From Phytomonospora endophytica (GTDB lineage: Bacteria; Actinomycetota; Actinomycetes; Mycobacteriales; Micromonosporaceae): DNA of 64,000 nucleotides. The notes beneath the pieces are model-generated. The model did no database searches and was not told where the DNA came from. It was given only the letters and a program-made list of their open reading frames with translations. Shown piece by piece: positions 1-64,000 of this stretch. The stretch's first letter is position 1; each line of letters begins with the position of its first letter. Where the stretch lies: the NCBI RefSeq assembly GCF_014202425.1, contig NZ_JACHGT010000005.1, positions 310,001 to 374,000 of the forward strand, written 5' to 3'. The translations under genes and the position numbers were made by a program.

Positions 1-838
1 TGGGCGGCGCGAACGAAACCGCCTTTGCGGCATGGGATCGGGCTGCGGCCCGCCGCCGGTGCCGGGTCCCCGGCGTGGTGCAGAAGCGCGCTTGGTTCCC
101 GGCGTTGGCGGGCGAGCGAAGCGTGGCTCGCCCTGAGTGGGGGCGTTCGGGCGGGTCCCGGCGTGCGCGGAACCGCGACCGCGCGGCTCACGCTCGCGCG
201 CGAGGGCCTGGTTTCGCTCGTCGCTGCCGCTCTGAGCGCGACTCGCGGGCAGCGTTCGGCGGCGGGCGGCCGTGCGAAAAACGCGCTCCCCCGCTCACCC
301 CAAAGGGGCCCCAAAAATCACGATACGGGCGAGGTGTGACAAAAGCGGATGGCGAGCTGAGGGCATGGCGTGCAAAGGGCGAGCGGATGGCGAGCTGAGC
401 GCGAGCGGATGGCGAGCAAAGGGCGAGCGGATGGCGAGCTGAGCGCGGGCAGAGTGTGCGCAGAGCGCGCACGTTCGGCGGCCTGCGAAGGGCTGCGGGC
501 CGTGTCTCGTCACCGCGTGGGTAAGCCGCGAGACGCGGCTCGGCCAGGTGCGGCTGCTGCGTCCGGGTTCCCGGCGTGGGCGAAACCGGCTCGCGCGTCC
601 GGGCGCCCGCGCGGTTCTGCCGACCCTCGGCGGGTTCGTCGCCGCCGGTCTCGGTGTCGTCTTCCCGGGCGTGCCGTGGGTCGCCGTCGTCGTCGCCGGA
701 GCCCGGTACCTGCTGATCACCTGGCTCGCCGATCGCGGCCGCGCGCTCGTCGCCCGCCCGGCCGGGCGGCGCCGGCTCCAGCTGGTGACGTGGCAGTGGG
801 GTCTGACCGCACCCTCGACCAGCACCCCACCCCTCACT
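1..838. other. Gene-poor, repeat-rich stretch
   Basis: No open frame here has a believable protein. Bases 344-444 hold four copies of a short unit built on AGCGGATGGCGAGC, at 344, 383, 405 and 427; the last three are spaced exactly 22 bases apart. A second motif, GGGT(T/C)CCCGGCGTG, recurs in variant form near 64, 92, 156 and 565. One frame from about 617 to 835 could encode a hydrophobic stretch rich in Val, Ala and Gly followed by basic residues. It has no proper stop and runs antisense into the next gene, so at most it is the remnant of a membrane protein. Confidence 0.5.
344..447. repeat. Short tandem repeat, 22-base period
   Basis: The core AGCGGATGGCGAGC occurs four times. Three copies are spaced 22 bases apart and the first lies 39 bases upstream of the second. 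The units carry alternating tails (CTGAGC or AAAGGG). The array lies in DNA with no recognisable gene. Confidence 0.7.
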
Positions 839-2284
839 TCACTCCGTCGCCAGCTCCCCGCGTTTGACCGCCGCGCCCAGTTCGGCGTAGTCCCGCTCGG
901 TGACGTCGGCGTAGGCCAGCGCGTAGGCCAGCATCGAGTCGTCGAGCCCTTCCCCGTCGGTGCAGTAACCCGCGAGGAGGCGGGCGTCCAGGGAACGCGC
1001 GTGCGCCCGCGCGAGCAGGGCCCCGGCGAGGCGCCCGTAGTCGTCGAGGTCTTCCCGGTCGAGGGTCTCGGGGTCGATCTTTCCCTTGCGGTTGCGGAAC
1101 TGCCGCACGATGAAGTGCCTGCCCTCGATCGCCGTCCACCCCAGCAGCACGTCGGTGTCGGCCTGGACGAGCCGGGCGCCGCGCACGACGCGTTCGCCGT
1201 CGTGCCCGGCGGGCGGCGCCTTCGGCAGGTGCGGGCCGAGCGCCGAGGGGATCACCTGCTTCACCTGCAGGATCAGCGGCTCGTCGCCGTTGCCGCGCAG
1301 CAGGATCAGGTAGTTGCGCAGTCCCACACTGCCCGTCCCGACGATGCGGAAGGCCACGTCGCACACCGTGTAGCGGTTGATCAGCTCGTGCAGGGAGTCG
1401 GGAAGGGTGTCGGCGTAGTCGTCGAGGCCGCCCACGACGGCGTCGGCGGTGGCGGCGTCGACGGCCGACAGCGTCGGCGGGTCGGGCACGAAGCGCCAGT
1501 CGCCGTTGCCTTCACGGCGGGTCCACTTCGCGGCGGCCTTGGCGCTGGTGTTCTTCCTGGCCTTCGCGGTCGCCATCGCGATCTCGTCGACGAGGTCCCC
1601 GGTGTCGACGCCGGCGAGGACGGAGCGGTCGCCGAGGGCGTACCAGGAGTCCAGGAACGGCTGCTCGGCGAGCAGGCCGACGACGGTCCGGTAGGAGCGG
1701 ACGGTGTCGGCGACGGCCTCGCGGCAGCCCTTCTCCGACACGCCTCCGGCGCGCCCGGCGAGCACGAGGCTCGTCGCGAGGCGTTTGAGGTCCCATTCCC
1801 AGGGACCGGGGACGGTCTCGTCGAAGTCGTTGAAGTCCATGACGATCTCGCCGTCGCCGCGCCCGTAGAAGCCGAGGTTGGCGGCGTGCGCGTCGCCGCA
1901 CAGCTGCGCGGTGATGCCGCTGGTGGGGTCGTCGGCGAGGTCGTGGGCCATGAGCCCGGCGGCGCCCCGGAAGAACGAGAAGGGCGAGGCGAGCATCTTG
2001 CGGGTCCGCAGCGGCATCAGCGCGGGGATGCGCCCGGCGGCCGAGGCCTTGACGAACTCGGTCATCGTCGGCCGTCCCTGGGTGGGGCTGACGTCGCGGT
2101 GCAGGGCGTGGTCGACCTTCGCGCGCAGCGCCCGTCCCCGGGCGTAGACGTCGGCGGGGTCGGTCCACTGCCTCCAGTGCGTGTTCGTGGCGGCCTCCTC
2201 GTGCTCGGATTCCAGCTTCGGCCCGCCGGTGTGCCCGGCGCAACCCCGCCGCGCCGTTGCGTCCGGCGACGCCCGTGCCCACAT
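839..2284 (-). CDS. DUF2252 family protein
   Basis: A 481-residue member of DUF2252, a family of kinase-fold proteins of unknown substrate common in actinomycetes. The hallmark motif CGDAHAANLG lies at residues 129-138 and is followed by a DFNDFDE motif near 150-156, matching the Asp/Asn and acidic metal-site arrangement of aminoglycoside-phosphotransferase-like folds. The ATG at 2284 is the only ATG/GTG/TTG in frame before the domain. It has no clear Shine-Dalgarno, so the first 40 residues are poorly supported. The gene is divergent from the TRIC-type channel gene. What it phosphorylates, if anything, is not known. Confidence 0.85.
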   Translation of the reverse strand: MWARASPDATARRGCAGHTGGPKLESEHEEAATNTHWRQWTDPADVYARGRALRAKVDHALHRDVSPTQGRPTMTEFVKASAAGRIPALMPLRTRKMLASPFSFFRGAAGLMAHDLADDPTSGITAQLCGDAHAANLGFYGRGDGEIVMDFNDFDETVPGPWEWDLKRLATSLVLAGRAGGVSEKGCREAVADTVRSYRTVVGLLAEQPFLDSWYALGDRSVLAGVDTGDLVDEIAMATAKARKNTSAKAAAKWTRREGNGDWRFVPDPPTLSAVDAATADAVVGGLDDYADTLPDSLHELINRYTVCDVAFRIVGTGSVGLRNYLILLRGNGDEPLILQVKQVIPSALGPHLPKAPPAGHDGERVVRGARLVQADTDVLLGWTAIEGRHFIVRQFRNRKGKIDPETLDREDLDDYGRLAGALLARAHARSLDARLLAGYCTDGEGLDDSMLAYALAYADVTERDYAELGAAVKRGELATE

Positions 2285-2385
2285 AGTCTGATCACCGTCG
2301 GCGAAGGAGTTTCGGCCGGATCTCGTCCTCGGCGAAGCGGGCGGCGAAGCGGCGCCGCCGGTGCGGCGCGAACCTGGGAGTGGAC

Positions 2386-2997
2386 ATGCTGGTGCTGGAC
2401 CTGATCGGGGTCGCGGTGTTCGCCGCGTCGGGCGCCTCGGCGGCGGTCGCCAAACGCCTCGACCTGTTCGGCGTGGTGTTCATCGGGATGGTCACCGCGC
2501 TGGGCGGCGGTGTCGTGCGCGACGTCGTGATCGGGGCGGTGCCGCCGCTGGCGTTCACCGACTGGGAGTACGTCACGACGGCGGCGGTGACCTCGCTGGC
2601 GATGTTCTGGCTGCACCCGCAGGTCGACCGGCTGCGGAGGACGATGCTCGTCCTCGACGCGGCGGGTCTGGGGCTGTTCAGCGTGGTCGGCGCGCTCAAA
2701 GGCGTCGACCACGGTGTCCCGATGGTCGGCGCGATCCTCGTCGGGATGATCACCGGCATCGGCGGGGGCGTCCTGCGCGACGTCCTCACCAAGGAGATCC
2801 CGGTGGTCCTGCACAGGGAGATCTACGCCTCGGCCTCGCTGCTGGGGGCGGCCGTGATCGTCGCCAGCACCCACTTCGGCCTGGCCAAACAGGTGCCGAT
2901 GACGATCGCGATCGTCCTCGTCTTCGGGCTGCGGCTGCTCTCGCTGTACCGGCGCTGGTCGGCGCCGACCCCCAGGGTCGGCTCGACGTCGGGGTGA
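2386..2997 (+). CDS. TRIC-type / UPF0126 cation channel protein
   Basis: About 203 residues with two tandem glycine-rich membrane modules, each containing a GxxTGxGGGxxRDV-like signature (GMVTALGGGVVRDV and GMITGIGGGVLRDV). This duplicated three-helix arrangement is the mark of the prokaryotic TRIC / YadS (UPF0126) family, which form trimeric cation channels in the inner membrane. A GGGAG at 2376-2380 sits five bases before the ATG at 2386, so that ATG is preferred over the GTG at 2380. The C-terminus is a short polar tail. No partner gene is evident. Confidence 0.88.
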   Translation: MLVLDLIGVAVFAASGASAAVAKRLDLFGVVFIGMVTALGGGVVRDVVIGAVPPLAFTDWEYVTTAAVTSLAMFWLHPQVDRLRRTMLVLDAAGLGLFSVVGALKGVDHGVPMVGAILVGMITGIGGGVLRDVLTKEIPVVLHREIYASASLLGAAVIVASTHFGLAKQVPMTIAIVLVFGLRLLSLYRRWSAPTPRVGSTSG

Positions 2998-3004
2998 ACC
3001 GGCG

Positions 3005-3259
3005 TCAGTCGCCGAGCATGTTCTCGTGGATCTCCTTGCACTCCGGGCAGATCGGGAAGCGCTCGGGATCACGCGAGGGTACCCAGAGCTTGCCGCAGAG
3101 CGCGCGGATCGCGGTCCCGTTCACCATCGCCTCCATGAGCTGGTCCTTCGGCACGTAGTGCGCGAACCGCTCATGGTCACCCTCGTCGTAACGGAGATCG
3201 GCGTCGGTCCGCTCCTGGATGATCGTGCCGCCGTCGGGGTTGGTCACGTGTGGCTCCAA
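3005..3259 (-). CDS. DUF3039 protein
   Basis: An 84-residue protein of the actinobacterial DUF3039 family. It is acidic at the N-terminus and ends with a small metal-binding-like region: Cys in ALCGKLW, then CPECKEIH. This resembles the Cys/His knuckles of zinc-binding proteins. It lies next to a DUF3099 gene on the same strand, a neighbour pair often seen in actinomycetes. The family has no established function. Confidence 0.88.
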   Translation of the reverse strand: MEPHVTNPDGGTIIQERTDADLRYDEGDHERFAHYVPKDQLMEAMVNGTAIRALCGKLWVPSRDPERFPICPECKEIHENMLGD

Positions 3260-3297
3260 AACTCTGTCGCAGATCTGTCACAACTAGTGTCGCACGC

Positions 3298-3651
3298 CTA
3301 TTCGTCCGGATCGAGGACCCGGTGTTCGCGCTGCGTGACCGCCCGCGGGTCGTCCGGTGACGGCCTGCGGTGCCATCGGGAGCGGAGCCGGTGCTGTTCC
3401 TTGGGCGGGCGGTCGTTGGCGACGAGGACCGCCACCCACGGCAGGATCGCGCCCCCGGCGACGCACAGGGGGATCCACAGCCACAGCAGGGGCGCCTTCG
3501 CCATCACCAGCACGGTCGCCACGATCAACAGCACCGCGCGGGCGGCCATCATCAGCACGTACCGGACCTTGCGGTCGCGCAGCTGTTCGTCCTGGCTCTT
3601 CTCGGCGCTCGTGATGAGCACCGGTTTGCCTTCTGACCGGGCGGTCGCCAT
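3298..3651 (-). CDS. DUF3099 membrane protein
   Basis: A 117-residue protein with a polar N-terminus, two adjacent hydrophobic helices at roughly residues 30-80 (an Ala/Val/Leu run followed by [20 protein letters not shown]) and a basic, disordered C-terminus. The opening segment [20 protein letters not shown] is typical of DUF3099. It is probably co-transcribed with the DUF3039 gene downstream. Function unknown; the small two-helix topology would suit an accessory membrane role. Confidence 0.85.
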
Positions 3652-3734
3652 GCCCTCAGCCTGCCAGACCCGCGCCGGGACGGACGTGCCAGGATCGCGG
3701 GTGGCAGGTGCCGACCGCCAGGGGAGTTGATGTC

Positions 3735-4157
3735 GTGCGGGCCGTGGTGCAGACCGTCGCCGAAGCGAAGGTGACCGTCGAGGGGGAGACCGTCGGGGAG
3801 ATCGGGGAGGGACTGCTGGTCCTGGTGGGCGTGACGCACACCGACGGGGCCGAGCAGGTCGAGCGGCTCGCCCGCAAGATCTGGGAACTGCGGATCCTGG
3901 ACGGCGAGAAGTCCGCCGCCGACGTCGACGCGCCGATCCTCGTGGTCAGCCAGTTCACACTTTACGGTGACGCGCGCAAGGGCCGCAGGCCCACGTGGAC
4001 GGCCGCCGCGCCCGGCCCGGTCGCCGAACCGCTGGTGGAAGCCGTGGTCGCGAGCCTGCGGGGGAGGGGCGCGACCGTCGAGACGGGCCGCTTCGGTGCA
4101 TACATGATGGTGTCCAGCGTCAACGCAGGACCCAGGACCGTCCTCCTCGACGTCTGA
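3735..4157 (+). CDS. dtd: D-aminoacyl-tRNA deacylase
   Basis: A 140-residue protein that hydrolyses the ester bond of D-aminoacyl-tRNAs (and Gly-tRNA-Ala) in the cytoplasm, recycling tRNA and guarding translation chirality. Both family motifs are present: SQFTLYGD near the middle and NAGPRT near the end. The GTG at 3735 begins MRAVVQ as in other Dtd proteins and has GGGGAG at 3721-3726 eight bases upstream, so it is preferred over the ATG at 3708. The resulting length is normal for the family. Confidence 0.95.
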
Positions 4158-4213
4158 GGACTCTTAGACTCGTACGGCCGTCCGAAGAACGTCCGCCGCC
4201 CGGGAGCTGATGC

Positions 4214-5929
4214 ATGTCCACGACCGTCGATCTCGACGCCCTGCCGCCACTGCGCGCCTGGCAGCGAAAGGCTCTCGTGCTGTACCTGCGGCAGCGGGAC
4301 CGCGACTTCCTCGCCGTGGCCACGCCCGGTGCCGGGAAGACCACCTTCGCGCTGCGCCTCGCCCTGGAGATGCTCGGCGACGGGACCGTCGAGCAGATCA
4401 TGGTCGTCGCGCCCACCGAGCACCTCAAGGTGCAGTGGGCCCAGGCCGCGGCCCGCGTCGGGATCTCCCTCGACGCGGCCTTCCGCAACGCCGACCTGCA
4501 CCAGTCGCGCGACTTCCACGGCGCCGTGGTCACCTACGCCCAGGTCGGCGCCGACCCGGCCGTGCACCGCCGCCGCACGATGACCCGCAAGACCATGGTC
4601 ATCCTCGACGAGGTCCACCACGCCGGCGACTCCCGCAGCTGGGGCGAAGGCGTCCGACTCGCCTACGAGCACGCCGAACGCCGTCTCCAGCTCACCGGGA
4701 CGCCGTTCCGCTCCGACGACAACCCCATCCCCTTCGTCAACTACGAACGCGGTCCGGGCGGTGTCCTGACCTCCCGTCCCGACTCCGTCTACGGCTACTC
4801 CGAGGCACTCGCCGACGGTGTCGTGCGGCCGGTCATGTTCCTCGCCTACTCCGGTGAGGCGCGCTGGCGCACCAAGGCCGGTGACGAACTCGCCGTGCGG
4901 CTCGGGGAGCCGCTGACCAAGGACCTCACCGCGCAGGCGTGGCGGACGGCCCTCGACCCGACGGGGGAGTGGATTCCGCAGGTCCTGCGCGCCGCCGACG
5001 CGCGCCTCACCGCCCTGCGCACGGCCGGGATGGGCGACGCGGGCGGCCTCGTCATCGCCTCCGACCAGACCGCCGCGCGGGCCTACGCGCGCGTCATCGA
5101 GCGCGTCACGGGCCTGCCGCCGGTGGTCGTGGTCTCCGACGACGCGGGCGCCTCCGAGCGGATCGCGAAGTTCGCCGAGTCCGACGAGCGCTGGATGGTC
5201 GCCGTCCGCATGGTCTCCGAGGGCGTCGACATCCCGCGCCTGGCCGTCGGCGTCTACGCGACCAACGCCCAGACTCCCCTGTTCTTCGCGCAGGCCATCG
5301 GCCGCTTCGTGCGCGCCCGCCGCTCCGGCGAGACCGCCACGGTGTTCGTGCCCAGCGTGGCGCCCCTCCTGGAGCTGGCCGCCGATCTCGAACGCCAGCG
5401 CGACCACGTTCTCGGCGGCCCGAAGGACGAGGACCCCGACGCCCTCCTTCGCGAGGCCAACCGCGAGGAGAAGGAACTCGGCGAGGACGACCGCAAGACC
5501 ACCGAGACCCTCTCGACGAGCGCCGAGCTCGACCAGGTGATCTTCGACGGGACCTCCTTCGGCACCCCCGTGGCGACGGGCACGCCCGAGGAGGAGGAGT
5601 TCCTGGGCCTGCCCGGTCTCCTCACCCCCGACCAGGTCTCGATGCTGCTCAACAAGCGCCAGTCCGAGCAGATGGCCCGCAACGGCGGCCGCACCAACGC
5701 CGACCGCGGCCTGGCCCCCTCGAGTGTCATGCGCTCGCAGACCGCCGCCGAGAAGCGGATCCTGCTGCGCAAGCAGCTCAACGCCCTCGTCGCCTCCCGC
5801 CACCACGCCACCAACGAGCCGCACGGCAAGATCCACGCCGAACTGCGCCGGCTCTGCGGCGGCCCGCCGAGCGCGCAGGCGAGCATCGAGCAGCTCCAGG
5901 AGCGCATCGAGAAGATCCGCGAGTGGTGA
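4214..5929 (+). CDS. SF2 DEAD/DEAH-box helicase, XPB-like
   Basis: A 571-residue superfamily 2 helicase. Walker A ATPGAGKT is at residues 37-44, a DEVHH Walker B motif near 132, and motif III TGTPFR near 162. The second RecA domain has a VSEGVDIPRL segment followed by QAIGRFVRAR, the motif V/VI region with its arginine finger. The C-terminal third is acidic and charged, likely coiled-coil, and ends in a Gln/Glu-rich helix. Such XPB/RAD25-like helicases are common in actinomycetes. A role in DNA repair or RNA processing is inferred only. Confidence 0.9.
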   Translation: MSTTVDLDALPPLRAWQRKALVLYLRQRDRDFLAVATPGAGKTTFALRLALEMLGDGTVEQIMVVAPTEHLKVQWAQAAARVGISLDAAFRNADLHQSRDFHGAVVTYAQVGADPAVHRRRTMTRKTMVILDEVHHAGDSRSWGEGVRLAYEHAERRLQLTGTPFRSDDNPIPFVNYERGPGGVLTSRPDSVYGYSEALADGVVRPVMFLAYSGEARWRTKAGDELAVRLGEPLTKDLTAQAWRTALDPTGEWIPQVLRAADARLTALRTAGMGDAGGLVIASDQTAARAYARVIERVTGLPPVVVVSDDAGASERIAKFAESDERWMVAVRMVSEGVDIPRLAVGVYATNAQTPLFFAQAIGRFVRARRSGETATVFVPSVAPLLELAADLERQRDHVLGGPKDEDPDALLREANREEKELGEDDRKTTETLSTSAELDQVIFDGTSFGTPVATGTPEEEEFLGLPGLLTPDQVSMLLNKRQSEQMARNGGRTNADRGLAPSSVMRSQTAAEKRILLRKQLNALVASRHHATNEPHGKIHAELRRLCGGPPSAQASIEQLQERIEKIREW

Positions 5930-5933
5930 GCGC

Positions 5934-6482
5934 CTAGACGTCCTTGTGCCGGTGGTAGTGGCGCGCCACCCGCACCCTGTTCCCGCATCGCGCCGGTGAG
6001 CACCACCGCCGGCGCGGATGCGCCGGGACGAACAGCAGCACGCAGTCACCGGCCTCGCATTCGCGCAGCCGCGCCAGCTCGGCGCTTCCGGCGAACTCCA
6101 CGGCCGCCTCGGCCAGTGCGGCCGCGAGGCGCTCGCCCGGGCCGCCCGCGCGCACGCGGACGGCCGACAGCACGTCGCCCTCCCACACCGGCACCGTCGT
6201 CGCCGGTGCCCTCCGCTGTGCCTCGACGAGCCCGTCGAGCGCGGCCACCGGCGGGCGCTTCCCGGCCCGCAGGGCCCGCAGCAGCGCCGACGTGTCCTCG
6301 CGCACACTCCGCACGGCCGCCAGGTCGCCGTCGCCGGGGATCCAGTCCCCGCCGTCGCCGACCCGCCCGGCCTCCAGTTCCAGCCAGACGCGCAGGTCGT
6401 CGGCGGTGGCGAGCAGGTCGCCGTCGGCGGTCCGCGTGTTCACCAGGTCGAGGGCGACGTGCTCACCGGTCAGAGGATCCAT
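5934..6482 (-). CDS. CGNR zinc-finger transcriptional regulator
   Basis: A 182-residue protein with an N-terminal ABATE-type domain (ALDLVNTRTADGD opening, residues 9-21) and a C-terminal CGNR zinc finger: one Cys pair in the REC and GDC segments, then the WCSPARCGNR signature and a basic RHYHRH tail. The family binds DNA through the finger and probably senses a ligand through the N-terminal domain. It is divergent from an alpha/beta hydrolase gene and shares an inverted repeat with it. A TAGCAT hexamer six bases before the ATG suggests a leaderless transcript. Confidence 0.92.
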   Translation of the reverse strand: MDPLTGEHVALDLVNTRTADGDLLATADDLRVWLELEAGRVGDGGDWIPGDGDLAAVRSVREDTSALLRALRAGKRPPVAALDGLVEAQRRAPATTVPVWEGDVLSAVRVRAGGPGERLAAALAEAAVEFAGSAELARLRECEAGDCVLLFVPAHPRRRWCSPARCGNRVRVARHYHRHKDV

Positions 6483-6485
6483 GGG

Positions 6486-6533
6486 CTAATGCTAACTCAC
6501 GGCCTTGACGCATTAGGTTTCCCGGGCTACAAC
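6486..6533 (+). promoter_or_regulatory. Operator and promoter between CGNR regulator and hydrolase
   Basis: A perfect inverted repeat, CTAATGC at 6486-6492 and GCATTAG at 6510-6516, has its arms 17 bases apart. Between and beside the arms lies a good promoter for the hydrolase: TTGACG at 6505-6510, a 17-base spacer, and TACAAC at 6528-6533. On the other strand TAGCAT (6494-6489) is a -10 candidate for the CGNR gene. A regulator bound here would cover the -35 of one gene and the -10 of the other. Confidence 0.6.
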
Positions 6534-6562
6534 TTGAGCCCCACCCCCACCGAGGAGCCGGC

Positions 6563-7423
6563 ATGCCCACCATCCACCGCCACATCGACATCGACGGCGT
6601 CACCCTCTTCTACCGCGAAACCCGCCCCACCAGGCCCGACGCCCCCGTCCTCCTCCTGCTGCACGGATTCCCCACGGCCTCCCACCAGTTCACGCGCCTG
6701 ATGGACGCCCTCGGCGACGACTACCGCCTCATCGCCCCCGACTACCCCGGCTTCGGCAACACCACCGCCCCCGACGACTTCGCCTACACCTTCGACACGC
6801 TCGCCGACACCGTCGAGGCCTTCGTCGAAGCCATCGGCCTCGACCGCTTCGCGATGTACGTGTTCGACTTCGGCGCGCCCGTCGGCTTCCGCCTCGCCCA
6901 GCGCCGGCCCGACCGCGTCACCGGCCTCGTCGTGCAGAACGGCAACGCCTACACCGAAGGCCTCACCCGGGCCGCCCAGGACTTCATCGCACTGCGACCC
7001 GAGGACCCGAAGGCCGAAACCGCGATCCGCGGCCTCCTGACCCTCGAAGGGACCCGCGGCCAGTACCTCACCGGCACCCGCGCCCCCGAACACGTCTCAC
7101 CCGACGGCTGGACCCTCGACCAGCACTTCCTCGACCTCCCCGGCCGCAAGGAGGCGCAGATCGCGCTCGCCTTCGACTACCACTCCAATGTGGAGCGCTA
7201 CCCGGCCTGGCAGGAATGGCTGCGGACGCGGCGGCCCCCGGCGCTGGTGCTGTGGGGGACCGGCGACCCGTTCTTCAGCGCCGACGGCGCCAGGGCCTAC
7301 CTCCGCGACCTGCCGGACGCCGAACTCCGCCTGTACGACACGGGCCACTTCGCCCTGGAAGAGGACCTGGCCGGCATCGCGGGGGAGATCGGTGCGTTCC
7401 TCGGGAAGCTCGGGTCCGAGTAG
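6563..7423 (+). CDS. Alpha/beta hydrolase, epoxide hydrolase or dehalogenase type
   Basis: A 286-residue alpha/beta-fold hydrolase. The oxyanion-hole motif HGFPT follows strand 3. The nucleophile elbow reads VFDFGAPVG, so the nucleophile is Asp rather than Ser, as in epoxide hydrolases and haloalkane dehalogenases. A late Asp (GTGDPFF) and the catalytic His (TGHFALEED) complete the triad. The substrate is unknown. GAGGA at 6552-6556 precedes the ATG. The divergent CGNR regulator very likely controls it, consistent with an inducible detoxification or catabolic step. Confidence 0.88.
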   Translation: MPTIHRHIDIDGVTLFYRETRPTRPDAPVLLLLHGFPTASHQFTRLMDALGDDYRLIAPDYPGFGNTTAPDDFAYTFDTLADTVEAFVEAIGLDRFAMYVFDFGAPVGFRLAQRRPDRVTGLVVQNGNAYTEGLTRAAQDFIALRPEDPKAETAIRGLLTLEGTRGQYLTGTRAPEHVSPDGWTLDQHFLDLPGRKEAQIALAFDYHSNVERYPAWQEWLRTRRPPALVLWGTGDPFFSADGARAYLRDLPDAELRLYDTGHFALEEDLAGIAGEIGAFLGKLGSE

Positions 7424-7513
7424 AGCGCCCGCCCCATCGTTTCGCACACAGTTCCTTGCCGCGACACGGTCGCCGGGAGACGATGATCTTCCGGCGACTG
7501 AAAGGCCGCTCCC

Positions 7514-7999
7514 GTGAAGATCCGCTACTCCGGCCGTATCGCCCTGGCCGTCACCCTCCTGCTGACCGCGATCGCCCTGATCCTCAGCTCGATCCTCTCG
7601 GGCCCCGAACCTCTGTGGCCGGGAATCCTGATCTTCCTGGGGACGGCGGCGGTGATCGACGTGCTCGTGAACCTGCTCTTCCTCTTTTACGGGTGGGCGC
7701 GGGTCGACGAGAGCGGTGTCGCCTACCGAGGCAGGTACGGCGGTTTCGGCACCGGGCGTTTCCTCACCGAGGGCGAGAGCCTGGTGATCTCCGGCGGGCG
7801 GGTGTACGTGCGGCGGCCCGACGCGACGCTGGAGGGCACCGGCCTTCTCCGCTGGATGTGCGCCGGCCGCGACTGGCGCGGGCTGGAGCGCGCGCTCCCG
7901 AGGGTGGAGCCGGGTACGGCCACGGTCGTCGCCGCAGCCCGCCCGACCGCGGGCCGACCGCCGGAGCACCGCGGTGTCAGGCGTGCCCCATCCCGCTGA
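7514..7999 (+). CDS. Small membrane protein of unknown function
   Basis: A 161-residue protein with two hydrophobic helices at about residues 8-30 and 37-62, followed by a soluble beta-rich region (VDESGVAYRGRYGG) resembling small bacterial PH-like domains, and a basic Pro/Arg-rich tail. It starts at a GTG with AAAGG nine bases upstream. Its 3' end overlaps the convergent IclR gene by 23 bases, and the low-complexity tail may mark a late stop. I do not recognise the family. Confidence 0.6.
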   Translation: MKIRYSGRIALAVTLLLTAIALILSSILSGPEPLWPGILIFLGTAAVIDVLVNLLFLFYGWARVDESGVAYRGRYGGFGTGRFLTEGESLVISGGRVYVRRPDATLEGTGLLRWMCAGRDWRGLERALPRVEPGTATVVAAARPTAGRPPEHRGVRRAPSR

Positions 8000-8765
8000 C
8001 CAGGTCCCGGATGAGCCCGACCAGCGTCTCGACCCGCTCGCGGGTCGCGTGCCCGGTCAGCAGTGACGTGCTGACCGCGAAAGGCTGGGTCGCCTCGGGC
8101 AGCCCCGGCACCGCGACGGCCAGACAGGTGATGCCGTCGGTGGTCTCCTGGTCGTCGACGGCGTACCCGCGCTCGCGGGTCTCGCCGACCGCCTCGATCA
8201 GCGCGTCGATCCCGGTGATGGACCGGGCGGTGTAGGCGGGGAAGGGCTGGCGCTCGGTGAGCAGTTCGCGGATCCGCTCGTCGGTGTGGCCGGCGAGCAT
8301 GGCCTTGCCCAGTGCCGTGCAGGTCGCCGAGATGCGCGACCCCACCCGCGAGGTGATGCGCAGGGGCTGACGTCCACCGTGGATCGCCAGGTAGACGACG
8401 TCGCCGTCTTCGAGGGTGCCCAGCTGGAGGGTCTCGTCGATCGGGGTCATCCGTCGCGTGCGCGTCGCGAACTCGCGCACCGGGTCGAGGGCGTCGAGGT
8501 AGGCCTGCGACAGGCCGACGAGGCCGGGGCCGAGCACGAAACCGCCCGTCGCGGCCCGGACCAGCCCGGTCGAGACGAGGGCCGCGCAGACGTTGACGGT
8601 CGAGGACCGGGGAATGCCCCCGGCGGCCTTGGCCAGGTCGGCGACGGAGAGGGGGCGGCCACCCGCCTCGGCGAGCGCCTGGAGGATCGCCCCGGCGCGC
8701 AGCACGGCGGGCGCGGGGGCGGCGCTGTCCCAGCCGTTGAGTTCACGAGCTCCCATGGTCGGCAA
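7977..8765 (-). CDS. IclR-family transcriptional regulator
   Basis: A 262-residue IclR regulator. The N-terminal winged helix-turn-helix spans about residues 20-80 (AGAILQALAEAGGRPLSVADLAKAAG), followed by the linker helix and a ligand-binding GAF-like domain ending VETLVGLIRDLVSGM. It is divergent from the five-gene sugar-acid operon, and the 122-base gap carries a long perfect palindrome, so it is almost certainly the local repressor or activator. The effector is presumably a pathway intermediate such as a 2-keto-3-deoxy acid or the hydroxy-acid substrate. Confidence 0.93.
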   Translation of the reverse strand: MPTMGARELNGWDSAAPAPAVLRAGAILQALAEAGGRPLSVADLAKAAGGIPRSSTVNVCAALVSTGLVRAATGGFVLGPGLVGLSQAYLDALDPVREFATRTRRMTPIDETLQLGTLEDGDVVYLAIHGGRQPLRITSRVGSRISATCTALGKAMLAGHTDERIRELLTERQPFPAYTARSITGIDALIEAVGETRERGYAVDDQETTDGITCLAVAVPGLPEATQPFAVSTSLLTGHATRERVETLVGLIRDLVSGMGHA

Positions 8766-8782
8766 ATCTACGGCCGCGACAC

Positions 8783-8845
8783 CAGGTTGTCAACAGATTG
8801 ACAGTCAAGCAACCTGTTGACAACCTGGGTCGTGATCATTACGGT
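8783..8845 (+). promoter_or_regulatory. Operator and promoter of the sugar-acid operon
   Basis: A perfect 14-base inverted repeat, CAGGTTGTCAACAG at 8783-8796 and CTGTTGACAACCTG at 8814-8827, encloses a third palindrome, TTGACAGTCAA at 8799-8809. Each outer arm contains the smaller palindrome GTTG-N-CAAC. The right arm contains TTGACA at 8817-8822, a -35 that pairs with TACGGT at 8840-8845 over exactly 17 bases. Bound IclR protein would therefore sit on the -35. The start codon is 42 bases past the -10 and has AAGGAG upstream. Confidence 0.75.
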
Positions 8846-8887
8846 CGTGTGACACCGGACTCGATCCCCCGAACAAAGGAGTTCGCG

Positions 8888-10222
8888 ATGTCCACCCCGG
8901 CTTCCGCAGCCGCACCCGCGTCCCGCGCGGCCCCGCGTGGGGCGAGCCGGATGCGGTGGGCCATCATCTGGCTCGCCTTCGCCGGTCTCACCATCAACTA
9001 CCTCGACCGCTCCAGCATCAGCGTCGCGCTGCCCTTCATGGGCGAGGACATCCACCTCGACAAGACCCAGCAGGGACTCATCCTCGCGGCCTTCTTCTGG
9101 TCCTACGACTTCTGCCAGCTCGCGGCCGGCTGGTACGTCGACAAGGTCGGCGCCCGCCGCTCCTTCACCATCGCCGCGGTGTGGTGGTCGATCTTCACCA
9201 TGATCACCGCCGCCGTGCACAGCTTCTGGACCCTGATCGGCGCCCGGCTCCTCCTCGGCGCCGGTGAGAGTCCCGCGCCGGCGACCTCGGCGAAGGTCAC
9301 CGCGACCTGGTTCCCACAGCGCGAACGCGGCCTGGCCACCGGCATCTGGGACTCCGGCTCCCGCGTCGGCGCGGTCATCGCGATCCCCATCGTCACCCTG
9401 ATCATCCACTTCGCGGGGTGGCGCACGACCTTCATCATCATCGGCATCCTGGGCCTGGCCTGGGCGGTCGGCTGGTGGAAGGCCTACCGCGACCCCGACA
9501 AACACCGGCGGGTCAACGCCGAGGAACTCGCCTACATCCGTGAGGGCGGCGCCCGCATCGCCGCCGACGACGACGCCGAGGCGGCCAAGCTCCCGTGGCG
9601 GAGGCTGTTTCGCTACCGGACGGTCCTCGGGATGATGTTCGGCTTCTTCTGCCTCAACAGCGTCATCTACTTCTTCATCACGTTCTTCCCGACCTACCTC
9701 GTCGAGGAGCGCGACTTCAGCCTGCTCAAGCTCGGTTTCTTCGGGATGATCCCCGGCATCTGCGCCGTGCTGTCGGGCTGGCTCGGCGGCTGGCTCGCCG
9801 ACCGCGCGATCCGGCGGGGCGTGCCCGTCACCCGGGTCCGCAAGACGATCATCGTCGCCGGGATGGCGGGCGGCTCGGTCATCATCCTGGCCGTGATCGT
9901 CCCGCAGGCGTGGATGGCGCTGGCCCTGCTGTCGCTGGCGTACGCGTCCCTGACCTTCGCCGGGACCGGCATCTGGGCACTGCCCGCCGACGTCGCGCCC
10001 AGTTCGGCGCACGTCGCGTCGATCGGCGGCATCCAGAATTTCGCGTCGAACTTCGCCGGGATCCTCACGCCGATCATGGTCGGCTACCTCGCCGACGAGA
10101 CGGGTTCCTTCGTCCTGCCGTTGACGATCATCGGGGTGATCGCCCTGGTCGGCGCGCTGAACTACCTGTTCGTGATCGGCAAGATCGAGCCTCTTCCGGT
10201 GCCACGCCGGGCCGTCGGCTAG
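8888..10222 (+). CDS. MFS transporter, anion:cation (sugar-acid) symporter type
   Basis: A 444-residue major facilitator with twelve hydrophobic segments. The first-helix signature [15 protein letters not shown] is typical of the anion:cation symporter family (galactonate, glucarate and hexuronate carriers such as DgoT and ExuT). The ATG at 8888 with AAGGAG at 8876-8881 is the start; the longer open frame upstream lies in the operator. As first gene of the operon with a sugar-acid dehydratase, its likely cargo is a hydroxy-acid such as L-fuconate. No sugar dehydrogenase or lactonase is encoded beside it. Confidence 0.9.
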
Positions 10223-10253
10223 ATATCTAGAAGAACGAGAAAGGACAAACCTG

Positions 10254-11549
10254 ATGCCACGCATCACGGCCGTCGACACGCACGATGTGCGTTTCCCGAC
10301 CTCGGCCGAGCAGGCCGGTTCGGACGCCATGCATCCCGACGGCGACTACTCGGCCGCCTACCTGACCCTGCGCACCGATCACCGCGACGGGCACGAGGGC
10401 CACGGCTTCACCTTCACGATCGGTCGCGGCAACGACATCTGCGTCGCCGCGATCGAGGCGATGGGCGCGACCCTCGTCGGCCTCGACATCGACGAGGCCT
10501 TCGCCGACATGGGCGCCTTCGCCCGCCGCCTCACCGGCGACTCGCAGTTCCGCTGGCTGGGCCCGGAGAAGGGCGTCGTGCACCTGGCCGCGGGCGCGCT
10601 CATCAACGCGATGTGGGACCTCTTCGCCCGCGTCGAGGGCAAGCCGGTCTGGAAGCTCCTGGCCGACATGACGCCCGAGCAGGTCGTCGCCCTCGTCGAC
10701 TGGCGCTACCTCTCCGACGCGCTGACTCCCGAGGAGGCCCTCGGCCTCCTGCGCGCCAAGGCCGACGGCAAGGCCGCCCGCGAGGCCGAGCTGCTCGACA
10801 CCGGCTACCCGGCCTACACGACCTCTCCGGGCTGGCTCGGCTACGACGACGAGAAGATGGTCCGGCTGGCCCGCGAGGCCGTCGCCGAGGGCTTCACGAT
10901 GATCAAGCTCAAGGTCGGCGGGAACGTCGAGGACGACGTCCGCCGCTTCCGGACCGCCCGCGCCGCCCTCGGGCCCGACATCCGCCTGGCCAGCGACGCC
11001 AACCAGAAATGGGACGTCGCCGAGGCCATCGCCTGGATGGAACGCCTCAAGGAGTTCGACCCCTACTGGATCGAGGAGCCGACCGCTCCCGACGACATCC
11101 TCGGTCACGCCGCCATCCGCCGCGGCGTCGCGCCCATCAAGGTCGCCACCGGCGAGCACGCCCACAACCGCATCCTCTTCAAGCAGCTCCTCCAGGCCGA
11201 GGCCCTCGACGTCGTCCAGATCGACGCCGCCCGCGTCGCCGGTGTCAACGAGAACGTCGCGATCCTGCTGCTGGCCGCCAAGTTCGGCGTCCCGGTCTGC
11301 CCGCACGCCGGGGGCGTGGGCCTGTGCGAGCTGGTGCAGCACCTGTCCATGTTCGACTTCATCGCCGTGTCCGGCAGCCGGGAAGGCCGCGCCATCGAGT
11401 CCGTCCCACACCTCCACGAGCACTTCGAGGACCCGATCGTGGTCGAATCGGCCGCCTACCGCGCCCCGGCGAAACCCGGCTTCAGCGCGAAGATGAAGCC
11501 CGCCTCCCTCGCCGACCACGCGTTCCCCGAGGGGAAGGTGTGGGCGTGA
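10254..11549 (+). CDS. fucD: L-fuconate dehydratase (enolase superfamily)
   Basis: A 431-residue mandelate-racemase/enolase superfamily enzyme expected to dehydrate L-fuconate (and possibly related acids) to 2-keto-3-deoxy-L-fuconate. The catalytic lysine motif KLKVGG is near residue 220, metal ligands in DANQKW and WIEEPT follow, and the His of TGEHAHNR and the [10 protein letters not shown] segment match fuconate dehydratases. It is second in the operon. Its stop overlaps the start of the SDR gene (GTGA), so the two are translationally coupled. Substrate choice among C5/C6 deoxy-sugar acids is inferred from family resemblance and neighbours. Confidence 0.88.
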
Positions 11550-12292
11550 CCGCCAAACCCCTCGCGTTCGTCACCGGCGCCGCCTCCGGCATCGGCTTCG
11601 CCACCGCCGTCCGCCTCGCCCGCGCCGGATACGACATCACCGCCGCCGACGTCGACGCCGTCGGTCTCCAGCGCACCGCCCACGCGGTCGGGGAGGCGGG
11701 CGGTACGGCGACCACCCACGCCTTCGACATCCGCGACGACACCGCCCTCACCGGGGTCCTCGACGCCACGGGCACCCCCGCCGTCCTGGCCAACATCGCC
11801 GGCGTCGGCGTCGCCGCGCCCCTGGCCGACACCAGCACCGAGGACTGGGACCGCGTCATCTCCATCAACCTCACCGCGGTCTTCACCACCTGCCGCGCGG
11901 TCATCCCGCGCATGCTCGCCGCCGGCGGCGGCAACATCGTCAACGTCGGCTCGGTCGCCGGGCTCGTCGGCGTCGGCAACCGCGCCGCCTACTGCGCCTC
12001 CAAGGGCGGCGTCATCGCCCTGACCCGCTCCATCGCCGCCGACTACGCCGCGAAGGGCATCCGCGCCAACGCGATCTGCCCGGGAACCGTCGCCAGCGAA
12101 TGGATCGGCAAGATCCTCGCCGACGCCCCCGACCCCGAGGCCACCCGCCGCGCCATGGAGGCCCGCCAGCTCGACGGGCGCATGGGCAGCCCCGAGGAGG
12201 TCGCCGCCGGGATCGCCTTCCTCGTCAGCGACGACGGCCGCTTCGTCAACGGCACCGCATTCGTCATGGACGGCGGCATGACCGCGGTCTGA
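11546..12292 (+). CDS. SDR oxidoreductase, probable 2-keto-3-deoxy-L-fuconate dehydrogenase
   Basis: A 248-residue classical short-chain dehydrogenase. The nucleotide-binding TGAASGIG motif is at the N-terminus, followed by NIAG, a catalytic Ser region (NVGSVAG), the YCASK catalytic Tyr/Lys, and a C-terminal FVMDGG. The GTG at 11546 overlaps the preceding stop and has AGGGGAAGG upstream. In the known non-phosphorylative fucose route an SDR oxidises 2-keto-3-deoxy-L-fuconate to the 2,4-diketo acid, which fits the dehydratase before it and the FAH hydrolase after it. Oxidation of the sugar itself is the alternative. Confidence 0.85.
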
Positions 12293-12322
12293 CCGACCAC
12301 ACCAACACCAAGGGAAACCCAC

Positions 12323-13153
12323 ATGCACCTCGTCACCTACGACGACAACGGCACCGAGGCCCTCGGCGTCCTCCGCGACGGCCGCGTCCACGCCACCACC
12401 GGCCCGGTCACCATGGCCGAGCTGATCGCCCACCCCGGCGGCCTCGACGCCCTCACCGTCGCCCCCGAACCCCTCGCCGACGACGCCCGCCTCCTGGCCC
12501 CACTGCCACGCCCCCGCAACGTCGTCTGCATCGGCCGCAACTACCGCGAGCACGCCGAGGAGCAGGGCGCCGAGACCCCCGCCGAACCCGCCGTGTTCCT
12601 CAAGACCACGACCAGCGTCGTCGGGCCCGGCCACGACATCGTCTGGGACCCCGAGTACACGGCCCAGGTCGACTACGAGGCCGAACTCGCCGTCGTCATC
12701 GGCCGCACCGCCCGGCACGTCGACGTGGCCGACGCCCTGTCCCACGTCTTCGGGTACACCTGCCTCAACGACGTCAGCGCCCGCGATCTCCAGTTCGGCG
12801 ACGTCCAATGGGCACGCGGGAAGTCCCTCGACACCTTCTGCCCGATGGGCCCGGCGATCGTGACCGCCGACGAGGTCGCCGACCCGCAGAACCTCGACGT
12901 CCGCTGCGTCCTCAACGGCACGACCGTGCAGGAGGCGAACACCTCGGTCATGTACCACTCGGTGGCCGAGATCATCGCCCACTGCTCGCGCGCCTTCACC
13001 CTGCACCCCGGCGACGTCATCGCCACCGGGACGCCCGGCGGCGTCGGCATCTTCCGGGACCCGCCGCTGCTGCTCGGCAACGGCGACGAGGTCGTCATCG
13101 AGATCGACGGCATCGGCCGCCTGGTCAACCGCTGCCGGACCGAGCGGGTCTGA
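12323..13153 (+). CDS. FAH-family hydrolase, probable 2,4-diketo-3-deoxy-L-fuconate hydrolase
   Basis: A 276-residue fumarylacetoacetate-hydrolase-family enzyme. The core includes CIGRNYREHAEE, the metal site DYEAELAVVIG (Glu/Asp ligands), and TGTPGGVG near the end. In the L-fuconate and L-rhamnonate diketo-hydrolase pathways such a protein cleaves the 2,4-diketo-3-deoxy acid to pyruvate and L-lactate. Its position straight after the dehydratase and dehydrogenase supports that step here. The start has GGGAAA six bases upstream. Confidence 0.87.
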   Translation: MHLVTYDDNGTEALGVLRDGRVHATTGPVTMAELIAHPGGLDALTVAPEPLADDARLLAPLPRPRNVVCIGRNYREHAEEQGAETPAEPAVFLKTTTSVVGPGHDIVWDPEYTAQVDYEAELAVVIGRTARHVDVADALSHVFGYTCLNDVSARDLQFGDVQWARGKSLDTFCPMGPAIVTADEVADPQNLDVRCVLNGTTVQEANTSVMYHSVAEIIAHCSRAFTLHPGDVIATGTPGGVGIFRDPPLLLGNGDEVVIEIDGIGRLVNRCRTERV

Positions 13154-13155
13154 GC

Positions 13156-14430
13156 ATGCGCGTGCGCCTCGCCTACGGCGAGCACGGGCTCGACGTCGAC
13201 CTCCCCGCCGAGCGGACCGTCGTCGTCGAGCCCGCCTACGCCGACGGTGCCGCCGATCCCGCCGCGCTCCTGCGCGACACCCTCCGCCGGCCCGTCGCCG
13301 GATCGCCCCTGCGCGAGCTCGTCCGGCCCGGTCAGACCGTCGCGATCTCGATGTGCGACGGCACCCGCGCCCAGCCGAGGCACCTGATGATCCCGGCGGT
13401 CCTCGACGAACTCAGCGGGATCGTCGACGACGCCGACGTGGTCGTCCTGGTCGCGACCGGGACGCACCGCGGGAACTCGCCCGCGGAGATCGAGGCGATG
13501 CTCGGCGCCGACGTCGCCGCGCGCGTGCGGGTCGTCAACCACGACGCGCGTGACGCGTCCTCGCTGGTCTGGTGCGGTACGCACGGCGAGGGCGTGCCCG
13601 TGTGGCTCAACCGGCACTGGGTCGAGGCGGACGTGCGGATCACGACCGGTTTCGTCGAGCCGCACTTCTTCGCCGGGTTCAGCGGCGGGCCGAAACTCGT
13701 CGCGCCCGGACTCGCCGGGCTCGACACGGTCCTCACGCTGCACGACGCCCGCCGCATCGGTCACCCGTCGGCGACCTGGGCCGTCTGCGAGGGAAACCCC
13801 GTGCACGACGACATCCGCGCGGTCGTCGCGGGGGCGGGAAACGTCGACTTCGCCTTCGACGTGCTGCTCAACCGTGAACAGCGGATCGTCGCCGCCTTCG
13901 GTGGGGAACTGTTCGCGATGCACGCCGCCGCCCGGGCCGCCGCACGGGAACTGGCGATGCGGCCCGTCGACGGTCTCTTCGACGTGGTCGTGACGACGAA
14001 CTCGGGTTTCCCGCTCGACCAGAACCTCTACCAGTCGGTGAAGGGCATGACGGCGGCCGCGACGATCGTCAAGGAGGGCGGCGTGATCGTGTGCGCCGCC
14101 GAATGCCGCGACGGGTTTCCCGACCACGGCTCCTACCGCGAGGTGCTTTCCTCGGCGGTGTCGCCGCGGGCGCTGCTGGACGAGATCACGGCCCGGCCGG
14201 ACACGCGGCCCGACCAGTGGCAGGTCCAGATGCAGGCGAAGGTGCAGACGAAGGCGCGGGTGGTCGTGCACGCCGCCGGGCTGGGGGAGGAGGAGCTGCG
14301 CGCCGCCCACCTGGACTGGACCGACGACATCGGTGCCACCGTCCGGGCCGCGCTCGACGCGGCGGGTGAGGGCGCGCGGGTGTGCGTGCTGCCGGAGGGA
14401 CCGCAGACGATTCCCTACGTGCGGGACTAG
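13156..14430 (+). CDS. larA: LarA-family nickel-pincer racemase/epimerase
   Basis: A 424-residue protein of the LarA (DUF2088) family, whose founding member racemises lactate with a nickel-pincer (NPN) cofactor bound to a lysine. Seen here are GTHRGN, the EPHFFAGFSGGPKLVAPG signature holding the histidine and the cofactor lysine, and a further His in NPVHDD. Length equals that of lactate racemase. It is the last gene of the operon, two bases after the previous stop. It may racemise the L-lactate made by the hydrolase, or epimerise the sugar acid at C2. The cofactor genes larB, larC and larE are not in the window. Confidence 0.88.
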   Translation: MRVRLAYGEHGLDVDLPAERTVVVEPAYADGAADPAALLRDTLRRPVAGSPLRELVRPGQTVAISMCDGTRAQPRHLMIPAVLDELSGIVDDADVVVLVATGTHRGNSPAEIEAMLGADVAARVRVVNHDARDASSLVWCGTHGEGVPVWLNRHWVEADVRITTGFVEPHFFAGFSGGPKLVAPGLAGLDTVLTLHDARRIGHPSATWAVCEGNPVHDDIRAVVAGAGNVDFAFDVLLNREQRIVAAFGGELFAMHAAARAAARELAMRPVDGLFDVVVTTNSGFPLDQNLYQSVKGMTAAATIVKEGGVIVCAAECRDGFPDHGSYREVLSSAVSPRALLDEITARPDTRPDQWQVQMQAKVQTKARVVVHAAGLGEEELRAAHLDWTDDIGATVRAALDAAGEGARVCVLPEGPQTIPYVRD

Positions 14431-14727
14431 ATCCGGCGGGGCGCCGTTTCGGTCTCAGGCGCCCTACCGGACCCTCTCGCGGAGCCGTGGCCGTGGCGGA
14501 TCGTCTTGCTTCGAGATCCTGCCGACCTCCACCGGGATCATCGCCTCCGGCGTCACTCGGCACCCGGCCGAAGCGCGTTCGGCGGGCTCGTGTCGCATCC
14601 TTGGATCTGTTGAGCGATAAGGGTTTGTTATGTCGTTCCTGTTCCCGACGGCCTGTCCAGGGCAATGCCCAGAGCGAGCGACGCGAAGGCCCGGCCCACT
14701 GCTTTCGCGGTGGGCCGGGCCTGTCGG
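14431..14727. other. Intergenic region between larA and serine hydrolase gene
   Basis: The 297 bases between the convergent genes hold no believable gene. A weak hairpin, GGGCGCC at 14439-14445 and GGCGCCC at 14458-14464, could help terminate the larA operon but has no T-run. Around 14605-14640 the DNA is locally AT-richer than its surroundings; I see no ORF there. The right end carries the terminator of the minus-strand gene. Confidence 0.5.
14687..14722 (-). terminator. Terminator hairpin of the serine hydrolase gene
   Basis: A perfect 13-base stem, AGGCCCGGCCCAC at 14687-14699 pairing with GTGGGCCGGGCCT at 14710-14722, with a ten-base loop. It lies six bases past the stop of the minus-strand gene. 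There is no strong U-tract, as is usual in GC-rich actinomycetes. Confidence 0.7.
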
Positions 14728-15873
14728 TCAGTCCCGTCCGGCCGGGGCGGTGTCGCCGGTCATCGCGAGCCGCTGGAAGGCGGCGAGGGCCGCGTCGATG
14801 GGGTGGGGTTGCGGACGTCCGGTCGCGTCGAGCCGGTTCCAGCGCTGGAGGTTGACCGCGAGGGACATCTGCCGGTCGCCGTCCGCGCTCCTCATGGAGA
14901 TCGCCCCGGAGCCCCAGGCCGAGCCGTCGTGGCCCCAGAAGGTGCCGTGGCCGGGGACGTCCTTGCGGTGGAGTCCGAGGCCGTAGTCGATGGTCGTGCC
15001 GTCGAAGGCGATGACGGGTCCGGTCCGCCGCATCTCGGCCAGGGACGCCGGGGTGACGATCTCGCCGTCGAGGAGGAGGGCGAAGAAGCGGTTGAGGTCG
15101 GCGACGGTCGAGATGAGCGAGGCGGACGGGCCGACCCACGACATGTCGAAGACGCTGAAGTCGCGCGGCGGGTCGATCATGCCGAACCAGGACTCGTAGT
15201 GGTGGGAGTGCGGACCGTGGATGTGCGCTCCGGTCGGGAGCTCGGTGTCGAGAAGTCCCGCGCGGTCGATGACGTCCCGGGTGATGTGGTCCTCGGCGGT
15301 CTCGCCGGTCACGAGTTCCAGGAGGCGGCAGAGGAGGAGGTAGTTCGTGTTGGAGTAGACGCCGGGTGCCTTGCCGGGAGTACCCACGGGCGGCGCCGCG
15401 ACACCGAGTGAGATCAGCTCGACGGGGTCGAAGCGGGTGTGCCGGTTGTCGTCGAGGCTCTCGGGGCCGGTGTCGGCGACGACGGGGAGGGCCTTGAGGG
15501 TCGGGTAGGCGTACGGGAGGTACTCGGCGAGGCCGCTGGTGTGGCCGATGAGCATCCGGACGGTGATCGCCGCACCGCGCGCGCCGGGGACGAGTTCGGG
15601 GAGGTAGTGACCGACGGGGGTGTCGAGGGTGAGCCGGCCCGCCTCGACCTGCCGCAGCACCGCGGCGGCCGTGAAGGCCTTGGAGAGGCTGCCGACACGG
15701 TGGCGCATGTCGGGCGTGACGGGCCGCCCGGTGGCGAGGTCGGCGACTCCGGCGGCACCTCGCCACACCTGGTCGCCGTCGCGGACCTCGGCGAACAGGC
15801 CGGGCATCCCGGCGCGGTGGACCGCTTCAAGAGCGGCGTCGAGGGCGGCGGGGTCGAGCGAGGCGGGCGACAT
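14728..15873 (-). CDS. Serine hydrolase of the beta-lactamase / D-Ala carboxypeptidase type
   Basis: A 381-residue class C beta-lactamase-related enzyme. SLSK supplies the SxxK nucleophile and lysine, YSN the second motif, and HDG replaces the KTG box, as in many esterase or peptidase relatives. The ATG at 15873 has AAAGGA (minus strand, 15886-15881) seven bases upstream; the longer frame upstream looks non-coding. No signal peptide is evident, so the protein may be cytoplasmic. It is flanked by its own terminator and lies alone. True beta-lactamase activity is not implied. Confidence 0.88.
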   Translation of the reverse strand: MSPASLDPAALDAALEAVHRAGMPGLFAEVRDGDQVWRGAAGVADLATGRPVTPDMRHRVGSLSKAFTAAAVLRQVEAGRLTLDTPVGHYLPELVPGARGAAITVRMLIGHTSGLAEYLPYAYPTLKALPVVADTGPESLDDNRHTRFDPVELISLGVAAPPVGTPGKAPGVYSNTNYLLLCRLLELVTGETAEDHITRDVIDRAGLLDTELPTGAHIHGPHSHHYESWFGMIDPPRDFSVFDMSWVGPSASLISTVADLNRFFALLLDGEIVTPASLAEMRRTGPVIAFDGTTIDYGLGLHRKDVPGHGTFWGHDGSAWGSGAISMRSADGDRQMSLAVNLQRWNRLDATGRPQPHPIDAALAAFQRLAMTGDTAPAGRD

Positions 15874-16177
15874 CGGCGGGTCCTTTCGGATGGGGACGGG
15901 TTCGCCCAACGATGGCGCGACGGGCTCGGGACGACATCGGCTCGGGGGAGTGGCTTTGACGTACGCCGTGGGGGGTAGTGAGGGGCGTTCGTGCTCCCGT
16001 GTCCCGGACCGAGGGGGCGCGCGGGCCCGGCCGGACGGCGAGGGCTTGTGGGAGGGCCACCTGTGGCGGGCCGGGTGGGGTTTCGTGTTCCGGGCGGCCC
16101 GGGGCCGTATCCCCCGAACGCTGAGCTTCGGCGTGGCGGTCGGTACGGGACGCGCCCGGCGCGGGCCCCCGGGCACG
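15874..16177. other. Intergenic region upstream of the serine hydrolase gene
   Basis: About 300 bases without a gene I can support. The left end must contain the minus-strand promoter and Shine-Dalgarno of the serine hydrolase gene. The open frames across this stretch translate to Arg/Pro-rich low-complexity protein typical of wrong-frame GC-rich DNA. Confidence 0.5.
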
Positions 16178-16218
16178 AAAAACACCCCGCCCCGGCGCTT
16201 TCGCGCCGGAGCGGGGTG
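16178..16218 (-). terminator. Intrinsic terminator of the DUF7455 gene
   Basis: On the minus strand a 16-base GC-rich stem with one mismatch (16218-16203 pairing with 16198-16183, four-base loop) is followed by five U residues (AAAAA on the plus strand at 16178-16182). It sits 35 bases past the DUF7455 stop. This is a textbook rho-independent terminator, uncommon in such GC-rich DNA. Confidence 0.85.
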
Positions 16219-16253
16219 GTCAGTCTCGCCGGGAGTCTGTGTTTCGACCCAGC

Positions 16254-16493
16254 CTAGTTCTTCGACATCAGGTCGCTGCCGCGCCAGGTGAACTCGGGGT
16301 CGGCGACGAAGTCGACCGCGATCTTCACCAGCTGCTCGGCGTACTTGTTGGCGTGGTGTCCGCAGAACACCAGGTCGCCGGCTTCGTCGGCAAGGACAAT
16401 ACGTACCTTGGCCGCTGCGGAGCACCGGTCGCAGCGCTCACCGGTGATAGGACGCGCCGCCGTCTCCGGCGGGGGCATCAGGGTCGGGGTCAT
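16254..16493 (-). CDS. DUF7455 small zinc-ribbon-like protein
   Basis: A 79-residue protein with CDRC near residue 21 and a CGHH segment near 44, giving a plausible Cys/His zinc site, then a helical region. GAGGAGG precedes the ATG. Small proteins of this family are regularly found beside the principal sigma factor gene in actinomycetes, as here. Its role is not established; a nucleic-acid or polymerase-related function would be a guess. Confidence 0.85.
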   Translation of the reverse strand: MTPTLMPPPETAARPITGERCDRCSAAAKVRIVLADEAGDLVFCGHHANKYAEQLVKIAVDFVADPEFTWRGSDLMSKN

Positions 16494-16852
16494 TGACTCC
16501 TCCTCGTCCGCTGTGACCGGTCAACGCCACTCGTCCTGACGTGGGCTGGTCCGGGGGTTACATGACTCAAGGTCCAACACGCGACCGACGTCAAAGGCTT
16601 CCCCAATCTCGTCGTCGGCGACGTGTCTCACACCGCCTTGCGCTTTCTTCTTTCCATTGTCACCGATCGGACCGACAGTTCCGTGTTCGCGACGCTCATC
16701 CGACCGATACCCGCCCCGGAGGGCGGGTATTCCTCGACGTAGCGCCGTGACCACTGGCAGATCACGGTATACAACCGATGCCATGATCGGCAACCCATGG
16801 CAACGGACGATCCGCGTGACGGTGACAGAGTGTGACCGAAGGGTTGAAATAC
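16494..16852. other. Intergenic region between sigA and the DUF7455 gene
   Basis: The 359 bases contain no gene I can support; the 90-residue minus frame at 16521-16793 has no family resemblance and poor codon pattern. A perfect hairpin, ATACCCGCCC at 16707-16716 and GGGCGGGTAT at 16721-16730 with loop CGGA, stands between the two same-strand genes. It may terminate sigA transcripts or act as a protein site. The promoter of the DUF7455 gene must lie in the left part. Confidence 0.55.
16707..16730. terminator. Perfect ten-base hairpin downstream of sigA
   Basis: A ten-base perfect stem with a four-base loop, about 125 bases after the sigA stop on the minus strand. No U-tract follows on either strand, so the terminator call is tentative. 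A symmetric binding site is possible. Confidence 0.45.
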
Positions 16853-18493
16853 TCAGTCCAAATAGTCCCGTAGTACCTGCGAACGGGACGGGTGCCGCAA
16901 CTTGGACATCGTCTTCGACTCGATCTGGCGGATCCGCTCGCGGGTGACGCCGTAGACCTGCCCGATCTCGTCCAGGGTCCGCGGCTGCCCGTCGGTCAGC
17001 CCGAAGCGCAGCCGGACGACGCCGGCCTCGCGCTCCGACAGCGTCTGGAGCACCTGCTGGAGCTGATCCTGGAGCAGCGAGAAGGACACCGCGTCGACGG
17101 CGACGACCGCCTCGGAGTCCTCGATGAAGTCACCGAGCTGGCTGTCGCCCTCGTCACCGATGGTCTGGTCCAGCGAGATCGGCTCACGCGCGTACTGCTG
17201 GATCTCCAGGACTTTCTCCGGGGAGATGTCCATCTCCTTGGCGAGTTCCTCGGGGGTGGGCTCGCGGCCCAGGTCCTGGAGGAGTTCGCGCTGGATGCGG
17301 CCGAGCTTGTTGATGACCTCGACCATGTGCACCGGTATGCGGATGGTGCGGGCCTGGTCTGCCATGGCGCGGGTGATGGCCTGCCGGATCCACCACGTCG
17401 CGTAGGTCGAGAACTTGAAGCCCTTGGTGTAGTCGAACTTCTCGACGGCGCGGATCAGACCGAGGTTGCCCTCCTGGATGAGGTCCAGGAAGGCCATGCC
17501 GCGGCCGGTGTAGCGCTTGGCGAGGGACACCACGAGCCGCAGGTTGGCCTCAAGGAGGTGGTTCTTGGCGCGGTCGCCGTCGCGGGTGATCCACGACAGG
17601 TCACGGCGCAGCTGCATGGGCAGCTTCTCCCCGGCCTCCTCGGCGGTGCGCAGGCGCTCCACCGAGTACAGGCCGGCCTCGATGCGCTTGGCCAGTTCGA
17701 CCTCCTGCGCCGCGTTCAGCAGCGGCACTTTGCCGATCTGCTTCAGGTAGGCGCGTACGGAGTCGGCCGAGGCGGTCATCTCGGCGTCCTTGCGGGCCTG
17801 CTTGAGGGCCTCGGAGTCCTCGTCGTCCCAGTCGAAGTCGAGGCCGTCGGACCCGAGGTCGGGTCCGTCCTCGTCGCCGTCCTTCTTCGACGTCGCCTTC
17901 TTGGCCGCGGTCTTCTTCGCGGTCTTCTTGGCGGCCGTCTTACGCGCGGTCTTGCGCGGGGCGGCGTCCTCGGCGGCGAGTTCGGCCTCGAAGGCGGCCT
18001 CGTCGAAGTCGTCGCCGGGCTCGTCGACGAGATCGGGGTCTCCGTCGGCGGGCTTGGCGGCGGTGGTCTTCTTGGCCGTCGTCTTCTTGGCGACGGCCTT
18101 CTTTGCGGTGGTTTTCTTGGCCGCGGCCTTCTTGGCCGTGGCTGGAGCGTCCGCCGTGGTGTCTTCTGCCTCGCCGTTGACCGATGTGGTCGTCACCTTG
18201 GCGGGCGTGGCCCGCTTACGGGTGGTGCGCGCCGTGGTCGCCTTGGACGCCGGTGTGGCGGCCCGGGCGGCCGGAACGCGGCGGCGTGAGGTGCTGGCCG
18301 AGCCGTCGACGACGACGGTCACGTCGGCGTCGGCGATCGCGCGGAGGATCTTCTTCCCCTGAGCGGGGGTGACACCCTCAAGCGTGCGGGCGACCTCTCC
18401 AGAGGTGACCTGCCCGCCGTTGTTGGCGGCCTGCTCCAGAATGGACTCAGTGAGAGAGCGGATGTCAATGCCGGTGGGGCGCGCTGCTGTCAC
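16853..18493 (-). CDS. sigA: Principal RNA polymerase sigma factor (SigA/HrdB/RpoD)
   Basis: A 546-residue group 1 sigma-70. After a short region-1.1-like start comes a long Lys/Ala/Thr-rich linker (about residues 70-200, with AKKTTAKK-type repeats) and an acidic segment. Region 1.2 follows ([14 protein letters not shown]), then region 2 with [18 protein letters not shown] and the -10 reading [16 protein letters not shown], region 3, and region 4 with the helix-turn-helix [19 protein letters not shown]. All regions are intact. It is divergent from the phosphatase gene. The basic linker is typical of the HrdB type in actinomycetes. Confidence 0.97.
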
Positions 18494-18702
18494 GAACTAC
18501 CTTCCGAGGCGTTGGCGGGCACACCGAACCGTAGCCGGTCCGGTTGGGTTTCTTGGTCTGCGAACCCCCGCGTCGCTTCGGCGTCGCGTGGGCAGGCGTG
18601 AATTGTAACGCCCTACTGCCCCGATCATCTTCTGTCAAGGCCGCTGTGACGAAAAAACCCACCTGAAGATCGACGTGGGGCTTCACTTGGCACGATGGGT
18701 CC

Positions 18703-19590
18703 GTGGACAGCGAAGAAATCTCCGATCATCCCATCACGCCTGAGTGGCCGGTTCCTTTTGGTGTGATACCGGACGAACACGACATCCCTTCCCTGCTCGA
18801 ACTCGCTCTCGCGACGGCCGCCGAAGCCGCCGGACTCGCCGCCGCGGAGCGCGCCGTGGCGGTGTCCCGGATCAGTACGAAATCGACCGTTAACGACGTG
18901 GTCACCGCCGCCGACAAGGCCGCGGAGGAACTGATCGTGGCGCGCTTGTCGGCGGCCCGGCCGGGGGACTCCTTCATCGGGGAGGAGGGCGGCAGTCGCG
19001 GGGAGGCCCGGGACGGTGTCCGGTGGATCGTCGATCCGATCGACGGGACGGTCAACTACGTCTACGGCATGCCCTACTACGCCGTCTCGCTGGCCGCTGA
19101 GGCGCGCGGGAGGCTTCTGGTGGGGGTGGTGCGCAATATCGCCACCGGGACCGTCTATCACGCTTCGGCGGGGGCGGGCGCGTTCCGTGACGGGCTGCCG
19201 GTCCGGTGCAACGAGCCTGCCGAGCTGGGGCGCTCGATGCTGGCCACCGGTTTCGGCTACGACCCGGATCAGCGGGCGCGGCAGGGGGCGTTGCTGGCCG
19301 GGGTGATCCCGCACGTGCGCGACATCCGGCGGACGGGGTCGGCGGCGCTGGACCTGTGCATGGTGGCCGACGGGACGGTCGACGCCTACTACGAGAGCGG
19401 GCCGAACGTGTGGGACTACGCCGCCGGAGGGATCATCGCCGCGGAAGCGGGGGCCGTCGTGGGGGGCCTGTGGGGAGATGTGCCGGGGCGGTCGATGATC
19501 CTGGCCGCCGCCCCGGCGATAGCCGGTCCACTCCGTGGACTTCTGCAGAGTCGGAAAGCCGACACCGCCTACCGGAGTGTCACGCGTTGA
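18703..19590 (+). CDS. suhB: Inositol monophosphatase family protein (SuhB-like)
   Basis: A 295-residue member of the Mg-dependent inositol monophosphatase family. GEEGG supplies a metal ligand, WIVDPIDGTVNYVYG is motif A with the metal-binding aspartates, and WDYAAGG is motif B. Likely substrates are inositol-1-phosphate or related sugar phosphates. The GTG at 18703 gives about 40 extra N-terminal residues before the domain, so a later start is possible. The gene is divergent from sigA, as suhB is in mycobacteria, and its 3' end overlaps the convergent LytR_C gene by eleven bases. Confidence 0.88.
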   Translation: MDSEEISDHPITPEWPVPFGVIPDEHDIPSLLELALATAAEAAGLAAAERAVAVSRISTKSTVNDVVTAADKAAEELIVARLSAARPGDSFIGEEGGSRGEARDGVRWIVDPIDGTVNYVYGMPYYAVSLAAEARGRLLVGVVRNIATGTVYHASAGAGAFRDGLPVRCNEPAELGRSMLATGFGYDPDQRARQGALLAGVIPHVRDIRRTGSAALDLCMVADGTVDAYYESGPNVWDYAAGGIIAAEAGAVVGGLWGDVPGRSMILAAAPAIAGPLRGLLQSRKADTAYRSVTR

Positions 19591-20095
19591 CGGCGCAGGT
19601 CCCCATCGGCGCGGTCGGGCGACCGATCTCGCCGAGGGACTGCACCTTCTCGCTCTCGGTGTTGACCTGGCGGAAACCTGAGCCGATGATCACATCGACG
19701 ATCGCGTCATTGCGCTCAGGGTCGAAGGCGCGGGAGGAGTCGAGGAAGTAGGCGCTCAGGACGTGCCCGGCGCCGACGGCCTTCGGTCCATAGCGGACCT
19801 CGGCACTGCCCTTGAGGTCCTCGCGCTTCTTGTTGCCGACCTTGACGACCTTGTAGCCGTACTCCTCCAGATCCCCCTTGACCTGCTCACCCAGTCCCGG
19901 CTCGTTGGTTCCGTTGTAGACACGGACCTCGACGAGTTTGGGATCGGGCATCTCCAGATCGACCGGAATCTTGTCGGCCGCGCAACCCCCGAGGTCGGCC
20001 TGCGAGTCGTTGAGGATCGCCCAGCCGGCCGTCGCCGTCGCGACCAAGGCGAGAGTCCCGATGATGATCAACGCCCGAACGCGCGCGAGCCGCAT
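19580..20095 (-). CDS. LytR_C-domain membrane-anchored protein, Cei-like
   Basis: A 171-residue protein with one N-terminal membrane helix (about residues 8-28) and an extracytoplasmic LytR C-terminal domain (EVRVYNGTNEPGLGEQV onward). In mycobacteria the gene in this exact neighbourhood encodes the envelope-integrity protein Cei, which has the same architecture. I infer a cell-envelope role from domain and position. The gene converges on suhB and is divergent from the DUF4193 gene. Confidence 0.88.
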   Translation of the reverse strand: MRLARVRALIIIGTLALVATATAGWAILNDSQADLGGCAADKIPVDLEMPDPKLVEVRVYNGTNEPGLGEQVKGDLEEYGYKVVKVGNKKREDLKGSAEVRYGPKAVGAGHVLSAYFLDSSRAFDPERNDAIVDVIIGSGFRQVNTESEKVQSLGEIGRPTAPMGTCAVNA

Positions 20096-20430
20096 GGTGG
20101 CCTCCCCTGTAATTGACGACGGGGAGAGGCTATCTTGTCCCGACGCCGATGCGGATTCGCATGGTCGACTCCGGCGCGCCGAACTTGCCCGGACCGCGCG
20201 AACACCTAACCTTCTGAGTCGCCTGGGTCACATTGGGAACATTTTTCGGGCGGCGGGTGTAACTAGGATGCGCTGACGCGGTAAGGTACCGCGCCTCAGG
20301 GGGTACCCCGCCGTGGTGACCGTGGACCGCAGGTGTGTCGACAAGGGACGGTGCGGGAGCTTGCCGCGGGCAGGAATATGAGTGCTCGGTCCATGCCGGG
20401 CGCGAACAAGACATGGGAGTGTGAACACCA
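20096..20430. other. Divergent intergenic region, LytR_C and DUF4193 genes
   Basis: The 335 bases hold no gene but must contain two promoters. A small perfect palindrome, CGCGGTA at 20277-20283 and TACCGCG at 20287-20293, is followed by a second GGGTACCCC-like palindrome near 20301. TAGGAT at 20264-20269 is a possible -10 without a good -35. The DUF4193 start follows GGGAGTGTG closely. Confidence 0.5.
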
Positions 20431-20730
20431 ATGGCTACCGACTACGACGCGCCGCGTCGGGACTCGGACGACTCGAGCGAAGACAGCCTCGAAGAGCTCA
20501 AGTCGCGTCGTACCGATGCGCAGTCGGGCAGCGTGGATGTTGACGAGGCGGAGGTGGCGGAGAACTTCGAGCTGCCCGGGGCGGATTTGGCCGATGAGGA
20601 GTTGACGGTCAAGGTCCTGCCGATGCAGACCGATGAGTTCCGTTGCTCAAGTTGTTTCTTGGTCCACCACCGCAGTCAGCTTGCCTCGCAGAAAAAAGGG
20701 AAACTCATCTGCCGCGACTGCGCCGCATAG
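20431..20730 (+). CDS. DUF4193 zinc-ribbon protein
   Basis: A 99-residue protein, acidic for the first 65 residues, ending in a zinc ribbon: CSSC near 71-74 and CRDC near 94-97. This is the conserved actinobacterial DUF4193 family found between suhB/cei and dut in mycobacteria and streptomycetes. The acidic half plus zinc ribbon resembles small RNA-polymerase or ribosome-binding factors, but no function is established. Confidence 0.93.
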   Translation: MATDYDAPRRDSDDSSEDSLEELKSRRTDAQSGSVDVDEAEVAENFELPGADLADEELTVKVLPMQTDEFRCSSCFLVHHRSQLASQKKGKLICRDCAA

Positions 20731-20766
20731 CGCGGGGCGGTCGACCGGGGCGTGGGGCCCGACAGA

Positions 20767-21255
20767 TCACGACACAGGGTGTGCGTCGTCCACTGGACGG
20801 TGCGCACCCTGTGCGCTGCGCAGCGCCTCGGCCAGCCGCTCGGGGTGGCGGGTCGAGACGATCCAGTACGGGGTGGGATCGGCCGGGTCGTTCAGGTCGA
20901 CCTTGACCGCCCCGCGCATCCACGGCCGCTGCACCACGAAGGCCAGCGGGTGCAGGCCCACGCTGAGGGCGTCACGCAGAGGCGTGCCCGTCAACGGCGT
21001 CACCTCGGCGATGAACTCCACCGGCAGGGCGGCGTCGTCGACCTCGAAGCGCTCCTCGGTGACCTCGACGCGCAGGCGCCCGAGCCACAGCAGGAAACCC
21101 ACCGCGGCCGGGATTCCCAGGACATAGGGAAGCCAGACTCGCACCCCTGGCGCGCCCAGATGGATCTCGGCGGCCATCAGTGCGACGATCGCGATGGTCA
21201 CGGGCCAGGCCCACCATGGCAGGTACATGCGTTCACGAAACGAACCGGAGGTCAC
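20767..21255 (-). CDS. DUF3093 membrane protein
   Basis: A 162-residue actinobacterial DUF3093 protein. Two hydrophobic helices (about residues 14-30 and 42-60) are followed by a soluble domain with a [17 protein letters not shown] segment, the family's most constant stretch. Function unknown. It is convergent with DUF4193 and divergent from dut, the usual order in this block. Confidence 0.9.
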
Positions 21256-21284
21256 GGTTCGAGGTTAGCGAGAGGCTTGAGGAC

Positions 21285-21794
21285 ATGTCGGAGCGGACCG
21301 AGCGGCAGGGATCGACCGGACCGGAGACCGTCCCCGTCGGGCTGCGCCTGATCGACGACGGACTGCCACCTCCGGCCTACGCCCACGACGGCGACGCGGG
21401 CGCCGACCTGTACGCCGCCGAGGACGCCGAACTCGCCCCGGGACACCGCGCGCTGGTCCGCACGGGCGTGGCGATCGCGTTGCCGGAGGGCTACGTTGGG
21501 CTCGTCCATCCCCGCTCGGGACTGGCCGCCCGGCTGGGCGTGACGGTGCTCAACGCACCGGGTACGGTCGACGCCGGTTACCGTGGCGAGATTTTGGTCA
21601 ACCTGGTCAACCTTGACCCGAACAGCACCGCGAAAATCGCCCGCGGTGACCGTATAGCGCAGCTAGTCGTCCAGCGCGTCGCGCGCGCGGTGTTCAACGT
21701 CGCCAAGACGCTGCCCGACACCGAGCGCGGCGCCGGCGGGCACGGCTCGACCGGCGGCCACGCGGCGCTGGACCGGACTGATCGGAAGGACTGA
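21285..21794 (+). CDS. dut: dUTP diphosphatase
   Basis: A 169-residue trimeric dUTPase that hydrolyses dUTP to dUMP and pyrophosphate, limiting uracil in DNA and feeding dTMP synthesis. All five motifs are seen: [41 protein letters not shown] and the glycine-rich C-terminal [11 protein letters not shown] that closes over the active site. The ATG at 21285 gives a short polar N-terminal extension relative to compact family members. Confidence 0.97.
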
Positions 21795-21802
21795 GGGAAA
21801 CG

Positions 21803-22507
21803 GTGTTTGGACGTCGCAAGAAGAAAGACGCCGGCCGCGGCGAACCCACGCCGGTAGAGGCGGACGTCGCCGAGGACCTCGCCACCGAGGACGAAGAGAA
21901 CGAGGAAGGCGGCGCCGGGCCCTACGACGTCACCGAGGCGCCCAAGGACGGCGTCCAGCGACTCGACCTGGGCAGTCTGCGCGTGCCCGTCGTCGAGGGC
22001 GTCAACGTCCAGATGCAGGGCGACCAGCAGGGCAACATCAAGCAGATCGTGCTCGTGCACGGCGAGAGCGCCCTCCAGCTGACCGCGATCGCCGCTCCCC
22101 GCACCGAGGACATCTGGGACGAGGTCCGTGAGGACATCCAGGCCCAGATCCACCGTGAGGGCGGCAGCGTCAAGGAAGGCGAAGGCGAGTGGGGCGCCGA
22201 GCTCCACGCCCGCCTGAAAGGCCCCAAGGGTCCCGTGCAGGCGCGGTTCATCGGGATCTCCGGTCCCCGCTGGATGATCCGTGCGGTGTTCCAGGGCAAG
22301 GCCGCCACCGACGACGAGGCCGCGGCCGTGCTCGACGGCTGCCTGCGCGGTGTGATCGTCGACCGGGGCGGCGAGGCCATGCCGGTACAGGAGATCCTGC
22401 CCATGCAGCTGCCCAAGGAGGTGGCCGAGCGCGCCCGCGCCCAGGCCGCCGCGGGCCAGAACGGCGGAGGCCGCAAGCCCTCGCCCGGCCCGGCCGCAAG
22501 CGAGTAG
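21803..22507 (+). CDS. DUF3710 protein
   Basis: A 234-residue soluble protein of the DUF3710 family. A basic MFGRRKKK start and an acidic linker precede the conserved core beginning near residue 50 (RLDLGSLRVP), with TEDIWDEVREDI and a GPRWMIRAVFQG segment. A basic Gly/Pro-rich tail ends it. The GTG start has GAGGGA upstream, eight bases after dut, so the two are an operon. Function unknown, but the gene is constant in this actinobacterial block. Confidence 0.92.
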   Translation: MFGRRKKKDAGRGEPTPVEADVAEDLATEDEENEEGGAGPYDVTEAPKDGVQRLDLGSLRVPVVEGVNVQMQGDQQGNIKQIVLVHGESALQLTAIAAPRTEDIWDEVREDIQAQIHREGGSVKEGEGEWGAELHARLKGPKGPVQARFIGISGPRWMIRAVFQGKAATDDEAAAVLDGCLRGVIVDRGGEAMPVQEILPMQLPKEVAERARAQAAAGQNGGGRKPSPGPAASE

Positions 22508-22528
22508 AAACCCGGCGAACGAGCACTC

Positions 22529-22570
22529 GGCGAGACGGGACGTCGCCTCACGGCGGCGTCCCGTCTCGCC
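22529..22570 (+). terminator. Terminator hairpin after DUF3710
   Basis: A long stem pairing 22529-22547 with 22552-22570 (19 base pairs, one G-U, loop TCAC), 21 bases past the stop. There is no T-tract. The size and stability fit the hairpin-only terminators of actinomycetes and imply that the OB-fold gene has its own promoter. Confidence 0.7.
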
Positions 22571-22702
22571 GTCCGGAAGCCGTCCTGTGGCCCAGATCGC
22601 CTCCGGACACCCCGCGCGGAGGCTCCCGTCACGGTCCCGGCCACCCTTGACCGCCCGGCGTACGCTGGGTCGAGGAAGTCCTCTCACAAGGGAGCAGGCG
22701 CC

Positions 22703-23092
22703 GTGCCGGCCACGAAGGAACGTCGGTTGTCACCGCTCAGGCGTGCGTTGCAGCGCCTGTCGGCCGACGATTCGGAACTCGATGCCCAGGAACTCCAGCG
22801 CGAGTGCCGCCGGGCGTCGTGCATGCCGATGGGCGAGATCGCCCCGGGTCAGCACGTCGCGGTCACCGGCCGCCTGAAAACAGTGACTTTCACCCCGTGC
22901 ACGAATCTGCCACTGCTCGAAGCCGTCCTCTACGACGGTTCGGACATGATCACCCTGGTGTGGCTGGGACGTCGCAGGATCGCCGGCATCGAGCCCGGGC
23001 GGCTGCTGACGGCACGCGGAAGAGTGGCGATTCGCGAGGAACGTAAAGTTATCTACAATCCGCACTACACCCTGGCGCCGCCATCGTCGTGA
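22703..23092 (+). CDS. OB-fold nucleic-acid-binding protein
   Basis: A 129-residue protein with a helical N-terminus and an OB-fold, from GQHVAVTGRLKTV to GRVAIREERKVIYNPHY (about residues 50-122). This is the small RecG-wedge-like OB protein that follows DUF3710 in actinobacterial genomes, presumed to bind single-stranded nucleic acid. The GTG start lies after GGAGCAGG. It is followed closely by DUF3159, likely co-transcribed. Confidence 0.88.
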   Translation: MPATKERRLSPLRRALQRLSADDSELDAQELQRECRRASCMPMGEIAPGQHVAVTGRLKTVTFTPCTNLPLLEAVLYDGSDMITLVWLGRRRIAGIEPGRLLTARGRVAIREERKVIYNPHYTLAPPSS

Positions 23093-23108
23093 CCGGATGA
23101 GGAGCAAC

Positions 23109-23765
23109 GTGACCGAAGAGCAGCACGCGACCGCCAAGCCACAGGCCGAGCAGCCGTTCGGTGAACAGCTCGCCGCCCAGCTCGGCGGGGTGCGCGGTCT
23201 GATCGAGGCCAGCGTGCCCGTCGGTGTCTTCGTCGTGGTCAACCTCATCTGGGACCTGCGGCCCGCCATCATCACCGCCGTCGGCTCCGCGCTGGCGATC
23301 GCGGCGTGGCGGTTGTTCCGCAGGGAGACCGTCCGGCACGCCCTCAACGGCCTGTTCGGCATCGCCGTGGGCGCCTATCTCGCCTGGAAGAGCGGCGACG
23401 CCGAGGACTTCTACCTTCCCGGCATCCTCATCGGCCTCGTCTACGGCGTGGCCATGCTCGTCTCGGTCCTGTTCCGTCAGCCCGCCGTGGGCTGGGTGTG
23501 GGCCGTGGTCGCCGGGGGCGGCAAGGGTGAATGGCGCGCCAACCCGCGTCTGCTGCGGATCTTCACCTGGCTCACCGTGCTGTGGGGCGTGGTGTGGCTC
23601 GCCAAGAACATCGTCCGCTGGGCCCTCTACGCCATGGGCGCCGACACCTCGCTGGGCGTCGTCACCATCGTCGCGGGTTACCCGGTCACCGGCGCTCTCG
23701 TCGCGATCACCATCTGGGCCGTGCGCAAGGACCTCTCGCTGAAGTCCCCGCCGACCGCGGCCTAG
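23109..23765 (+). CDS. DUF3159 membrane protein
   Basis: A 218-residue polytopic membrane protein of the DUF3159 family with five or six helices. Conserved segments include the amphipathic EQLGGVRGLIEASVPVG-like start, NLIWDLRPAI and a GEWRANPRLLR loop. The GTG at 23109 has GAGGAG directly upstream, unlike the ATG at 23097, so it is preferred. Its TAG stop shares the palindrome CTAG with the stop of the convergent TrkA gene. Function unknown; distant resemblance to intracellular septation-type proteins is possible. Confidence 0.9.
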   Translation: MTEEQHATAKPQAEQPFGEQLAAQLGGVRGLIEASVPVGVFVVVNLIWDLRPAIITAVGSALAIAAWRLFRRETVRHALNGLFGIAVGAYLAWKSGDAEDFYLPGILIGLVYGVAMLVSVLFRQPAVGWVWAVVAGGGKGEWRANPRLLRIFTWLTVLWGVVWLAKNIVRWALYAMGADTSLGVVTIVAGYPVTGALVAITIWAVRKDLSLKSPPTAA

Positions 23766-24430
23766 TCGGACAGCCCCAGCAGCACGACCCGCAACGCCTC
23801 CTCGGCGTCCTCGGCGCACACGAACACCAGCTCGTCGCCGGCTTCGAGGGGATCGTCGGGCGTCGGCGTGATCACCCGGCGGCCGCGCAGGATCGCCGTC
23901 AGCGTGCTGTCCGGCGGCATCGGCACCTCGCGCAGGGGACGCCCGACGTAGGGCGCCTCCTCGGGCAGCGTGATCTCCACCAGGTTCGCCTGGGACTGCC
24001 GGAAGGTCATCAGCCGCACGACCTCGCCGACCGACACGGCCTCCTCGACCAGTGCCGCCAGCAGCCGCGGCTTGCTGACCGACACGTCGACGCCCCACTG
24101 CTCGGTGAACAGCCACTCGTTCTCCGCGCGGTTGACCCGCGCGACGACCCGGGGCACCGCGAACTCCGTCTTGGCCAGCAGCGACACGACAAGGTTCACC
24201 TTGTCGTCACCGGTGGCGGCGACCACGACCTCGCACTCGGCGAGCCGCGCGGCCTGGAGGCTGGACAGTTCGCAGGCGTCGGCGAGCATCCATTCGGCCT
24301 GCGGGACCCGTTCGGGCCGCAGCATCGACGGGTTGCGTTCGAGGAGCAGGATGTGGTGGCCGTTGTCGGCCAGTTCGGTGGCGATGGACCGGCCGACGTT
24401 CCCGGCACCGGCGATGGCGACGCGCATCAC
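23762..24430 (-). CDS. ceoC: TrkA-type K+ uptake regulator (CeoC-like)
   Basis: A 222-residue cytoplasmic subunit with an N-terminal RCK/TrkA-N domain (Rossmann GAGNVG at residues 8-13, acidic ER at the end of strand 2) and a C-terminal TrkA-C domain from about residue 140. It binds nucleotide and gates a K+ transporter. Its ATG overlaps the stop of the paralogous gene upstream (ATGA). The pair corresponds to ceoB-ceoC of mycobacteria. No Trk/Ktr membrane subunit is adjacent; the divergent APC permease is the nearest membrane partner. Confidence 0.92.
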   Translation of the reverse strand: MMRVAIAGAGNVGRSIATELADNGHHILLLERNPSMLRPERVPQAEWMLADACELSSLQAARLAECEVVVAATGDDKVNLVVSLLAKTEFAVPRVVARVNRAENEWLFTEQWGVDVSVSKPRLLAALVEEAVSVGEVVRLMTFRQSQANLVEITLPEEAPYVGRPLREVPMPPDSTLTAILRGRRVITPTPDDPLEAGDELVFVCAEDAEEALRVVLLGLSD

Positions 24431-25092
24431 TGTGCTCCTTCCGGTGCCTCGGCGGCGGTGCGCCGTACCGGCGTGGCGAGGTCATCGGTGACGAGGGCGA
24501 AGACCTGGTCGCCGTCCTGGATGACCGTCGACGGTGTCGGCAGGACACCGAGCCCGAAGCGGATGAGGTAGGCCGTGCGCACGCCGGTCGCCTTCTCCAG
24601 GCGCTCAAGGGGCTGCCCGGTCCAGTCCTGGTGCAGGTTCAGTTCGATCATGGCGACGGCGCTCGTGGAGTCGCGCCACACCTCGCTGTCGGGGCCCGGG
24701 TCGAGCAGGCGCATGAGCCGCCCGGCGGCCCAGCGGACGGTCGCGACGGTCGGGATGCCGAGCCGTTCGTAGACGGCGGCGCGTCCGGAGTCGTAGATGC
24801 GGGCGACCACGTTGGTCACGCCGAAGGTCTCGCGGGCGACCCGCGCGGCGATGATGTTGGAGTTGTCGCCGGAGGAGACCGCGGCGAAGGCGTCGGCGCG
24901 GGAGATGCCGGCCTCGGTGAGCACCGTCCGGTCGAAACCGACGCCGGTGATCATCTGTCCTTCGAAGTCGCGGTCGAGCCGGCGGAAGGCCTCGGGGTTC
25001 TGGTCGATGACCGCGACCGAATGCCCGCGTTCGGTGAGACCGCGCGCCAGGGTCGAACCGACCCGCCCGCATCCCATGATCACCACATGCAC
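24427..25092 (-). CDS. ceoB: TrkA-type K+ uptake regulator (CeoB-like)
   Basis: A 221-residue paralogue of the next gene, with TrkA-N (Rossmann GCGRVG near residue 7, DQNPEAF after strand 2) and a TrkA-C domain. The GTG at 25092 is chosen because GGGAGA lies seven bases upstream and the protein then begins directly with the Rossmann strand; the longer frame adds 31 unsupported residues. Two separate TrkA genes in tandem, rather than one four-domain TrkA, is the actinobacterial arrangement. It is divergent from the APC permease gene. Confidence 0.92.
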   Translation of the reverse strand: MHVVIMGCGRVGSTLARGLTERGHSVAVIDQNPEAFRRLDRDFEGQMITGVGFDRTVLTEAGISRADAFAAVSSGDNSNIIAARVARETFGVTNVVARIYDSGRAAVYERLGIPTVATVRWAAGRLMRLLDPGPDSEVWRDSTSAVAMIELNLHQDWTGQPLERLEKATGVRTAYLIRFGLGVLPTPSTVIQDGDQVFALVTDDLATPVRRTAAEAPEGAQ

Positions 25093-25256
25093 CCGAGTGT
25101 CTCCCGTTTGACGTGCGTCGACGCTCCCTGGAGCGTCCCGATATGAAACAGCCTGCCACGTGACGATCGGTCGCCGAACGATCACCGGCGAACTCCGTCC
25201 TCACGTGTGCGGCCGGGCGGGCGCGCGCGGCGGTCGCCGGTGGCTACTCTGTCGCA

Positions 25257-27224
25257 GTGGCAAGTCCAACTTCGCTGGTGAAACGTCTGCTCCTCGGCAG
25301 ACCGTTTCGCTCAGACCGGCTCTCGCACGCCGTCCTGCCCAAACGCGTCGCGCTGCCGGTGTTCGCCTCCGACGCGATGTCGTCGGTGGCCTACGCCCCC
25401 GAGCAGATCTTCCTGGCGCTGAGCATCGCGGGGGCGGGTGCCTACGTCTACAGCGGGTGGATCGGGCTGTTCATCGCCCTGGTGATGATCGCCGTGGTCG
25501 CCTCCTACCGGCAGAACGTCAACGCCTATCCCTCCGGCGGCGGTGACTACGAGGTCGCCACCGTCAACCACGGGCCGGCCTTCGGCCTGGTCGTGGCCAG
25601 TGCCCTGCTCGTCGACTACGTCCTGACCGTCGCGGTGTCGATCTCGGCGGCGGCGGCCAACATCGGTTCGGCCTGGAATCTCGTCGACGAGCACAAGGTC
25701 GCCTTCTCGCTGATCGCGATCACCCTGCTGGCCGCGGTGAACCTGCGCGGCATCCGCGAGTCGGGTGTGGCCTTCGCCATTCCGACCTACGCGTTCATCT
25801 TCGGCATCTTCGGCCTGGTCGCCTACGGCCTGTTCCGCGTGTTCGTCCTCGGTGACGACCTGCGCGCCGAGAGCGCGGACTTCGACCTCATCGCCGAGCA
25901 GCCCGACCTCGCCGGTGCCACCCTGGTGTTCCTGCTGCTGCGGACCTTCGCGTCGGGCTGTGCGGCCCTGACGGGTGTGGAGGCGATCGCCAACGGTGTG
26001 CCGTCGTTCAAGCCGCCGAAGGGGAAGAACGCCGCCACGACGCTGCTGCTGATGGGCGGCATCTCCGTGGTCATGTTCATGGGCCTGATCGCGCTGGCGA
26101 AGATCACCGAGGTCAAGATGGCCGAGAACCCGGTCGACCTCGCCGGGACACCCAACGGCTACATCCAGAAGACCCTGCTGGCCCAGCTCTCGCAGACGGT
26201 CTTCGATCACTTCCCGATCGGGTTCGTCTACGTCACGGCCGTGACCGGCCTGATCCTGGTCCTGGCGGCCAACACCGCCTTCAACGGCTTCCCCGTCCTC
26301 GGTTCGATCCTCGCCCAGGACCGTTACCTTCCCCGCCAGCTGCACACCCGTGGTGACCGGCTCGCCTTCTCCAACGGCATCGTGATGCTGGCGCTGGCCG
26401 CGATGGTCCTCGTCGTGGTCTACAAGGCCGACGAGCACAAGCTGATCCAGCTCTACATCGTCGGTGTGTTCGTGTCCTTCGTCATGTCGCAGAGCGGGAT
26501 GATCCGGCACTGGAACAGGCTGCTGCGCACCGAACGCGACTCCCGGGCGCGCCACCGGATGCGCCGGTCGCAGGCGATCAACGCCTTCGGCCTGCTGATG
26601 ACCTCGACGGTGCTGATCATCGTGGTGATCACGAAGTTCACCCACGGGGCGTGGCTGTCCATCGTGTTCATGGGGATGTTCTACGTGCTCATGCGCGCGA
26701 TCCGGAAGCACTACGACAAGGTCTCCCACGAGCTCGTGCCGCCCGACGAGCGTCCGCCGCTGCCGTCGCGCAACCATGTCGTCGTCGTGGTCAGCAAGCT
26801 GCACCTGCCGACGCTGCGGGCCCTGTCCTACGCGCAGGCCACGCGGCCCGACAGCATCGTGGCCCTCACCGTCAACGTCGACGACGCCGAGACCCGCGCC
26901 CTCCAGGCCGAATGGGACCGCAGGCGCATTCCGGTGCCGTTGTCGGTGGTGGAGTCGCCGTACCGGGAGATCACCCGCCCGATCATCGACTACATCAAGT
27001 CGCTGCGGAAGGCGTCTCCGCGCGACGTCGTGACGGTGTTCATCCCCGAGTACGTCGTCGGGCGCTGGTGGGAGCACCTCCTGCACAATCAGAGCGCGCT
27101 GCGTATCAAGAGCCGCCTGCTGTTCGAGCCGGGAGTCATGGTCACCAGCGTGCCGTGGCAACTGGTGTCCAGTGAGAGCCGCGACCTCGACCGCTTCGAC
27201 GACAGGATGACCCCGCACCGATGA
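25257..27224 (+). CDS. APC superfamily permease
   Basis: A 655-residue transporter with about twelve helices in the first 490 residues and a cytoplasmic C-terminal domain of about 150. The first helix has LPVFASDAMSSVAYAPEQI, and an EVATVNHG loop follows helix 2, both marks of the large APC/amino-acid permeases found beside ceoB/ceoC. The substrate is unsettled; linkage to two K+-gating-type subunits makes K+ or amino-acid transport possible. Its stop overlaps the following methyltransferase start (ATGA). Confidence 0.88.
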   Translation: MASPTSLVKRLLLGRPFRSDRLSHAVLPKRVALPVFASDAMSSVAYAPEQIFLALSIAGAGAYVYSGWIGLFIALVMIAVVASYRQNVNAYPSGGGDYEVATVNHGPAFGLVVASALLVDYVLTVAVSISAAAANIGSAWNLVDEHKVAFSLIAITLLAAVNLRGIRESGVAFAIPTYAFIFGIFGLVAYGLFRVFVLGDDLRAESADFDLIAEQPDLAGATLVFLLLRTFASGCAALTGVEAIANGVPSFKPPKGKNAATTLLLMGGISVVMFMGLIALAKITEVKMAENPVDLAGTPNGYIQKTLLAQLSQTVFDHFPIGFVYVTAVTGLILVLAANTAFNGFPVLGSILAQDRYLPRQLHTRGDRLAFSNGIVMLALAAMVLVVVYKADEHKLIQLYIVGVFVSFVMSQSGMIRHWNRLLRTERDSRARHRMRRSQAINAFGLLMTSTVLIIVVITKFTHGAWLSIVFMGMFYVLMRAIRKHYDKVSHELVPPDERPPLPSRNHVVVVVSKLHLPTLRALSYAQATRPDSIVALTVNVDDAETRALQAEWDRRRIPVPLSVVESPYREITRPIIDYIKSLRKASPRDVVTVFIPEYVVGRWWEHLLHNQSALRIKSRLLFEPGVMVTSVPWQLVSSESRDLDRFDDRMTPHR

Positions 27225-28429
27225 GCAACGACAAGGACCTCCTCACCGTCGAGGTGGGGTCGGTCGCCCACGGGGGACATTGCGTCGCTCGCCACGACGG
27301 CCGCGTCATCTTCGTCCGGCACGCCCTGCCCGGTGAGACCGTCAAGGTCAAGATCACCGAGCGGAAGTCGGGCTACCTGCGCGGCGACGCCGTGGAGATC
27401 CTGACCCCCGCGCCCGGCCGCCGCGAGGCGCCCTGCGTCTACGCCCACCCGGGCGGTTGCGGCGGCTGCGACTTCCAGCACGCCGATCGCGACACCCAGC
27501 TCGCCTTGAAGACCACCGTTCTGCGTGAGCAGCTCGTGCGCCTCGGTGGCATGGACGAGGCCGACGTCGCCGGTTACCGGGTCGAGTCGCTCCCCGGCGG
27601 TGAGTCGGGCTGGCGTACCCGCATGCAGTACGCCGTCGACGGCACCGGCCGTGCGGGGCTGCGCGGTCACCGCTCGCACCACGTCGTCGACATCGACCGC
27701 TGCATGGTCGCCACCGAACGCGTTCAGGGCGCCGACGTCCTCGACGGCGACTGGTCGGGCTACGGCAGCGTCGGCGTCATCGACTCCGCCGAATCCGAAC
27801 TGTCCGTCCACGCCACCCGTGGGCGGCAGGAAGGACACGGCCGTCGTGCCCACGCCGAGCAGATCAGCGGCCCCGCGCTCATCGGTGAGACCGTCGGAAA
27901 GCGCCGCTTCGAGCTGATGTCGGAGGCCTTCTGGCAGGTCCACCGGCACGCCGCCGAGACCTTCACCGCGACCGTGCTCGAACTCCTCGACCCGCAGGTC
28001 GGTGAAAGCGCCTGGGACCTCTACGGCGGTGCCGGGCTGTTCGCCGTGGCGCTGGCCGAGGTGGTGGGGGAGCACGGTGACGTGACCCTCGTGGAGACCG
28101 ACCGGCGCGGCAACGCCACCGGCAACTTCGCCGACCTCCCGCAGGCGCACGCCGTCTACGGCGACGTCGTCGCGCTCGTCGACGAGCTTCCCCAGCCCGA
28201 CGTGATCGTGCTCGACCCGCCGCGCTCCGGCGCCGGCGAGCGGGTGATCACCGGGATGGTCGAGGCGATTCCGCGCGCGATCGCCTATGTCGCCTGCGAT
28301 CCGGCGGCGCTGGGCCGGGATGTGAAGACCTTCGCGAAGCTGGGCTGGCGGCTGAAGACGCTGCGGTCCTTCGACGCGTTCCCGATGACGCACCACTTCG
28401 AGACGATCGCGCTGTTCGAGCCGGCGTAG
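27221..28429 (+). CDS. TRAM-domain class I SAM-dependent RNA uracil-5 methyltransferase
   Basis: A 402-residue TrmA/RlmCD-type enzyme. The N-terminal TRAM beta-barrel (about residues 6-60) is followed by a [4Fe-4S] site: the Cys of APCVYA and the two of GGCGGC, with a fourth in DRCMV. The SAM fold begins at WDLYGGAGLFAVAL, DPPRSGAGE is the catalytic-core motif, and YVACDPAALGRD carries the nucleophilic Cys. It methylates uridine-C5 in tRNA or 23S rRNA; which one cannot be told from sequence. Confidence 0.92.
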   Translation: MSNDKDLLTVEVGSVAHGGHCVARHDGRVIFVRHALPGETVKVKITERKSGYLRGDAVEILTPAPGRREAPCVYAHPGGCGGCDFQHADRDTQLALKTTVLREQLVRLGGMDEADVAGYRVESLPGGESGWRTRMQYAVDGTGRAGLRGHRSHHVVDIDRCMVATERVQGADVLDGDWSGYGSVGVIDSAESELSVHATRGRQEGHGRRAHAEQISGPALIGETVGKRRFELMSEAFWQVHRHAAETFTATVLELLDPQVGESAWDLYGGAGLFAVALAEVVGEHGDVTLVETDRRGNATGNFADLPQAHAVYGDVVALVDELPQPDVIVLDPPRSGAGERVITGMVEAIPRAIAYVACDPAALGRDVKTFAKLGWRLKTLRSFDAFPMTHHFETIALFEPA

Positions 28430-28434
28430 GGCGG

Positions 28435-28926
28435 TCACCTTCCCGCGTCGCACGAACATCGGTCCAGCACTTCCACGGCAAGGGTCGTGGCCTCGTCGAT
28501 CATCGCGTCGAGTGCGTCCAGCCGCCGGCCGGCCGCTTCGGTGATCCGCGCGCGGGCGGTTTCGTCGCCGGGCTCGGTGAGCCCGGCGAGCGCGGCCGCG
28601 TGGGCGTGGGCGTGGGCGGTGCGTCGTGCGATGTGCAGCCAGCGGGCGAGCACGTCCAGCGCGAAGGCGGCGGTCTCGGCGTGTTCGCGGTCGGTGTCGA
28701 GGAGGTCGCGGTAGCGGTCGCCGAGGGTGTCGAAGGCGGCGCGGTCGCGGCCGAGCCAGTGGGCGGTGGTGACCGCGGCTACGGCGGTGTCGAAGCCGTG
28801 GGCTGCGTCGCGGTCGTGGGCGGCGATGGTGCGCCAGGTGCCGGCGAGTGCTTCGACGGGGCGCGGGTCGTAGGCGATGGTGAGTCGCGGGTCGGCGGGG
28901 GCGCGTCCGGTGGTGGTGGGGTTCAT
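28435..28926 (-). CDS. Helical WXG100-like protein
   Basis: A 163-residue all-helical protein. Residues 10-95 look like a WXG100-type hairpin: a first helix from DPRPVEALAGTWRTIAAHD, then HWLGRDRAAF at the turn and a second amphipathic helix. A His/Ala-rich segment and an acidic helix follow, ending near a Cys pair (DRCSCDAGR). The ATG at 28926 overlaps the stop of the partner gene (ATGA). I infer a type VII-type secreted or folding-partner protein; no secretion apparatus is in the window. Confidence 0.6.
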   Translation of the reverse strand: MNPTTTGRAPADPRLTIAYDPRPVEALAGTWRTIAAHDRDAAHGFDTAVAAVTTAHWLGRDRAAFDTLGDRYRDLLDTDREHAETAAFALDVLARWLHIARRTAHAHAHAAALAGLTEPGDETARARITEAAGRRLDALDAMIDEATTLAVEVLDRCSCDAGR

Positions 28927-29210
28927 GACGCGTCGCGCCACACGCCGGTGTGGTCCGACCAGCGTTCGGCGGTGTCGGTGAGGGCGCGGCGGATCAGGCC
29001 GAGTCCGGCGACGCGCGCGGCCGCGCGGATCCCGGCGGTCCGGGCGGCGCGGGTGCAGGCGGCGGCGAGGGTGGGCGGGAGGTCCGTGGTGGACAGTCGC
29101 GCGGTGGCGTCCAGGGCGTGTCGCAGGGCGGGGTGGACGGTGGTGCCGAGTTCGTCGGCGAGTCCGGTGATGGCTTCGGGGTCGACGGTGATGCCGCTTG
29201 CCGCGGTCAT
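28923..29210 (-). CDS. Small helical partner protein, ESX-like size
   Basis: A 95-residue, almost entirely helical, Ala/Thr/Leu-rich protein without a canonical WXG motif; a single Trp pair lies near the C-terminus (RWSDHTGVW). It overlaps the downstream WXG-like gene by ATGA, so the two are made together. Size and composition fit ESAT-6-like or PE-like partners, but I do not recognise a named family. Confidence 0.55.
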   Translation of the reverse strand: MTAASGITVDPEAITGLADELGTTVHPALRHALDATARLSTTDLPPTLAAACTRAARTAGIRAAARVAGLGLIRRALTDTAERWSDHTGVWRDAS

Positions 29211-29561
29211 GGCGCGCCTTTCGTTTCGGGGACGGTGGCGAGCCTAGGAAAAGGCGGGTCGCGTCAGGATTTCGTCGTCGTACCGGTACAGGCGGGCGTT
29301 GGTGCCGGGGGTCGACGGTGGATGACGTTTTCGCTGTGCGGGCGGCTCGTGAGCTGCGCTCGGCAGTGCACAGTGGAGGGCCGGGTCATGCCCAGCACAA
29401 GGCTCAGGTGACCCTCGGCGATGATCGGGCCACGGATCGCGACCGATCCGGTGACGTCTTCGGCACGTTCGCCCGACGGTCGCCGTCCGGGAGTGGTGCG
29501 GGTCCACAGTGGAGGTGAACGGTCGCGCGACGGAAGGCGCGGCCGGGCAAGGGGATCCGTC
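29211..29561. other. Divergent intergenic region, WXG-like and 80-aa genes
   Basis: The 351 bases hold no gene I can support and must contain two divergent promoters. The palindrome TCCACAGTGGA occurs at 29503-29513, with a one-mismatch copy, TGCACAGTGGA, at 29367-29377. AAGGGGA at 29549-29555 is the Shine-Dalgarno of the 80-residue gene. Confidence 0.55.
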
Positions 29562-29804
29562 ATGGCCAAGTACACGTTCACGTTCACCGTCGACGGCACC
29601 GACCTGTCCACCAAGCAGCAGGCCGCCATCGCCCAGGAGGTCGCCGAGGCGGGCAGCCGGGCGCTCAACCAGTTCCTGGCCGTCGACATCGACGTCGTCC
29701 AGGTCGACACCTCCCGCCTGCGCGGGTGGGAGCTCATCGGCCGGTACGCCTACACGTCCCACCGGGCGCAGGAGGTCGCCGAGCTCCTGCGCGGCATCAA
29801 GTGA
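29562..29804 (+). CDS. 80-residue protein of unknown function
   Basis: An 80-residue protein with a beta-rich N-terminus (KYTFTFTVDG), a long central helix (TKQQAAIAQEVAEAG), a second strand region (AVDIDVVQVDTSRLRGWELIG) and a final helix. The compact alpha/beta pattern and good Shine-Dalgarno argue that it is real. It overlaps the next gene by GTGA. I do not recognise it. Its tight coupling to a Cys-repeat protein suggests that the two act together. Confidence 0.65.
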   Translation: MAKYTFTFTVDGTDLSTKQQAAIAQEVAEAGSRALNQFLAVDIDVVQVDTSRLRGWELIGRYAYTSHRAQEVAELLRGIK

Positions 29805-30199
29805 CCACCACACGGCCCACCACCGATGACACGGCCACCTGCCCGAGCGCGCCCGCGGTGGCCTCCAGCCGCCTGCTGGGGATCGTGGGCCCGGGCGGGC
29901 GGGTCGTCTACACGCCCGGCGGGCCGCGTCTCACCGAGACGCTGCGGTCCGGGCTCGACGCCGATGGACGCCTGGAGACGCGGTATCGCTTCTCCGGGGC
30001 GTGCGTGACGAGCGGATGCGCGTTCTGGCAGGAAGGGGAGTGCGCGGCGGTCACCGTCGCGCACCGGGAGTACGACGCCGTCGCGGGAGCCGACGGTCCG
30101 CTGCCCGAATGCGGTATCCGCGACAGTTGCCGGTGGTGGGCACAGGAGGGGCGCGCCGCCTGCGCGGTCTGCCCCTTCGTGGTGACCGCGTCGCGTTGA
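29801..30199 (+). CDS. Cys-rich protein with two CxxxxC-W-EG-C repeats
   Basis: A 132-residue protein with eight cysteines. Residues 68-81 (C-x4-C-x2-W-x-EG-x-C) and 104-121 (C-x5-C-x-WW-x2-EG-x3-C) are two versions of one motif; C124 and C14 add further ligands. The repeat looks like a metal or Fe-S binding module. Residues 25-50 form a small beta region (LLGIVGPGGRVVYTPG). The GTG at 29801 overlaps the stop of the 80-residue gene. No family recognised; a redox, sensor or maturation role is only a guess. Confidence 0.65.
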   Translation: MTTTRPTTDDTATCPSAPAVASSRLLGIVGPGGRVVYTPGGPRLTETLRSGLDADGRLETRYRFSGACVTSGCAFWQEGECAAVTVAHREYDAVAGADGPLPECGIRDSCRWWAQEGRAACAVCPFVVTASR

Positions 30200-30200
30200 C

Positions 30201-30857
30201 TCACGCGGTCAGGCGCCCGGCGTCCATGCGCACGATCCGGTCGGCCAGTACGGCGAGGCGGTCGGCGTCGTGGCTGACGACGACAAGTGCCGTGCCGTGC
30301 TCGTCGGCGGCGGCGCGCAGGAGCCGGGTGATCCCGGCGGCGGTCGTGGCGTCGAGGGACGCGGTGGGTTCGTCGGCGAACACGACGCGAGGGCGGGCGA
30401 TCAGCGCGCGGGCGACGGCGACGCGCTGGCACTGGCCGCCGGAGAGTTCACGGGGGCGGGCATCGGGATCGACGTGACCGAGGCCGACGCGGGACAGCCA
30501 GTCCAGGGCCGCCGCGCGGCGTGCGGCCCGGTCCGTTCGCAGGAGCGGTTCGGCGACGGTCCGCCAGACCGGCCAGCGCGCGTCGAGGCTGGCGCGGGCG
30601 TCCTGGAAGACCGGCATCGCCCAGCCCGGCGCCGTTCTCCGCGACGCGTGCCCGTCGAGGAGCAGTTCACCGGAGTCGGGTGCCTCCAGGCGCATCAGCA
30701 GTCGCAGTAGCGTCGATTTCCCCGAGCCCGAGGGGCCTTCGACGCCGACGACGGTCCCCGCCGCCACGGTGAGGTCCACATCGGACACCGCCGGGACGCG
30801 CAGCCGGCCGCGCCGGTAGGTGCGCGACAGGCCGCGGGCCTCCACGACCGGCGTCAC
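30201..30857 (-). CDS. ABC importer ATPase, NikE/DppF type
   Basis: A 218-residue ATPase, short for the Opp/Nik ATPase family because it lacks the C-terminal Cys-containing extension. Walker A GPSGSGKST is near residue 42, a Q-loop FQDA follows, then signature LSGGQ and Walker B VVFADEP with SHD switch His. Its GTG overlaps the stop of the sister ATPase (GTGA). It is the last gene of a five-gene operon (binding protein, two permeases, two ATPases). Confidence 0.92.
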   Translation of the reverse strand: MTPVVEARGLSRTYRRGRLRVPAVSDVDLTVAAGTVVGVEGPSGSGKSTLLRLLMRLEAPDSGELLLDGHASRRTAPGWAMPVFQDARASLDARWPVWRTVAEPLLRTDRAARRAAALDWLSRVGLGHVDPDARPRELSGGQCQRVAVARALIARPRVVFADEPTASLDATTAAGITRLLRAAADEHGTALVVVSHDADRLAVLADRIVRMDAGRLTA

Positions 30858-31771
30858 CGCGGCACCACCGGGCACGCGACACCGTCGTCGAGCACGGGAT
30901 CCTCGCGGTGGCACGACTCCAGCGCGAGGCCGCAGCGTGGCGCGAAGGCGCAGCCGGTGAGCTCGCGCCGGAGATCGGGCGATGTGCCGGGCAGTTCCTC
31001 GGGCAGGCCGTGCCCGGGCCGGGGCGCGGCGGCGACCAGGGCCTTCGTGTAGGGGTGGCGTGGCCGCGCCGGTACGTCGACGCCGGTCTCCACGACGCGC
31101 CCGGCGTAGAGGACGGCGACCCGGTCGGCGACCGCCGCGACGTGCCGCAGGTCGTGGCACACCAGCAGAAGCGCTCGCGCGTCGGCTCGCAGGACCGCCA
31201 GGGTCGTCGCGGCGAGCCCGGCGTCGAGGGCGCTGGTCGGCTCGTCGGCGAGCGTGACGAGGGGGCCGTGCACGCCCGCACCGGCGATGTGCGCGCGCTG
31301 GAGCATCCCGCCCGACCACTGGTGGGGGTACTGCCGCAGCCGTGCCCGCGCCTGGGTGATGCCGACGGCCTCGGCGCGTTCCTCGGCGGCGCCTTTCGCC
31401 GGGCGCATCCGCCTGGCGCGCCACGCCTCCCGGAGGTGCCGCCCGACGCTCCACAGTGGATCGGCGGCGGCGTGCGGGTCCTGCCCGACGTATCCCAGCA
31501 GCCCGCCGCGCAGCCGCCGCAGTGTCGCCCGGTCGGCGCCGACCGCCTCCAGCGACGTGCCGTCGTCGTCGACGACCGCCGACCCCGTGACCCGCGATCC
31601 CTTCGGCAGCAGCGACAGCAGCACCCGCAGGAGCGTCGACTTGCCCGACCCGGATTCGCCGGCGAGTGCCAGGCACTCGCCTTCGGCGAGGTCGAGGTCG
31701 ACACCGCGCAGGGCCTGTGTGCCGTCGGGATAGGTGACGGCGAGGTCGCGGATCTTCAGAACCGTGGCCAT
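30854..31771 (-). CDS. ABC importer ATPase, NikD/DppD type
   Basis: A 305-residue ATPase of the peptide/nickel/opine importer family. Walker A is GESGSGKST; the signature is WSGGM rather than LSGGQ, as often in DppD/NikD proteins; Walker B is VTLADEP, followed by CHDLRH. The C-terminal extension contains GCAFAPRC and later SCHRE and ACPVV, the oligopeptide-ATPase C-terminal motif. The ATG overlaps the upstream permease gene by 16 bases. Confidence 0.93.
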   Translation of the reverse strand: MATVLKIRDLAVTYPDGTQALRGVDLDLAEGECLALAGESGSGKSTLLRVLLSLLPKGSRVTGSAVVDDDGTSLEAVGADRATLRRLRGGLLGYVGQDPHAAADPLWSVGRHLREAWRARRMRPAKGAAEERAEAVGITQARARLRQYPHQWSGGMLQRAHIAGAGVHGPLVTLADEPTSALDAGLAATTLAVLRADARALLLVCHDLRHVAAVADRVAVLYAGRVVETGVDVPARPRHPYTKALVAAAPRPGHGLPEELPGTSPDLRRELTGCAFAPRCGLALESCHREDPVLDDGVACPVVPR

Positions 31772-32571
31772 GAGCGGCTCCCCGGGTCGATGTGTTCCCG
31801 GGCGCCGTCGGCCAGCAGCGAGACGGCGGTGACGGCGAGGAAGACCGCCGTGGTCGGCGCGATGATCAGCCAGGGCGCGGCGATGACGTCGTGGCGGCTG
31901 TCGGCGAGCATCCGTCCCCACTCGGCGGTCGGCGGCTGGGCTCCGAGCCCCAGGAAGGACAGCGCGGCCAGCGACAGGATCAGCTGCCCGACGCCGAGGG
32001 TGGCGACCACGACGACGCGCGCCGAGGCGCCGGGCAGGACGTGGGCGGCCATCGCCCGCACGGTCCCGATCCCGGCCATGCGCGCGGCGAGCACGTCGGG
32101 CCGTTCGCGGGCGGCGTGGACGTAGGTGTGGGCGAGGCGTGCCGTGGGCGCCCAGGCCGTGGCCGACATGGCGAACACCAGCTGCCACATGCCGGGGCCG
32201 ATCGCGCCGGCGACGGCGAGTGCCACGACGGTCTGCGGCAGGGCGAGCGCGACGTCGACGACGCGGGCGACGGTCTCGTGCGCGAGGCGTCCGGCGAGGG
32301 CGCTGAGGGTTCCGGCGAGAAGTCCGATCGCGACCGACACCAGCCACACCGCGCCGACCGAGCCGAGGGTGGTGCGGGCGCCGGCGGCCAGCCGGGCGGC
32401 CAGGTCGCGGCCGAGCCGGTCGGTGCCGAGCAGGTGGGTGGCGCCGGGCGGGGCGAGCTTGGCGGTGTAGTCGACGCGGTCGGGGTCGGGCAGGAGAAGC
32501 GGTGCGGCCACGGCGATCACGGCGAGGGCGACCAGCAGCCACGCTCCGACGTGGAGGGAGCGGTTCCTCAC
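31756..32571 (-). CDS. ABC importer permease, NikC/DppC type
   Basis: A 271-residue inner-membrane permease. It has a short cytoplasmic start, one helix, a periplasmic loop with HLLGTDRLGRD (the constant DppC/NikC motif) and five further helices with the BPD coupling segment (ARMAGIGTVRAMAAHVLPG). The GTG at 32571 overlaps the stop of the preceding permease (GTGA); the longer upstream frame is a shadow of that gene. Confidence 0.93.
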   Translation of the reverse strand: MRNRSLHVGAWLLVALAVIAVAAPLLLPDPDRVDYTAKLAPPGATHLLGTDRLGRDLAARLAAGARTTLGSVGAVWLVSVAIGLLAGTLSALAGRLAHETVARVVDVALALPQTVVALAVAGAIGPGMWQLVFAMSATAWAPTARLAHTYVHAARERPDVLAARMAGIGTVRAMAAHVLPGASARVVVVATLGVGQLILSLAALSFLGLGAQPPTAEWGRMLADSRHDVIAAPWLIIAPTTAVFLAVTAVSLLADGAREHIDPGSRSWPRF

Positions 32572-33500
32572 CTCTTCTCCCGGCGTCGTGGGTCGATGGC
32601 CGCGGTGAGGGTTTCGGCGAGCAGGTTCGCGGCGAGGAAGGCGACCACGCCGAGGAGCACGATCGCCTGGACGACCGGCAGGTCGCCGGCGTCGATGGAG
32701 GTGATGAGCAGGCGGCCGATGCCGGGCCAGGTGAACAGGGTCTCGACGACGGCGGCGCCGGCCAGGAGTCCGCCGGCGCTCATCGCCGCGACGGTGAGGA
32801 AGGGCGCGGCGGCGTGCGGGAGACCGTGCAGGGCGAGGATCCGCAGGCGGCCGGCGCCGCGGGCGCGGGCGGTCTCGCTGTGCGGGGCGCCGAGGGCGTC
32901 GCGCAGCCCGCCGCGCAGGACGCGGGCCCATTCCGCGCCGATGCCCAGAGCGAGCGGGAGTGCCGGAAGCAGTGCCCCCGACCAGGTTCCGTCGGCGACG
33001 ACGCGGCCGATTCCGGCGCCGACGACCACGAACTCCAGCAGTACCACGCCGACGGCGAAGACGGGCAGCGCCGAACCGCCGAAGACCAGGCCGCGGGCGA
33101 ACACGTCGGCGGGGCCGCCGGGCCGTTCCAGGCCCGGCAGAGCCAGCGCCAGTGCCACGGCCGTCGCGAAGAGCAGCGCCACCAGGGTGAGCCGGATGGT
33201 GGCGGGGAGGCGCCCGGCGAGTTCGGCGGCGACGGGATCGCCGGTGCGCCAGGAGGTCCCGAAGTCACCGCGCACGGCGGCGGTGAGCCAGCGGGCGTAC
33301 TGCTCGGGGTAGGAGCGGTCGAGGCCGAGTTCATGGCGGGTGGCGTCGACTTCGGCGGGTGCGGGGGCCGGATCGCCCTGGGCGAGCAGGATCTGGCGGG
33401 CCGGGTCGACGGGGGAGAGCAGCATCAGGCCCCACACCAGCGCGCCGGCCGTGGCGAGTACGGCCAGCGCGGAGGCGAGGCGCCGAAGCGGGGCGGGCAC
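32568..33500 (-). CDS. ABC importer permease, NikB/DppB type
   Basis: A 310-residue permease with the DppB/NikB pattern: an N-terminal helix, then SPVDPAR and a periplasmic region with LGLDRSYPEQYARWL and GDFGTSWRTGDPV, followed by five helices and the coupling loop (SETARARGAGRLRILALHGLPHA). The last helix is preceded by ETLFTWPGIGRLL. It lies just downstream of the binding-protein gene. Confidence 0.93.
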   Translation of the reverse strand: MPAPLRRLASALAVLATAGALVWGLMLLSPVDPARQILLAQGDPAPAPAEVDATRHELGLDRSYPEQYARWLTAAVRGDFGTSWRTGDPVAAELAGRLPATIRLTLVALLFATAVALALALPGLERPGGPADVFARGLVFGGSALPVFAVGVVLLEFVVVGAGIGRVVADGTWSGALLPALPLALGIGAEWARVLRGGLRDALGAPHSETARARGAGRLRILALHGLPHAAAPFLTVAAMSAGGLLAGAAVVETLFTWPGIGRLLITSIDAGDLPVVQAIVLLGVVAFLAANLLAETLTAAIDPRRREKR

Positions 33501-33501
33501 G

Positions 33502-35061
33502 TCAGGAGGCGCCCGGCCCGGTGGCCGTGCCGACGTGCTGGAGGACCGAGGAGACGGTGTACCCGGCGTAGGCGGGTGCGGCGACGACGCGCGCGGGCCG
33601 GTCGGCGAGGAACAGCGCGTAGGCCTGTTCGGCGACGGCGTGCCGCTGGATCTCGTCGAGCAGGCGGGTGCGCTCGTCCTCGTCGAAGGTGGCCGAGAGT
33701 TCGTCGAGGAGGTGGTCGAGTTCGGTGTCGCCGACGGCGCCGAAGTTGTACTGGCCTTCGGTGTGCAGGAAGTCGTGCAGGCGTCCGAGCGGATCGTAGG
33801 TGGTGCCCAGGGCGCTGTCGAAGCTCAGGCCGACGTCCCAGCCCGCCGGGTCGGCCATGGCCTCGTAGTTGGCGGGGACGTCGCGGACCTCGACGGCGAA
33901 GCCGGTCGCGGACAGTTGCGCCTGGAGGGCGGTGGCGATCACGGCGGTGTCGGGCTGGCTGCCGTAGGACAGGACCGTGATCGTGAGGGCCTTGCCGTCC
34001 TTGGCGCGGATCCCGTCGCGGAAGCCCCAGCCCGCCGCGTCGAGCAGGCGCGCGGCCTCGGCGGTGTCGGTGCGCAGATCCTGGCGGGCGTAGGGGACCG
34101 AGGCGGGGAACATGCCGATCGGCGGGCTGTAGAGCCCGTCCATGGCGTCGGCGGACAGCGACGCGTAGTCGATGGCCAGCGCGAGGGCGCGGCGGACGGC
34201 GACGTCGCCGAGCGGGCCCCGGGTGTTGACGAACCCGCGCAGGGGCGACGGGTTGGCCGTGGCGTCGATGACCCGCACGTCGTCGCCGAGGTTGCGCAGG
34301 GCCTCGGTGGGTGGGTAGAAGGCGAGGTCGGCCTCGCCGGAGCGGACGGCGAGCACGCGTGCCTGGCCGTCCTCCACAAAGGACACCTCGACGCCGTCGA
34401 GGGCCGGTGGCCCGTCACGGTGGGCGTCGTTTCGCTTGAGGGTCAGGCGATCCGGCGTCAGCGACGCGACGGTGAACGGGCCGGTGTAGATGCCCGCCGC
34501 GGCGATCGCGGCGTCGTCGGTGCGGTCGGGGACGGCGGCCAGGGCCGCGACGTCGTAGACGGGCAGGACGCCCTCATCGGCCAGGATGTTGGGCAGGTTC
34601 GGGGTGGGGGAGCGGGTCTCGATGATCACCGTGAGCGGGCCGTCGGTGCCGACGACGGCCCCGGCGAGCAGCGACCCCGTGCGCTTGTTCCCGGAGAGGT
34701 TGGCCTCGAACACGGCGTCGAGGGCGGCGGCGTTCAGCGGGTTCCCGTTGTGGAAGGCGATGCCGGGCTTGAGGTCGAGGCGCCAGCCGGTCGGCGTGTG
34801 GTGCTCGATCGACTCCAGGAGCCAGGGTTCGACGGTGCCGTGTTCGGTGGCGCGCATGAGCAGTTCGCCGTAGCCCCATTCCGGCGCCCAGAGTCCCTGC
34901 TGGAGCGGGTCGAGATTCTTGATCGTGTACGGGGTGACGACCCGCAGGACGTCGCCGTCGGCCGGTTCGGCGGGTGAGGAGCAGGCGGTCAGTGCGGTGA
35001 CGGCGAGCAGCGCGACGGCCGGGGCGAGCCGGGTGAGGGGATGTCGGGACAACGAGGGCAC
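33502..35061 (-). CDS. ABC substrate-binding lipoprotein, Nik/Cnt/Opp type
   Basis: A 519-residue solute-binding protein of cluster C (peptide, nickel and metallophore binders). The lipoprotein signal ends LAVTALTAC, anchoring Cys about residue 27. The mature protein opens VLRVVTPYTIKNLDPL and later has KPGIAFHNGNPLNA and RRALALAIDYASLSADAM, typical of this cluster. The GTG at 35061 follows GGAGAG closely. Length matches NikA/CntA. A Zur-like box just upstream suggests import of a zinc or other metal complex instead of peptides. Confidence 0.9.
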   Translation of the reverse strand: MPSLSRHPLTRLAPAVALLAVTALTACSSPAEPADGDVLRVVTPYTIKNLDPLQQGLWAPEWGYGELLMRATEHGTVEPWLLESIEHHTPTGWRLDLKPGIAFHNGNPLNAAALDAVFEANLSGNKRTGSLLAGAVVGTDGPLTVIIETRSPTPNLPNILADEGVLPVYDVAALAAVPDRTDDAAIAAAGIYTGPFTVASLTPDRLTLKRNDAHRDGPPALDGVEVSFVEDGQARVLAVRSGEADLAFYPPTEALRNLGDDVRVIDATANPSPLRGFVNTRGPLGDVAVRRALALAIDYASLSADAMDGLYSPPIGMFPASVPYARQDLRTDTAEAARLLDAAGWGFRDGIRAKDGKALTITVLSYGSQPDTAVIATALQAQLSATGFAVEVRDVPANYEAMADPAGWDVGLSFDSALGTTYDPLGRLHDFLHTEGQYNFGAVGDTELDHLLDELSATFDEDERTRLLDEIQRHAVAEQAYALFLADRPARVVAAPAYAGYTVSSVLQHVGTATGPGAS

Positions 35062-35083
35062 CTCTCCACAGTCAAGATGAGAA

Positions 35084-35098
35084 TGAAAATCGTTGTCA
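35084..35098 (-). promoter_or_regulatory. Zur-like box upstream of the Nik/Cnt-type ABC operon
   Basis: TGAAAATCGTTGTCA at 35084-35098 matches the actinobacterial Zur consensus TGAAAATGATTTTCA at 12 of 15 positions and keeps its dyad ends TGA/TCA. It is an AT-rich island in GC-rich DNA, 23-37 bases before the start of the binding-protein gene on the minus strand, where it would cover the promoter or transcription start. Fur-type boxes are a less good match. Confidence 0.55.
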
Positions 35099-35201
35099 GA
35101 TTAGCGGATGCGCGAGAACGACCCGGTGCGCCATCGCGCGCCCACCGTGCGTCCACAAGAGACTGTAGGGGGAGCCGGGGTGTGCTGGATAGGTCGCGAC
35201 C

Positions 35202-36407
35202 TCAGGAGCTCAGTGCGAGCGCCACACCGCCCAGGGCCGTCGCGCGGTCGCCGAGCGCGGCCGGCGCGATGTGCACGGCCTCGGCCGCGGCGGGCATCGC
35301 CGTACTGGTGAGCCCGGTGCGCAAGGGATCCAGGAACAGCTGCGCCGCCGCGCCCAACTCCCCGCCGACGGCGATCAGCTCCGGATTGACCAGGTTCACC
35401 AGCCCGCCGAGGGCGATCCCGAGATGCCCGCCGGCGTCGTTGAGGATCCGCCGCAGCCGCGGGTCGCCCTCGGCGGCCAACGCGGTCAGCTCCGACAGCG
35501 CCGACAGGGTCGGATGGGTGTGCCGCGCGTGGTCCAGCAGCGCCCGGCCGCCCACGTACAGCTCAAGACAGCCCCGGTTGCCGCACTGGCACACCGGCCC
35601 GTGCGCGTCGAGCGTGATGTGGCCCAGTTCCCCGGCGGTGCCGGTGATCCCGCGGAACAGCACACCGTCGAAGACCAGCCCGGCACCGACACCGGTGGCC
35701 AGCTTGACGTAGACGAACACCTTCGTTCCCCGGCCGGCACCCCAGCGCTGCTCCCCGAGCGCGCCCAGGTTGGCGTCGTTGTCGGCGTGCACCGGCACCC
35801 CCAGCCGCGCCGACAGCTCCGACGCCGGAACCAGATCCGCCCAGGCCGGCAGCAGCGTCGGCGAACCCAGCACACCCAGTCGCGTCAACGGAACCGGAAT
35901 CCCCAGCCCCACGCCCACGATGTCCCCGCGGACCGCCCCGACCTCGGCCAGCGCACCGTCGACCATCGACGTCGTACGGTCCAGCACGTGCGCCGGACGG
36001 TCGTCGGCGTCGCGGTCGAGCGGCTCGGAGCACTCGGTCAGGATCCGCTGCCCCAGGTCGGCCACCGCCACCCGCACGTGCCGACGCCCGATGTCCACCC
36101 CGACGGCGAGACCCGCGCTGCGGCTCAGACTCACCAGCGCCGCCCGGCGGCCACCGGTCGCCTGCGCCGCCGCCTTCGGCTCCTCACCGGCCAGGCCGGC
36201 CTCGCCGAGCTCGGTCAGCGCCGCCGACACCGTCGGCCGCGACAGGCCCGTCCGCGACACCAGCTCGGCCCGCGTGCTCGGGCCCGCCTCCCGCAACGCC
36301 CGCGCCACCCGGAAAGTGTTGCCGCGCAGTCCATCACGCCACAGCCGGGCCGCGTTCGCGCCCTCGGCTCGCGCTCGGCTCGGCGTGGAGACGTGGTCAC
36401 TCGGCAC
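35202..36407 (-). CDS. ROK-family transcriptional repressor
   Basis: A 401-residue NagC/XylR-type ROK protein. The N-terminal winged helix-turn-helix (about residues 28-80, with TRAELVSRTGLSRPTVSAALTEL) is joined to a sugar-kinase-like domain: VGVDIGRRHVRVAV, then the GELGHITLD segment and the zinc motif CQCGNRGCLE. The GTG at 36407 has GGAGGA upstream. It is divergent from a sugar ABC operon and is the obvious regulator, released by a sugar or sugar phosphate. Kinase activity is not expected. Confidence 0.92.
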   Translation of the reverse strand: MPSDHVSTPSRARAEGANAARLWRDGLRGNTFRVARALREAGPSTRAELVSRTGLSRPTVSAALTELGEAGLAGEEPKAAAQATGGRRAALVSLSRSAGLAVGVDIGRRHVRVAVADLGQRILTECSEPLDRDADDRPAHVLDRTTSMVDGALAEVGAVRGDIVGVGLGIPVPLTRLGVLGSPTLLPAWADLVPASELSARLGVPVHADNDANLGALGEQRWGAGRGTKVFVYVKLATGVGAGLVFDGVLFRGITGTAGELGHITLDAHGPVCQCGNRGCLELYVGGRALLDHARHTHPTLSALSELTALAAEGDPRLRRILNDAGGHLGIALGGLVNLVNPELIAVGGELGAAAQLFLDPLRTGLTSTAMPAAAEAVHIAPAALGDRATALGGVALALSS

Positions 36408-36575
36408 GGAAGTCCTCCGGTCTGGGCCGTCCCCGCGGTGGACGCGAGGAGAACTCGGTCGGCAAAGTTTAGTCAACCGTTCACAGAACATCGTCCGGCA
36501 TGGGCCACTTGGCCCGCTTTTCTGCGCTCAAAGGACCCCGGGCTTAACGGATTAGCAACAGAAACTTGGCAGCCG

Positions 36576-36591
36576 TTGACAGATCTCAACA
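36576..36591 (+). promoter_or_regulatory. Possible operator and -35 before the sugar ABC operon
   Basis: GTTGACAGATCTCAAC (36575-36590) is a near palindrome centred on AGATCT, with half-sites GTTGA and TCAAC, and contains TTGACA, a full -35. A matching -10 is not clear 17-18 bases downstream. The location between the ROK gene and the binding-protein gene makes it the best operator candidate. Confidence 0.4.
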
Positions 36592-36642
36592 CGCCGTGGT
36601 GAGGTTCGCCTGGCGCAAGTATCTAACACCTGGGAGGTGGCA

Positions 36643-37932
36643 ATGGGCCTTCGACGGAGAGGGTTCGTGGCGCTCGCCATGGCGGCCGCGCTCGCGGCAC
36701 TGCCGGCCTGTTCGAAGGACGCGAACGACGGTGGCGGGGGTGACAACAGCAAGGTGGAGGTCTTCTCGTGGTGGACCGGTCCGGGCGAGGAGGACGGCCT
36801 CGCCGCGATGATCGCGGACTTCCAGACGAAGAACCCCGACATCGAGTTCGTCAACGCGGCGGTCTCCGGCGGTGCCGGGTCCAACGCCAAGGCCATCTTG
36901 CAGACCCGTCTCAAGGACGGCGACGCCCCCGATTCCTACCAGCGGCACGCCGGCCTGGAACTGCAGGACGACATCCGCAACGGCTGGGTCTCCGACATCA
37001 CGAGCCTCTACGACTCCGAGGGCTGGCGTGACGTCTTCCCTGCGGAGCTGCTGAACTACCTGACCATCGACGGCAAGCTCTACGCCGTCCCGGTCAACAT
37101 CCACCGCTCGAACCTGATGTGGTTCAACCCCAAGACCCTGAAGGACCTCGGCGTCGACGAGAAGGTCCCGGCCAGCTGGTCGGACTTCCTCACCGTCGCC
37201 GAGAAGATCAAGGCCAAGGGCAAGACCCCGCTGGCGATCGGCCCCGGCTGGACCCAGAAGCACCTGCTGGAGAACGTCCTGCTCGGCGAGCTGGGCAAGG
37301 CCGGCTACGACGGCCTGTGGAACGGGACCACCGACTGGACCGGTTCCGAGGTCACCGAGGCCCTCGGCGTGTTCGCCAAGGTCCTCGAATACAGCGACAT
37401 CAAGGCCCCCTCCGCCGACTGGCAGCCCATGATGGACAAGGTTGTCTCGGGTGACGCGGCCTTCGCGGTCATGGGCGACTGGGCCGACGCCTACCTCAAG
37501 GGCGACAAGGGCCTGACCGTCGACACCGACTACGCGGTGGCGGCCTCCCCGGGTACCGACAACATCTTCAACTTCCTGTCGGACTCGTTCACCCTGCCCG
37601 CCCAGGCGAAGAACAAGACCGCCGCCGAGGCGTGGCTGAAGGAGGCCGGCTCCAAGAGCGGCCAGGACGCCTTCAACCCGAAGAAGGGTTCGGTCCCGGC
37701 TCGCACCGACGCCGACCCCGCCCTCTACACCGGGTACCTCAAGTGGGGCCTTGAGCAGTGGCAGGGCACCAAGGACGGCTCCATCCAGATCGTCGGTTCC
37801 CTCGCCCACGGCGTGGTCGCCAACAACGCCTGGAACGCCGAGATCGACACCGCGCTCGGGCTCTTCATCGAAGACGGCGACGTGGCCAAGTTCGCCGCCA
37901 CCGTCAAGCAGAAGTACGAAGAGACCAAGTAG
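36643..37932 (+). CDS. Sugar ABC transporter substrate-binding lipoprotein
   Basis: A 429-residue family 1 (MalE/UgpB-type) binding protein. The signal peptide ends LAALPAC with the lipid-anchored Cys near residue 24, followed by a Gly/Asn-rich tether. The mature start VEVFSWWTGPGEEDGLAAM and the SGGAGSN segment resemble binding proteins for glucose and mannose-type sugars, so a monosaccharide or small oligosaccharide is likely. GGGAGG at 36632-36637 sets the ATG at 36643 as start. It leads the operon divergent from the ROK gene. Confidence 0.92.
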   Translation: MGLRRRGFVALAMAAALAALPACSKDANDGGGGDNSKVEVFSWWTGPGEEDGLAAMIADFQTKNPDIEFVNAAVSGGAGSNAKAILQTRLKDGDAPDSYQRHAGLELQDDIRNGWVSDITSLYDSEGWRDVFPAELLNYLTIDGKLYAVPVNIHRSNLMWFNPKTLKDLGVDEKVPASWSDFLTVAEKIKAKGKTPLAIGPGWTQKHLLENVLLGELGKAGYDGLWNGTTDWTGSEVTEALGVFAKVLEYSDIKAPSADWQPMMDKVVSGDAAFAVMGDWADAYLKGDKGLTVDTDYAVAASPGTDNIFNFLSDSFTLPAQAKNKTAAEAWLKEAGSKSGQDAFNPKKGSVPARTDADPALYTGYLKWGLEQWQGTKDGSIQIVGSLAHGVVANNAWNAEIDTALGLFIEDGDVAKFAATVKQKYEETK

Positions 37933-38001
37933 TCGCGACCAGGTGTGCCGTGCCGCGCGGGCACGGGCGGCACGGCACACCACCCACTGTGGAGTTACCT
38001 G

Positions 38002-38889
38002 ATGAGACGCTTCCGGCGCTGGGGTCCGGCGCTGCTGCTGGTCACGCCGTCCCTGCTGTTGATCGGCGTGTTCGTGTACGGCTTCGCCGGGTGGAACGCG
38101 AAGGTGTCGACCTCGACCTCGCGCGGCTACCAGATCACCGACGACAGCGTGGGCCTGGACAACTACCAGAACCTGCTCAAAGACGAGCGCTTCAACATGG
38201 ACGTGCGCAACGTCTTGATCTTCACGGCCGTGTTCGTGCTCGGCGCGCTGGTCACAGGCCTGGTCCTGGCGATGCTCCTTGACCGGGGTGTCCGCTTCGA
38301 GTCCTTCTTCCGCAGCTCCTTCATCTTCCCGATGGCGCTGTCGCTGATCGCCGTCGGCATCATCTGGCGCTGGCTGCTGCAGAACGGCGAACCGGCCGGG
38401 GGACTGAACAAGCTCTTCGACGACGTCGGCCTCGGCTTCCTGGCCGGTGACTGGTACAACTCCGACTCCAGCTGGGCGATCGCCTCGATCGCGCTGCCGG
38501 CGGGCTGGGCGCTGTCGGGCTACATCATGGCCCTGTTCCTGGCCGGCATCCGCGGTGTCCCCGAGGAGCTGCGCGAGGCCGCGCGCGTCGACGGCGCCAA
38601 CGAGCCGCGCGTGTTCTGGCACGTCGTGCGGCCCATGCTGTGGCCGGTCGTGATGAGCGCGCTGGTGATCCTGGCGCACATCTCACTGAAGACCTTCGAC
38701 CTGCTCCTGGCCATCGTGCCCAAGGGCGACCTGGCCCTCGACACCCCGGCGATGTACATGTGGTTCACCACCTTCGACGGCGGCTTCTACGGTCGCGGCG
38801 CCACCATCGCGACGCTGCTGCTGGCCGGCATCGCCGTGGTGATCGTGCCCTACATCTGGTACTCGGTGCGATCGGAGCGACGCAAGTGA
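38002..38889 (+). CDS. Sugar ABC permease, MalF type
   Basis: A 295-residue permease with six helices and the EAA coupling loop EAARVDGANEPRVFWHVVRP. The ATG at 38002 has GGAG seven bases upstream; the longer frame before it is intergenic. Its stop overlaps the next permease start (GTGA), so equal synthesis of the two halves is likely. Confidence 0.93.
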   Translation: MRRFRRWGPALLLVTPSLLLIGVFVYGFAGWNAKVSTSTSRGYQITDDSVGLDNYQNLLKDERFNMDVRNVLIFTAVFVLGALVTGLVLAMLLDRGVRFESFFRSSFIFPMALSLIAVGIIWRWLLQNGEPAGGLNKLFDDVGLGFLAGDWYNSDSSWAIASIALPAGWALSGYIMALFLAGIRGVPEELREAARVDGANEPRVFWHVVRPMLWPVVMSALVILAHISLKTFDLLLAIVPKGDLALDTPAMYMWFTTFDGGFYGRGATIATLLLAGIAVVIVPYIWYSVRSERRK

Positions 38890-39785
38890 CCACCACCGCC
38901 GAGAAGACCGTCGTGGCCAAGCCCCCAAAGAAGCGCAAGGAGCGCGACTTCCGGATCCAGTCGAAGTACGCGCCCTACGCGCGCTTCGGCAAGTACGCCG
39001 CCCTGCTGCTGTTCCTGGTCTTCTTCCTCATGCCGATCTACGCGCTGATCGTGACCTCGCTGAAGGATCCCTCCGAGGTCAGCGTCCAGCGGGTGTGGGA
39101 ACTGCCCTCGACGTGGTCCTTCGCCTCCTTCGAGGCGGTGTGGCCGAAGCTGCAGGACGGGCTGTTCAACAGCGTGATGCTCGCCGTCCCGGCGAGCATC
39201 ATCTCGGCGCTGCTGGGCGCCGCCAACGGCTTCGTGCTGTCGAAGTGGCGCTTCCCGGGCGCCGACTTCGTGTTCCCGCTGATCCTGTTCGGGATGTTCA
39301 TCCCCTACCAGTCGGTGCTGATCCCGATGACCGAGACGATGTCCTTCCTCGGTCTCAAGGGCGGACTCGACGGCCTGATCCTGGTGCACATCATCTACGG
39401 GCTGCCGCTGACCACGCTGATCTTCCGCAGCTACTTCTCGGGGATATCCGACGAGATCATCGAGGCCGCCGAGGTCGACGGCGCCGGGATGCTGCGGACC
39501 TTCTTCCACGTCGCGCTGCCCGTCGCGCCGCCCGCCTTCGCGGTGGCGATCATCTGGCAGTTCACCTCCGCCTGGAACGACTTCCTCTTCGGCGCGGTGC
39601 TGACCACGAACAAGTCGTACTGGCCGGTCACGATCGCGTTGAACAACATCGCCGGCGGCCAGTCGATCCCCTTCAACGAGGCCATGGCCTCCGCGCTGAT
39701 CGCCTGCCTGCCGACGCTGCTGGTCTACGTCCTGCTGGGCCGGTTCTTCATGCGCGGGCTGATGGCCGGGGCGCTGAAGGGATGA
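38886..39785 (+). CDS. Sugar ABC permease, MalG type
   Basis: A 299-residue permease with a basic Lys-rich N-terminal tail (KPPKKRKERD), six helices, and the coupling loop EAAEVDGAGMLRTFFHVALP. The final helix ends FFMRGLMAGALKG as is usual for MalG-type subunits. The GTG start overlaps the preceding stop, and its own stop overlaps a following micro-ORF (ATGA). Confidence 0.93.
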   Translation: MTTTAEKTVVAKPPKKRKERDFRIQSKYAPYARFGKYAALLLFLVFFLMPIYALIVTSLKDPSEVSVQRVWELPSTWSFASFEAVWPKLQDGLFNSVMLAVPASIISALLGAANGFVLSKWRFPGADFVFPLILFGMFIPYQSVLIPMTETMSFLGLKGGLDGLILVHIIYGLPLTTLIFRSYFSGISDEIIEAAEVDGAGMLRTFFHVALPVAPPAFAVAIIWQFTSAWNDFLFGAVLTTNKSYWPVTIALNNIAGGQSIPFNEAMASALIACLPTLLVYVLLGRFFMRGLMAGALKG

Positions 39786-39835
39786 GCGGCGTGCACGACG
39801 AGGACGAGCGCGAACGGATGGGAGCACGACGATGA
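39782..39835 (+). CDS. 17-codon micro-ORF
   Basis: A 17-residue frame, rich in Asp, Glu and Arg, that overlaps the permease stop by ATGA at 39782-39785 and the next small ORF by ATGA at 39832-39835. It has no Shine-Dalgarno of its own and would depend on coupling. It may be a real micropeptide, a coupling relay, or chance. Confidence 0.3.
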   Translation: MSGVHDEDERERMGARR

Positions 39836-40020
39836 GCACGGTATTCGAAGACGTCGGGCACTCCCGGCCACTGCGCGGCCTGGCCGCCGGTGAGGCCGAG
39901 ACCCTCATGGACACCATCGCCGCGGAGTACTGGGACCCTTGCGGGCCCGCCGGCTCCGGCGGCACCGAACACCACGGCACGGGCGGCACGGGGCCGTCGG
40001 CCGCACTCCGGAAAGGCTGA
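39832..40020 (+). CDS. 62-residue small ORF inside the sugar ABC operon
   Basis: A 62-residue frame between the MalG-type permease and the ATPase gene. The first 38 residues form a plausible helix pair (HSRPLRGLAAGEAETLMDTIAAEYWDP); the rest is Gly/Thr/His-rich. Upstream lies GGGAGCACGACG, a fair Shine-Dalgarno. It ends three bases before the ATPase GTG. Not a recognised family. Confidence 0.5.
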   Translation: MSTVFEDVGHSRPLRGLAAGEAETLMDTIAAEYWDPCGPAGSGGTEHHGTGGTGPSAALRKG

Positions 40021-40023
40021 CTC

Positions 40024-41217
40024 GTGTCCGACACCGAAGCGATCGCCGAGGCCGACGTGGCGCTGCCCTCGGTCGGCGTCACCCTGTCCAAAGTGGACAA
40101 GGTCTACCGCGGCGGCGTCCGCGCCGTCGACGGCGTCGACCTCGACATCGAGCCGGGCGAGTTCATGGTCCTGGTCGGGCCCTCCGGCTGCGGCAAGTCG
40201 ACCCTGTTGCGCATGATCGCCGGCCTCGAAGAGGTCAGCGGAGGCGAGATCCACATCGGCGGCGCCGACGTCACGCGCGACCTTCCGCAGCAGCGCGACG
40301 TGGCGATGGTGTTCCAGAGCTACGCGCTCTACCCGCGCATGTCGGTGCAGCGCAACATGGAGTTCGGTCTGCGGATGCGCGGCACCAAGCGCGCCGACCG
40401 GGCCGAGCAGGCCACCGACGTGGCCAAGACCCTCGGCCTTGAGCACCTCCTCAAGCGCCGTCCGGCGGCGCTGTCGGGCGGGCAGCGGCAGCGCGTGGCG
40501 ATGGGCCGCGCGATCGTGCGCCGCCCGAAGGTCTTCCTCATGGACGAGCCGCTGTCCAACCTGGACGCCAAACTGCGTGTCAGCATGCGCGCCGAACTGT
40601 CCCGCCTGCACAAGCGCCTGGGCGTCACGACCGTCTACGTCACGCACGACCAGATCGAGGCGATGACCCTCGGGCAGCGCGTGGCGGTCCTGCGCGACGG
40701 CGTGCTCCAGCAGTGCGACACCCCGGCGAACCTGTTCCACAAGCCGGTCAACCTCTTCGTGGCGGCGTTCATCGGCTCCCCGTCGATGAACTTCGTGTCC
40801 GCGACCGTCGCCAGCGGCAAGGTCCGCTTCGCCGACGTCGAGGTCGACCTGCCCGAAGGCTCGCCGCTGGCCACCGCCGAACGCCAGGTCATCCTCGGCG
40901 TGCGGCCCACCGGCCTCGGCGTGGCGGGCAACGGGCACCCCGTGATCCGCGCGGTCCCCGAGATCATCGAGGACCTCGGCGACGAACGGCACGTGGTGTT
41001 CCCGGTCGCGGCCCCGCGCGTCGACACCGACGCCACCCGCGCCGCCGTCGACGCCGAGACAGCCGACGACGTCGCGCTGCTGCCCGACGACCACGCGCGT
41101 TTCACCGTCAAGCTCGGCATCGAGGTGGCCGTCGAGGTCGGTGAGCCGATCGAGCTGGCGATCAACCCCTCGCGGCTGTACTTCTTCGACCCGGAGACCG
41201 GCGAAGCCCTCACCTGA
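40024..41217 (+). CDS. Sugar ABC transporter ATPase, MsmK/UgpC type
   Basis: A 397-residue ATPase. Walker A GPSGCGKST is near residue 57, Q-loop VFQSYALYP, signature LSGGQRQR, Walker B VFLMDEPLSNLD and THDQIEAMT, followed by a C-terminal OB-fold regulatory domain from about residue 245 (FIGSPSMNFV). Such ATPases often serve several sugar importers; here it is encoded in the operon with its own binding protein and permeases. Confidence 0.94.
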   Translation: MSDTEAIAEADVALPSVGVTLSKVDKVYRGGVRAVDGVDLDIEPGEFMVLVGPSGCGKSTLLRMIAGLEEVSGGEIHIGGADVTRDLPQQRDVAMVFQSYALYPRMSVQRNMEFGLRMRGTKRADRAEQATDVAKTLGLEHLLKRRPAALSGGQRQRVAMGRAIVRRPKVFLMDEPLSNLDAKLRVSMRAELSRLHKRLGVTTVYVTHDQIEAMTLGQRVAVLRDGVLQQCDTPANLFHKPVNLFVAAFIGSPSMNFVSATVASGKVRFADVEVDLPEGSPLATAERQVILGVRPTGLGVAGNGHPVIRAVPEIIEDLGDERHVVFPVAAPRVDTDATRAAVDAETADDVALLPDDHARFTVKLGIEVAVEVGEPIELAINPSRLYFFDPETGEALT

Positions 41218-42013
41218 GGGGCGCATACCTGCCGGGGCCGGTCCACAGACGGCCCCGGCAGCGTGTCTCCTGGCCGAAGGCGATCGCGAGTGAACCGCCG
41301 GTGGCGGCCACGAGGCAGACGAAGGCGAACGCGGAGGCGAGCACCAGACCGAAGGCCGCCGATCCGCGTCCGTTGTCGACGGTCCGCACGACGTGCCGCG
41401 GATTACGTGCGTCGTAGCTGACGGCGAAGTGTTCGACGCCCATGCGCGGCAGGAGGATCCCGGCCATGAACATCCGCTCGGTGCCGTCGACGTCGACATA
41501 GGTGTAGACCGCGCGGCCCTTGCCGTCGATGTGGGAGTAGACCGCGTCGACGGTGATGCCGTGCTTCGGCAGGCGCCACAGGCGGAGGGCGTCGGGGAGC
41601 AGCAGATACACCCGGGCGGCCAGGAGCGTGCCGATGATCCCGGGGATCCCGAACAGCAGCACGAACCAGCCGTGTCCGGTGAGGAACAGCGGCAGCGCCA
41701 GCGCCACGTTGACCACGACGATGCCCACGGCGGCACCGATGAGCCGCCTGCGGTGCTTGATCCGCTCCACGTCGACGGGGTAGCGCCGCGAGGTGACCAG
41801 GGCGGCACCGTCGGCGGTGCGGTCCCGCTCGGTGCCGGTGGCCGCGGTCAGCACGATCGACACCGACCGTCCCTCGGCCCGCACCGAGGCGATCGCCTCC
41901 AGGGGGATCCGATGGTCCTCAAGGGGAAGGTTCACGTACAACTCGTCGCCGTCGAGGCGCAGGAGCGAGTCGCCGCGGCCGTTGAGCACGGGAGCGGTGG
42001 CCGTGATCGACAT
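41210..42013 (-). CDS. DUF3592-type membrane protein
   Basis: A 267-residue protein with a soluble PH-like N-terminal part, two helices near residues 90-135, an extracytoplasmic segment (YSHIDGKGRAVYTYVDVDGTE) resembling DUF3592 repeats, and a last helix near 230-250. Its final codons run through a hairpin and overlap the convergent ATPase gene by eight bases, so the last 16 residues are read from what is also a terminator. Function unknown. Confidence 0.75.
   Translation of the reverse strand: MSITATAPVLNGRGDSLLRLDGDELYVNLPLEDHRIPLEAIASVRAEGRSVSIVLTAATGTERDRTADGAALVTSRRYPVDVERIKHRRRLIGAAVGIVVVNVALALPLFLTGHGWFVLLFGIPGIIGTLLAARVYLLLPDALRLWRLPKHGITVDAVYSHIDGKGRAVYTYVDVDGTERMFMAGILLPRMGVEHFAVSYDARNPRHVVRTVDNGRGSAAFGLVLASAFAFVCLVAATGGSLAIAFGQETRCRGRLWTGPGRYAPLR
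41230..41260. terminator. Bidirectional hairpin between convergent genes
   Basis: A perfect 11-base stem, TGCCGGGGCCG at 41230-41240 and CGGCCCCGGCA at 41250-41260, with a nine-base loop. It lies 13 bases after the ATPase stop on the plus strand. It falls inside the 3' coding end of the minus gene. There is no T-tract. Confidence 0.6.
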
Positions 42014-42066
42014 GGCGTGATCCTAGGAGCGGACGAAGGCCGTGGCGACGGTCCGTTCGGGCGGTG

Positions 42067-42732
42067 TCAGTCCCGCTCCCGCGCCGAGACCAGCCCCGCC
42101 TCATAGGCGAACACGACCAGCTGGGCCCGGTCGCGCGCGTCGAGCTTGACCATCGCCCGGCTCACGTGCGTCTTGGCCGTCGCCGGGCTGATCACCAGCC
42201 GCAGGGCGATCTCCTCGTTGCTCAGGCCGTGCGCGACCAGACCGACCACCTCGCGTTCGCGCCGGGTCAGGACGTCGGCGCCCGGCCCGTGGTCGACGTG
42301 CGGCGGGCGCGAGACGAACTCGCGGATCAGCCGCCGGGTGATCGCCGGCGACAGCAGCGCGTCCCCGCGCGCGGCCGTCCGCACCGCCCGCACCATGTCC
42401 TCGGGCTCGATGTCCTTGACCAGGAAACCGCCCGCCCCGGCCCGCAGCGCGTTGTAGACGTACTCGTCGACGCCGTAGTTGGTCAGGATCACCACCCGCA
42501 CGTCGGCGAGTTCGGCGTCGGCGCTGATCAGCCGGGTCGCCTCGATCCCGTCCATGACGGGCATCTGCACGTCGATGATGGCCACGTCCGGCCGCAGTTC
42601 GCGGACCAGCTCGACGGCCCGCCGCCCGTCGGGGGCCTCGCCGACGACCTCGATGTCGTCCTCGGCGTCGAGGAGTGCCCGGAACCCGCCCCGGATGAGC
42701 GCCTGGTCGTCGGCGAGCAGGACCCGGATCAC
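42067..42732 (-). CDS. NarL/LuxR-type response regulator
   Basis: A 221-residue two-component regulator. The receiver domain has the acidic pair DD near residue 8, the phospho-acceptor Asp in VAIIDVQMPVMDG and the Lys of FLVKD. The LuxR helix-turn-helix lies in the last 65 residues (LTRREREVVGLVAHGLSNEEIALRL). Its ATG overlaps the stop of the kinase gene (ATGA), so the two are a pair. Targets are unknown. Confidence 0.95.
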   Translation of the reverse strand: MIRVLLADDQALIRGGFRALLDAEDDIEVVGEAPDGRRAVELVRELRPDVAIIDVQMPVMDGIEATRLISADAELADVRVVILTNYGVDEYVYNALRAGAGGFLVKDIEPEDMVRAVRTAARGDALLSPAITRRLIREFVSRPPHVDHGPGADVLTRREREVVGLVAHGLSNEEIALRLVISPATAKTHVSRAMVKLDARDRAQLVVFAYEAGLVSARERD

Positions 42733-43850
42733 TTGGCCCCCAAGGGAAGAACGGCGTGCACGTCGAACCCGGCGCCGTCGTCGGCGGGCGCCGCCCGCAG
42801 CGTCCCGCCGAGGGCCGCCACCCGCTCGCGCATGCCGATCAGCCCGACGCCCGGCTTGGACGCAGGGGCCTGCGCGCGGCCGTCGTCGGTGATCCGGACG
42901 GCCAGTTCGCCCTCACCGAACGCGAGCCGTACGCGCGCGGTCGCCGGACCGGCGTGGCGCGCGACGTTCGTCAAGGCCTCCTGCACGATCCGGTAGGCCG
43001 CCTGCCCGACCTCGGCGGGCACGGCCTGTTCGGCCCCCTCCGTGGCGAGGGACGCCGGGACGCCCGCCGCGCTGGCCCGTTCCACCAGCGCGGGCAGGCC
43101 CGCGAGGCCCTGGGAACTCTCCCCGGGGCCGCGCAGGACGTCGAGGGTCTCCCGCAGCTCACGGGTGGCGACCGTGCTCGCCTCCTGGATCGCGGCGAGC
43201 GCCGCCGGTGGCTCCTCGCCGCGCTTGCGGGCGAGGTGGACGGCGACGCCGGCCTGCACCTTGATCACCGAGATGCTGTGGGTGAGGGAGTCGTGCAGGT
43301 CGCGGGCGATGCGCAGGCGTTCCTCACCGGCCCGCCGCAGGGCCATCTCCTCGCGGGTGCGCTCGGCCTCGGCGGCGCGCTCCTCGACTTCGCGGACGTA
43401 GGCGCGACGCTGCCGCGAGACCTGGCCGAGGAAGGCCGCGGCGACGAACCAGCCGGCGGGCAGGAAGGCGGTCTGGAGGATCTCGCGCAGGGGCCGGGTC
43501 TCGGCGATCAGGTCGCCGACGATCGACAGCATGAGCACGGGCAGGACCACCGCGAGCACGAGTTTCCAGTGCCCGGCGTCGATGACGGTGTAGACGCCGA
43601 GCAGGATCGGCAGCGCCTGGATGATCGACGGGGTCCCGATCGCGCCGTAGGCGAGCGCGCCGACCAGCGACAGCAGCAGGGTGGTTCGCGGATAGGCCGA
43701 ACGCAGCAGCATGACGCCGCCGGACGCGACGGCCAGGACCGGCCCGAACGCGGGGACCGGGCCGTCGGCGAGCAGCAGGTCGATGAGCTGCACGGCCACG
43801 ACGGTCACGGCGAGCAGCACGTCGAGCCGGAAGGGGGAGATCTTGCCCAT
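42729..43850 (-). CDS. HisKA_3 sensor histidine kinase
   Basis: A 373-residue kinase with five or six N-terminal helices and almost no external loop, a coiled-coil linker (residues 150-185), the HisKA_3 dimerisation motif RIARDLHDSLTHSISVIKVQ with the phosphorylated His, and an HATPase_c domain (QEALTNVARHA and GVGLIGMRERVAALGG). It partners the NarL-type regulator. The membrane-embedded sensor suggests detection of envelope stress or a hydrophobic compound. Confidence 0.93.
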   Translation of the reverse strand: MGKISPFRLDVLLAVTVVAVQLIDLLLADGPVPAFGPVLAVASGGVMLLRSAYPRTTLLLSLVGALAYGAIGTPSIIQALPILLGVYTVIDAGHWKLVLAVVLPVLMLSIVGDLIAETRPLREILQTAFLPAGWFVAAAFLGQVSRQRRAYVREVEERAAEAERTREEMALRRAGEERLRIARDLHDSLTHSISVIKVQAGVAVHLARKRGEEPPAALAAIQEASTVATRELRETLDVLRGPGESSQGLAGLPALVERASAAGVPASLATEGAEQAVPAEVGQAAYRIVQEALTNVARHAGPATARVRLAFGEGELAVRITDDGRAQAPASKPGVGLIGMRERVAALGGTLRAAPADDGAGFDVHAVLPLGAK

Positions 43851-44050
43851 GAGGTGACGGTAACCGGTCGCGACGGGCGCGGCCTCGTCCCCGGAGGCGA
43901 GATCCCGGCTACCTCAGCGGGAGTACGCCGGGGCCGGCGTACGGCCGTCCGGGCAGTCCGAAGACACCTCGTGCGTGCGACGACGGGGCACCGTTGCGGC
44001 GGCGAGGATCTGACCCGGCGCCACCACCGCCGCAGAAGGGAAACCCCGTC

Positions 44051-44509
44051 ATGACGACGCACGAACTCCTCCGCGACGCCGCACTGCCCTCCCTGGCCCG
44101 GATCGACGCCTACGACTGGGTCCTGGTGCTTGGCTGCGGCATCGGCTGGACCAGCAGGCGCGCGGCCCATCGCGCTCACCGGGGCCAGGTCCTCGGCCTC
44201 GACGCGCGGCCCGGGATGCTCGCCCGCGCGCGGGAACTCGCCGCGGCCGAGGAGCTGCGCAACCTCCGCTACGCCGACGTCTCCGGGCTGTCGGCGGGCC
44301 TCGGCGCGGGCGACTTCGACGTCGCCATCGTCCACAGTGGAGTGGCGTGGTCGGCCCTCACCGCCCTGTCCCGGGTGCTCGTGCCGGGCGGCCGCGTCGT
44401 CGTCGAGTGCGAGGATCCCGGCGAGGCCGCCGCCCGCCTTTCCGCCGCCGGTTTCACCGAGGTCGCGCCCGCGGCGCCGGAGGTCGTGGCGGCCGTCGCG
44501 GCCGGTTAG
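44051..44509 (+). CDS. Short class I methyltransferase-like protein
   Basis: A 152-residue protein with a SAM-binding core: motif I VLVLGCGIGWTSRRAA, an acidic residue after strand 2 (GLDARPGM), a DVAIVHSG strand and VLVPGGRVVVECED. It stops about where the core fold ends and lacks any substrate domain, shorter than most class I methyltransferases. It may be a compact family or a truncated one. It lies alone between the kinase and the MocR gene. Confidence 0.7.
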   Translation: MTTHELLRDAALPSLARIDAYDWVLVLGCGIGWTSRRAAHRAHRGQVLGLDARPGMLARARELAAAEELRNLRYADVSGLSAGLGAGDFDVAIVHSGVAWSALTALSRVLVPGGRVVVECEDPGEAAARLSAAGFTEVAPAAPEVVAAVAAG

Positions 44510-44519
44510 GCCCGGCCTT

Positions 44520-45932
44520 TCACGCGGTTGCGGTCCGGTACGTCCGGGCCATCAGGTCCACCGCGGCGCGCAGGCGGTCGGGCGTGTTCGCCGCGTAGGA
44601 GACGACCAGTCCCGGGAAGGGGGCGGCGGCGGTGCGCATGTAGCGCGAGAGCGCGATGACGTTGACTCCGGCACCGGCCATCCGCGCGGCCAGCGCCGAG
44701 TCGTCGGTCCCAGGAGGCAGCCGCACGACCACGTGGAGTCCGGCGGCGACCCCGGTCGGCCGCCAGCCGGGCAGGTGGGCCGCCAGTGCCTCGACGAGGG
44801 CGTCGCGCCGCCGGCGGTACTTGCGGCGTGTGCGGCTCAGGTGCCGGTCGTGGCCGCCGTCGCGCAGGAAGGTCGCGAAGGTGGCGTGGTCGATGACGCT
44901 CCCACCCCGGTTGAGCAGTTCCTTGCGGCGCAGCGCCGACCGGTGGTAGCGGGACGGGCCGACCAGCCACCCGAGTCGCAGGGCCGGGGCGAGGGTCTTG
45001 CTGACGGTGCCGACGTAGGCGACGCGGTCCGGAGCGAGTCCCTGCAGCGCGGCCACCGCGGGACGGTCGTAGCGGTGTTCGGCGTCGTAGTCGTCCTCGA
45101 TGATCAGCGCGTCGTCGCGTGCCGCCCAGTCCAGCAGGGCGTGGCGCCGCTCCGGGCTCAAGACCACACCGAGCGGGTACTGGTGCGCAGAGGTGACCAC
45201 CACGGCCCGGCAGCCGCTGCGCCGCAGCGCGCCGACGTCGATGCCGGACTCGTCGACCGGGATCGGCACCGCTTCGAGGCCGTTGCCGGACAGGATGTCG
45301 ACCTGGCCGGGATAGCAGGGGTCTTCGACGGCGATGCGCCGGTGGCCTTCGTCGCGCAGGCTCTGGGCGAGCAGGGCCAGCGCCTCGGCGGCGCCGTGCG
45401 TGATGAGGACGCCCTCGGATGCGGCGGCGACCCCGCGGACGCGGCCGAGGTAGGCGGCCAGTTCGCTGCGCAGCGCCGGCAGGCCGGAGGTGTCGGGGTA
45501 GGCCAGCGCCGAGTCGGGAAGCGCGGTGAGGGCCCGTTTCGCCGCCGACGACCACGCGGCGCGCGGGAACTCCGACAGCGCGGGGATACCGGTGCGCAGG
45601 TCGAATGCGAAGGCCGGGGCGGGGTCCGGCGGTGGTTCGGTCGGCGTGGTGCCCGCCGGTGGCACCGCGGCCGCGACGAAGGTTCCCGAGCCCGGTCGTG
45701 TCCGCACGTAGCCTTCGGCCGTCAGCTGCCGGTAGGCGGCGGTGACGGTGCCGCGGGCGACACCGGCCTGCCCCGCCAGGTCCCGGGAGGACGGCAGTCG
45801 CGTCCCCGGCGGGATCCGGCCGGAGCGGATCGCCGCGCGCAGCGCGCGTTCGGTGCGCCGCCCGCGCCGGCCGTCGCCCGGCGCCTCGTCGGACAACAGC
45901 AGTTCGAGCGCGGCGTGCCAGTGCTCGGCCAT
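44520..45932 (-). CDS. MocR/PdxR-type GntR regulator with aminotransferase domain
   Basis: A 470-residue fusion of a GntR winged helix-turn-helix (residues 5-85, LPSSRDLAGQAGVARGTVTAAYRQL) and a fold type I PLP aminotransferase domain (PLP-lysine in VGTVSKTLAPALRLGW). Such proteins bind PLP or an amino compound as effector. The ATG at 45932 is chosen because it begins the helix-turn-helix; the longer frame crosses the operator. It is divergent from an aldo/keto reductase, which in PdxR-type loci can be pyridoxal reductase; that link is inference. Confidence 0.9.
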   Translation of the reverse strand: MAEHWHAALELLLSDEAPGDGRRGRRTERALRAAIRSGRIPPGTRLPSSRDLAGQAGVARGTVTAAYRQLTAEGYVRTRPGSGTFVAAAVPPAGTTPTEPPPDPAPAFAFDLRTGIPALSEFPRAAWSSAAKRALTALPDSALAYPDTSGLPALRSELAAYLGRVRGVAAASEGVLITHGAAEALALLAQSLRDEGHRRIAVEDPCYPGQVDILSGNGLEAVPIPVDESGIDVGALRRSGCRAVVVTSAHQYPLGVVLSPERRHALLDWAARDDALIIEDDYDAEHRYDRPAVAALQGLAPDRVAYVGTVSKTLAPALRLGWLVGPSRYHRSALRRKELLNRGGSVIDHATFATFLRDGGHDRHLSRTRRKYRRRRDALVEALAAHLPGWRPTGVAAGLHVVVRLPPGTDDSALAARMAGAGVNVIALSRYMRTAAAPFPGLVVSYAANTPDRLRAAVDLMARTYRTATA

Positions 45933-45951
45933 GCCCGCGAATCTAGCAACC

Positions 45952-46009
45952 GGACCAGTTTTCGTGCCCACGAGTGGACCTGTCAGTGGACCGGTCCGGT
46001 CCATACGGT
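45952..46009 (+). promoter_or_regulatory. MocR operator and promoter of the aldo/keto reductase
   Basis: GGACC occurs as a direct repeat at 45952, 45976 and 45988, and as GGTCC at 45993 and 45998; 45988-45997 is the perfect palindrome GGACCGGTCC. It sits between a -35-like TGTCAG at 45981-45986 and TACGGT at 46004-46009 with a 17-base spacer. The ATG of the reductase is only six bases past the -10, so its mRNA is probably leaderless. Confidence 0.6.
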
Positions 46010-46015
46010 GGCGTC

Positions 46016-46999
46016 ATGGAATACACCCCTCTGGGCCGCTGCGGACTCGTCGTCAGCCGCCTGTGCCTCGGCACCATGAACTTCGGCCCGCACACCTCCG
46101 AAGCCGACGCCCACACGATCCTGGACAGGGCGCTCGACGTCGGCGTCAACTACGTCGACACCGCGAACTCCTATGGCGGACGCCGCGGCGAAGGCGTCAC
46201 CGAGCAGATCATCGGCGCCTGGTTCGACCGACGTGACCTCGCCAGGGACAAGGTGGTCCTGGCGACCAAGGTCTACACGCCGATGAGCACCTGGCCCAAC
46301 GACGGGCGGCTGTCGGCCCGCCACATCATCGCCTCGTGCGAGGCGTCCCTGCGGCGGCTGCGCACCGACCGGATCGACGTCCTCCAGATGCACCACGTCG
46401 ACCGGAACGTCACCTGGGACGAGATCTGGCAGGCCATGGACACCCTGGTGGCGCAGGGGAAGATCCGCTACGCCGGATCCTCCAACTTCGCCGGCTGGCA
46501 CCTGGCGGCCGCCCAGGAGTCGGCGGTCCGGCGGCACAGCCTGGGCCTGGTGTCCGAGCAATGCCGCTACAACCTGATCACCCGGCACGCCGAACTGGAG
46601 GTACTGCCCGCCGCGCGGCACTACGGGATCGCCGTCGTGCCGTGGTCGCCGCTGGAGAGCGGCCTGCTGGGGGGCGTGCTCGCCAAACAGGCCAAGGGCA
46701 CATCCGTGCGAGGCGACAACGACCGCGGCGAACTGATGCGCGAACACCACGACGCCATCGAGGCCTACGAGAAGCTCTGCGCCGACATCGGCACCGAACC
46801 CGCCGTCCTGGCGCTGGCGTGGCTGCTGTCGCGGCCCGGCGTGACCGCGCCGATCGTCGGCCCCCGCACCGTCGGGCAACTCGACGGCGCGCTGGCGGCA
46901 CTGGACCTGACCGTGGACGCCGCGATCACCGAACGGCTCGACGCCCTGTTCCCGCCGATCGGCGCCGGTGGACCCGCCCCGGAGGCCTGGGCGTGGTGA
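46016..46999 (+). CDS. Aldo/keto reductase
   Basis: A 327-residue NADPH-dependent aldo/keto reductase with a TIM-barrel fold. The catalytic tetrad is visible: the Asp of NYVDTANSYG with Tyr a few residues on, Lys in LATKVY, and the His of LQMHHVD. The NADPH-binding SNFAGWH and IVGPRTVGQL segments follow. No Shine-Dalgarno precedes the ATG, in line with a leaderless transcript. The divergent MocR regulator points to a B6- or amino-compound-related substrate, but the enzyme may be a general carbonyl reductase. Confidence 0.9.
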   Translation: MEYTPLGRCGLVVSRLCLGTMNFGPHTSEADAHTILDRALDVGVNYVDTANSYGGRRGEGVTEQIIGAWFDRRDLARDKVVLATKVYTPMSTWPNDGRLSARHIIASCEASLRRLRTDRIDVLQMHHVDRNVTWDEIWQAMDTLVAQGKIRYAGSSNFAGWHLAAAQESAVRRHSLGLVSEQCRYNLITRHAELEVLPAARHYGIAVVPWSPLESGLLGGVLAKQAKGTSVRGDNDRGELMREHHDAIEAYEKLCADIGTEPAVLALAWLLSRPGVTAPIVGPRTVGQLDGALAALDLTVDAAITERLDALFPPIGAGGPAPEAWAW

Positions 47000-47523
47000 C
47001 CGTGTCGTCGCGGTTCGCCTTCCGGGACATGACCGGGTCCGACCTGGGCGACGTCATCGGCTGGCACGCCGCACCGCACGTGGCTCCATGGCGGCCCGGC
47101 GAGCCCGACCTCGCCGCCGCCCGGCGCAAGTACCTGCCGTGGATCCGCGGCGAGCACCCCAACCACCTCTCGGTCGTCCTCGCCGACGGGCGCGCCTGCG
47201 GCTACGCCTGGCATTATCGCGTCGGCGACCACCGCGACTACGCCCTCGCCACCGGCGAACCCGACGCGGTCGGCTTCGACGTCGTCATCGGCGACGCGAC
47301 CGCGTGCGGCCCCGACCTGGCCCCCGCCATGCTCCGGGAGTACCTGCGCCAGGTCGTGCTGAAGGCCCATCCCGACGCGCGGCGCCTGGTGTCCAGCCCG
47401 CCCACGGGTGAAGCGGAAACGATCCGGGCCCTGACGGCGGCGGGCTTCGCGCCACTGCGTGACATCACGGTCTTCGACGGTGAACCCGCCGAGACCCTGT
47501 TGCTGCTGACCATCGGGGGATGA
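46996..47523 (+). CDS. GNAT-family N-acetyltransferase
   Basis: A 175-residue GNAT-fold protein similar in outline to aminoglycoside 6'-N-acetyltransferase-like acetylases: FRDMTGSDLGDVIGWHAAPHV at the start, a central DVVIGD strand and late PPTGEAETIRALTAAGF. The GTG overlaps the reductase stop (GTGA), giving a two-gene operon. A canonical acetyl-CoA loop (Q/RxxGxG/A) is not clear. Substrate unknown. Confidence 0.75.
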   Translation: MTVSSRFAFRDMTGSDLGDVIGWHAAPHVAPWRPGEPDLAAARRKYLPWIRGEHPNHLSVVLADGRACGYAWHYRVGDHRDYALATGEPDAVGFDVVIGDATACGPDLAPAMLREYLRQVVLKAHPDARRLVSSPPTGEAETIRALTAAGFAPLRDITVFDGEPAETLLLLTIGG

Positions 47524-47710
47524 CGACCGCTTCGGCGGAGGAGCCGACCGGTTCCTCCGCCGCTTCCGGCCGGTCCCGCACCGTGGTGGATTCCGATAAC
47601 ATGACGCCACGTCACGTACCGGCCATCGGGCCGACACGGCGCCGCGTCGGGAGCGCTGCCGCCGGAGGCGGTGGACCGTGCCCGTCGGTCCTCCTCACCA
47701 GGAGGCACCC

Positions 47711-48775
47711 ATGCACCGACGCTCCCTACTACTCACCCTGCTCGCCCTCGCGCTGGCCGCCCTTGGCCTCGTCATCGTCGAGCCCGCCGCCTCGGCCGCC
47801 GCGCCCGTGCGCGTCATGCCGCTGGGCGACTCCATCACCGCCGGACCCGGCTGCTGGCGGGCGCTGCTGTGGGACCACCTGCGCTCCGACGGGTACACCG
47901 ACCTCGACTTCGTCGGCGGTGTCGCCGACGGCGGCGGCTGCGGCTACGGCTTCACCTACGACGGCGACCACGAAGGTCACAGTGGACTCGCCGCGACCGC
48001 GCTGGCCGCCAACGGCCAGCTGCCCTCGTGGCTGGCCGCGGCCCGGCCCGACGTGGTCGTCATGCACCTGGGCACCAACGACATGTGGGGCGGCTACATC
48101 CCCACCGACAACGTCATCGCCGCCTATACGACCCTCATCGGGCAGATGCGGGCCCAGAACCCGGCGATGCGCGTCGTCGTCGCGCAGATCATTCCCATGC
48201 ACGGCTGCGCGACCTGCCCGGAGGACGCGGTCGAGCTCAACCGGCGCATTCCGGCCTGGGCGGCCGGACTGACCACGGCGGCCTCCCCGATCAGCGTCGT
48301 CGACCAGTGGACCGGCTTCGACGTCGCCGCCGACACCTACGACGGTGTCCACCCCACCGACTCCGGTTTCCGCAAGATGGCCGACCGTTTCCACCCGGCC
48401 GTCGCGGCCGTCCTCGGCGGTGTGACGCCGACACCGACGACGCCGACCGCCTCGCCGACGCCGAACCCGCCCGGCGGCTGCACGGCCGCCTACCGTGTCA
48501 TCTCGCAGTGGGGCGGCGGTTTCCAGGCCGAGGTGACCGTATGGAACACCTCCCCACGCGCGATCAACACGTGGCAGGTCGTCTTCGCCTTCACCGAAGG
48601 GCAGCGCGTGACGCAGTCGTGGAACGCGCGGGTGACCCAGCCGGCGGCGACGGTGACGGCCCTCAACGCCGACTACAACGGCAGCCTGGCCCCGAACGCG
48701 TCGGCGGCCTTCGGGTTTATCGCGACCTGGACGGGCGCCAACACCGCACCGGCGGCGAGCTGTTCGGCCACGTGA
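47711..48775 (+). CDS. Secreted SGNH esterase with CBM2
   Basis: A 354-residue secreted enzyme. A signal peptide ends near ASAA (about residue 32). The SGNH hydrolase domain has block I GDSIT with the nucleophilic Ser, block III LGTND, and block V DGVHPTDSG with the catalytic Asp/His. A Thr/Pro linker (TPTPTTPTASPTPNPPGG) leads to a C-terminal carbohydrate-binding module family 2 bearing the surface tryptophans of cellulose binders. AGGAGG precedes the ATG. It is likely an acetyl-xylan or similar carbohydrate esterase acting on plant cell wall. Confidence 0.92.
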   Translation: MHRRSLLLTLLALALAALGLVIVEPAASAAAPVRVMPLGDSITAGPGCWRALLWDHLRSDGYTDLDFVGGVADGGGCGYGFTYDGDHEGHSGLAATALAANGQLPSWLAAARPDVVVMHLGTNDMWGGYIPTDNVIAAYTTLIGQMRAQNPAMRVVVAQIIPMHGCATCPEDAVELNRRIPAWAAGLTTAASPISVVDQWTGFDVAADTYDGVHPTDSGFRKMADRFHPAVAAVLGGVTPTPTTPTASPTPNPPGGCTAAYRVISQWGGGFQAEVTVWNTSPRAINTWQVVFAFTEGQRVTQSWNARVTQPAATVTALNADYNGSLAPNASAAFGFIATWTGANTAPAASCSAT

Positions 48776-48787
48776 GCACGGCCGCAC

Positions 48788-48817
48788 GCCGGGCCTCCTC
48801 CCCGAGGGAGGCCCGGC
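48788..48817. terminator. Bidirectional terminator hairpin
   Basis: An 11-base perfect stem, GCCGGGCCTCC at 48788-48798 and GGAGGCCCGGC at 48807-48817, in the 47-base gap between the convergent esterase gene and the T7SS-like gene. No T-run follows on either side. Confidence 0.7.
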
Positions 48818-48822
48818 GGCGG

Positions 48823-49743
48823 CTACTTGGGCTCGGTCGGGGTCGGCTTGTCGTTCCAGCCGGTGCCGGTGTCGAGCTTGTTGTAGTCCCGCCAGCCACC
48901 CTTGTCCGGGATCCACTGGTTTCCGTATGCCGAGGCCTGCCCGGCGGGCGCGGTCTCCCCATTGGGACCCGGCAGGGGCAGAATGTTGAGCCCCGTCCCG
49001 GCGCCCAGCGCGGGCAGGGCGAGCGCGCCGCCGCCTTTGATGGCGGCTCCGAAACCCTTGACCTCCCAGTAGGCGGCCGCGCCCGCGGCGATCTCGTCGA
49101 GGCTGTCGACGACGCCGTTGAAGGCGTCACCGGCGAAGGCCCTGGCGTTGCCGTGCCCGATCTGGATCCCGGCGTCGATCACGGCGGCCGCGCCGACCAG
49201 CGCGGCCATGGCGCGGCCCGTCGCCCCGATGGCGTCCTCCAGGCGCCGGAGCGCCTGATAGCCGATCGGCGCGACGACCTTGATCTGGGCGGAGGCGACG
49301 GCCTTCGTCCACGGGATGACCGAGGCGATGCCCAGGATCAGCAGGTACGTGGCCAGTGAGGCCATCGCGATCACCAGGACCAGCAACAGGTAGCCGAGTA
49401 CGGTCATCGCGATCGACAGTGCCTGGGCCAGGTACTCCATGCCCTGGAGGGCGCCTTTGACGTCCTCCATCGTCTCGGCGAAGGCGTCGCGGTCGTCGGA
49501 CTTCCACTCCTCCTCGCTGACGCTGTCGACGACGGAGGTGACCGCCTTCTGGGCCTCCCGGAGGGTCTGGGCGACCTCACCCCACTTCTTGCCGATCTCG
49601 ATGACGCCCTCGGGGTCGCACTGGCTGGCGAAGATGATCGCGGCGATCTTGAAGACGTTACGGTTGCGCGTCAGGGGTGCCGCGATCAGGATCTCCACCA
49701 GTGCGATCTTCGCCGCGATGTCACTGGCGCTGTTTCCCGCCAC
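48823..49743 (-). CDS. Type VII secretion-like protein with WXG-like hairpin and membrane segment
   Basis: A 306-residue protein. Residues 1-100 resemble a WXG100-type helical hairpin with EEEWKSDDRDAF at the turn (WKS in place of WXG). A hydrophobic span (residues 107-145) follows, with another near 165-190, then a Gly/Ala-rich region and a polar C-terminus rich in Asp, Gly and Pro. I see no toxin motif. It is third in a three-gene set with an ESAT-6-like and an EbfC-like gene. Confidence 0.65.
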   Translation of the reverse strand: MAGNSASDIAAKIALVEILIAAPLTRNRNVFKIAAIIFASQCDPEGVIEIGKKWGEVAQTLREAQKAVTSVVDSVSEEEWKSDDRDAFAETMEDVKGALQGMEYLAQALSIAMTVLGYLLLVLVIAMASLATYLLILGIASVIPWTKAVASAQIKVVAPIGYQALRRLEDAIGATGRAMAALVGAAAVIDAGIQIGHGNARAFAGDAFNGVVDSLDEIAAGAAAYWEVKGFGAAIKGGGALALPALGAGTGLNILPLPGPNGETAPAGQASAYGNQWIPDKGGWRDYNKLDTGTGWNDKPTPTEPK

Positions 49744-49746
49744 GGG

Positions 49747-50055
49747 TCACAGCCCCTTGAAGGTGTCGGCGGTGTTGGCCTTCTCGACGTCTTCCCAGGC
49801 ACGGGCCGCGCCTTTCAGCCGGTCGTGGATCTGGTCGAGCAGTTCCCATTGCCGTTTCAGCTGTGCCTCGAAGACCTCGGCGGCCATCGCGTAGGCGACG
49901 GCCATCGACGGGATGACCGTGGTGAAGTTCGCCGACTCCACCTCCTGCAGGTCGGGCAGGCCGTCGTTGACCTTGTCGAGCTTCTCGCCGACCTCCCTGA
50001 CCATTTTCGGGCCGAGGCCCTCGATCTTCGACGCGGTGATTCTGCGGTCGGTCAC
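49747..50055 (-). CDS. ESAT-6-like small helical protein
   Basis: A 102-residue helical protein, probably a hairpin of two helices with the turn near NFTTVIPSMAVAYAM, and the ending RAWEDVEKANTADTFKGL. The GTG at 50055 has GGGAGG eight bases upstream, preferred over the longer frame. It ends four bases before the next gene starts on the same strand. Size and context suggest an excreted ESX-like or DUF2580-type protein. Confidence 0.65.
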   Translation of the reverse strand: MTDRRITASKIEGLGPKMVREVGEKLDKVNDGLPDLQEVESANFTTVIPSMAVAYAMAAEVFEAQLKRQWELLDQIHDRLKGAARAWEDVEKANTADTFKGL

Positions 50056-50059
50056 GATG

Positions 50060-50476
50060 TCATCCTCCCGTCGCCCTGCGCAGGCGCCATACGAGTTCTT
50101 CGGCCTGGTCACTGGTGTCGGCCGCGAGCCGTTCGAGGCCGCGGGCCAGATCCTCGGTGGCGGCGGGGCTGAAGTCCTCGCCGATCCCTTCGTCCTTCGC
50201 CTCGTCGAAGCGGCGGCCCAGGTCCTCCCGGGCGCGCCTGCTCAGGTCGAGGATCGTCTCGGCGAGGGTCTCCGAGCCCTGCCGCATCGCCCGCGCGTCG
50301 ATCGTGAGGTCGTCGAGGCAGCCGTCGGCGGAGACGCGTACCCGCAGGAGACCGTCGGAGCTCTCGGCCTCGCCGACGAATCCGCCGGCCTGCGCGTCGA
50401 ACTCCTGGTAGCGCTCGGCGTGTTCGGCCAGCGCGCGCAGGGTCTGTTCCATCCCCGCGATCGGGTCGTCTCTCAT
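50060..50476 (-). CDS. YbaB/EbfC-family DNA-binding protein
   Basis: A 138-residue YbaB/EbfC-like protein. A first helix (IAGMEQTLRALAEHAERYQEF) precedes the central beta sheet (SDGLLRVRVSADGCLDDLTID) and a second helix carrying many charged residues. EbfC-like paralogues are often linked to WXG100 genes in actinomycetes, as here. GGGGGCA precedes the ATG. It heads the three-gene minus-strand operon. Confidence 0.85.
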   Translation of the reverse strand: MRDDPIAGMEQTLRALAEHAERYQEFDAQAGGFVGEAESSDGLLRVRVSADGCLDDLTIDARAMRQGSETLAETILDLSRRAREDLGRRFDEAKDEGIGEDFSPAATEDLARGLERLAADTSDQAEELVWRLRRATGG

Positions 50477-50561
50477 GTTGCCCCCTTCGGTGGTGGTGGC
50501 TCCACCCTGCCCGCAGGGGGTTGGCTCTCCGTTGGGTCGCGGCGGGTGGCATCGTGTCGGC

Positions 50562-51341
50562 GTGACAGCACAAGGACTGGACCTGTCGGTCGTGGTGAAG
50601 GACGGCGTCGGGCTGCTGGAGATCGACCGGCCGCCCAACAACTACTTCGACGAGCACCTGATCGGGCTGATCGTCGACGCCGCCAGGGAACTCGACGGGG
50701 ACCCGCGCTGCCGCGCCCTGGTCCTGGCCTCGCGTGGGAAGCACTTCTGCGCCGGCGCGAACTTCAACCCCGGTGGCGCCTTCGCCGGCGACCGGGTCGC
50801 GGTGTCGTCGCGGCTCTACCGACGCGCCGCCCAGATCTTCGAGGTCGAGACGCCGATCATCGCCGCCGTGCAGGGTTCGGCCGTCGGCGGCGGGCTGGGG
50901 CTGGCGTGCGCCGCCGACTTCCGCGTCGCCGACCCCTCGACGCGCTTCGTGGCGAACTTCGCGCGCCTCGGTTTCCACCAGGGCTTCGGTCTCAGCGTGA
51001 CGCTGCCCGACATCGTCGGCCGTCAGGCCGCCGCCGACATGCTGCTCACCGGCCGCCGCGTCGACGGCACCGAGGCGCACCGCCTCGGCCTCGCCGACCG
51101 GCTCACCGAACCCGGCCGCCAGCGGGACGTCGCCTTCGCCTGGGCCGCCTCCATCGCGGCGGCGGCCCCGTTGGCCGTGCGCTCCATCCGCGCGACGCTG
51201 CGCTCGGATCTGGCCGGCCGGGTGCGCGAGGCCCTGGACCATGAACTGTCCGAGCAGGAACGGCTCTGGGCGACCGCCGACGCCGCCGAGGGCATCGCGG
51301 CGAACCTGGAGCGGCGCGATCCGGTCTTCCGGGGCGAGTAG
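50562..51341 (+). CDS. Enoyl-CoA hydratase/isomerase family protein, non-canonical active site
   Basis: A 259-residue crotonase-fold protein. The oxyanion-hole segments are present (KHFCAGANF and GSAVGGGLGLACAADFRVA). Aligned to enoyl-CoA hydratase, the first catalytic Glu (GGGxE) is Gly and the second (PE) is Phe in VANFARLG, so both are missing. It may catalyse another CoA reaction or only bind acyl-CoA, as suggested for some mycobacterial EchA proteins. The GTG start lacks a clear Shine-Dalgarno. Confidence 0.85.
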   Translation: MTAQGLDLSVVVKDGVGLLEIDRPPNNYFDEHLIGLIVDAARELDGDPRCRALVLASRGKHFCAGANFNPGGAFAGDRVAVSSRLYRRAAQIFEVETPIIAAVQGSAVGGGLGLACAADFRVADPSTRFVANFARLGFHQGFGLSVTLPDIVGRQAAADMLLTGRRVDGTEAHRLGLADRLTEPGRQRDVAFAWAASIAAAAPLAVRSIRATLRSDLAGRVREALDHELSEQERLWATADAAEGIAANLERRDPVFRGE

Positions 51342-51350
51342 ACACACGTT

Positions 51351-51391
51351 CGCGAAGGGCGGTCACCGGTGTACGGTGACCGCCCTTCGCG
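51351..51391. terminator. Bidirectional terminator hairpin
   Basis: A perfect 17-base stem pairing 51351-51367 with 51375-51391, with a seven-base loop. It lies between the convergent crotonase gene (ends 51341) and the membrane-protein gene (ends 51397). A weak TTCTCCT follows on the plus strand. Confidence 0.8.
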
Positions 51392-51396
51392 TTCTC

Positions 51397-53376
51397 CTAC
51401 GGCAGTACCGGATCGGTCACCCCGCCCCCGCGGAGGAGAGGTTCGCGCGAGCGGCTCCGCGCGGCCGACGCCCCGCCTTCGGCGAAGGTCGTGACCAGCC
51501 AGGCGATTCCGGCGCCGAGAAGCGTGACGGCGGGCATGAGCACATCGCCGGGGAAGATCTCCTTGCCGTAGCCCGCGACGGCCCAGAGGGGCGCGCCGAT
51601 GGCTCCGGTGATCGCCCAGGACACGAACAGGATGGGGACGGAGGCCAGTGCCGTGCCGACGAGCGCGGCCGCCCATCCGCCCGCGGAGCGCGCTCGGCCC
51701 TCCCAGCGGATCGTGGCCAGGGTCCAGGCCGCCAGTACGGGCCCGACGGCTATCCCGTAGCCGAGCCCTCCGGTGAAGGCGAGTGCCGTGGTGACCAGGG
51801 CGGTCCGGACCGTCAGGCCGATGATCGCCCGCGCGATGGTGACGTGCCGCCGCCGGGCACCGAGCGCCGCGAGGCCGGAGAGCACCGTGAGCGCGACCGA
51901 CGCGATGACGATCTGCGGGGGATAGTCCCAGACCGCGGTGTCGGTGGGAACGTTGACGGAGCCGAAGACCCCGGTCACCGCGAAGGCCGCCAGGACCGCC
52001 ACGAAGGTCAACGGCCGTGCGGTGTCCGCGCCCCGCCCCGGCAGGATCCGGTCGCCGAGCCACCAGGCGACGGCGAGCAGGACGGCGCCGGTACCGGCCG
52101 CCTGGACGGCACCGATCGTGCCGTGCACGCCGAAGCGGTCGAGGAGGAGATCGGCGGCGACCAGGAGGGGTGTGGCGAGCACGGCGGTGAGCAGCGGCCG
52201 TCCCAGTCCGGTCAGGACGACGGTCCCGGCGAGGACGGTGGCGAGTACGGCGGTCAGCCGGGCCTCCAGGGCCCACGATGTGATGGCGTCGTCGTGCGTG
52301 GCGAAGGCGAGCGTCCACACCCAGCTGCCGAAGGCGGCGACTCCCAGGGCACCGGCGGTCCAGCGCAGTGGTGCCAGTGGCCGCGCGGCCCGCACGGCGG
52401 GGGTGGAGGCCTCGGCGGTGGCGGGTGCGGTCTTCCGCGAGCGCAGCACGTAGGCGACGGTGAAGGTCGAGACCGCGACCAGCATGCCCATCGACGGGCT
52501 CAGCGTCGTGGCGAGGCCGTCGTCGACCTCGTTTCCGCTGACCCCGGACTGGATGCTGACCAGGGACAAGGGGAACCACAGCAGGCCGTGGAGTGATTCG
52601 GCGAGTGTGCCGGGCCTCGCGTCCGCTTCCGTGAGGAGGGGCGTCGCGAAGATCATCGCGACCAGATCGAGTACGGCCAGCGAACCCGCGGAGACCGCGA
52701 GCGCGGCCCAGGGCCCTTTCCTCAGCAGGCGTACCGCCAGCGCGGTCACCGCGAACATCGCGGTGCCCCACGCGGTGAGGGCGATGGCGTCGACGAGCGG
52801 GGTGAAGTCGACCTCGGGCCGCAGGAAGCTCGGCCAGCCGGGCGTGGCCACCGTGAGCACGAGCAGGGTGGCGGTCACGACACCGAAGGCCTTGAGGAGG
52901 TTCGGCATCGGGAAACGGGCGCCGAGCCGGACGCCGGCGAAGGCGAGGGCGGTGGCCAGGAGCACGATGCCGATGCCGACGGCCCAGGTGGCAACCGTGG
53001 TCTGGTGGGGGACGCCGTCGGGGTCGACGACACTGCGGCCGGACCACAGGAAAGCGAAGGCGGGCAGGGTCGCGCCGAGCCCGGCCGTGACCATCGTGGC
53101 GACCACCAGCAGCAGCACCGGTGTCAGGCGGCGGCCGCGTTCGGGAAGGAGCTCGCGCCAGCCACGGGGGACGCCGTGCCCGTCGTCGGCCGGCGGTGCC
53201 GCGGCCAGGCTGAAGGCGAACCGGAGTCCGCGCAGTGACCGCAGTAAAGGGCTCGTCGACGTGTCGTGGTGGATGGTGTGCATCTCGGCCTCCCATTCCA
53301 GGCGTTGTTCGGTGCGCATGTCGGCGGGCCAGCGTCGGGCCGCGACGTCCAGTAGCAGTCGGGCGGTGGCGGTCAT
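51397..53376 (-). CDS. Polytopic membrane protein, second paralogue of the PadR operon
   Basis: A 659-residue protein with about sixteen hydrophobic segments and a conserved cytoplasmic N-terminus of about 85 residues: AARRWPADMRTEQRLEWEAE, then LRGLRFAFSLAAAPP and GVPRGWRELLP. The neighbouring protein has the same N-terminus and the same WFP(L/M)SL motif, so they are tandem paralogues. The ATG at 53376 overlaps the upstream stop (ATGA); the very long frame upstream is a shadow. Function unknown; the form suits a large membrane sensor, transporter or permease partner. Confidence 0.82.
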   Translation of the reverse strand: MTATARLLLDVAARRWPADMRTEQRLEWEAEMHTIHHDTSTSPLLRSLRGLRFAFSLAAAPPADDGHGVPRGWRELLPERGRRLTPVLLLVVATMVTAGLGATLPAFAFLWSGRSVVDPDGVPHQTTVATWAVGIGIVLLATALAFAGVRLGARFPMPNLLKAFGVVTATLLVLTVATPGWPSFLRPEVDFTPLVDAIALTAWGTAMFAVTALAVRLLRKGPWAALAVSAGSLAVLDLVAMIFATPLLTEADARPGTLAESLHGLLWFPLSLVSIQSGVSGNEVDDGLATTLSPSMGMLVAVSTFTVAYVLRSRKTAPATAEASTPAVRAARPLAPLRWTAGALGVAAFGSWVWTLAFATHDDAITSWALEARLTAVLATVLAGTVVLTGLGRPLLTAVLATPLLVAADLLLDRFGVHGTIGAVQAAGTGAVLLAVAWWLGDRILPGRGADTARPLTFVAVLAAFAVTGVFGSVNVPTDTAVWDYPPQIVIASVALTVLSGLAALGARRRHVTIARAIIGLTVRTALVTTALAFTGGLGYGIAVGPVLAAWTLATIRWEGRARSAGGWAAALVGTALASVPILFVSWAITGAIGAPLWAVAGYGKEIFPGDVLMPAVTLLGAGIAWLVTTFAEGGASAARSRSREPLLRGGGVTDPVLP

Positions 53377-55427
53377 ACCGTCGTCAGTCCTCCCACTCGG
53401 GCGGTCAGGGTCTTCGGCCGTGCGGTGCGGTCGCGGGAGACGATGATCGCGGCGGGCAGGCCGATGATCATCGCCCCGATGAACATCGGGACGCCGTCGT
53501 GGCTGATCCCGGTTCCGGCGGCGTTCATGAGGGGCTCGGTGATGGTCCAGCCGCCGATGTTGACGCCGAGCAGGACGATGACTCCTTGCAGGGCCATGGC
53601 CGGTGCGAAGACCAGCGCGAGGATCGCGATGCGCAGCGCGGGGCGGCGGACGCGGTCCCAGCGGATCACGGTCGCCGCGATGAGGAACATCGGCAGGGCG
53701 AGCAGTCCCGCGCCGGCGAGGAACGGGACCCGCTCGCCGTCTCCGGCCAGGCCGATCGCAGCGAAGAGGACGGCCGGGACGGTGACCATGGCCAGGGCGC
53801 GGCCCTTCGAGGGCGGGCGTTTCCGGGCTGTCACGGCGGCGGTCATGCCCAGCGCGATCGTGGCGGCGGCGATGACGGCGGTGATGACGCGCAGGTCGGC
53901 GGGCGGATCGGCGAACTCGCTGGCGTCCCCCGAGGTCATCTGCAGGAACACCAGGGGCGCCGCGTAGACGGCGAGCAGGGCGATGACGGCCTGCCCGCGG
54001 CGCCCGTTCGGGGTCGCGGTCACGGTGAAGGATCTCGCCAGACTCCAGACGCCCCAGGCCAGGCCCGCGCCGAAGACGCCGGCGAGGACGAAGGCGGTCG
54101 GGTCGGGGATGTCGACGGCGCTGACGGCGATGTCGGCGATGAGCAGCGTGACGCCGCCGACGACGGTGGGGACGAGCGGCCTGCCGCGGCCGTTGAGGGC
54201 GTAGGCGAGGGCGAGCATGGCGAGGAGGATCGCGGCGAGCCGCAGCTCGAAGCCGCGGACGAAGAGTTCGGGGTGGTCGTCGCGAGGTTCGATCCGGGAG
54301 GCCGTGTAGGAGACGGTCCAGGCCCAGGTGCCCAGGGCGACCGCGACGCAGGCGAGCGCGGCGATCCGGGGCCTGCGGGGGACGACGCGCGGCTCCACCA
54401 CCACGGCCGGTGCCGCCGCGGGGACCCGGACCGCGGCCCGTGCGGAGCGGACGGTGTAACCGATGAGGAACACCAGGGCGAGCAGGTAGGCCGTCATGGA
54501 TCCGGACAGCGTCCAGGCGATGTCGCCGGTCGTGGAGACCGTGGTGGGTTCGGGGGTGTTGAAGAGGAAGAACTCGTGGCTTCCGAGCGACATGGGGAAC
54601 CACAGCGGCGCCATGGACAGGTCGATGAGGTCCGCCGTGACGAAGCTGTCGGGGGCGGTCGCCCTCCGCAGGCCGATCTCGACGGCGACGAGGTCGAGGA
54701 GGATCAGCCCGCCGGCGACCCCGAGCACGCGGGCGACCCAGCGCATCCCACCCCGGGCGATGAAGACGACCCCGATCGCGACGGCGGCGGCCACCACCGC
54801 CCACATGCCGAGGCCGAACCAGTCGTAGAAGACCCCGACTCCGGACCAGAAGGCGCTGAGGGCGAAGCCGAGGCCGACCAGTGCGACCGCGCCGACGGCG
54901 GCCAGGGCCCGGCGCCACGCGGTACGGGGTGCGGTGAGCAGCGGCAGGCGGCGGCCGACGAGGGTCCCGAACCAGCCGACGAGGAACGCGGCGACGGCGC
55001 ACACGGCGAAGCCGATGGCGACCTTGGTCCAGATCGCCCGGGGCGCGTCGGCGTAGTCGAGGTTCGAGCCGAGGAAGAGGTCGCCGAGGAGCCGGCCGGA
55101 GACGCCGATGAACGAGGTGAGCAGGTTCGTGGCGATGCCCGCCCCCACGAGTACCAGCGCGGGCCACAGCATCCGCCCCCAGGCGGGCAGGAACTCCCGC
55201 CAGCCGCGCGGGACGCCGTTCTCGTCCTCGACGGGCGGCGACGCGGCCAGGCTGAGGGCGAAGCGCAGGCGCCGGAGGGCGCGGATCAGGCGTCCGGTGC
55301 CGGGATCGGTGGCCATGACGTGGAGCTCGGCTCCCCATTCGGCGACCTGGTCGGCGCGGATGTCGGTCGGCCAGCGGCGCGCGGCGATGGCGATGCAGCG
55401 GGTGGTCACGCCGTCGAGGAGGCTCAT
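53373..55427 (-). CDS. Polytopic membrane protein, first paralogue of the PadR operon
   Basis: A 684-residue relative of the next gene, with the N-terminal motif AARRWPTDIRADQVAEWGAE, then LRRLRFALSLAASPP and GVPRGWREFLP, and about sixteen hydrophobic segments. The ATG at 55427 overlaps the PadR stop (ATGA) and the gene's own stop overlaps the second paralogue, so all three are translationally coupled. Genes of this type regularly follow a PadR regulator in actinomycetes, but I know of no assigned function. Confidence 0.82.
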   Translation of the reverse strand: MSLLDGVTTRCIAIAARRWPTDIRADQVAEWGAELHVMATDPGTGRLIRALRRLRFALSLAASPPVEDENGVPRGWREFLPAWGRMLWPALVLVGAGIATNLLTSFIGVSGRLLGDLFLGSNLDYADAPRAIWTKVAIGFAVCAVAAFLVGWFGTLVGRRLPLLTAPRTAWRRALAAVGAVALVGLGFALSAFWSGVGVFYDWFGLGMWAVVAAAVAIGVVFIARGGMRWVARVLGVAGGLILLDLVAVEIGLRRATAPDSFVTADLIDLSMAPLWFPMSLGSHEFFLFNTPEPTTVSTTGDIAWTLSGSMTAYLLALVFLIGYTVRSARAAVRVPAAAPAVVVEPRVVPRRPRIAALACVAVALGTWAWTVSYTASRIEPRDDHPELFVRGFELRLAAILLAMLALAYALNGRGRPLVPTVVGGVTLLIADIAVSAVDIPDPTAFVLAGVFGAGLAWGVWSLARSFTVTATPNGRRGQAVIALLAVYAAPLVFLQMTSGDASEFADPPADLRVITAVIAAATIALGMTAAVTARKRPPSKGRALAMVTVPAVLFAAIGLAGDGERVPFLAGAGLLALPMFLIAATVIRWDRVRRPALRIAILALVFAPAMALQGVIVLLGVNIGGWTITEPLMNAAGTGISHDGVPMFIGAMIIGLPAAIIVSRDRTARPKTLTARVGGLTTV

Positions 55428-55753
55428 GCGGTCCTCGGTTTCCCGGCGGCGCCCTCGGCCTTCGACAGGTGCTGGTACAGCGCGGCGAGTTCGGTGCGGG
55501 CGCTGGCGAGCCCGTCGGGGGTGAGGCGGTAGTAGCGGCGGGCCGGGCGGCCGGCGGTCTCGGGGTCGATGTCCTCCCATTCGGCCGTGACCCATTCGGC
55601 GCGCTGGAGGCGGACGAGGATCGGGTACAGGGTGCCGCTTGGCAGACCGGTGTCGCCCATGAGATCGAGGCCGTAGCGATCCACGGTCGGATCGGAGAGG
55701 AAGGCCGCGAGGACCTTCGCCACCGCTGCGGTGACACGTACTTTCTCAGGCAT
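55424..55753 (-). CDS. PadR-family transcriptional regulator
   Basis: A 109-residue winged helix-turn-helix of the PadR type: the recognition region runs YGLDLMGDTGLPSGTLYPIL, the wing contains RRYYRLTPDG, and a dimerisation helix ends the protein. The ATG at 55753 lies seven bases after TAGAGT, a -10 whose -35 TGGACA stands 18 bases upstream, so the mRNA is probably leaderless. It is the first gene of the operon and most likely represses itself and the two membrane proteins. Confidence 0.9.
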   Translation of the reverse strand: MPEKVRVTAAVAKVLAAFLSDPTVDRYGLDLMGDTGLPSGTLYPILVRLQRAEWVTAEWEDIDPETAGRPARRYYRLTPDGLASARTELAALYQHLSKAEGAAGKPRTA

Positions 55754-55760
55754 AGCAGAA

Positions 55761-55790
55761 ACTCTACATAGGGTCGGGGCTGCTTGTCCA
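55761..55790 (-). promoter_or_regulatory. Leaderless promoter of the PadR operon
   Basis: On the minus strand TGGACA (55790-55785), an 18-base spacer and TAGAGT (55766-55761) form a good promoter. The ATG begins seven bases after the -10, leaving no room for a Shine-Dalgarno. A PadR operator would be expected to overlap it, but no clear dyad is visible. Confidence 0.55.
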
Positions 55791-55803
55791 CCCGACGGGG
55801 AAC

Positions 55804-55831
55804 GGCGGCCCCGGCGCATGCCGGGGCCGCC
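55804..55831 (-). terminator. Terminator hairpin of the epoxide hydrolase gene
   Basis: A perfect 11-base stem, GGCGGCCCCGG at 55804-55814 and CCGGGGCCGCC at 55821-55831, with a six-base loop, starts five bases past the minus-strand stop. It also insulates the PadR promoter downstream. Confidence 0.75.
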
Positions 55832-55836
55832 CCGGA

Positions 55837-56961
55837 TCACCTGAGGGGGCCGAAGAAGGTCCTCAGTTCACCGGCGACGAGCTCCGGCTCCTCGATGGGC
55901 AGGAAGTGCCCACCGCGCTTCGGCTCGCTCCAATGGCGCAGATCGGTGCTGGCCCGCTCGGCGATCGAGCGCGGGAAGTTCGCCATCACCGGTTCGTGGC
56001 TCAGCGTCACCGCCGTCGGCACCGTGATCGGCGAGCCGGGCTTGTTGTGCTCGTAGTCGAAGTACTGGCGGAACGACGTGCCGATCGAGCCGCTCGCCCA
56101 GTAGACGGTGAGCATCGTCAGGAGCGTGTCGTGGTCCCAGGTGGCGGCGAAGTCGTCGGTCCAGTCGTGGTACTTGTCGACGATCCAGGCGGCCAGCCCG
56201 GCGGGGGAGTCGATGAGCGCCGCCCCGATCGTGTCCGGCCGCGACCACATGATCTCGCTGTAGCCCTGATCGTTGACGTCGTAGGCCTTCTCGGCGGCCA
56301 TGAACGCCTCCTCCTCCGCGGTCGGCTCGGGGTCGAACTTCCCCGGGAAGGGCGGATGGATCGTGTGCACCCCGACGACGCTGTCCGGGTACTGCGTGGC
56401 CGTGCGCATGGACACGCCACCGCCGATGTCGCCGCCGAAGACGCCGTAGCGCTCGTAACCGAGCACGCCCGTCAGCAACTCGTGCCACAGGTCGGCGACG
56501 CCGCCGCGGGTGAAGTGCCCGGCCATGGTCTGCGACCAGGCGAAGCCCGGCAGCGACGGGATGACAACGTCGAAGGACACCGACGGGTCGAGGCCGTGCG
56601 CGGCCGGGTCGGTCAGCGGACCGACCAGCGGCAGCATCTCCACGAAACTGCTCGGCCAGCCGTGCGTGAGGACGAGCGGCAGCGCGCCCTCGGCAGCCTT
56701 GCTCCTGACGTGCACGAAGTGCACGTCACGGCCGCCGATCTCGGCGAGGAACTGCGGGAAGGAGTTCAGGCGCGCCTCGGCGGCGCGCCAGTCGAAACCG
56801 CCGGCCCAGTGGGCGACGAGGTCGCGCAGGTAGCCGGGGTCGGTGCCGCCCGCCCAGTGCTCGTCACTGGAGGCGGTGGTGAAGCGGGAGTTCAGGAGGC
56901 GGGCCCGGAGGTCGTCGAGGACGGCGTCGGACACGTCGATCCGGAAAGGTCGAACAGACAT
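55837..56961 (-). CDS. EHN-type epoxide hydrolase
   Basis: A 374-residue epoxide hydrolase with an N-terminal EHN domain (FRIDVSDAVLDDLRARLLNSR) and an alpha/beta hydrolase core. HGWPSS forms the oxyanion hole, the nucleophile Asp is in FGGDIGGGVS, and the catalytic His in GGHFLPIEEPE. It would open an epoxide ring by water addition; the physiological substrate is unknown. The ATG at 56961 has GGAG upstream. A 15-codon ORF with a perfect Shine-Dalgarno precedes it. Confidence 0.9.
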   Translation of the reverse strand: MSVRPFRIDVSDAVLDDLRARLLNSRFTTASSDEHWAGGTDPGYLRDLVAHWAGGFDWRAAEARLNSFPQFLAEIGGRDVHFVHVRSKAAEGALPLVLTHGWPSSFVEMLPLVGPLTDPAAHGLDPSVSFDVVIPSLPGFAWSQTMAGHFTRGGVADLWHELLTGVLGYERYGVFGGDIGGGVSMRTATQYPDSVVGVHTIHPPFPGKFDPEPTAEEEAFMAAEKAYDVNDQGYSEIMWSRPDTIGAALIDSPAGLAAWIVDKYHDWTDDFAATWDHDTLLTMLTVYWASGSIGTSFRQYFDYEHNKPGSPITVPTAVTLSHEPVMANFPRSIAERASTDLRHWSEPKRGGHFLPIEEPELVAGELRTFFGPLR

Positions 56962-57005
56962 GGTTCTCCACATTCGAAGCGGTGTGGACCCGCGCCCGGC
57001 GTACT

Positions 57006-57053
57006 TCAGCCGATGGTCGAGGAGACGCGCGCCCGATCGTTGACGATGATCAT
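57006..57053 (-). CDS. 15-residue leader ORF upstream of the epoxide hydrolase
   Basis: A 15-residue frame (MIIVNDRARVSSTIG) starts at 57053 on the minus strand, seven bases after a full AGGAGG (57066-57061), the strongest Shine-Dalgarno in the neighbourhood. It ends 44 bases before the hydrolase ATG. A leader peptide or micropeptide is possible. Its composition shows no attenuation codon run. Confidence 0.4.
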   Translation of the reverse strand: MIIVNDRARVSSTIG

Positions 57054-57108
57054 CGCGTCACCTCCTTGAACAAGAATCTTGGACCGTCGATCATGTTACC
57101 CGACGGGC

Positions 57109-57114
57109 TACGCT
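57109..57114 (+). promoter_or_regulatory. Possible -10 for a leaderless anmK transcript
   Basis: TACGCT at 57109-57114 lies seven bases before the anmK ATG, which has no Shine-Dalgarno. No convincing -35 stands 17-18 bases upstream. Confidence 0.35.
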
Positions 57115-57121
57115 CGCGGCC

Positions 57122-58267
57122 ATGCGCATCATCGGGATCATGTCGGGCACCTCCCACGACGCGATCGACGTCGCCGCCGCCGACTTCTCCTACACCGACG
57201 GCATCCTCCGCCTCACGCCCCTCGGCGACCTCGCCGTCGAGCATGATCCGCGACTGCGCGCCGCCGTCGTCGCCGTACTGCCCCCGGCCAAGACCACCAT
57301 CGGCGACGTCTGCGAACTCGACACCCGCCTCGGCCGGGCCTTCGGTGCCGCCGCCGCCCGCGGCCTCGCCGAACTGTGCGAAGGACACGCCGACCTCGTC
57401 GTCTCCCACGGGCAGACCGTCTTCCACTGGATCGAAGGCACGCGCGCCCACGGCACCCTCCAGCTCGGACAGCCCGCCTGGATCGCCGCCGCCACCGGAC
57501 TTCCCGTGCTGTCCGACCTGCGTGCCGCCGACATCGCCGCCGGCGGGCAGGGCGCCCCGCTCGTCCCCGTCCTCGACGCCGGTCTCCTCGCCCCCGGCCA
57601 GGCCGCGCTCAACATCGGCGGCATCGCCAACCTCACCGCCGTCGCGGCCGACGGCGCCGTCACCGCCTACGACATCGGGCCCGGCAACGCTCTCATCGAC
57701 GCCGCCGCCCGCGTCCACTTCGGACTCGCCTACGACAAGGGCGGAGCGCTCGCCGTGCGCGGGACGGTCGACGAGGCCCTCCTCGCCAGGCTGCTCGCCG
57801 AGCCCTACTATCGCCTGCCCGCCCCGAAGTCGACGGGAAAGGAGCTGTTTCACGGCGGCTACCTCGACGACCTCGGCTGGACCGGTGACCCGCACGACCT
57901 CCTGGCGACACTGACCGAGCTGACCGCCGCGACGATCGCCGACGCGGTCGCCGCGCACGGCTCGCGGATCGTCTACGCCTCGGGCGGTGGAGTGCACAAC
58001 CCGCTGCTGCGGGCCCGGATCTGGGCGCGCGGCGAGGGACGGTTCGAGCTTCGCGAGACCGGGGACTTGGGGATTCCGGTGGACGCGAAGGAGGCGTATG
58101 CATTTGCGCTGCTGGGGTGGTTGAGCGCGCACGGGCTGCCGGGGGCGTTGCCGGAGGCGACGGGTGCTTCGCGCGCGGCGGTGCTGGGGTCGCTGACGGC
58201 GGGCGTGCAGCCGCTGCGGCTGCCGGAACCGCTGGGGGAGTGGAGCGGGCGGATCGTGGTCGGATGA
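57122..58267 (+). CDS. anmK: Anhydro-N-acetylmuramic acid kinase
   Basis: A 381-residue AnmK, which phosphorylates and opens 1,6-anhydro-MurNAc from peptidoglycan turnover to MurNAc-6-phosphate. It has the actin-ATPase-fold signatures GIMSGTSHDAIDVA at the N-terminus, SHGQTVFH with the catalytic Asp region, NIGGIANLT and DIGPGNALID, and YASGGGVHNPLL near the end. Family length is normal. Its stop overlaps the start of a decayed small gene (ATGA). Confidence 0.96.
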   Translation: MRIIGIMSGTSHDAIDVAAADFSYTDGILRLTPLGDLAVEHDPRLRAAVVAVLPPAKTTIGDVCELDTRLGRAFGAAAARGLAELCEGHADLVVSHGQTVFHWIEGTRAHGTLQLGQPAWIAAATGLPVLSDLRAADIAAGGQGAPLVPVLDAGLLAPGQAALNIGGIANLTAVAADGAVTAYDIGPGNALIDAAARVHFGLAYDKGGALAVRGTVDEALLARLLAEPYYRLPAPKSTGKELFHGGYLDDLGWTGDPHDLLATLTELTAATIADAVAAHGSRIVYASGGGVHNPLLRARIWARGEGRFELRETGDLGIPVDAKEAYAFALLGWLSAHGLPGALPEATGASRAAVLGSLTAGVQPLRLPEPLGEWSGRIVVG

Positions 58268-58499
58268 AGGTCCGCCAGTGGGCCTACCTCTCCCTGTGTT
58301 CGGAGCAGATGAACGCGGAGGAGATCACCGCCCGGCTCGGGTACTCCAGCTGGTCCGGTACCTCCACGATCCCGACGGCGTCGATCGCGACGGGGAGGAC
58401 GTACCGGACCCGCTCGGATGGCACCTGGACCGGGCTGTGCTCGACTTCCTCGCCGCCACCGGTGCCGAGCTGGACGTTGACGAGTACGCGTTCGGCTAA
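58264..58499 (+). pseudogene. DUF4279-like gene broken by internal deletion
   Basis: The frame from ATG 58264 begins MKVRQWAYLSLCSEQMNAEE and ITARLG, which looks like the start of a DUF4279 protein. At about 58340 the match jumps to another frame: VLQLVRYLHDPDG, then LGWHLDRAVLDFLAATGAE and LDVDEYAFG with TAA at 58497-58499, which looks like the C-terminal half of the same family. The middle (roughly 60-80 residues in relatives known to me) is absent and the frames do not match. I read this as an internal deletion that left a pseudogene. Confidence 0.55.
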
Positions 58500-59512
58500 C
58501 CCACGCGCTGCTCCCGCGTCACCCCGCCCATCGCGCCCTCCGGCTCGAACCCGTCGAGGTGGCCCAGCAACTCCGCCCGCCGGTCCTCCGACGTGAACCC
58601 CGCGCGGACCGCCGTGCGCGTCAGCTCCAGCAACTCCGCGTCCGACAGCCCCAGTTGCGCGGCCGCCGCGTACTCGTCGCCGATGGTCGTGCCGATCTGC
58701 ACCGGGTTGTCCGTCCCGAGCGCGACCTTGATCCCGTGGGCGCGGAAGCGGCGCAGCGGGTGGTCGGCGAGGCGCGGCACGGCCCCGAGCAGCACGTTGC
58801 AGCTCAGGCAGCACTCGACCGTCACCTCCCGCTCGGCCAGCACGTCCAGCAGCCACGGGTCGCGGAACGCCTGCGTGGCGTGCCCGATGCGGGTCACGCC
58901 GTCGAGGTGGGCGACGGCGCCGATGTTCGCCGTGGAGAACTCGCCGGCGTGCACGGTCACGCCGAGACCGGCGTCGACGGCCCGGTCGACGACCTGGCGC
59001 CCGACCCGCCAGTTGGCCTCGGTGGCATAGGGCACATAGAGCAGATCCATCCCGGCCAGGCCTTCGGTGGCGGCGCGCACGCACTCGTCGACGACCGCGG
59101 CGAGCCGGTCGGGCTCGTACCAGAGCAGCACGCTGGCGATGGCCTCGGCGTAGAAGACCGGATACTCGTCGCGGACGCGCTGTTCGGCCCGCCGGAACAG
59201 CTCCATGAAACCGGGCCGCAGCATCGACTCGTTGCCGAAGCGGACCTCGGTGAACACCGACCCGGCGGCCGCGCTCTCCAGCAGGGTGTCGGCGACGCGG
59301 TCGACGAAGCCCTCGTCGTCGTCGGCCGAGGCGGGCGCGGGGAAGACCTGCGAGAGACGCTGCAGCCTCGCCATTCCCGGGGGCGCCTCGGCGAGCAGGT
59401 CGCCGCGCCAGGCGGACCAGTCGTAGGGCTCCCGCCCGGCGCGGCTGGCCAGCACGCGGTCGAGTCTGGGGGACCACTCCTGGTGAAGGTGAACATCGGC
59501 CTTAGGCATCAT
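58496..59512 (-). CDS. Adenosine-deaminase-like metallohydrolase
   Basis: A 338-residue amidohydrolase of the adenosine/AMP deaminase family. The metal site begins DVHLHQEW (HxH), with TVHAGE supplying His and the catalytic Glu, RIGHAT another His, and GTDNPVQ in place of the usual S-x-DDP motif. That second-Asp-to-Asn change and the poorly conserved substrate loop make adenosine itself uncertain. Related purine or aminofutalosine-type substrates are possible. Its stop shares bases with the decayed gene. Confidence 0.85.
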   Translation of the reverse strand: MMPKADVHLHQEWSPRLDRVLASRAGREPYDWSAWRGDLLAEAPPGMARLQRLSQVFPAPASADDDEGFVDRVADTLLESAAAGSVFTEVRFGNESMLRPGFMELFRRAEQRVRDEYPVFYAEAIASVLLWYEPDRLAAVVDECVRAATEGLAGMDLLYVPYATEANWRVGRQVVDRAVDAGLGVTVHAGEFSTANIGAVAHLDGVTRIGHATQAFRDPWLLDVLAEREVTVECCLSCNVLLGAVPRLADHPLRRFRAHGIKVALGTDNPVQIGTTIGDEYAAAAQLGLSDAELLELTRTAVRAGFTSEDRRAELLGHLDGFEPEGAMGGVTREQRVG

Positions 59513-59610
59513 GGGCGGATCCTCTCACTTTCTCCGTTTTGCAGTGGTATATAAGCTCCGGCGCGTCCGTTGAACGCGTGTGTTGTCGGGAACCTGACGA
59601 TCGGCACGGA

Positions 59611-59616
59611 TAGACT
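59611..59616 (+). promoter_or_regulatory. -10 element of dxs, probable leaderless transcript
   Basis: TAGACT at 59611-59616 lies eight bases before the dxs ATG. No Shine-Dalgarno is present. No good -35 stands 17-18 bases away. A second AT-rich element, TATATA at 59548-59553, may serve the divergent deaminase-like gene. Confidence 0.45.
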
Positions 59617-59624
59617 TTGCCGCT

Positions 59625-61553
59625 ATGAGTTCACGTGACGACGCCGCCTCGGCGGCCGGGCCGGCGAATATCCTCCCGCGCATCACGGACGCCGCCGCTT
59701 TCCGGAAACTCCCGGTGGAGGCGCTGCCCGCCCTGGCCGGAGAGATCCGCGACTTCCTGGTCGCCTCGGTGTCCAAGACCGGCGGTCACCTGGGTCCGAA
59801 CCTCGGTGTCGTCGAGCTGACCATGGCCGCCCACCGCGTGTTCGACTCCCCGCGCGACAAGATCCTCTTCGACACGGGTCACCAGTCGTACGTGCACAAG
59901 ATCCTCACCGGCCGCTCCGACGGCTTCGTCGGCCTGCGCCAGCGCGGCGGCCTGTCGGGCTACCCCGCCCAGGACGAGTCCGAGCACGACGTGATCGAGA
60001 ACTCGCACGCCTCGACCGTCCTCTCCTACGCCGACGGCCTCGCCAAGGCCTACCGCCTGCGCGGTGAGGACCGCCACGTCGTCGCCGTCGTCGGCGACGG
60101 CGCCCTGACCGGCGGCATGTGCTGGGAGGCGCTCAACAACATCGCCGCCGGCGACCTGCCCGTCGTGATCATCGTCAACGACAACGGCCGCTCCTACGCG
60201 CCGACCATCGGCGGCCTCGGCAACCACCTGGCGACCCTGCGCCTCAACCCTTCCTACGAGAAGGTCCTGGACGCGGTCAAGGAGGCCCTCGGCCGGACGC
60301 CGCTCGTCGGCCCGCCCATGTACGAGGTCCTGCACGCCATCAAGCGCGGCATGAAGGACGCCGTCGCCCCGCAGGCGATGTTCGACGACCTCGGCATCAA
60401 GTACGTCGGTCCCGTCGACGGCCACGACATCGACGCCATGACCAGCGCCCTTGAGCGCGCGAAGCGCTTCGGCGGCCCGGTCATCGTGCACGCCGTGACC
60501 CGCAAGGGCTTCGGCTACCGGCCCGCCGAGGACGACGAGGACGACTGCCTGCACTCGCCGCCGGCCTTCGACCCGCAGACCGGCCTGCCGCTGAAGTCCG
60601 GCGGCACCCGCTGGACGGGCGTGTTCGCCGACGAACTGGTCGCCGTCGCCGACGAGCGTCCCGACGTCGTCGGCATCACCGCCGCGATGGCGATCCCGAC
60701 GGGCGTGCACAAGCTGGCCGCCAAGTACCCCGAGCGCGTCTACGACGTCGGCATCGCCGAGCAGCACGCCGCGACGTCCGCCGCCGGCCTCGCCATCGGC
60801 GGGCTGCACCCGGTCGTCGCCGTCTACGCGACCTTCCTCAACCGCGCCTTCGACCAGGTGCTCCTCGACGTCGCCATGCACAAGCTGCCGGTGACCTTCG
60901 TCCTCGACCGGGCCGGCATCACCGGCCCCGACGGCCCGAGCCACTACGGCATCTGGGACCTGTCGGTGTTCAGCGTCGTCCCGGGCATCCGCATCGCGGC
61001 CCCGCGTGACGCGCAGACCCTGCGCGAGGAGTTCCGCGAGGCCGTGGGTATCGAGGACGGCCCGACGATCGTGCGCTTCCCGACCGGCGCCGTGCCCGCC
61101 GACATCCCGGCGCTGGAGCGTGTCGGCGGCGTCGACGTGCTGGCCCGCGACGAGCGCAAGGACGTCCTGCTGGTCGCCGTCGGTGCCTTCGGGCAGCTGG
61201 CCATGGAGACCGCCGAGCGCGTGCGCGGCCAGGGCTTCGGCGTCACCGTCGTCGACCCGCGCTGGGTTACGCCCGTCCCGGGCGTCCTGGCCGACATGGC
61301 CGCGAAGCACCGTCTCGTCGTCACCGTCGAGGACGGCGTCCGCAACGGAGGCTTCGGCGACTCCCTGGCGCGCACCCTGCGCGACAACGGCGTCCACGTG
61401 CCCCTTCGCGACTTCGGTGTCGCCCGCGACTGGCACCCCTACGGCACCCGCCAGGAGCTGCTGACCGATCTCGGTCTCACCGCCCAGGACCTGTCGCGCG
61501 ACATCACCGAGACCGTCCTGCGCCTCACCGAGGGATCCGAGGTGCGCGTCTAG
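59625..61553 (+). CDS. dxs: 1-deoxy-D-xylulose-5-phosphate synthase
   Basis: A 642-residue thiamine-diphosphate enzyme that condenses pyruvate and glyceraldehyde-3-phosphate, the first step of the MEP isoprenoid pathway. It has the opening [13 protein letters not shown], the ThDP/Mg motif [16 protein letters not shown], the pyrimidine domain with [27 protein letters not shown], and a C-terminal transketolase domain. Length is normal. It lies alone with the two-component pair downstream. Confidence 0.97.
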
Positions 61554-61593
61554 GCGCGTACGTCGGCCTTCCGCTCCGACAGGAGGCACGGGG

Positions 61594-62259
61594 GTGCGGA
61601 TCCTTGTCATCGAGGACGAGTTCAGCCTCGCCGACGCCATCGCGCGGGGACTTCGCAAGCGCGGCTTCGCGGTGGACGTCGCCTACGACGGGACCACGGG
61701 CTACGAGGCCGCGACGGTCACGCGCTACGACGTGATCGTCCTCGACCGCGATCTTCCCGGCATGCACGGCGACGAGATCTGCGCGGCGCTGGCGCGCAAG
61801 GGCGCCATCACGCGCGTGCTGATGCTGACGGCGTCGAGCAGTGTCGCCGCGCGCGTCCAGGGCCTCGGGCTCGGCGCCGACGACTACATGTCGAAGCCCT
61901 TCGCCTTCGACGAACTCGTCGCGCGCGTGCGCGCCCTCGGCCGCCGCGCGACGCCCGCCGCCCCGCCGGTGCTGAGCGTCGCCGGCGTCGAGCTCGACCC
62001 CGCCCGGCACAAGGCGAGCCGCGGCGGGGAGGCGCTGGACCTGACGCGCAAGGAGTTCGGGGTCCTCGAAGAACTGATGAAGGCCGGTGGCGCGGTCGTG
62101 TCCAGCGAGGAGCTGCTCGACCGCGTGTGGGACGCCAACACCGACCCTTTCACCACGATCGTGCGCGTCACCGTGCGGACGCTGCGCCGCAAACTCGGTG
62201 ACCCGCCGCTCATCGAGACCGTCATCGGCGCGGGGTACCGCATTCCGACCGGTGAGTGA
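61594..62259 (+). CDS. OmpR-type response regulator
   Basis: A 221-residue regulator. The receiver has EDE near residue 7, the phospho-acceptor Asp in YDVIVLDRDLPGMHG, and the Lys of MSKPFAF. The winged helix DNA-binding domain fills the last 95 residues (LTRKEFGVLEELMKAGG and VRVTVRTLRRKLG). The GTG start has GGAGG upstream. It overlaps the kinase gene by eight bases. Confidence 0.95.
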   Translation: MRILVIEDEFSLADAIARGLRKRGFAVDVAYDGTTGYEAATVTRYDVIVLDRDLPGMHGDEICAALARKGAITRVLMLTASSSVAARVQGLGLGADDYMSKPFAFDELVARVRALGRRATPAAPPVLSVAGVELDPARHKASRGGEALDLTRKEFGVLEELMKAGGAVVSSEELLDRVWDANTDPFTTIVRVTVRTLRRKLGDPPLIETVIGAGYRIPTGE

Positions 62260-63301
62260 CGTGCGCGGGCGGTGGCCGTGGGCGCGGCTGCCGCGTCCGA
62301 CGATGCGCCTGCGGCTGGGGATCTGGTACGGCGTGGTGGCCGTCGTCGCCGGGACGCTCGGGCTGGTCCTGCCGCGCTGGTGGCTGACGATCCCGGTGGT
62401 CATCGTCGGCGGCATGGGTCTCGGCTACTACGTCGCCGGACGCGCACTGCGGCCCCTGCACGATGTCACCGCGACCGCGCGGAGGCTGTCGGCCGAGACC
62501 TTCGACGAGCGCATCCGGCACGACGGTCCCGACGACGAGATCCACGAGCTCGCCGGCACCTTCGACGACATGCTCGACCGGATCTCCTCGGCCTTCGAGG
62601 CGCAGAAGCGTTTCGTGGCCAACGCCAGTCACGAGTTGCGGACGCCCCTGGCGGTCATGCGCACCGAGATCGACGTGACCACCTCCGATCCCGACGCCGA
62701 CATCGACGAGTACCGGCGCATGGCCGAGGTCGTGCGGGGTGCCACGAGCCGTGCCGGGGACCTCATCGAGGGCCTGTTGCTGCTGGCGCGCACCGAGATC
62801 GAGATCGCGCGGCGGCTGACCACGCGCGTGCCGACCGACCTCGGTGAATGCGCCTCGGGCGCGATCGTCTCGGCCCAGCGGCTGGCCGACGAGCTCGGGC
62901 TGGCGATGGCGACGTCGATGATGCCGGCGCCGGTGATCGGTGACCCTTCGCTGCTGGAGCGTCTGGCGGGGAACCTCATCGAGAACGCGATCCGGCACAA
63001 CGTCCCCGGCGGGCGCCTGTGGGTGCTGGCGGGGGCGCATTCGACGGCGGCGTGGATGGTCGTCGGCAACACCGGGTCCGATGTGGAGGCCGACGCCGTC
63101 CCGACCCTGTTCGAGCCCTTCACCAGGGGCGGGGTCGAGCGCGTCGGCGCGCGGGGTGCCGGGCTGGGGCTGTCGATCGTGCGGGCGGTGGTCGCCGCGC
63201 ACGGCGGGACGGTGACCGCGCACGCGCTGCCCGACGGCGGTGGGCTGGAGTTCCGGGTGGAGATCCCGCTGCCGCCGCCGGAGGGCGTGGTCGGCGACTA
63301 G
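62252..63301 (+). CDS. Sensor histidine kinase with HAMP domain
   Basis: A 349-residue kinase with two close N-terminal helices and almost no external loop (LRLGIWYGVVAVVAGTLGLV and VVIVGGMGLGYYVAGRAL), a HAMP linker, the HisKA motif NASHELRTPLAVMRTE with the phosphorylated His, and HATPase_c boxes (ENAIRHN, GLGLSIVRAVVAAHGG). The lack of a sensor loop suggests detection within the membrane. It pairs with the OmpR-type regulator. Confidence 0.93.
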   Translation: MSDVRGRWPWARLPRPTMRLRLGIWYGVVAVVAGTLGLVLPRWWLTIPVVIVGGMGLGYYVAGRALRPLHDVTATARRLSAETFDERIRHDGPDDEIHELAGTFDDMLDRISSAFEAQKRFVANASHELRTPLAVMRTEIDVTTSDPDADIDEYRRMAEVVRGATSRAGDLIEGLLLLARTEIEIARRLTTRVPTDLGECASGAIVSAQRLADELGLAMATSMMPAPVIGDPSLLERLAGNLIENAIRHNVPGGRLWVLAGAHSTAAWMVVGNTGSDVEADAVPTLFEPFTRGGVERVGARGAGLGLSIVRAVVAAHGGTVTAHALPDGGGLEFRVEIPLPPPEGVVGD

Positions 63302-63663
63302 AGCCAGACGGTCGCGAGCCAGGCCGCGATGCCGGCGAGCACGATGAGGCCGGCGTTGAGGCCGGTCTCCTTGACCTCGCGCCGTGACAGGTGCAGTGCC
63401 CCGGCGAGGATCTGGAGGACGACGAAGCCGATCGCCGCGACGAGGGCGAGGACGGGCGCGATGCCGGTCAGCGGGGGCAGGATGAGGCCGACCGCGCCGG
63501 CGACCTCGATGACGCCGATGAGCCGGACCGCCCACATCGGGACGGTGTCGATCCAGCCCATCATGGGGCGAAGCTTCTCCTTGCTGGAGACGAGCTTCTG
63601 GGCGCCGGCGAAGAGGTAGAAGGCGGCGAGCAGCCCGGCGACGATCCAGTAGGCGATCTTCAT
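63298..63663 (-). CDS. DoxX-family membrane protein
   Basis: A 121-residue four-helix DoxX-like protein: the first helix is followed by the FAGAQKLVSSKEKLRPM segment usual in the family, then three more helices. The ATG at 63663 has GGAGGA (63673-63668) directly upstream, preferred over the ATG at 63675. Its stop overlaps the convergent kinase gene by four bases. It is divergent from an HxlR gene, a common DoxX pairing linked to redox or quinone stress. Confidence 0.9.
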   Translation of the reverse strand: MKIAYWIVAGLLAAFYLFAGAQKLVSSKEKLRPMMGWIDTVPMWAVRLIGVIEVAGAVGLILPPLTGIAPVLALVAAIGFVVLQILAGALHLSRREVKETGLNAGLIVLAGIAAWLATVWL

Positions 63664-63686
63664 CGCTTCCTCCATGGTTACGACTG

Positions 63687-63725
63687 GTAAGTAGGCCCAT
63701 GTTAGGTGACTATTGGAGGCCTTAC
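63687..63725. promoter_or_regulatory. Likely HxlR operator
   Basis: GTAAG at 63687-63691 and CTTAC at 63721-63725 form an inverted repeat with flanking TAGGCC and GGAGGCC elements, in the gap between the DoxX and HxlR genes. It is an AT-richer island. HxlR proteins usually bind such dyads between themselves and the divergent target. Confidence 0.45.
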
Positions 63726-63776
63726 AAAAGGAACATCGGTGTGCGTAAGGCACTTTCACCGGGGAGCGCGAGGGCG

Positions 63777-64000
63777 ATGTCGAAGTACGAGAAGACCTGT
63801 CTCATCCGCGGCGACGGCGGCCGCGCGATCCGCGGGATCCTCGACCGGATCGGCGACAAGTGGACGGTGCTGGTCGTGGCGACGCTGCACGGCGGGCGGA
63901 TGCGCTTCGGGGAGCTGCTCACGCGGATTCCGGGTGTCTCGCAGCGGATGCTGACCCGGACCCTGCGGCATCTGGAGCGCGACGGCCTCGTGGGGCGCAC
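63777..64000 (+). CDS. HxlR-family regulator, cut by the window end
   Basis: The first 74 codons of an HxlR-type winged helix-turn-helix: a conserved Cys in EKTCLIRG, then GDKWTVLVVATLHGG, FGELLTRIPGVSQRMLTRTL and the wing start LERDGLVGRT. The frame is open at 64000; about 40 more codons would be expected. The ATG at 63777 has GAGGG just upstream. A GTG at 63741 in the same frame is an alternative start. The conserved Cys is the redox sensor in several relatives. Confidence 0.88.
   Translation, partial: MSKYEKTCLIRGDGGRAIRGILDRIGDKWTVLVVATLHGGRMRFGELLTRIPGVSQRMLTRTLRHLERDGLVGR

Follow-up and report, generated by a model that had tools for sequence, protein, structure and literature searches.

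The window analysed here, a 64,000-nt stretch of the genome of Phytomonospora endophytica (NZ_JACHGT010000005.1, positions 310,001 to 374,000), carries a gene for a LarA-type racemase at the end of a group of genes for sugar-acid catabolism. The host is a soil-type actinobacterium. The locus raises the question of which 2-hydroxy acid LarA acts on in this setting. An earlier note on this DNA offered two readings, namely that LarA converts the L-lactate product of the route to D-lactate, or that it acts as a C2 epimerase on the sugar acid entering the route. Our comparisons suggest that LarA probably racemises the C3 acid released by the fuconate/galactonate route, which would be L-lactate or L-glycerate. 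The genes, residues, cofactor genes, spacing and conservation described below were observed, and the fuconate chemistry and racemase mechanism were taken from the literature.

The larA frame was translated without a stop into 424 amino acids, indicating an intact gene, and the Pfam domains Lar_N and LarA_C covered nearly the whole protein. The NCBIfam model for the lactate racemase equivalog (Ni_dep_LarA, NF033504) scored 532 bits against a curated cutoff of 460, and the scores for the other LarA family models in NCBIfam were below each cutoff. When the 8.35-Mb genome was searched for PF09861, the single match was the LarA of this operon. In the alignment with LarA of Lactiplantibacillus plantarum, the equivalents of D72, R75, H108, H174, K184, H200, Y294, Q295 and K298 were all kept. 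The residues R75, K184 and H200, which bind the nickel-pincer nucleotide (NPN), corresponded to R71, K180 and H196, and the catalytic H108 and H174 corresponded to H104 and H170. The description of a full-length LarA with the lysine and histidines of the nickel-pincer site was therefore upheld. Its sequence also resembles LarA proteins of known structure strongly.

Among the observations that the earlier note had named as refuting its reading were loss of the cofactor lysine in relatives and lack of larB, larC or larE. The lysine was invariant across all LarA relatives examined, and all three genes were present in the genome, with LarB and LarC encoded side by side on contig 6 and contig 11 carrying LarE. 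Ahead of the LarE domain, the LarE frame (L130:2012-3454) has about 200 additional residues, so that the true start may lie further in or an N-terminal part may be fused.

At positions 175, 176, 358 and 359, lactate racemases carry F, F, W and E/Q, and gluconate 2-epimerases carry E, V, A and H (PMC11770544). In the alignment, F175, F176, W358 and T359 of L. plantarum LarA1 corresponded to F171, F172, W355 and Q356 of the window LarA, which thus satisfied the first signature; the second, E, V, A, H, was absent from these aligned positions. We rejected a threonine at the fourth position, taken from an LDWT motif, because the alignment places the site at PDQWQ and hence at Q. By score and pocket signature, the protein is a predicted member of the lactate racemase (LAR) group of the LarA superfamily. 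It shares the full-length architecture, NPN residues, two histidines and F/F/W with LarA1 and the LAR enzymes LarAH42/43/51. In contrast to the window LarA, these known LAR enzymes are not set in a sugar-acid operon in the reports consulted.

The fourth pocket residue, T in LarA1, is Q here as reported for LarAH43, and Q was common to nearly all actinobacterial LarA relatives examined. The characterised LarAH43, reported with Q359, acts on glycerate with 1.14e5 M-1 s-1 and on lactate with 8.3e4 M-1 s-1. The best PDB match, LarA of Isosphaera pallida (LarAH2/SAR, 9EID, 255 bits), shares W and Q with the window LarA but has L/M in place of F/F and hence a wider pocket; it prefers lactate and 2-hydroxybutyrate, with glycerate next. 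The presence of Q in both enzymes indicates that this residue is compatible with lactate as well as glycerate and leaves the choice between the two C3 acids undecided.

The pocket bears directly on the proposal that LarA inverts C2 of the sugar acid entering the route, which would widen the substrate range or rescue C2-epimers formed by a side reaction of the dehydratase FucD. LarA shares its operon with that dehydratase, and FucD-type enzymes are described in the literature as splitting D-arabinonate between dehydration and 2-epimerisation. However, E, V, A and H are the usual pocket residues of the known sugar-acid 2-epimerases. The D-gluconate 2-epimerase GntE (LarAH15/19/20) also belongs to the LarA superfamily and has a sugar-acid substrate, but its pocket signature is missing from the window LarA, which has F/F/W/Q. 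Further, the activity of characterised LAR enzymes is already several-hundred- to two-thousand-fold lower on the 4-deoxy C4 acids. C2-epimerisation is therefore disfavoured, and we regard it as highly improbable. Action on the released product was the part of the earlier proposal that gained support, since the lactate-racemase equivalog score, the F/F/W/Q pocket and the location of relatives beside a lactate permease all favour it.

The genes from the MFS transporter to LarA all lie on the plus strand in the order MFS, 31 bp, FucD, -4 bp, SDR, 30 bp, FAH hydrolase, 2 bp, LarA (Table 1). This tight spacing argues that they form a real operon, in which LarA is the last gene and starts two bases past the hydrolase gene. 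The whole block and the divergent IclR gene were kept in another genome (G045, locus L183). The position of LarA at the end of a sugar-acid operon, as first described, was thus confirmed by both spacing and block conservation. The inverted repeat between iclR and the transporter gene is a 12-bp perfect repeat, and a similar sequence was found at the matching place in L183.

Table 1. Features of the LarA operon and its upstream region in the window, with the percentage of conservation of each gene in G045.
Feature	Position	Strand	Evidence	Conservation in G045
IclR-family regulator, divergent from operon	7977..8765	-	Pfam IclR_C and HTH_IclR	73%
Inverted repeat GGTTGTCAACAG...CTGTTGACAACC, candidate IclR operator	8785..8825		between iclR and transporter
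MFS sugar-acid transporter, D-galactonate-transporter-like	8888..10222 (start approximate)	+	TIGR00893, 344 bits, under cutoff of 395	82%
L-fuconate dehydratase FucD, enolase superfamily	10254..11549	+	2HNE, 649 bits over residues 3-430	83%
SDR, probable 2-keto-3-deoxy-L-fuconate/galactonate 4-dehydrogenase	11546..12292	+	157 bits to H. huttiense L-KDFDH (8Y4J etc.)	74%
FAH-family hydrolase, probable 2,4-diketo-3-deoxy acid hydrolase	12323..13153	+	FAA_hydrolase, 256 bits	68%
LarA, NPN-dependent short-chain 2-hydroxy-acid racemase (predicted)	13156..14430	+	424 aa; family models and aligned residues	78%

FucD aligned over its full length with the L-fuconate dehydratase of X. campestris (2HNE), and the IKLKVG, D, E, E and H motifs matched up; we take KxK, D, E, E and H to be the catalytic residues. 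In a pairwise alignment of the SDR with H. huttiense L-KDFDH, R148, T183, R214 and Q215 were kept, R192 was replaced with K and W252 with M; by this pairwise alignment only, two of the three carboxylate-binding arginines (R148 and R214) are retained. Position 252 of L-KDFDH is occupied by a hydrophobic residue, and methionine is common there. The best NCBIfam model for the hydrolase was that of 2,4-didehydro-3-deoxy-L-rhamnonate hydrolase (218 bits, under its cutoff). From these sequences we infer the substrate ranges of the dehydratase and the SDR.

A dehydratase, a 4-dehydrogenase and a hydrolase together constitute route 3 of fuconate breakdown, which yields pyruvate and L-lactate (PMC11199699, PMC6336799). 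The same three enzymes are shared with the non-phosphorylating L-fucose route 3 of Herbaspirillum (FucC/FucF/FucG) and Xanthomonas (FucD). The described route ends at L-lactate without a racemase, whereas the window operon adds LarA. Further, H. huttiense L-KDFDH accepts L-2-keto-3-deoxygalactonate, its preference for the fuconate form being only 5.3-fold.

In the route that we propose, the transporter would import an aldonate, namely L-fuconate and plausibly L-galactonate, which FucD would dehydrate before the SDR oxidises C4. Cleavage by the FAH hydrolase would then release pyruvate together with a C3 L-2-hydroxy acid, which would be L-lactate if fuconate is the substrate and L-glycerate if galactonate is. 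LarA, loaded with the nickel-pincer nucleotide made by LarB, LarC and LarE from elsewhere in the genome, would racemise this acid by proton-coupled hydride transfer between its two histidines, and the resulting D-lactate or D-glycerate would pass to the matching D-specific oxidase or kinase. We infer both the substrate of LarA in this operon and the galactonate branch. For several LarA homologues, conclusions drawn from genome context have proved misleading (PMC7583248), which counts against assigning a role to LarA by context.

LarA might also have come to lie here by chance or by horizontal transfer and serve lactate metabolism in general, with no relation to the operon; in Geodermatophilus, Pseudonocardia and Saccharopolyspora, among many relatives, LarA was found without fucD nearby. 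However, the 2-bp spacing and the conservation of the whole block in G045 argue against this, as does the recurrence of the linkage in other lineages. Genes in high-GC loci were called by codon scoring. FucD was located within 10 kb of LarA at 10 of 80 named loci, belonging to Streptomyces, Actinacidiphila and, in one case, Nocardioides. In the first two genera, LarB, LarC and LarE came next, and most loci of these two also contained an aldo-keto reductase and an amidohydrolase. The search for fucD-larA clusters in actinobacterial genomes suggested by the earlier note thus found them in three or more lineages, frequently together with larBCE, so the arrangement is not unique to the window genome. 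In clusters of one actinobacterial genus, an RbsD/FucU-type mutarotase gene (L222:8692-9117) lies between larA and larB. In the LarA cluster of Nocardioides PD653-B2, a GH127 beta-L-arabinofuranosidase-like gene (L069:5588-7444) lies between fucD and the hydrolase gene.

In a sample of the class (394 genomes), a close LarA was found in 10 genomes besides that of P. endophytica. Four of these were in full FucD-FAH-SDR-AKR-LarABC-lactonase clusters and one was in a version cut by a contig end. The others were accompanied by FAH, SDR and LarABC (one), by the lactonase type and LarBCE (one), by a glycerate kinase, a lactate permease and LarBCE (one) or by none of these (two). The SDR and/or hydrolase type adjoined LarA in 6 of the 10 orthologues, which further opposes a chance association. 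These cases are not independent, because 5 of the 10 came from one genus and at least three were apparently already among the named loci. On a quick tree with many unresolved forks, the FucD/FAH linkage was scattered and required at least nine changes, and the glycerate kinase linkage required four. When random gene placement was assumed, the rough probability of three linked lineages among about 20 was about 3e-6 for FucD and 2e-5 for glycerate kinase. By this rough estimate, the LarA-FucD linkage far exceeds chance, and we consider an unrelated neighbour quite unlikely.

If LarA acts on the released acid, it may be specifically a lactate racemase, which would convert L-lactate from L-fuconate to D-lactate, to be either exported or oxidised by a D-lactate oxidase. 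We regard this as a real possibility that falls short of an even chance. Besides the equivalog cutoff passed by LarA, the aldo-keto reductase, lactonase and FucU-type mutarotase in several related clusters point to L-fucose and hence to L-lactate. Further, D-lactate or glycolate could be oxidised by the one FAD_binding_4/FAD-oxidase_C protein of the genome. On the other hand, the genome also possesses LutABC-type genes for L-lactate oxidation (LutB scored above the model cutoff; LutA and LutC were assigned by position and size), and LutB-like proteins were kept in most LarA-bearing genomes tested, which argues that LarA does not simply substitute for L-lactate oxidation. Among the LarA-bearing genomes tested, no LutB-like protein was found in G045, G214 and G661. 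In G045, which has the same operon, there was no LutB-type match above 25 bits, and this favours a lactate racemase. In a sample of the order, LarA was present in 1 of 32 other FucD clusters and absent from 31, and LutA and/or LutB was nearby in five of the 32. Since P. endophytica has its own LutABC for L-lactate and nearly all of these FucD clusters do without LarA, LarA is dispensable for the basic route and thus accessory. A further point against a lactate racemase is that the recurrent neighbour of LarA was glycerate kinase and not D-lactate oxidase, the latter being outside the set of genes searched in the relatives.

Glycerate kinase was encoded within 10 kb of LarA at loci of Arthrobacter, Rhodococcus (two), Nakamurella, Rhodococcoides (two) and P. 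sulfidoxydans, and thus in at least three lineages; in Rhodococcus/Rhodococcoides, a lactate permease accompanied it. Further, in G343 a single 598-aa frame (L177:483-2276, minus strand) comprised an N-terminal glycerate kinase (PF02595) and a C-terminal LarB (AIRC domain). This fusion lies inside a fucD cluster in the order AKR, amidohydrolase, LarA, kinase-LarB fusion, LarC and LarE. FucD, SDR and an ABC transporter are encoded divergently from these genes, and an FAH gene was not found in this cluster. Fusion of glycerate kinase to LarB makes little sense if the kinase does not receive its substrate from LarA. The kinase neighbours and the fusion point to L-glycerate as a candidate substrate, a third reading outside the two of the earlier note and no less compatible with the data. 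LarA would then be chiefly an L-glycerate racemase that passes D-glycerate to glycerate kinase and lets the fuconate route use L-galactonate or L-galactose.

We advance this glycerate role tentatively. It is consistent with Q at position 359 as in LarAH43, with the likeness of the MFS transporter to galactonate transporters and with the acceptance of the galactonate intermediate by L-KDFDH, and the genome does encode one PF02595-class glycerate kinase. However, Q also occurs in Isosphaera LarA, which prefers lactate, and the kinase gene is about 89 kb away, outside the operon. A strict need for racemisation is also made less likely by glycerate kinases of a different class, which act on L-glycerate at 13-34% of their rate with the D form.

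Neither the enzyme family nor the pathway is novel; what appears to be new is their combination, LarA with fuconate breakdown, which gives LarA a new genomic and metabolic setting. The earlier note knew of no described fuconate operon with LarA. This agrees with our search of open papers, in which no such description was found; an unremarked entry may exist in supplementary gene-context tables. In the open literature on glycerate racemase, or on lactate racemase with glycerate kinase, the pairing was likewise not described. Placed in an operon that is conserved and yields a defined L-2-hydroxy acid, LarA acquires a concrete role that can be tested. To our knowledge, NPN-dependent racemisation of glycerate is known only as an in vitro activity, and the glycerate reading, if true, would provide a physiological role for it. 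One enzyme set would then handle L-fucose-type and L-galactose-type acids, with the kinase, and even the kinase-LarB fusion, completing the path to phosphoglycerate, and this would explain how the fuconate route deals with L-galactonate, an intermediate made by pectin-degrading fungi.

Two other loci of the P. endophytica genome encode related enzymes. On contig 4 (G000:C4:508078-510243; L219:11078-13243), an aldo-keto reductase, an amidohydrolase and a rhaM-type mutarotase are encoded as a trio about 6 kb from LutABC. This trio is likely a fucose-to-fuconate front end matching that of the relatives, located on a different contig from the operon. A second FucD paralogue (60%; G000:C4:341700-342974, L163) is surrounded by genes for UxaC, mannitol dehydrogenase and Gfo/Idh/MocA proteins and probably belongs to another sugar-acid route.
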